From positions 1 to 19,350 of the forward strand of contig NZ_JAKEDR010000050.1 of NCBI RefSeq assembly GCF_023653455.1: a stretch of 19,350 bases of DNA, given 5' to 3'. The notes beneath the pieces were generated by a model. It was not told the DNA's origin. It saw only the letters and a list, made by a program, of their open reading frames with translations, and did no database searches. Source of the stretch: Paraclostridium ghonii. GTDB lineage: Bacteria > Bacillota > Clostridia > Peptostreptococcales > Peptostreptococcaceae. A program made the translations under genes and the position numbers. Shown one piece after another: positions 1 to 19,350 of this stretch; the stretch's first letter is position 1, and each line of letters begins with the position of its first letter.

Positions 1-272
1 TCTATAGCTGTAGGTATAATTTGTTTGAATGTCTGATTACACTTTTTATCATTACATTTAAAGCTTACATGATAGGTGTATTTATGGTGAAGATATGTCC
101 CTTTACCACATACAGGACATTTGGGATACCCAAGTAAATACTTTTTAGTTGATTGTAATGTGAATTGTCTACGACATTTCTTACAAAGATACTTTTGGTT
201 TGAGTTTTTATCCTTACCAAACTTGTATAAATCTGTGTTATAACATTCAGGGCATTTAACCGTAGGTTTCAA
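1..272 (-). CDS. Zinc-ribbon DDE-type transposase, N-terminal part
   Basis: Reading leftward from a TTG at 272, the frame stays open for 90 codons to the window edge. An AAGGAG ribosome binding site lies nine bases before the TTG. The protein has two zinc-ribbon-like knuckle pairs: Cys7/Cys10 with Cys30/Cys33 (separated by a NQKYLCKKCRRQFT stretch) and Cys52/Cys55 with Cys73/Cys78. Double zinc ribbons of this kind precede the catalytic domain in clostridial IS transposases related in style to IS1 or IS1595. The catalytic DDE domain would lie beyond the edge and cannot be checked, so the product is inferred from the N-terminus only. The gene points away from the neighbouring peptidase gene and has its own leader. 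It could be intact or a remnant. Confidence 0.65.
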   Translation of the reverse strand, partial: MKPTVKCPECYNTDLYKFGKDKNSNQKYLCKKCRRQFTLQSTKKYLLGYPKCPVCGKGTYLHHKYTYHVSFKCNDKKCNQTFKQIIPTAI

Positions 273-276
273 TTTT

Positions 277-343
277 CTCGACTCCTTTCTATAGGGGGAA
301 TGTGTTTTGTGGTGAAACCATTGTAAACCCTATCGGGGTCGAG
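277..343 (-). promoter_or_regulatory. Inverted repeat that can sequester the transposase ribosome binding site
   Basis: On the minus strand the leader reads CTCGACCCCGATAGGG (343-328), then a 31-base loop, then CCCTATAG-AAAGGA-GTCGAG (296-277). ATAGGG pairs with CCCTAT, CTCGAC pairs with GTCGAG, and the AAGGAG ribosome binding site lies within the 3' arm. The loop carries a small TGGT/ACCA hairpin. Similar RBS-occluding leaders in other insertion sequences block translation from read-through transcripts. That role is inferred here from geometry. Confidence 0.5.
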
Positions 344-394
344 ATTCAAATATAAATAAGTTAACAGAATGTGACAAATTGGAGGGGGATAAAA

Positions 395-1276
395 ATGAAA
401 ATAACTGAAGGATACATGCCTTTTGAAGGTTTTAAAACCTATTATCGTATAGTAGGTGAAGGCACAAAAGGGAAGAAACCATTAGTATTACTTCACGGAG
501 GCCCAGGGTCTACGCATAACTACTTTGAGGTATTAGATAAAATAGCTGAAAGTGGAAGACAAGTAATAATGTATGACCAAATTGGATGTGGAAATTCGTT
601 TGTAGAAGGTCATCCAGAGTTATTCAACGCTGATACTTGGATAAAAGAACTTATTGAACTAAGAAAACATTTAGGACTTGAAGAAATTCACTTATTAGGT
701 CAATCCTGGGGTGGTATGCAGGCTATTTGGTATGCTATTGAGTATAAGCCAAAGGGCATTAAGTCATATATTCTTTCATCTACTCTTTCTTCTGCAAAAC
801 TTTGGGAACAAGAGCAAAAAAGAAGAATATCATACATGAATGAAGGCGATCAAAAGGCTCTACTTGATGCAGTAAATACAGGAGATTATTCTAGTAAGGA
901 ATATAGTGAGGCGTTAGACAAGTTTATGGATATGCACTGTGCAGGTAAGGTAACTGAAGATGATCATGAATGTTTAAGAAGAGCTAAAAAAGCAGGCTCT
1001 GAAGCATATATCGTAGGATGGGGGCAAAATGAATTTTCTCCTACAGGGACTCTTTCTGGATATGAGTTTACAGATAGATTAGATGAAATAAAGGAACCTT
1101 GCTTAATAACAAGTGGATCAAGAGATTTATGTTCACCATATATTGCAAAAACTATGTATGATAGAATACCTAATAGTAAGTGGGAGCTATTCCAATACTC
1201 AAGACATATGCCATTTGTTGAGGAAAACGATAAATACATAGAAGTTCTAACTAAATGGTTAGATGATAATGATTAA
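395..1276 (+). CDS. pip: Proline iminopeptidase family alpha/beta hydrolase
   Basis: This is a 293-residue alpha/beta-hydrolase of the prolyl aminopeptidase group (peptidase family S33), which removes N-terminal proline from small peptides in the cytoplasm. The oxyanion-hole motif HGGPG is at residues 34-38 and is followed by DQIGCGNS at 61-68. The nucleophile is Ser104 in GQSWGG, the acid Asp244 in SGSRD, and the base His271 in SRHMPF, so the triad is complete. Length fits the Gram-positive PIP group. I chose the ATG at 395 over an in-frame GTG at 371 because GGAGGGGG (381-388) precedes it at the right distance and the protein then begins in the usual family way. There is no signal peptide. 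It is a single gene closed by a terminator. No convincing promoter is visible between it and the IS, so the IS may have altered its expression. Exact substrate range is unknown. Confidence 0.88.
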   Translation: MKITEGYMPFEGFKTYYRIVGEGTKGKKPLVLLHGGPGSTHNYFEVLDKIAESGRQVIMYDQIGCGNSFVEGHPELFNADTWIKELIELRKHLGLEEIHLLGQSWGGMQAIWYAIEYKPKGIKSYILSSTLSSAKLWEQEQKRRISYMNEGDQKALLDAVNTGDYSSKEYSEALDKFMDMHCAGKVTEDDHECLRRAKKAGSEAYIVGWGQNEFSPTGTLSGYEFTDRLDEIKEPCLITSGSRDLCSPYIAKTMYDRIPNSKWELFQYSRHMPFVEENDKYIEVLTKWLDDND

Positions 1277-1294
1277 AATTATATAAATTAAACT

Positions 1295-1331
1295 AAAAAA
1301 AGATTAAGCGAAACACGCTTAATCTTTTTTA
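1295..1331 (+). terminator. Rho-independent terminator after the iminopeptidase gene
   Basis: A perfect stem (AGATTAAGCG with CGCTTAATCT, extended by flanking A and T runs) encloses a five-base AAACA loop and ends in TTTTTT. The A-run before the stem means it could also act on the opposite strand. Confidence 0.9.
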
Positions 1332-1470
1332 ATTCCTAGGAATTATATTTAATCCTGAACTATGGATAAATATAACTTCCAACTTTTAAACTTGAGCAAC
1401 GGACCTGTTTCTCAAGGTCGTTGGCGACATAAAGTGGTTCGCAGACGTAGTCGCTCAAGCAAAGCGAATT
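1331..1470. other. Foldable intergenic element: palindrome plus three-way-junction sequence, possible IS remnant
   Basis: The gap holds a perfect 14-bp palindrome (AATTCCTAGGAATT, 1331-1344). It is followed by an island richer in G+C than its surroundings, at 1391-1459. The island's ends pair (CTTGAG 1391-1396 with CTCAAG 1454-1459). Inside are two more stems: CAACGGACC (1397-1405) with GGTCGTTG (1416-1423), leaving one bulged G, and GCGAC (1424-1428) with GTCGC (1450-1454). No open frame of note is present. The look is that of a structured RNA, or the end of an IS200/IS605 or IStron-type element left behind. This is a guess from appearance, with no database comparison. Confidence 0.4.
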
Positions 1471-1473
1471 TTT

Positions 1474-1503
1474 TTTACAAAAAAATACAAAATATGGTAT
1501 TAT
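1474..1503 (+). promoter_or_regulatory. Promoter of the response regulator gene
   Basis: TTTACA (1474-1479) and TATTAT (1498-1503) are separated by 18 bases. A TGG immediately before the -10 gives an extended -10 (TGn). The regulator's start codon follows about 37 bases downstream with a GGGAGA ribosome binding site. Confidence 0.6.
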
Positions 1504-1540
1504 AAAAGAAAAAATATAAGGGGTATTAGGGAGAAATTAT

Positions 1541-2236
1541 ATGTGTAGAGGACATATTTTAATAGTAGAAGATGATGTAGACATAAACAATTTATTAGCT
1601 AGAATGTTAAAAAAACAACAATATGAAATAACTCAAGCATTTTCAGGAAGTGAAGCAATACTGCAATTATCATTATCAGAATATGATTTGATGTTACTAG
1701 ATTTAATGCTGCCTGGGGTAACTGGAGAAGAAATAATTAATAAAATAAGAGGTGAAAAAGAAATACCGATAATAGTAATTTCAGCTAAAACATCGTTAAA
1801 AGATAAAGTGAATTTGCTTAATATGGGGGCTGATGATTATATTACTAAACCTTTTGAATCCGAAAAAATTATAGCTAGAGTAAACTCTCAAATAAGAAGA
1901 TATAAAAAATTTGGATTAAATATACAACTTAATAAAGAATATAAATTTAAAAATTTAACTTTAGAAGAAGAAACAAGAGAAGTAAAAGTTAAAGATAATA
2001 ATATCTACTTAACAAGCCATGAGTTTGATATACTAAGGATTTTGATAAAAAACCCAGATAAGGTCCATTCAAGAGAGTCATTATACGAACAAGTGTGGAA
2101 AAATGGATACTATGGAGAAGATAACTCGGTAAATGTTCATGTTAGTAATATTAGAAAAAAGATTAAGTGCATATGTGAAGATGAAGATTACATAAAAACT
2201 GTGTGGGGAATTGGATTTAAGTTAAATAATAATTAG
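1541..2236 (+). CDS. OmpR/PhoB-family response regulator
   Basis: This 231-residue two-domain regulator has a receiver domain over residues about 5-115. The acidic pocket is Asp11-Asp12, the phospho-acceptor is Asp54 in LLDLMLPG, and the conserved Lys103 is in ITKPFE. A C-terminal winged-helix DNA-binding domain (about 135-230) ends in the typical SVNVHVSNIRKKI recognition-helix region and a WGIGFKL hairpin. Length is normal for the family. It starts at ATG 1541 behind GGGAGA. It is followed by an ATPase, a permease and a histidine kinase gene, so it is the cognate regulator of that sensor and probably drives the transporter genes. It has its own promoter, and the 124-base gap to the ATPase gene holds phased repeats that are its likely binding sites. 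Inducer not visible from sequence. The family resembles regulators of bacitracin and lantibiotic resistance loci. Confidence 0.9.
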   Translation: MCRGHILIVEDDVDINNLLARMLKKQQYEITQAFSGSEAILQLSLSEYDLMLLDLMLPGVTGEEIINKIRGEKEIPIIVISAKTSLKDKVNLLNMGADDYITKPFESEKIIARVNSQIRRYKKFGLNIQLNKEYKFKNLTLEEETREVKVKDNNIYLTSHEFDILRILIKNPDKVHSRESLYEQVWKNGYYGEDNSVNVHVSNIRKKIKCICEDEDYIKTVWGIGFKLNNN

Positions 2237-2249
2237 GTTCATTAAAATC

Positions 2250-2293
2250 TTTAGACTTTCTTTAAACTTTCTTAAATATTTATTTAAAAGTTT
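2250..2293 (+). promoter_or_regulatory. 11-bp-phased direct repeats, likely response-regulator operator
   Basis: Units TTTAGACTTTC (2250-2260) and TTTAAACTTTC (2261-2271) are adjacent and differ at one base. Weaker units TTAAATATTTA (2272-2282) and TTTAAAAGTTT (2283-2293) continue in the same 11-bp phase. OmpR/PhoB regulators bind direct repeats spaced by 11 bp, one helical turn, commonly overlapping the -35 region. Here the repeats end where a -35 would lie for a -10-like TGTAATAAA (2310-2318), and no good -35 is seen, which suits an activator-dependent promoter for the ATPase and permease genes. Confidence 0.55.
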
Positions 2294-2360
2294 TTAGTAT
2301 CATTTGTATTGTAATAAAATTAGTTTATAGGGAACGGTTGAATAAGAAGGGGGAACAATT

Positions 2361-3281
2361 ATGAAGGAAGTTATAAAGACGTATAAATTATCTAAAAAAT
2401 ATGGGGATTACAACGCTTTATCTGATGTGAGTATGACTATAAAACAAGGTGATATATATGGATTAGTGGGAGATAATGGAGCAGGTAAAACTACATTACT
2501 TAGAATTTTAACTGGACAATCATATGCTAGCAGTGGGGATTTTGAGATTTTTTCTAAATCAACAGATAAAGATTTAAGTGAAGCTAGAAAAAATATAGGG
2601 GCTATTATTGAAACGCCATGTTTTTATCCTAATCTTACGATTGAAAAGAACATGGAGTATTATAGGATTCAAAGGGGAATACCAGGAAAAGACAATATTG
2701 ATAAAGTTCTTAAAGGTGTAAACTTATTTGACGCGAAAAAGAAGAAATTTAGTAATTTATCACTTGGGATGAAACAAAGATTAGGACTAGCTCTTGCTAT
2801 GATGAGTGAACCAGAACTATTAATTCTTGATGAGCCAATAAATGGGTTAGACCCATCAGGTATTATTGAAATTAGAAACCTTTTATTAAAGCTTAATAGA
2901 GAAAAAAATATTACAATAATAATTTCAAGTCATATTCTTTTAGAGTTAGAAAATATTGCAACTTGTTATGGATTTTTAAATAAAGGAAAATTAGTAAAAG
3001 AGATATCTGCAGATGAAGTAAATGAGGAATGTAAAAATTATTTAGAAATTAAGGTTAAAAGTGCTAACAAGTTAACAGCATTATTAGAAGAAAAACTAGG
3101 ATATAGTGATTATAAAGTATTGCCAGGTGAAATAGTACAATTATTTGATAAAAATAGAGACCCTGAAAAGATAAGTAAACTTATAGTTAATAGTGGAATT
3201 GGGTTATGTTCTTTGAAAGAGAAATCTATAGATCTAGAAAGTTATTATATGTCTTTGATTGGGGGAATTGCAAATGCTTAA
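2361..3281 (+). CDS. ABC transporter ATP-binding protein, BcrA/LanF type
   Basis: This 306-residue ATPase of a peptide-antibiotic-type ABC exporter acts at the cytoplasmic membrane with the permease encoded next. Walker A is GDNGAGKT at residues 37-44, the signature LSLGMKQR at 133-140, Walker B LLILDE at 153-158, the D-loop follows in NGLDPSG, and the H-loop is His191. The position of the usual Q-loop glutamine carries a glutamate (Glu84 in IIETP). This E-loop is known from LanF immunity ATPases and BcrA-like proteins. The roughly 90-residue C-terminal extension is usual in this group. It starts at ATG 2361 after GAAGGGGG, and its 3' end overlaps the permease gene by eight bases, implying translational coupling. 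It probably confers resistance to a cell-envelope-active peptide. The substrate cannot be read from sequence, and drug or generic ABC-2 export is the alternative. Confidence 0.88.
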   Translation: MKEVIKTYKLSKKYGDYNALSDVSMTIKQGDIYGLVGDNGAGKTTLLRILTGQSYASSGDFEIFSKSTDKDLSEARKNIGAIIETPCFYPNLTIEKNMEYYRIQRGIPGKDNIDKVLKGVNLFDAKKKKFSNLSLGMKQRLGLALAMMSEPELLILDEPINGLDPSGIIEIRNLLLKLNREKNITIIISSHILLELENIATCYGFLNKGKLVKEISADEVNEECKNYLEIKVKSANKLTALLEEKLGYSDYKVLPGEIVQLFDKNRDPEKISKLIVNSGIGLCSLKEKSIDLESYYMSLIGGIANA

Positions 3282-4053
3282 TTATATAAAGAGTGAATTT
3301 TATAGAAATATAAACAACAAAGGTAATTATATATTTTTATTTGGATGTATAAGTATTGTGATTTTTATAAATGTATTTATAGGGTTATATGCAAAAAGTC
3401 ATATAGATTTTCCATATGGGCATACTAAACTGCCTTTGAATATGTTTTCCGGAAATATGAAAATTTTATTTATTTTATGCGTTACATTAGTTTCATTAAT
3501 AGATGGAGAAGAATTTAAAAATCATACATTAAAAAATTCAATTGCTTATGGAATTTCAAGAAATCAAATATATTTAGGTAAGTTTTTAATGGAAGTAATT
3601 ATAAGTACTATAAATTTAGTTTTAATAAGCAGTGTATATGCTATTGCTGCATACTTGATGCTAAAAGATAGTGGAATAGTTTATCTAAAAGATTTTATTC
3701 AAACAATAGTTGGGAGTTTTCCGTTATTACTAGTTAGCCTTACTGCAGCTCATTGCTTTTATTTTATATTTGATAATGATAGAACGGTAGTATTAACTTG
3801 GGCAATTGTAATGGCTCTTATACCTGCATTCACATCAATGGCAGGACGTAGAATTTATATACTAAATCAAATAGCAAAATGGATGCCATGGAATATGGTT
3901 GGAATGCTTGACTCTGATAATGACAGTGGAAGAATGATTATGACTTGGAGTAGCCAAGAAGGATTTATAAGATGTTTTTTAGTAGGAGCTATAGGGGTAG
4001 CAATTTTTTATACTTTAGGATTATTAGTTTTTAAGAAAAAGGAAATAAAATAA
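3274..4053 (+). CDS. ABC-2 type membrane permease of the peptide-resistance transporter
   Basis: This 259-residue integral membrane protein has about six hydrophobic segments (near residues 17-40, 62-78, 103-128, 144-166, 171-190 and 232-252). The cytoplasmic stretch EEFKNHTLKNSIAYGISRN is characteristic of LanE/LanG and BcrB-like permeases. I chose the ATG at 3274 over an in-frame TTG at 3259 because GGGGGA (3261-3266) then serves as the ribosome binding site, and the protein begins with the usual short cytoplasmic helix (LNYIKSEFYRN). It overlaps the ATPase gene by eight bases. Many related loci carry two permease genes. Only one is present, so it probably works as a homodimer, as in BcrAB-like systems. 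The kinase gene follows after 26 bases. Function as an exporter or immunity permease is inferred from partners and family. Confidence 0.82.
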   Translation: MLNYIKSEFYRNINNKGNYIFLFGCISIVIFINVFIGLYAKSHIDFPYGHTKLPLNMFSGNMKILFILCVTLVSLIDGEEFKNHTLKNSIAYGISRNQIYLGKFLMEVIISTINLVLISSVYAIAAYLMLKDSGIVYLKDFIQTIVGSFPLLLVSLTAAHCFYFIFDNDRTVVLTWAIVMALIPAFTSMAGRRIYILNQIAKWMPWNMVGMLDSDNDSGRMIMTWSSQEGFIRCFLVGAIGVAIFYTLGLLVFKKKEIK

Positions 4054-4079
4054 ACAAAAAGAAATGGAGTGTGTAGATA

Positions 4080-4973
4080 ATGAATTTAGTTTTAATATCT
4101 TTATTAGTACCAAGTGTGTATTTTTCTGCACGCTTTTTCTTGCTTTCCAAGAATATTAAAAAAGCAACTAATAATTTCAAATATATTTGTAAAAACACTG
4201 ACACAAATCGCAAACTTATATTAAGTTCACCAGATAAGAATTTGGAAGAATTGTTAGTTGAAATTAACAACTACTTAGAAGATGCGCAAATACAAAGGAT
4301 AAGATATATTAAAAGAGATGGAGAAATTAGAAAAGAAATTGAAAATATTTCTCATGATTTAAGAACACCATTAACTTCTATTCGTGGGTATTTAGATTTG
4401 ATAAATGATGAAACTAGTACAGAAGAAGAAAAGAATGATTATATTGAAATAGTAGAAAAAAGGTCAAAAGTTCTTCAAAACTTAATCCAAAGTTTTTACG
4501 ATTTGAGTAGACTTGAAAACAATGATTACAATATGAATATGGAAAATATAGATATTAATAAAAAGTTAAGAGATTATGTACTTACATTTTATAATGATTT
4601 TGAAAGTAAACATATTAATGTAGAAATAGATCTGCCTAAAAAACCAGTTTATGTAAACGTTGACAATAACGCTATTGAAAGGATTTTTTCAAATTTAATT
4701 CAAAATGCTATTAAGTATAGTAAAAGTAGTTTTTATATATATTTGAATAATAATCATGAAAATGTTATTATAGAATTTAAAAATGATATTCAAGATATTA
4801 ATAAAGAGGATACAGCTTTATTATTTAATAGATTTTACATGAAAGATAGTTCAAGGTGTGATGGAAGTTCAGGTCTAGGACTTACAGTTACAAAACTATT
4901 AGTTGAGTTGATGAATGGCGAAATTGAGGTGGATCTTGATGAAGATTGGATTATATTTAGAGTTAAATTTTAA
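4080..4973 (+). CDS. Sensor histidine kinase, one N-terminal membrane segment
   Basis: This 297-residue kinase is the sensor of the preceding regulator. A single hydrophobic N-terminal segment (about residues 3-23) anchors it, with no extracellular sensing domain. A helical linker (about 55-90) leads to the dimerisation box with phospho-acceptor His92 in ISHDLRTPLTSI. The ATPase domain has its N box around Asn209 (NLIQNAIKYSK) and G2 box GSSGLGL (262-268). The G1 box is degenerate, with an NDI stretch in place of DxGxG. Kinases with almost no outside domain that neighbour ABC transporters often sense antibiotic through the transporter or at the membrane surface; that is inference here. It starts at ATG 4080 behind GGAGTG, is last in the operon and is followed by a terminator. 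The order regulator, ATPase, permease, kinase leaves no doubt about the pairing. Confidence 0.88.
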   Translation: MNLVLISLLVPSVYFSARFFLLSKNIKKATNNFKYICKNTDTNRKLILSSPDKNLEELLVEINNYLEDAQIQRIRYIKRDGEIRKEIENISHDLRTPLTSIRGYLDLINDETSTEEEKNDYIEIVEKRSKVLQNLIQSFYDLSRLENNDYNMNMENIDINKKLRDYVLTFYNDFESKHINVEIDLPKKPVYVNVDNNAIERIFSNLIQNAIKYSKSSFYIYLNNNHENVIIEFKNDIQDINKEDTALLFNRFYMKDSSRCDGSSGLGLTVTKLLVELMNGEIEVDLDEDWIIFRVKF

Positions 4974-4981
4974 AAATATCC

Positions 4982-5014
4982 TCCCTAAGGTTAATATAGC
5001 TTTAGGGAATTTTA
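4982..5014 (+). terminator. Rho-independent terminator after the kinase gene
   Basis: TCCCTAAG (4982-4989) pairs with CTTTAGGGA (5000-5008), with one bulged base, across a ten-base loop. AATTTTATT follows. The T-run is short, so strength is uncertain. Confidence 0.7.
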
Positions 5015-5042
5015 TTGTATTTGTAAAAATATTTTGTTTAAA

Positions 5043-5069
5043 TTTACGAAAAAAGTATATTAATATAAT
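5043..5069 (+). promoter_or_regulatory. Possible promoter of the repeat-protein/MoxR/vWA operon
   Basis: A perfect TATAAT (5064-5069) lies 47 bases before the first start codon. The best upstream partner is TTTACG (5043-5048), with a short 15-base spacer. The -10 is convincing, the -35 weak, so an activator or alternative element may be involved. Confidence 0.45.
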
Positions 5070-5115
5070 GATAAAAAAATATATATAAAAACAATCATAT
5101 GGGAGAAGTCATGAT

Positions 5116-5919
5116 ATGGAAGCAGAAAAAGTTTTAAAAATGATAAGTAACAATCCTAATATTATATCAACTATAAGTAATCCAACAGATGAGATGAAGC
5201 TACTTGCTGTTAGTAAAAATGGACTTGTATTAGCACATATAGATAATCCAAGTATACAAATGCAAGAAATAGCTATAGAAAATAATATTAGGGCAATCAA
5301 ATATATAAAAAATCCAAGTGAATATATGATGATAAAAGCAGTAAATTCTGGATGGAGTATGTTAGATTATATAAAAAATCCAACTGATAAAGTTATTAAA
5401 TTAGCTTTAAATCAATCAGGATGGGCTATTCAGTATGTAAAAAATCCAAGTGAAGAATTGCAATTATTGGCAGTCAAAAAAGATTATGATTCAATAAAAT
5501 ATATAAAAAATCCTTATGAAAGTGTTCAAAAAGAAGCTGTTAAAAAAAACTATGGAGCATTAAAATATATAGACTCACCTATATATAGTGCACAGCTTAT
5601 AGCTATTAAAAGCAATGAAGCCGCTATTACTTTTATATCTGATTTAGACAAACATAAAATGTTAGAATTCTTAAAGGTAAATATTTTAGTTATCAAATAT
5701 ATTGCAAGGGAAATATCTAAAGATGAATTAGAAGGAGTACTTAAAGAAGCACTATCAAAAGAAGATGTTGAAGAAAAATATGTTAGAGACTTTTTAAATT
5801 GTTCTAATATAGATAGAAATAGTGATGATATACAAATTGACAAGGTAATGTTTATTTATAAATATGGAAGCAAAACATCAAAAAAAATAGCTGTAGATGA
5901 AAAATTAAAGATGATTTAG
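5116..5919 (+). CDS. Solenoid protein built of 22-residue repeats, function unknown
   Basis: This 267-residue soluble protein has no signal peptide or membrane segment. Residues 4-201 divide without gaps into nine units of exactly 22 residues, the last two the most diverged. The rough consensus places A-V/I at unit positions 6-7, A-I/L at 13-14 and Y-I-K-N-P-S/T-E/D at 16-22. Clear copies end in YIKNPSE, YIKNPTD, YVKNPSE and YIKNPYE. The pattern suggests stacked short helices with an Asn-Pro turn, a likely binding surface; it recalls DUF4116-like repeats, which I could not confirm. About 65 non-repetitive, charged residues form the C-terminus. It starts at ATG 5116 behind GGGAGA and lies 12 bases before the MoxR-type ATPase gene, so it is co-transcribed with it and probably acts with it as a recognition or adaptor subunit. 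No enzymatic motif is seen. Confidence 0.75.
   Translation: MEAEKVLKMISNNPNIISTISNPTDEMKLLAVSKNGLVLAHIDNPSIQMQEIAIENNIRAIKYIKNPSEYMMIKAVNSGWSMLDYIKNPTDKVIKLALNQSGWAIQYVKNPSEELQLLAVKKDYDSIKYIKNPYESVQKEAVKKNYGALKYIDSPIYSAQLIAIKSNEAAITFISDLDKHKMLEFLKVNILVIKYIAREISKDELEGVLKEALSKEDVEEKYVRDFLNCSNIDRNSDDIQIDKVMFIYKYGSKTSKKIAVDEKLKMI
5125..5718 (+). repeat. In-frame 66-bp coding repeats (nine units)
   Basis: The 22-residue units of the solenoid protein correspond to a 66-bp period. DNA conservation is best around the AATCCAAGTGAA-like segments encoding NPSE, which recur near 5311, 5377 and 5443 at 66-base intervals. Units are diverged enough that recent slippage is unlikely, but unit number could still vary between strains. 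Confidence 0.7.
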
Positions 5920-5931
5920 GAGTGAGACATT

Positions 5932-7062
5932 ATGAATTTTATAGATACATTAAAGAGTGCTGAATTAGTATTAGCTACAGGAGAAGTACCTTTAGTAGTT
6001 GGAGAAAGTGGTATAGGAAAAACAGCTTTAGCAAAAAAACTAGCTAAAGAAAATAATTGGAGCTTAGTTGTTGTTGATGGGAACTTACTTAAGGAAGGGG
6101 AAATAGGAGGACTTCCAACTGTAGAATCTTATTTGGTTCCAAGCTCAAATGGAGAAAATATAGAAAAGAAAACTACAATATATGCAGTTCACCATAAGTT
6201 AAGAGAAATTGATGAAGAAATATCCAAAGGAAAAACAATTCTTTTATTTATAGATGAGATAAATAGATGTGAACATACGGTACAACAGGAACTTATGAAT
6301 TTAATATTAAATAGAGAAATAAATGGATATAAGTTAAATGATGATGTGAAAATTTTAGCGGCAATGAATCCATCCAGTAAATATGGTTCAGATTTTGACT
6401 ATCAGGTTGTAGATATGGATGCAGCTCAAGAAAACAGATTTGTATGGCTAAATATGGAGCCAGATCATACACAATGGATAAACTGGGCTATACATGAAGG
6501 ACTTGAAGAAAAAGTTATAGAGTTTATTTCAACTTTCCCAGAATACCTACACAAAACAAATGAGGATGATGTTAGAGCAACTCCTAGAAGTTATGAAAGA
6601 GTTTCTAAAAGTTATACTATATATAAAAATCAAAAAGATTCAATACCAAGAGCTGTGTTTTTAAATGTTATAAAAGGAAATGTTGGTAAAGTTATAGGAG
6701 AAGAATTTATAAGTTTTGTTGAATCAAATTGCAGACCATTAATATCCTATGAAGATGTTTTTTCAGGAGAAAAATTAAGTTCACATGTTATAGAAAAAGT
6801 AAAAAATGAAAGTCATACAAGATTATATATATCTGCAATGAATATTTTAAAAACATTAGAATTAAATGTAAAAGATGATAAGAATGATTTAAAATATTGT
6901 ATTGATAGATTTATTAAATTTTTAAGATTATATCCGATAGATTTAATGGTTGGAATTATGAAGGATATAAAAAGTAGTTACAATAAAGTGTATAAAGTAG
7001 CTATTGAAAATGAAGAATTCGTAGAGTTGTATTTTGAATCTTATAGTTTAATAAGGGGATAA
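5932..7062 (+). CDS. MoxR-type AAA+ ATPase
   Basis: This 376-residue AAA+ ATPase of the dynein-related AAA_5/MoxR type probably acts as a cytoplasmic ring-forming remodeller. Walker A is GESGIGKT at residues 24-31, Walker B LLFIDE at 104-109, sensor 1 is Asn146 in AAMNPSS, an arginine-finger-like ENRF sits at 167-170, and TPRSYERV is a sensor-2-like region. About 180 residues of helical C-terminal domain follow. MoxR ATPases usually work with a vWA-domain partner, and the next gene, five bases downstream, encodes exactly that. It starts at ATG 5932, behind AGGAGTGAGAC, 12 bases after the repeat-protein gene. The pair is common in bacteria, but its substrate is generally unknown. Roles proposed for the class include cofactor insertion, complex assembly and conflict (defence) systems; none can be chosen from the sequence. 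Confidence 0.85.
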   Translation: MNFIDTLKSAELVLATGEVPLVVGESGIGKTALAKKLAKENNWSLVVVDGNLLKEGEIGGLPTVESYLVPSSNGENIEKKTTIYAVHHKLREIDEEISKGKTILLFIDEINRCEHTVQQELMNLILNREINGYKLNDDVKILAAMNPSSKYGSDFDYQVVDMDAAQENRFVWLNMEPDHTQWINWAIHEGLEEKVIEFISTFPEYLHKTNEDDVRATPRSYERVSKSYTIYKNQKDSIPRAVFLNVIKGNVGKVIGEEFISFVESNCRPLISYEDVFSGEKLSSHVIEKVKNESHTRLYISAMNILKTLELNVKDDKNDLKYCIDRFIKFLRLYPIDLMVGIMKDIKSSYNKVYKVAIENEEFVELYFESYSLIRG

Positions 7063-7067
7063 AATAT

Positions 7068-8477
7068 ATGGAAAGTTATTTTGAAAAACAAATAAAAAAT
7101 CTATTTGACAAAGCAAACGAAATAATTAATCACTATTATATGCTAAAAGCTAATCGAAAAGGTGAAAAAATTGAGATAGATATACCTCAAGATTTTAAAA
7201 ATGAATTTTTTAGTCTTGTAGATAAAGTAAGTTTAAGTCTTATGGAAGACAATGATAATTTTTATGGATATTTTCTATTTCAAATGGGAAGAGAAATAAA
7301 GTTTGATATAAATAGTCCTACTGCTGTTAACTTTAAAGGAGCAAAGTATTTTATATATTTTAATCCATTAATATTTTTGAATCTTAATATGAGACAAATG
7401 GAAAGTGCAGTTAAGCATGAAATTCTTCATGTAGTATCTATGCACTTGTTAAGAGCAAAAAAACTACAAGGTAATTATAGTACATTAGCTATAAATATGG
7501 CAATGGATATAGTAGTAAATAAGTTTTTAAATAATTTACCACCATATGCTACTACCCTAGAATCAGTAAATGTAAAGTATTCTTTAAAACTTGAACCATA
7601 TGAGACGTTTGAATATTACATAGAAAATATTCAAACTGAATTAAATTTAATGGAAAAAGATGAAGAAGGGGAAGAGGATGATAGCAATAAAAATGAAGGT
7701 ATAGAAACTAAATATAATCAAGAACACACTCATGACATATGGGAAGAATCAGATGATATAGATGAAAAGACTTTTAAAGAATTCACTGAAAAGTTTGTTA
7801 ATAATTCTCAAAAAGGAAAAATTCCAGACTATTTAGACGATATTATATCAGTACTCAAAAACAGTAAAGGAGAAATACCTTGGAATTTATATCTTAAAAA
7901 GCTAATGGGAACAGTTGAAAGTAATAAAAAGAAAACTATAACAAGAAGAAATAGAAGACAACCCAATAGGCTGGATTTAAGAGGTGAACTTAGAAATCAC
8001 AAAGCAGAAATAGCAGTTGCACTTGATATAAGTGGAAGTATTAGCGATGAAGAATTTAAGCAAGCTATTAAAGAAGTACTTAATATAGTAAAAAATTATA
8101 ATCAAGAAATTACTATTATAGAATGTGATAATGAAATTAAACGAGTGTATAAAGTTAAGTCTGAAAAGGATATAAAAGATAGGCTTGAAATAAGGGGTGG
8201 AACTAAATTTTCACCAGTATTTAATTATGCTAACAATAAAAAAATTAACTTGTTAGTTTACTTCACGGATGGAAAAGGAGAAGATAGATTACAAGTAGTT
8301 CCTAGAGGCTATAAAATTTTGTGGGTTATTTCAGGAAGAGGAGATAAACTTTCATTAAAAGAATCTTATGGAGCAGTTAAAAAACTAAGTAAGGTTAAAA
8401 TAAAAGAAGATACATTAAATATGAGTGATGTTAGAGATGATGGATACTCAATGAATAATCAAGCTCCAATTCTATAA
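7068..8477 (+). CDS. DUF2201-like putative metallopeptidase with C-terminal vWA domain
   Basis: This 469-residue cytoplasmic protein has two parts. The N-terminal half is a putative metallopeptidase-like domain with HEILH at residues 117-121 and a downstream helix NMAMDIVVN (143-151) that could supply a further metal ligand. A very acidic linker follows (about 195-235). The C-terminal vWA-like domain starts near 313 with a MIDAS motif DISGS (320-324), Thr379 in RGGTKFSP and Asp401 in YFTDGKGED, so metal-binding residues are kept. A basic KKKTITRRNRRQ stretch (287-298) precedes the vWA domain. This layout matches the DUF2201/COG3864 group usually paired with a MoxR ATPase. It starts at ATG 7068, five bases after the ATPase stop codon, and ends the operon. 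Peptidase activity is inferred from the HExxH motif alone. The vWA domain is the probable docking site for the ATPase. Confidence 0.85.
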   Translation: MESYFEKQIKNLFDKANEIINHYYMLKANRKGEKIEIDIPQDFKNEFFSLVDKVSLSLMEDNDNFYGYFLFQMGREIKFDINSPTAVNFKGAKYFIYFNPLIFLNLNMRQMESAVKHEILHVVSMHLLRAKKLQGNYSTLAINMAMDIVVNKFLNNLPPYATTLESVNVKYSLKLEPYETFEYYIENIQTELNLMEKDEEGEEDDSNKNEGIETKYNQEHTHDIWEESDDIDEKTFKEFTEKFVNNSQKGKIPDYLDDIISVLKNSKGEIPWNLYLKKLMGTVESNKKKTITRRNRRQPNRLDLRGELRNHKAEIAVALDISGSISDEEFKQAIKEVLNIVKNYNQEITIIECDNEIKRVYKVKSEKDIKDRLEIRGGTKFSPVFNYANNKKINLLVYFTDGKGEDRLQVVPRGYKILWVISGRGDKLSLKESYGAVKKLSKVKIKEDTLNMSDVRDDGYSMNNQAPIL

Positions 8478-8534
8478 AGTTTTTGAAATAAAATTATTCA
8501 TGTATAACAGTAGATTGATTTTAGATTATAATGT

Positions 8535-8600
8535 AAACTGCCTTAAAATTTAAGCTAAAAAATTCGCTATTTTATCAACTTAAATTTTGAGGTAGTTTTT
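8535..8600. terminator. Bidirectional terminator between the vWA gene and tetR-family gene
   Basis: AAACTGCCTTAAAATTTAAG (8535-8554) pairs with CTTAAATTTTGAGGTAGTTTTT (8579-8600), with G-T or mismatch at two places, across a 24-base loop. T-runs follow in both directions, suiting two convergent transcripts. The 57 bases between the vWA stop codon and the stem hold nothing else recognisable. Confidence 0.8.
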
Positions 8601-8601
8601 A

Positions 8602-9216
8602 TTATATATTTTCTTTAAGATTATTAATAACTTCAGGAATTACTTTTTTTAATAATAACTCATAAACCTCTATAATATCTGAATTATTAGCAGTATTAAC
8701 TCCTATTAAACTTTGTAATATAAGTCCATCTATGGTAGCTAATAAAACAGAACTTAAAGCATTTACTTTAGATAGAGGAATATCTTTATAGGTTAAGGGC
8801 AATAGTTTTGCAACATCAACTATCCATGTATTATATTTATCTATCATTTTATTTTTAATTTCTTCATTTCCTTCGATTCCTAAAACAGTTAAGTATAATT
8901 GTATTTTATTTTCGGATTCTTTTTCAAATCTATCAACAAAACATTCCAATACATTATCTAAAATATCAGAATTCATATATTCAAACTTTACATTTTTATC
9001 ATTACTGTATTCCTTTAAAATTTTATGAGACTCATTAAGTGATATATCCATTACTTCATATAGTATTTCTTCCTTATTTTTATAATGATGGTATATAGCA
9101 CCAGTGGTTACACCTGCAGATTTGCTTATTTCTCTTACTGATGCATGCTGGATTCCTTTTTCACTTATTAATTGTTTTGCAGATTGTAAAATTCTTTCTT
9201 TTCCTTTAAGATTCAA
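8602..9216 (-). CDS. TetR-family transcriptional regulator
   Basis: This 204-residue ligand-responsive repressor has an N-terminal helix-turn-helix at about residues 26-46 (SVREISKSAGVTTGAIYHHY, followed by KNKEEIL), the TetR hallmark. The C-terminal ligand domain is variable and gives no ligand identity. The start is a TTG at 9216 with AGGGTG upstream at a suitable distance. No ATG offers a complete N-terminal helix. The gene is divergent from the membrane-protein/oxidoreductase operon. The shared 214-base gap has near-consensus promoters in both directions, each overlapped by a palindrome, so it probably represses that operon and perhaps itself. The gene ends two bases from the bidirectional terminator. 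Regulation of the neighbour is inferred from arrangement. Confidence 0.88.
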   Translation of the reverse strand: MNLKGKERILQSAKQLISEKGIQHASVREISKSAGVTTGAIYHHYKNKEEILYEVMDISLNESHKILKEYSNDKNVKFEYMNSDILDNVLECFVDRFEKESENKIQLYLTVLGIEGNEEIKNKMIDKYNTWIVDVAKLLPLTYKDIPLSKVNALSSVLLATIDGLILQSLIGVNTANNSDIIEVYELLLKKVIPEVINNLKENI

Positions 9217-9259
9217 TAATTGTCACACCCTATCATAAGTATTATGTTTTAGAAAATAC

Positions 9260-9283
9260 ATTAATTAATATATATTAATTAAT
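9260..9283. promoter_or_regulatory. 24-bp perfect palindrome over the tetR-family promoter
   Basis: ATTAATTAATAT and its exact reverse complement are adjacent. The palindrome overlaps the -10 and probable start site of the leftward promoter. It contains only A and T, so chance is not excluded in such AT-rich DNA, and it does not share sequence with the palindrome at 9365-9410. It could be an autoregulatory operator. Confidence 0.35.
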
Positions 9284-9309
9284 ATACTTAATTGATTTCT
9301 TATAGTCAA
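9281..9309 (-). promoter_or_regulatory. Promoter of the tetR-family gene
   Basis: On the minus strand TTGACT (9309-9304) and TATATT (9286-9281) are separated by 17 bases. The start codon lies about 65 bases downstream. Confidence 0.65.
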
Positions 9310-9340
9310 TTTAATTATACATTTTTTGTAAATAATTAGA

Positions 9341-9369
9341 TTGACAATAGATATTTAACCTTCTATACT
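9341..9369 (+). promoter_or_regulatory. Near-consensus promoter of the membrane-protein/oxidoreductase operon
   Basis: A perfect TTGACA (9341-9346) is followed by a 17-base spacer and TATACT (9364-9369), one base off consensus. It is the strongest-looking promoter in the window, and its -10 is covered by the following palindrome. Confidence 0.85.
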
Positions 9370-9410
9370 TTTATTGAAACATAACAAATGTTATGTTTCG
9401 GTAAAAGTAT
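9365..9410 (+). promoter_or_regulatory. 46-bp near-perfect palindrome, probable TetR-family operator
   Basis: Two 22-base arms (9365-9386 and 9389-9410) flank an AA centre. Only two adjacent positions fail to match, and these would form G-U pairs in RNA. The perfect core is GAAACATAACA-AA-TGTTATGTTTC. It covers the -10 and expected start site of the adjacent strong promoter, the usual place for a TetR-type operator. In RNA the same sequence would form a hairpin at the 5' end, just before the GGGGGG ribosome binding site, so a second, RNA-level role is possible. Confidence 0.7.
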
Positions 9411-9430
9411 AAATTAAATGGGGGGATTTT

Positions 9431-10264
9431 ATGATTAATAATATTATAAGGTACGCAATACCAATGATTGTATATTTTACTGTACTTATGCTAATTATTG
9501 AATTTATGCGTACTAATTATCGTACTGCAAGTGTTATTTGGGTATTATCATTATTAACATTTCCGTTATGGATAATGGGAGGAGTTGAAGGTTGGTTTCG
9601 TTGGTCTAAAATACTTAGCGTAATTCTTCCAACTATTGTTGTAGGATTTTGTAGAACTGCTAATGTTGAACAAAGGAAAGGTAAACTATGGGAGTTTTTA
9701 CAAAAGCCGTGGATTCTTTGGTTTACTTATTGTATTTTATTTTTAAATATATTTGAAGCAACTATGAAAGATGTTGCACTACAGAACTATGCTAATGCGG
9801 GATGTGGATTTTTATTATGCGTTACTATTCCCTTTGCTCCTAAGTTTTGGGAATTTGAAAAGTCAGGAAAAGGGGATTTAATAGCATATACTAGTTTTGC
9901 TTGGAACTTCTTATATACTACATGGAACCTTTGCTTTGTATATGGAGAAAGTCCAAGTTATTTTGCAAGCTCAGTATGCATATTATTGGCAGCAGAATTA
10001 TATCCAATAATTAAGGGAAGACATGAGTTATACATTATATCTAGGGTGTATACATTGGCAACTCATATGATAGTTAGATCATGTTTTGGTGTAGCTATTT
10101 TAAAACTTATGGATTCAACATCATGGTTTAATTCTAATGTTTTATCGACTTGGGGAACTATAAATCTTATTTTAATAATTCCATTTGTATTTTGGCATAT
10201 GTGGCAACTTCACACTGGTAAAGCAGATAAAAGCTTTAGAAAAACAAAATCTAGTACAATTTAA
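9431..10264 (+). CDS. Multi-spanning membrane protein of unknown function
   Basis: This 277-residue protein is hydrophobic along its length, with roughly eight membrane segments (near 7-27, 35-53, 59-76, 93-111, 121-137, 150-170, 200-225 and 237-258). It is rich in Trp and has no recognisable transporter signature or catalytic motif. It may belong to a DUF family of such clostridial proteins (DUF5692 comes to mind), but I cannot verify that. It starts at ATG 9431 behind GGGGGGA. It is the first gene of a TetR-type-controlled operon and lies 41 bases before the iron-sulfur flavoprotein gene with no terminator between, so the two are co-transcribed. Plausible roles are a membrane partner of the oxidoreductase or a carrier or exporter for the inducing compound. 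No assignment is made. Confidence 0.7.
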   Translation: MINNIIRYAIPMIVYFTVLMLIIEFMRTNYRTASVIWVLSLLTFPLWIMGGVEGWFRWSKILSVILPTIVVGFCRTANVEQRKGKLWEFLQKPWILWFTYCILFLNIFEATMKDVALQNYANAGCGFLLCVTIPFAPKFWEFEKSGKGDLIAYTSFAWNFLYTTWNLCFVYGESPSYFASSVCILLAAELYPIIKGRHELYIISRVYTLATHMIVRSCFGVAILKLMDSTSWFNSNVLSTWGTINLILIIPFVFWHMWQLHTGKADKSFRKTKSSTI

Positions 10265-10305
10265 CCTGTATTTTTTATAAATCATATTCACAGGGGGATT
10301 TGTGT

Positions 10306-12996
10306 ATGGGTAATGAGAAGGTATTGGAACTAGCAAATAAGATTAGTAAAACAAAACGCGGATCAAAAAAAGAAATAAAGTTTGAGGATTTAGAATATAA
10401 GGTTTTAGAACCTGTTGTTACAGAAGAAATGGCAGAAGTAGCGCTTTGTTTAGAATTTCGTAAACCAATGTCAGCAAAAGAGGTTTCTATTAAGTGTGGA
10501 AAACCGGTAGAAGAAACGTCAAAACTTTTATGGCAATTAGCAATAGATGGAGTTACTTTTGTCAATGAAATAGATGGTGTAGATAAATATTGGTATGATA
10601 TTTGGGTTCCTGGGCATATGGAAACAATAGTTAATCATCCAAATAGAGATAGCATTGAAAAATTTAATCAAATTGCAGAAGCTTTTGAAGAGTATGGGTG
10701 GAAAAAGGCACCTATGGCAGCTGGAGTTTTTCCTGTGGGAACAGGACTTATGCGAGTAATACCTATTGAAACTGCTATTCAAGGTGAAATGAGAAGGGCG
10801 TCATATGAAGAAATTTCAACTTATTTGAACGAAAATACTTTGTTCTCTGTTTCAGATTGTTCATGTCGTACATCAAGAGAAGCTATGGGAGAAGGGTGCG
10901 GTCACTTAAAAGAAGATATGTGTATACAACTTGGGGATGCTGCTGAGTATTATATCCGTACAGGTAGAGGAAGACAAATAAGCAGAGAAGAAGCTTTTGA
11001 AATTATAAAAAGAGCGGAAGAAAATGGATTAATGCATCAAATGGCAAATACAGATGGTCCAGGAAAAACTCACGCTATTTGTAATTGTTGTGGATGTTCG
11101 TGTTATGCAACTAGGATAGCAGGTTTATTTAATAACAACGATATGGTACGTTCAAATTATATATCAAAAGTAGACAAAGAAAAATGTGTTGCCTGCGGAG
11201 AGTGTGTAAGCGTTTGTCCAGTTAATGCATTGAAATTAGGGCAAAAACTGTGTACTAAAACACCTATAGTTGAAGAAAAGAGAGTAGACTTTGCCCATAA
11301 TAGCGAATGGGGCGAAGATAAATGGAATATTGATTATCGCATAAATAGAGAAAATGTTGTTAAGACTGGCACTAGTCCTTGTAAAACAAATTGCCCAGCT
11401 CATATATCTGTTCAAGGTTATATAAAGCTTGCATCTCAAGATAGATATAAAGATGCACTTGAACTTATAAAACGAGAAAATCCATTCCCTGCAGTTTGCG
11501 GACGTATATGTCCAAGAAAGTGTGAATCTGAATGTACTAGAGGGGACATTGATGAACCTGTTGCTATAGATGAAATTAAAAAATTCATTGCCCAGCAAGA
11601 TTTAAATGAAGAAAACAGGTATGTACCTAGGGTAATGCATGAATATGGCAAAAAAATTGCTATTATTGGAGGAGGACCTTCAGGTTTATCTTGTGCTTAT
11701 TACTTAGCTATTGATGGTTATAAAGTAACTGTATTTGAAAAGCAAAAAGTACTTGGCGGAATGTTAACTCTAGGGATACCATCGTATAGGTTAGAAAAAG
11801 ATGTTATAAATGCAGAAATAGACATTTTAAGAGAACTAGGAGTTGAATTTAGAACAGGTATTGAAATTGGTAAAGATTTAAGCCTGAATGACTTAAGGGA
11901 TGAGGGGTATGAAGCTTTCTACCTTGCAATTGGAGCACAAACAGGTAAAAAACTTAATATAGAAGGTGAAGATGCAAAAGGAGTTATAACTGGAGTTGAT
12001 TTTTTACGAGATGTAAATTTAGGAAATGAAATTAAACTTGAAGGAGAAGTAGTTGTAATTGGAGGCGGAAATGTTGCTATAGATGTAGCAAGAACAGCTA
12101 TAAGACTAGGAGCCTCAAGGGTTGATATGTTCTGCCTTGAAAGTGAAAAAGAAATGCCAGCATTAGAAGAAGAAATTGAAGAGGCTTTATCTGAAGAGAT
12201 TAAAATCAATAATTCATGGGGACCAAAACGAATTATTAGAGAAAATGGATTTGTTACAGGTATAGAATTTAAAAAATGTATCTCAGTTTTAGATGAAAAT
12301 GGAAAATTTGGTCCTATATTTGATGAAAATGAAACCAAAGTTGTTAAATCAAATTATATTTTAATTTCCGTAGGGCAGGGTATTGACTGGGGAAATTTAT
12401 TAGAAGGTAGTAAAATAGAACTAAATCCTAATAAGACAATAAAAGCAGATTCATTTACACTACAAACAGGAGAGCCAGATGTATTTGCAGGAGGAGATTC
12501 ATTTACTGGGCCTAAATTTGCTATAGATGCAATAGCACTGGGTAAAGAAGCATCAATATCTATTCATCGTTTTGTTCACAAGGGGCAAAGCTTAGTTTAC
12601 GGACGTGATAGAAGATTATATAAAATACTTGATAAAGAAAATCTTGAATTAGAAGGTTATGATAATATAAAAAGAGAAAAGATAGTTCATGTAGAAGGTC
12701 AAAAATCAAAAGATACATTTAGAGATTTACGACCAACATTTACAAAAGAGCAAGTAAAAAACGAAACTAAGCGTTGTCTAGGTTGTGGTGCAACTACTAC
12801 AGATGAATATAAATGTATAGGATGTGGAGCATGTACTACTAGATGTAGATTTGATGCTATTTCACTTTATAAAAAGTATGATGCACAAAGTGTGCCAATT
12901 GAAAAACTAAAACCAATAATCGTTAAAGCTGTTATTAGGCGCAAAGGGGTAATAGCTGCTAGAAAATTTAAAAAATTATTTTCAAAGAATTCTTAA
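10306..12996 (+). CDS. Iron-sulfur/FAD NAD(P)H oxidoreductase, GltD-like fusion
   Basis: This 896-residue cytoplasmic redox protein has several modules. Residues about 40-100 resemble a winged helix. Residues 180-270 hold a cysteine-rich domain (DCSCR at 184-188, Cys198, Cys206, CNCCGCSC at 259-266). A 4Fe-4S ferredoxin motif CVACGECVSVCP lies at 294-305. From about 355 a GltD-like unit begins with Fe-S ligands (Cys359, Cys363, Cys398, Cys402, Cys406, Cys410), an FAD fingerprint IIGGGPSGLSCA (453-464) and an NAD(P)H fingerprint VVVIGGGNVAIDVAR (581-595). A C-terminal domain carries Cys824/Cys827 and CIGCGACTTRC (837-847). Electrons probably pass from NAD(P)H through FAD to the clusters and then to an unknown acceptor. 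GltD itself is near 450-490 residues, so this is a long fusion. I chose ATG 10306 over TTG 10300 because AGGGGG lies nine bases ahead of it. It is last in the operon; substrate unknown. Confidence 0.85.
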   Translation: MGNEKVLELANKISKTKRGSKKEIKFEDLEYKVLEPVVTEEMAEVALCLEFRKPMSAKEVSIKCGKPVEETSKLLWQLAIDGVTFVNEIDGVDKYWYDIWVPGHMETIVNHPNRDSIEKFNQIAEAFEEYGWKKAPMAAGVFPVGTGLMRVIPIETAIQGEMRRASYEEISTYLNENTLFSVSDCSCRTSREAMGEGCGHLKEDMCIQLGDAAEYYIRTGRGRQISREEAFEIIKRAEENGLMHQMANTDGPGKTHAICNCCGCSCYATRIAGLFNNNDMVRSNYISKVDKEKCVACGECVSVCPVNALKLGQKLCTKTPIVEEKRVDFAHNSEWGEDKWNIDYRINRENVVKTGTSPCKTNCPAHISVQGYIKLASQDRYKDALELIKRENPFPAVCGRICPRKCESECTRGDIDEPVAIDEIKKFIAQQDLNEENRYVPRVMHEYGKKIAIIGGGPSGLSCAYYLAIDGYKVTVFEKQKVLGGMLTLGIPSYRLEKDVINAEIDILRELGVEFRTGIEIGKDLSLNDLRDEGYEAFYLAIGAQTGKKLNIEGEDAKGVITGVDFLRDVNLGNEIKLEGEVVVIGGGNVAIDVARTAIRLGASRVDMFCLESEKEMPALEEEIEEALSEEIKINNSWGPKRIIRENGFVTGIEFKKCISVLDENGKFGPIFDENETKVVKSNYILISVGQGIDWGNLLEGSKIELNPNKTIKADSFTLQTGEPDVFAGGDSFTGPKFAIDAIALGKEASISIHRFVHKGQSLVYGRDRRLYKILDKENLELEGYDNIKREKIVHVEGQKSKDTFRDLRPTFTKEQVKNETKRCLGCGATTTDEYKCIGCGACTTRCRFDAISLYKKYDAQSVPIEKLKPIIVKAVIRRKGVIAARKFKKLFSKNS

Positions 12997-13043
12997 GAAA
13001 CAAAGGTATATTGTTTAGACAGTATACCTTTGTTTCTTAATTT
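12995..13043 (+). terminator. Terminator overlapping the oxidoreductase stop codon
   Basis: AAGAAACAAAGGTATA (12995-13010) pairs perfectly with TATACCTTTGTTTCTT (13023-13038) across a 12-base loop. The stem begins inside the TAA stop codon (12994-12996). The U-run after it is poor, but the 16-bp stem is strong. Confidence 0.75.
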
Positions 13044-13119
13044 AAAAAATAAAACTATTTAAAATCAAAAATGAGGGTATCTTATATTTATAAAATAAAT
13101 TATTAAATAAGGAGATACC

Positions 13120-14592
13120 ATGGAAAATAACAAAGAAAATATAGAAACAGGATGGAGCCTAGACAATAGTTATATGACTTTGGCAGACTTTTTTTATAGT
13201 AAAATAAATTTAAATCCAGTACCTTCGCCAAAATTAGTTATTTTAAATTATCCTTTAGCACAATCTTTAGGATTAAATATAGATAATCTAAAAAGTAAGG
13301 ATGGAGTAGAATTACTTTCAGGAAATAAGAAAATAGATGAAGGTGCTTTTATAGCTCAAGCATATGCAGGACATCAATTTGGACATTTTACAATGCTAGG
13401 AGATGGAAGAGCATTATTAATAGGTGAACAAATAAATCCATCTGGAGACAGATTTGATATTCAACTTAAAGGATCTGGGAAAACACCATATTCTAGAGGT
13501 GGAGATGGAAGGGCTGTTATTGGACCTATGCTTCGTGAATACATAATAAGTGAAGCTATGTATGGTCTTGGTATTCCAACAACACGTAGTTTAGCTGTAG
13601 TTAAAACTGGAGAGACGGTAATTCGTGAAAGTATAAAAGAAGGGGCAATATTAACTCGTGTAGCTTCTAGTCATATTAGATTTGGAACATTTGAATATGC
13701 TGCTAATTTTGGAGGAGTAAAAAGAGTTAAAGAATTAGCTGATTATACAATAAAAAGACATTACTCACACATAAAAGATAATAAAGAAAAATATATTAAC
13801 CTACTTAAAGAAGTAATAAATGCTCATGGAGTTCTTGTTGCCAAGTGGCAAAGCATTGGATTTATACATGGGGTTATGAATACGGATAACATGACTATAA
13901 GTGGGGAAAGTATTGACTACGGTCCTTGTGCATTTATGGATAGCTATAAACCAGACACTGTTTTTAGTTCTATTGATAGATATGGTAGATATTCATATGA
14001 GAATCAACCTAATATGGCTGAATGGAATTTATGCAGATTTGTTGAAACATTATTACCTTTAATAAGTGATGATAAGAAAGAAGCCATAAAAATAGCACAA
14101 GATGCTATTTCTAAATTCTCAGAAATTTATCATATAAATTGGATTACAAATATGAGGGCTAAGTTAGGTCTATTTACTGAAGAATTACAAGATAAAGCAT
14201 TAATAGAAGATTTACTTAGTATGATGGAAAAGTATAATGAAGATTTTACTAATACTTTTATAGAATTAACTTTTGACAATGTTAAAGGTAAAGGTATGTT
14301 TAGTAGTGAAGAGTTTAAAAATTGGTATAATGTATGGAAAGATAGACTTAATAGACAACCTAATTCGAAAGAAGAAGTGTATGAATTAATGAAAAAATCT
14401 AATCCTGCGGTAATTCCAAGAAATCATAGAGTAGAGGAAGCTTTATCAGATGCAGATAAAGGAGATTTTAATACTTTGAAAAATCTACTAGATGCAATTG
14501 AAAGACCATATGAACATTGTGAAAATCAAAAGAAATATTCAAAACCTCCTAAAATTTCAAATAAACCCTATAGAACTTACTGTGGAACTTAA
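13120..14592 (+). CDS. selO: Protein adenylyltransferase SelO (YdiU/UPF0061)
   Basis: This 490-residue pseudokinase-fold enzyme transfers AMP from ATP to Ser, Thr or Tyr of target proteins and is linked to redox stress in other bacteria. Family blocks are clear: [20 protein letters not shown] (81-100), [18 protein letters not shown] (115-132) with the nucleotide-binding Lys117, Glu140 in MLREY, and the active-site loop HGVMNTDN (250-257) with Asp256/Asn257 and metal-binding Asp266 in IDYGPC. Cys270 (YGPC) and Cys488 in the C-terminal YCGT correspond to the cysteines that form a regulatory disulfide in E. coli SelO. The third-last position is where animal SELENOO carries selenocysteine. Length is normal (E. 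coli 478). It starts at ATG 13120 behind GGAG with a rather short five-base gap. It is a monocistronic gene between two terminators. Targets unknown. Confidence 0.93.
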
Positions 14593-14618
14593 TAAAAATA
14601 GATGTTTTTTCAAATACA

Positions 14619-14665
14619 TTAAAGCCATATTGATATGAATAATCAATATGGCTTTAATTATTTTT
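14619..14665 (+). terminator. Rho-independent terminator after selO
   Basis: TTAAAGCCATATTGAT (14619-14634) pairs perfectly with ATCAATATGGCTTTAA (14642-14657) across a seven-base loop, followed by TTATTTTTAT. Confidence 0.9.
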
Positions 14666-14724
14666 ATAGTACAGTAATATGCAGTAAAAATTTTTAAGCA
14701 TAAAAAATAAAATTAAAAAGGTTC

Positions 14725-14738
14725 AGAAAACGATTGCA
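14725..14738 (+). promoter_or_regulatory. LacI/CcpA-type operator 1, overlapping the -35
   Basis: AGAAAACGATTGCA matches the catabolite-responsive element pattern TGNNANCGNWNNCA except at its first base and overlaps the -35 of the sugar operon promoter. It shares CGATTGCA with operator 2. The binding protein could be CcpA or a dedicated LacI-family (MalR-like) repressor encoded elsewhere. Confidence 0.55.
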
Positions 14739-14762
14739 CAAAAATGATTGCTATGATATTAT
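14734..14762 (+). promoter_or_regulatory. Promoter of the sugar uptake operon
   Basis: TTGCAC (14734-14739), a 17-base spacer and TATTAT (14757-14762), preceded by TGA as an extended -10. The expected start is near 14769, placing operator 2 just inside the transcript. Confidence 0.7.
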
Positions 14763-14778
14763 TCAATTATAAGGGTTG

Positions 14779-14792
14779 TGCAATCGATTGCC
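14779..14792 (+). promoter_or_regulatory. LacI/CcpA-type operator 2, downstream of the start site
   Basis: The core GCAATCGATTGC (14780-14791) is a perfect 12-bp palindrome centred on CG. Its centre is 54 bp from that of operator 1. The arrangement of one site at the -35 and one just after the start is typical of repression by LacI-family proteins. Confidence 0.65.
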
Positions 14793-14825
14793 TAAGAAAA
14801 ATAAAATGCTAGGAGGAAGATTAAT

Positions 14826-16142
14826 ATGGGGTTAAAAAAAGTATTAAGTTTATTGACAGTAACAATGTTAGTAGCAACTAGTGTGGTTGGATGTAGTTCA
14901 TCAGGTGGAAATTCTAAAAAAGATGGGGATAAAGTAAAAGTAGATATAGTTCAATTTAAAGTAGAAGCAAAAGATTCTCTTGAAAAAGCAGCAAAAGAAT
15001 ATGAGAAAAAAAATCCTAATGTAGACATAAACATAGAGACTGTAGGGGGTGGAAATGAATACGGTCCAGCGTTAAAATCAAAATTCCAATCAGGTCAAGA
15101 GCCTGCTATATTTAATATTGGTGGACCACAGGATGTAGAAGACTGGGTGTCTAAGTCTAAACTAGAAGATTTATCAGATCAACCTTGGGTAGATAAAGCA
15201 TTTGAAGGAACATTAGATTCTGTAACAACTAAAGACGGAATATTTGGTATGCCGTTTAATCAAGAAGGATACGGATTTATATATAATAAAGAAATATTTA
15301 AAAAAGCAGGAATAGACCCTGCTAGTATAACTAGTTTTGATGCTTTACAAAATGCAGCTAAAACATTAGATTCCAAAAAAGGAGAATTAGGATTAGAAGC
15401 AGTATTTGCAGTCCCAGGAAAAGAAAAATGGGTTACAGGACTTCATTTACTAAATGTTGCATCAGCTAATGAGTTTAAAAGTTCAAAAGAGGCTTATGAA
15501 GCTAAAAAATTAGAATTTAAATATGACAAAGAATTAAAAGAATTACTAGACTTACAAACTACATATGCATTTATGCCAGATGGGAAAAAATCTTCTATAA
15601 ACAGTGTTGATTATGCTATGCAAATTGAGCAAAAATATTCAACTGGTAAAGTTGCAATGGTTCAAATGGGTAACTGGGCATATGGAGGAATTGAAGGCGT
15701 AAATAAAGATATAGCATCTAATTCAGGAATATTACCAATGCCAATTAAAGGTGCTAAAGAAGATAGTATACCTGTAGGGGTTCCAATGTATTGGTGTATA
15801 AATAAAGACAAATCAGATGCTGAGAAAAAAGCAGCTAAAGATTTCTTAAATTGGTTATACACTTCTGATGAAGGTAAGAAAATGATAATAGAAGATTTTA
15901 AATTTATACCAGCATTTAAAGGATATGAATCAGAGGAATTACAACCAAAAGATCCATTATCAAAAGATGTATTAAAATATTCTAATGAAGGAAAAACTAT
16001 GCCTTGGGTATTTATGGGATATCCAAGTGGATGGGGAGAAAGTAGAGTTGGTGCTAATATGCAAAAATACTTAGATGGAAGTATGACTTGGGATGATTTA
16101 GTTAAAAATGCTAAAACTACTTGGGAAGAAGAAAGAAAATAA
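14826..16142 (+). CDS. Sugar ABC transporter substrate-binding lipoprotein
   Basis: This 438-residue extracellular solute-binding protein of family 1 is anchored to the outer face of the membrane. It has a lipoprotein signal peptide: basic GLKKVL, a hydrophobic core, and lipobox VVGC with Cys23 as the modified residue, followed by a Ser/Gly-rich tether. The mature part has the usual two-lobe features, including KVAMVQMGNWAYGG and DAEKKAAKDFLNWLYTSDEG, where family members carry an aromatic-rich binding cleft. It starts at ATG 14826 behind AGGAGGAAG and is first in the operon after the operators. Partner permeases and an alpha-glucosidase follow, so the ligand is most likely an alpha-glucoside such as maltose, isomaltose or their oligomers. 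The gene is MalE-like by position, but I do not assign a symbol because ligand identity is unproven. Confidence 0.9.
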   Translation: MGLKKVLSLLTVTMLVATSVVGCSSSGGNSKKDGDKVKVDIVQFKVEAKDSLEKAAKEYEKKNPNVDINIETVGGGNEYGPALKSKFQSGQEPAIFNIGGPQDVEDWVSKSKLEDLSDQPWVDKAFEGTLDSVTTKDGIFGMPFNQEGYGFIYNKEIFKKAGIDPASITSFDALQNAAKTLDSKKGELGLEAVFAVPGKEKWVTGLHLLNVASANEFKSSKEAYEAKKLEFKYDKELKELLDLQTTYAFMPDGKKSSINSVDYAMQIEQKYSTGKVAMVQMGNWAYGGIEGVNKDIASNSGILPMPIKGAKEDSIPVGVPMYWCINKDKSDAEKKAAKDFLNWLYTSDEGKKMIIEDFKFIPAFKGYESEELQPKDPLSKDVLKYSNEGKTMPWVFMGYPSGWGESRVGANMQKYLDGSMTWDDLVKNAKTTWEEERK

Positions 16143-16158
16143 TATTTAATATATAAGT

Positions 16159-16200
16159 TATTATAGGAAAGTATAAAATACTTTCCTATAATAGAATTTT
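16159..16200 (+). terminator. Strong intercistronic hairpin between binding-protein and permease genes
   Basis: A perfect 16-bp stem (16159-16174 with 16178-16193) has an AAA loop, followed by GAATTTT. The U-run is weak, so it is probably a leaky terminator or an mRNA-stabilising structure. Such hairpins are common after binding-protein genes and let the binding protein outnumber the permeases. No new promoter is evident after it. Confidence 0.7.
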
Positions 16201-16239
16201 GGGAAATTATTTTATAGTTTTATAAGGGAGGAATATAAA

Positions 16240-17124
16240 ATGACATCAAAAATAAAAACTAAAAGAAAACACAATATGACCTTTTGGTTTTTTGTAGGTC
16301 CAAGTTTAATTGCATTTTGTTTAGTTGTACTTATACCATTAATTCTAGGAATTTATTATTCATTTACAGATTGGAATGGAATAGGTTCAAGTTCAAATTT
16401 TACAGGGTTTGAAAATTATATAAAAGCATTTTCAGATGAGGGATTTAGAAATGCATTTTTCTTTACAGTTAAGTTTACTATAGCCAGTGTTTTAGCTATA
16501 AATACGATAGGATTTTTCTTAGCACTTTTAGTAACAAGAGAATCGAAAATAAGTAATTTATTAAGAACAATATTTTTTATGCCTAACTTAATAGGCGGTT
16601 TAATTTTAGGATTTATATGGCAATTTATATTCGTAAATGTATTCAACTCTATAGGACAGTCATTAGGTCAAGAGTGGATGATGGGATGGTTATCAAATTC
16701 CACTACAGGATTTTGGGGAATGGTAATAATAATGGCTTGGCAAATGGCAGGTTATGTAATGGTTATTTATATAGCGGGACTTCAAAATGTTCCACCGGAG
16801 TTAAATGAAGCAGCAAAAATAGATGGAGCAAGCTTATGGCAAAGAGTAAGACTTATAACTTTTCCAATGATAAGACCTGCATTTACAATAAGTTTATTTT
16901 TAACTTTATCAAATTCATTTAAATTATTTGACCAAAACTTAGCACTTACAAATGGTGGGCCTGGTGATGCTACGCAAATGCTTGCACTAAATATTTATAA
17001 AACAGCATTTTCTTATAATAAAATGAACATAGCACAAGCAAAAGCAGTAATATTCTTTGTATTAGTTGCAGTAATAACGCTTGTTCAAGTTTATATAACT
17101 AAGAAAGATGAGGTGGAAGCATAA
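16240..17124 (+). CDS. Sugar ABC transporter permease, MalF/UgpA-like
   Basis: This 294-residue inner subunit of the carbohydrate importer has about six membrane helices (near 14-40, 75-100, 108-135, 157-180, 208-232 and 265-287). The cytoplasmic EAA loop that docks the ATPase is EAAKIDGASLWQRVRLI, starting at residue 190. The N-terminus is basic and cytoplasmic, without the long extra periplasmic loop of enteric MalF, as usual in Gram-positives. It starts at ATG 16240 behind GGGAGGAA. Its stop codon shares one base with the start of the next permease gene, implying translational coupling. The ATPase gene is not in the window, so a shared MsmX/MalK-type ATPase encoded elsewhere or downstream is expected. 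Confidence 0.92.
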   Translation: MTSKIKTKRKHNMTFWFFVGPSLIAFCLVVLIPLILGIYYSFTDWNGIGSSSNFTGFENYIKAFSDEGFRNAFFFTVKFTIASVLAINTIGFFLALLVTRESKISNLLRTIFFMPNLIGGLILGFIWQFIFVNVFNSIGQSLGQEWMMGWLSNSTTGFWGMVIIMAWQMAGYVMVIYIAGLQNVPPELNEAAKIDGASLWQRVRLITFPMIRPAFTISLFLTLSNSFKLFDQNLALTNGGPGDATQMLALNIYKTAFSYNKMNIAQAKAVIFFVLVAVITLVQVYITKKDEVEA

Positions 17125-17942
17125 TGAAAAATAAGTTAGGAAATTTAGGAGTAGATATTTTAGGAATCATTTTAGCATTAGTTTGTTTATCTCCGTTTTA
17201 TATAATAATAGTAAATTCATTTAAGACAAAAGGAGAGTTATTTGAAAGTACTCTAGCATTACCGCAAAGTATGAATTTAGATAACTATACAAGAGCATTA
17301 GAGCAATTAGATTTTGCTAAAGTATTAGGTAATTCTTTACTTATAACAATAACAAGCATTATTTTTATAATATTATTTTCATCTATGGCAGCGTGGATGT
17401 TACAAAGAACAAGTTCTAAATTAAGCAATATAATATTATTTATATTTATATCATCTATGTTGGTTACATTTCAATCAATAATGTTACCGCTTATAAATGT
17501 AATGGGTAAATTAAATCTTCTTAATATACCAGGTATTATATTTATGTATATAGGATTTGGATGTGCTTCGGCAATATTTTTATACCATGGATTTGTAAAA
17601 GGTATACCAAAAGAATTAGACGAAGCAGCATTAATTGATGGTTGTAGTAAGTGGCAAACATTTAGGTATATAATATTTCCGCTTTTAAAACCAATATCTA
17701 TAACTGTTGCAATACTTAATACAGTTTGGATATGGAATGACTTTTTATTACCTTCATTAGTAATAAATACAGCAGAAACTAGAACAATACCACTTTCTAT
17801 GTTCTTCTTCTTTGGTCAATATACAAAACAATGGGATTTAGCACTTGCAGGGCTAGTAATTACTATAATACCAGTATTAATATTCTACTTCTTTGCACAA
17901 AAATACATAATAAAGAGTGTAACATCAGGAAGTATAAAATAA
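17124..17942 (+). CDS. Sugar ABC transporter permease, MalG/UgpE-like
   Basis: This 272-residue second membrane subunit of the importer has about six helices (near 10-31, 70-92, 103-124, 137-158, 181-204 and 240-262). The EAA loop is DEAALIDGCSKWQTFRYI, starting at residue 166, with the expected conserved Gly. It starts at ATG 17124, overlapping the stop codon of the preceding permease by one base. The ribosome binding site GAGGTGG lies inside the preceding gene. It forms a heterodimer with that permease. The glucosidase gene follows after 41 bases with no terminator, so the imported sugar is probably the substrate of that enzyme. Confidence 0.92.
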   Translation: MKNKLGNLGVDILGIILALVCLSPFYIIIVNSFKTKGELFESTLALPQSMNLDNYTRALEQLDFAKVLGNSLLITITSIIFIILFSSMAAWMLQRTSSKLSNIILFIFISSMLVTFQSIMLPLINVMGKLNLLNIPGIIFMYIGFGCASAIFLYHGFVKGIPKELDEAALIDGCSKWQTFRYIIFPLLKPISITVAILNTVWIWNDFLLPSLVINTAETRTIPLSMFFFFGQYTKQWDLALAGLVITIIPVLIFYFFAQKYIIKSVTSGSIK

Positions 17943-17983
17943 TTGTGTGTTAAAATTAGGAAATAATTTTAGGGGGGAATGAC

Positions 17984-19350
17984 ATGAAAAAAACATGGTG
18001 GAAAGAATCGGTTGTATACCAAATATATCCAAGGAGCTTCATGGATAGCAATAATGATGGAATCGGGGATATAAGAGGGGTAATAGAAAAATTAGATTAT
18101 TTAAAATACCTAGGAATAGATGTTATATGGTTAAGCCCAGTTTACAAATCTCCAAATGATGATAATGGGTACGATATAAGTGATTACGAAGATATAATGA
18201 GTGAATTTGGGAGTATGAAAGATTTTGATGAACTTTTAAAAAAGGCTCATGATAAAAATATAAAAATACTTATGGATTTGGTTGTAAATCATAGTTCTGA
18301 TGAACATAGATGGTTTGTAGAATCAAAAAAATCAAAGGACAATAAATATAGAGATTATTATATATGGTCAGACCCTAAGGATGGAAAAGAACCAAATAAT
18401 TGGAAAGCATTTTTTGGGGGAAGTGTTTGGGATTATGATGAAGAAAGCAAACAATATTATCTACATCTGTTTAGTAAAAAACAGCCAGATTTGAATTGGG
18501 AAAATGAAAATATGAGAAATGATATATATTCTATGATGAAGTTTTGGATAGATAAAGGTGTAGATGGATTTAGAATGGATGTTTGTAATCTATATTCAAA
18601 GTCTAGCGATATGAGAGATGTTGATGAAAATGGGGCAGAAGGTATTTATATAAATGGACCTAAAATACATGATTATTTAAAAGAAATGAATAAAGAAGTG
18701 TTTAGTAAATACGACATAATGACAGTAGGAGAAGCTCCAGGAGTAAGTACGAAGCATGCTAGAGATTATGTGGGAGAAGACAGAGATGAACTTAATATGT
18801 TGTTTCACTTTGAACTAATGGATTTACCAAATCAAAGTGATAAGTTTTATAAAAAAGAATACAACTTAATAGATATAAAAAATATATTTATGAAGTGGTA
18901 TGAGGGGCTTCATAATATAGGATGGAATTCATTGTTTATGAATAATCATGATCAACCAAGGATGGTATCAAGATTTGGGAATGATAAAAATTATAGAATA
19001 GAATCAGCTAAAATGTTAGCTACATTAATTCATACATTTAGTGGAACTCCATATATATACCAAGGAGAAGAAATAGGTATGACTAATGTAGAGTTTGAAA
19101 ACATAAATGATTATAGAGATATAGAAACGTTAAATTACTATAATGAAAAAATACAAAATGAAGATCCAAAAGATGTTTTAGAAAGAATAAAGAAAACGTC
19201 TAGAGATAATGCAAGAACTCCTATGCAATGGGATGATAGTTTAAATGCAGGATTTAGTAAAAAAACTCCTTGGATTAATGTGAATCAAAATTATAAAGAA
19301 ATAAATACAAAAAAATCACTTGAGGATAAAAATTCTATATTCTATTATTA
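17984..19350 (+). CDS. malL: GH13 alpha-glucosidase, probably oligo-1,6-glucosidase (3' end missing)
   Basis: The frame is open from ATG 17984, behind AGGGGGG, to the window edge: 455 of an expected 550-560 residues. It is a cytoplasmic glycoside hydrolase family 13, subfamily 31 type enzyme releasing glucose from the non-reducing end of short alpha-glucosides. Visible blocks are YQIYPRSFMDSNNDGIGD (12-29), DLVVNH (98-103), QPDLNWEN (167-174), the nucleophile Asp199 in GFRMDV, acid/base Glu250 in VGEAPG, transition-state Asp323 in NNHDQPR, and ARTPMQW. The numbering agrees with Bacillus cereus oligo-1,6-glucosidase, where Asp199 is also the nucleophile. Val200 after the nucleophile is the residue found in alpha-1,6-specific enzymes; alpha-1,4-specific ones carry Ala. 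A trehalose-6-phosphate hydrolase is the alternative but suits an ABC importer poorly. Confidence 0.9.
   Translation, partial: MKKTWWKESVVYQIYPRSFMDSNNDGIGDIRGVIEKLDYLKYLGIDVIWLSPVYKSPNDDNGYDISDYEDIMSEFGSMKDFDELLKKAHDKNIKILMDLVVNHSSDEHRWFVESKKSKDNKYRDYYIWSDPKDGKEPNNWKAFFGGSVWDYDEESKQYYLHLFSKKQPDLNWENENMRNDIYSMMKFWIDKGVDGFRMDVCNLYSKSSDMRDVDENGAEGIYINGPKIHDYLKEMNKEVFSKYDIMTVGEAPGVSTKHARDYVGEDRDELNMLFHFELMDLPNQSDKFYKKEYNLIDIKNIFMKWYEGLHNIGWNSLFMNNHDQPRMVSRFGNDKNYRIESAKMLATLIHTFSGTPYIYQGEEIGMTNVEFENINDYRDIETLNYYNEKIQNEDPKDVLERIKKTSRDNARTPMQWDDSLNAGFSKKTPWINVNQNYKEINTKKSLEDKNSIFYY

Follow-up and report, generated by a model that had tools for sequence, protein, structure and literature searches.

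RavA–ViaA, CbbQ–CbbO, NorQ–NorD, and GvpN all represent systems in which an AAA+ ATPase acts on a client with a vWA partner; in NorQ/NorD and CbbQ/CbbO, the client contains a metal and is activated or loaded by the pair. In several MoxR–vWA operons the adjoining gene encodes the client. According to passages of PMC7159879, documented MoxR–vWA pairs help in complex assembly, and ternary conflict systems add to such a pair a third part, which may be VMAP, iSTAND (inactive STAND), FtsH, or a beta-propeller. A pair composed of an ATPase and a zincin–vWA protein has been described in jumbo phages (group 2.2), where the relevant passages propose a role in virion assembly (PMC7824862), and part of PMC4193335 describes N4 gp24–gp25 as core genes of N4-like phages with middle transcripts.

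A clostridial operon joins a pair of this kind to a DUF4116 repeat protein. About two-thirds of the genomes examined from two clostridial families carry the operon (189 of 277), and still no paper on the three genes was found in the open-licence literature. The original prediction did not recognise the combination as described, which holds for the full operon in open-licence papers but not for the ATPase/zincin–vWA pair, already known from the jumbo-phage passages of PMC7824862.

Gene content and active-site residues

The window, a stretch of 19,350 nucleotides of Paraclostridium ghonii DNA, contains three intact open reading frames on the forward strand that encode, in order, the solenoid protein (REP), the ATPase, and the zincin–vWA protein (VWA) (Table 1). 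Their predicted coordinates, strand, and tight spacing were borne out, with gaps of 12 bases (5919/5932) and 5 bases (7062/7068).

Table 1. Features of the three-gene operon and its borders, in window coordinates
Feature	Position	Strand	Basis or remark
Terminator-like stem-loop	4982..5008	+	12-pair stem, 3' of the upstream histidine-kinase gene
Leader element TGTTTAAATT..AAAAAGTATATTAA..TATAAT	5035..5069	+	Probable promoter region; conserved across upstream regions
REP, DUF4116 22-residue-repeat solenoid protein, 267 aa	5116..5919	+	Pfam match, self-match periodicity
Seven full 22-residue repeats, aa 22–175	5179..5640	+	Most conserved at aa 88–131
MoxR-like AAA+ ATPase, 376 aa	5932..7062	+	Pfam; phrog_1297, E 1.7e-57
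Walker A GESGIGKT, aa 24–31	6001..6024	+	G24, S26, G27, G29, K30, and T31 invariant, 18 rows
Walker B LLFIDE, aa 104–109	6241..6258	+	L105 to E109 invariant, 18 rows
VWA, zincin-type metallopeptidase and vWA domains in one protein, 469 aa	7068..8477	+	DUF2201_N and DUF2201; phrog_1314, E 3.4e-60
Zinc-binding motif HEILHVVSMH (HExxHxxxxH)	7416..7445	+	Invariant in alignments
MIDAS DISGS, aa 320–324	8025..8039	+	Completed by T379 and D401
Hairpin, 20-pair helix, T-rich 3' side	8530..8603	+	-24.1 kcal/mol, z -6.5, 0/200 shuffles as stable

The self-match of REP peaks at a lag of 22 residues and next at 44, a level reached by none of 300 shuffles, and the protein matches Pfam DUF4116 (PF13475; E 5.2e-12, 45.6 bits, above the gathering cut-off of 24.9). 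These repeats are its only above-cut-off Pfam match, and no enzymatic or cofactor motif was found in it. The predicted nine-unit solenoid was confirmed for seven full units, and the count of nine is reached only with a nine-residue half-unit (aa 13–21) and a degenerate unit (aa 176–197). DUF4116 has been modelled as an alpha-solenoid in part of PMC8078820, and sequence comparison found no solved structural relative of REP or VWA. The two central repeats (aa 88–131) have mean entropies of 0.80 and 0.64 bits, compared with 0.93–1.41 in the remaining repeats, which suggests one constant partner. A C. difficile DUF4116 protein has been named for an amyloid motif, and the passages of PMC13119156 that name it draw no tie to the operon. 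As the short DUF4116 model had no match in the window's own genome, even at the known gene, further DUF4116 genes were judged by protein search.

The ATPase scores above the cut-offs of AAA_5 (34.8 bits against 22) and AAA (36.4 against 21.2), and its full Walker motifs, as predicted, have core residues that are invariant in 18 aligned rows. As its score against AAA_3, which we take to be the MoxR model, is 20.0 bits and thus under the 27-bit cut-off, the protein is named MoxR-like only; the predicted MoxR identity is likely, but unproven. A vWA partner gene adjoins that of the ATPase, as in the MoxR family.

VWA is a DUF2201-like metallopeptidase/vWA protein, as anticipated, with above-cut-off matches to PF13203 (38.4 bits, cut-off 23.2) and PF09967 (64.9 bits, cut-off 26.4). 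The expected HEILH motif and intact MIDAS are both present, and HEILHVVSMH and the D320xS322xS324/T379/D401 set show no variation across the 18 rows of alignment A2, the window among them, or across the 16 module rows in a broader alignment. The intact HExxHxxxxH motif makes VWA a putative zinc peptidase. The catalytic residue E118 occurs in all 24 rows that come from bacteria with the module or from the related group of large phages, and 26 of 27 rows of other phages have it too; among 14 rows of distant bacterial homologues, the site holds glutamate in 5, other residues in 8, and a gap in 1, while the zinc ligands are kept. The ligands H117, H121, H126, and D147 are thus more widely conserved than E118, whose frequent replacement in distant homologues indicates that the wider family does not depend on peptidase activity.

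Three terminator-like sites were found between positions 4950 and 8700, against a shuffle mean of 0.4. The upstream stem sets the operon apart from the histidine-kinase gene, and the downstream hairpin is probably a terminator shared with a converging TetR gene. The leader is a probable promoter region: AAAAAGTATATTAA recurs exactly in 11 of the 17 upstream regions compared, the window among them, the variant AAAAAGTATTATAA is found in 3 (L011–L013), and the element is unrecognisable in the other 3 (L014–L016). In a scan of the window's own genome, the pattern used, whose halves stand one base farther apart than in the copy within the window, matched 170 forward and 190 reverse sites, and its reversed control matched 124 and 173; the scan revealed no regulon and gives no basis for a sigma factor assignment.

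Linkage, co-inheritance, and phage relatives

The three-part module is genuine and occurs far outside the one strain, to which the repeat gene might have been confined. In addition to the 189 genomes with orthologues of both REP and VWA, 3 have VWA alone, 1 has REP alone (G621, 78% complete), and 84 have neither. In the family to which the window belongs (f1), 42 of 71 genomes have both genes and one further genome has only an 82-residue vWA stretch; in the second family (f45), both occur in 147 of 206 genomes, VWA alone in 2, and REP alone in the 1 already named. Linkage is strong: 146 of the 150 REP matches in f45 lie 1.1–2.1 kb upstream of the VWA gene on the same strand, all 20 loci retrieved with REP as the sole query carry ATPase and VWA sequences downstream, and REP lies 5' of the pair in every locus seen with both on one contig. 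The order REP–ATPase–VWA recurs in six further genomes from two more families, and the VWA matches with a species name include Clostridioides difficile. Most genomes carry one copy, and in the only two with two long VWA matches (G586 and G587), REP is likewise doubled.

The three proteins co-evolve, with Mantel coefficients of 0.943, 0.942, and 0.964 across 24 taxa (values reached by none of 999 permutations). Over the same taxa, the mean distance of REP (0.437) is slightly above that of VWA (0.415), and that of the ATPase is 0.335. In the trees, some Clostridium-labelled rows (L011, L016) and two other families (f89, f144) group with Peptostreptococcaceae rows, and transfers of the whole module are therefore possible. 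A role in sporulation was hinted at in f1, in which VWA is found in 43 of 54 SpoIVA-positive and 0 of 17 SpoIVA-negative genomes, and was ruled out by the presence of VWA in 11 of 12 SpoIVA-negative f45 genomes (8 of 9 among those at least 80% complete).

The ATPase/zincin–vWA pair is common in phages, and among the sampled genomes, in which other bacteria were drawn only from the same phylum, the closest non-clostridial relatives belong to large phages like PBS1 and AR9. The grouping of these phages with the module is supported in both trees (ATPase, 99/99 and 99/98; vWA, 94/95, SH-aLRT 99). The phage rows do not make one sister clade in the first vWA tree, and the data reject (p-AU 5.9e-7) a topology that unites all phage and module vWA rows to the exclusion of other bacteria. 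A phage origin of the module was not retained, as the grouping is supported but the direction of exchange is not. None of the 68 viral loci with the pair has a REP/DUF4116 gene, indicating that the core can work without REP. A REP search of viral contigs gave 36 pattern matches, none of them a relative; DUF4116-type proteins occur in 6 phage records, and in that of phage SCTP-2, no ATPase/VWA pair is annotated beside the gene in the 16.5 kb region. In Vibrio phage Va1 and some other phages, the ATPase and VWA genes are far apart.

A third protein can occupy the 5' position in divergent pairs: an SNF2-type helicase in loci L199 and L204, and in L196 a protein with weak 23-residue repeats, for which lag 23 is the best yet within shuffles (whole protein, 55 of 300; segment, 45 of 300). 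Its repeat or phage kinship is backed solely by a match to phrog_3532 (E 1.5e-7), and we treat that kinship as a lead, not a result.

Proposed mechanism and alternatives

The odds seem about even (probability roughly 0.5) that the operon encodes one remodelling/processing machine powered by ATP, in which the DUF4116 solenoid is the dedicated client-binding or docking subunit. The ATPase would form a ring, as expected from its family, and team with a vWA co-chaperone bearing a zinc-peptidase domain. REP, as a dedicated third subunit, would bind one constant client, or dock the client on the VWA MIDAS, through contacts made by its central repeats and conserved C-terminal segment; the captured client would be remodelled through ATP hydrolysis, and the zincin domain may then cleave or trim it. 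We infer complex formation, proteolysis, and the solenoid's role, and likewise a role in cell maintenance rather than conflict; the originally predicted parts of adaptor, remodeller, and effector are putative too. In favor of the model are the strong linkage, the co-inheritance and co-evolution of the three proteins, the unvarying zinc, MIDAS, and Walker residues, the conserved central repeats of REP, and the alpha-solenoid model of DUF4116. Counted against the one-machine model are the 84 of 277 genomes that do without the module, the frequent loss of E118 in distant homologues, the phage pairs without REP, and the separation of ATPase and VWA in some phages.

The pair might instead be an assembly or metal-loading chaperone, with a zinc site that is structural or a metal relay and with REP presenting the client. 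The precedents of NorQ/NorD and CbbQ/CbbO, the aid to complex assembly described in passages of PMC7159879, and the wider conservation of H117, H121, H126, and D147 than of E118 favor this reading, but a purely structural site needs no glutamate, which is nearly universal in the module and phage rows, and no metalloenzyme gene is a conserved neighbour of the module loci, which makes the reading unlikely. That REP is itself the client, matured or remodelled by the pair for a role elsewhere, appears less plausible still: its constant 5' position, its occurrence without VWA in a single genome, and the MoxR–vWA operons in which the adjoining gene is the client are in its favor, but REP has no enzymatic or cofactor motif, and phages keep the pair without it, implying other clients there.

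An NTP-dependent conflict system, as originally predicted, would have REP sensing an invader, the AAA+/vWA proteins setting a threshold, and the zincin as effector. The layout resembles the MoxR–vWA ternary systems in the passages of PMC7159879, phages carry the core pair, the divergent L196 pair is flanked by genes for a restriction-type helicase and an HNH protein, and single neighbour genes match JetB, JetC, ShosA, ZorB, and type IV restriction enzyme models among the 25 of 37 matching PADLOC families listed. The predicted variation in repeat number was not seen, as 130 of the 150 f45 REP matches begin before residue 22; the remaining 20 begin at residues 22–52, apparently because N-terminal repeats were lost or the start is broken. 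Nor did enrichment near defence genes emerge: PADLOC matches are isolated among 71 of the 75 neighbouring genes of 20 module loci, with no listed family in more than two and no background rate attached, and the three proteins themselves have no good match (best E 0.0014). Flanking genes vary, with no conserved neighbours, and the 25 listed flank Pfam families are mostly metabolic, transport, or regulatory. REP is barely more variable than VWA, unlike a fast-evolving sensor. Together with the nearly fixed architecture, the mostly single copy, and co-inheritance, these findings argue against the conflict reading, which we regard as about as doubtful as that of REP as the client.

Extending the one-machine model, a tentative scenario, possible rather than probable, is that the module represents a new bacterial AAA+ protease class, the core of which clostridia and large phages have exchanged; the bacteria would have gained a client-fixing DUF4116 subunit, and phages would have retained the pair by itself for tasks in early or middle infection. 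Given the different third proteins in the same 5' slot (L196, L199, and L204), the core would in this scenario be a general motor with exchangeable targeting subunits. If the operon does encode an adaptor-guided zinc peptidase, bacterial cell maintenance would gain a protease class, and the bacterial version could serve as a key to those of phages, which in N4-like phages are core genes according to part of PMC4193335; with the three genes so strongly linked, the question lends itself to a direct test.

Comparison with known systems

RavA–ViaA, CbbQ–CbbO, NorQ–NorD, and GvpN have, to our knowledge, neither a zincin domain nor a DUF4116 partner; the comparison with the module covered profile scans (13.9 bits for the GvpN model, cut-off 266.8). 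The phage pairs compared here (AR9, PBS1, BpSp, and IMG/VR contigs), which may belong to group 2.2 of PMC7824862, share the two-protein core and domain order of the module, and all 8 large-phage vWA rows retain every catalytic and metal residue; they differ by the absence of a DUF4116 gene. The AR9 pair lies 3' of an annotated early promoter, near gyrB, which is somewhat harder to reconcile with the part in virion assembly that passages of PMC7824862 propose. N4 gp24 and gp25 are more distant, matching the ATPase (52 bits) and VWA (36 bits) profiles, respectively; gp25 retains HExxH and DxSxS, as VWA does, but there is no adjoining solenoid, and the REP profile has no match to gp24 or gp25. 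The ternary conflict systems, as described in passages of PMC7159879, likewise combine an AAA+ MoxR ATPase, a vWA protein, and a third protein, which here is a DUF4116 solenoid, Pfam finding no propeller or FtsH part in the ATPase or VWA. Unlike those systems, in the same passages, the clostridial module places its peptidase N-terminal to the vWA domain, and whereas their effectors diversify, mainly in multicellular bacteria, the module has a single architecture in clostridia among the loci aligned or opened.

Operon layout and sequence of the three proteins

The original prediction of a tightly spaced three-gene module was borne out, both in its coordinates (see the table) and in its gaps of 12 bases between the genes for the repeat protein (REP) and the MoxR-like protein (ATPase), and 5 bases between those for the ATPase and the metallopeptidase/vWA protein (VWA). 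An upstream element carrying AAAAAGTATATTAA is found unchanged in 11 of 17 aligned leaders; three others have a varied form, and in the last three it is not recognisable.

Features of the REP–ATPase–VWA operon in the window
Feature	Position	Strand	Remark
Terminator-like stem	4982-5008		upstream boundary of operon
REP gene	5116-5919	+	first gene of operon, 267 residues
ATPase gene	5932-7062	+	second gene of operon
VWA gene	7068-8477	+	third gene of operon
Strong hairpin	8530-8603		downstream boundary of operon, z -6.5

Pfam assigns REP to DUF4116, whose members have been modelled as alpha-solenoids (PMC8078820). Its 22-residue periodicity stands as predicted, with self-match maxima at lags 22 and 44 and 0 of 300 shuffles as high, but the nine units proposed reduce to seven full repeats (aa 22-175), preceded by a half-unit and followed by a degenerate one. 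The ATPase is an AAA+ protein with intact Walker motifs, and is probably MoxR-like, its match to the AAA_3 model lying below the cut-off. VWA is a DUF2201 protein, in which a zincin-type metallopeptidase domain is fused to a vWA domain; its nearest named relative is a Paraclostridium ghonii protein (93% identity).

Outside the operon, each of the eight genomes in genus g4 of the window's family (G004-G011, 3.9-4.8 Mb, probably Clostridioides) has 10-11 extra REP-matching stretches, spread over about three longer DUF4116-type ORFs; the only other members of this family with extra stretches are G069 and G070.

Linkage and co-inheritance of the three genes

A REP-only query returned 20 loci in genome contigs, with ATPase and VWA sequences directly downstream in all 20, the ATPase gene being interrupted or split in two (L009 and L010). 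The flanks are variable, and besides the three genes no family lies near more than 4 of the 20 loci. In the window's family (f1, Peptostreptococcaceae as inferred from named relatives), VWA occurs in 43 of 71 genomes and a REP orthologue in 42, the two sets being identical except for G018, whose VWA match covers 82 residues only. In f45 (Clostridiaceae, named likewise), VWA is found in 149 of 206 genomes, REP in 148, and both in 147; G617 and G533 (where the match begins 1.4 kb from the start of its contig) have VWA only, and G621 has REP only. Here, 146 of 150 REP matches have VWA 1.1-2.1 kb downstream in the same orientation (median 1192), and the remaining four are those of G491 and G532 (VWA on a different contig), G621, and G622, whose VWA row is not among the matches listed.

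In a class-level sample of 391 genomes, REP orthologues (E <1e-80) and close VWA orthologues (E <1e-150) occur in the same 11. A phylum-level search of 378 genomes with large-phage VWA sequences as queries matched 10, the window's own among them; six, from two further families, carry all three genes in order, and REP was not seen in three weaker matches, one of whose contigs ends inside the ATPase gene. The linkage of the three genes is real, and the predicted co-occurrence of the repeat gene with the pair (ATPase and VWA) recurs in both families and at class and phylum level. The three proteins also travel together: across 24 taxa, pairwise distances correlate at r 0.943 (REP–ATPase), 0.942 (REP–VWA), and 0.964 (ATPase–VWA), and none of 999 permutations reached these values.

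Several operons are interrupted or duplicated. The ATPase gene of Peptostreptococcaceae bacterium VA2 is interrupted by a group II intron that carries a reverse-transcriptase/HNH-type ORF (L009:8933-11534; Rfam RF00029, RF02004). Two large viral contigs (L104:2224-4553, L108:4236-5673) also have a split ATPase; the break comes after about residue 60-65, close to the intron position, and the conserved KEGEIGGLP segment is a possible insertion hot spot. Another ATPase reading frame is broken around residue 69 by a frameshift or sequencing error (L010:3002-4128). One of the six further-family loci has a 516-residue same-strand ORF, transposase-like as judged by eye, between ATPase and VWA (L223:7353-8903). 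Two genomes of genus g258 (G586, G587) have two long copies each of REP and VWA, one closely resembling the window's and the other more distant.

Relatives of the pair in phages and other lineages

In PHROGs, the ATPase falls in phrog_1297 and VWA in phrog_1314, and tblastn at E 1e-5 matched 204 phage records with VWA and 484 with the ATPase. Among 68 VWA loci in IMG/VR, 58 have an ATPase match and none has REP within 6 kb either side. In two ATPase trees, the module groups with AR9, BpSp, six IMG/VR contigs, and one MAG row (L085) with support of 99/99 and 99/98; the corresponding grouping in the vWA trees, with two MAG rows (L085, L086), has 94/95 and SH-aLRT 99. The label 'HNH endonuclease', carried by phrog_1314 and many phage records (NC_008720 gp25, NC_031039, and other RefSeq entries), is likely a propagated misannotation, because in both the window and the AR9 protein Pfam recognises DUF2201_N and DUF2201 but no HNH domain.

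The pair has been described in group 2.2 jumbo phages, with a proposed role in virion assembly (PMC7824862). An early or middle task fits the phage pair somewhat better, since an annotated early promoter precedes it in AR9, it lies several genes upstream of the helicase and DNA polymerase genes in N4 and close to such genes in two other Schitoviridae, and N4 gp24-gp25 are core genes on middle transcripts (PMC4193335). In one phage, however, virion proteins are encoded near gp24-gp25 homologues (PMC4193335). The two genes are not neighbours in every phage: the matches lie far from each other in Vibrio phage Va1, and the PA5oct ATPase has no annotated VWA next to it.

In two genomes of the same class (L199:8205-11774, L204:1379-5170), a large SNF2/ResIII-type helicase gene directly precedes the pair, with overlapping gene ends. 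At L196:709-6319, the gene before a divergent pair encodes a protein of 221 residues in which 23-residue repeats are weak; genes for a restriction-type helicase (EcoEI_R_C) and an HNH protein flank the locus.

Proposed mechanism, rival readings, and known systems

We infer that the three proteins may form a complex and work as one machine, in which the ATPase would be the AAA+ ring, VWA the vWA dock bearing a zinc peptidase that may act in proteolysis, and the REP solenoid the part that binds the client, probably in cell maintenance; a sporulation role was tested and rejected. The analysis establishes the gene content of the operon, its linkage, the co-inheritance of its genes, and their intact key residues. 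Sixteen module rows and eight related large-phage rows share, without exception, residues H117, E118, H121, H126, and D147 of VWA and its MIDAS residues D320, S322, S324, T379, and D401; of the eight, six come from genomes or contigs of 251-320 kb and two from ~98-kb contigs. A rival reading casts the pair as a chaperone for assembly whose zinc site would be structural; the 14 rows from other bacteria keep the zinc ligands (one gap at H117), and only five of them keep E118. In another, REP would itself be the client. Its conservation is highest in the repeats at aa 88-131 and its final 30 residues are fairly conserved too (0.85 bits), which points to one constant partner.

The original prediction of an NTP-dependent conflict system, with a recognising solenoid and the peptidase/vWA protein as effector or dock, now seems unlikely. 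The repeat number, expected to vary, is nearly constant across the 150 f45 REP matches (130 begin before residue 22 and 20 at residue 22-52), and the module is mostly present in one copy per genome. PADLOC gave no good match for REP, ATPase, or VWA. Nor do the raw counts suggest enrichment near defence genes: PADLOC matches among the neighbours are isolated (71 of 75 neighbouring genes scanned, 25 of 37 matching families listed), JetB, JetC, ShosA, ZorB, and a type IV restriction enzyme among them, and neighbouring Pfam families are mostly metabolic, transport, or regulatory (25 of 143 listed).

The core pair is already known. The literature search found no description of the three-gene operon with DUF4116, and the module is, as far as the literature searched shows, an undescribed three-gene variant of the MoxR–vWA kind.
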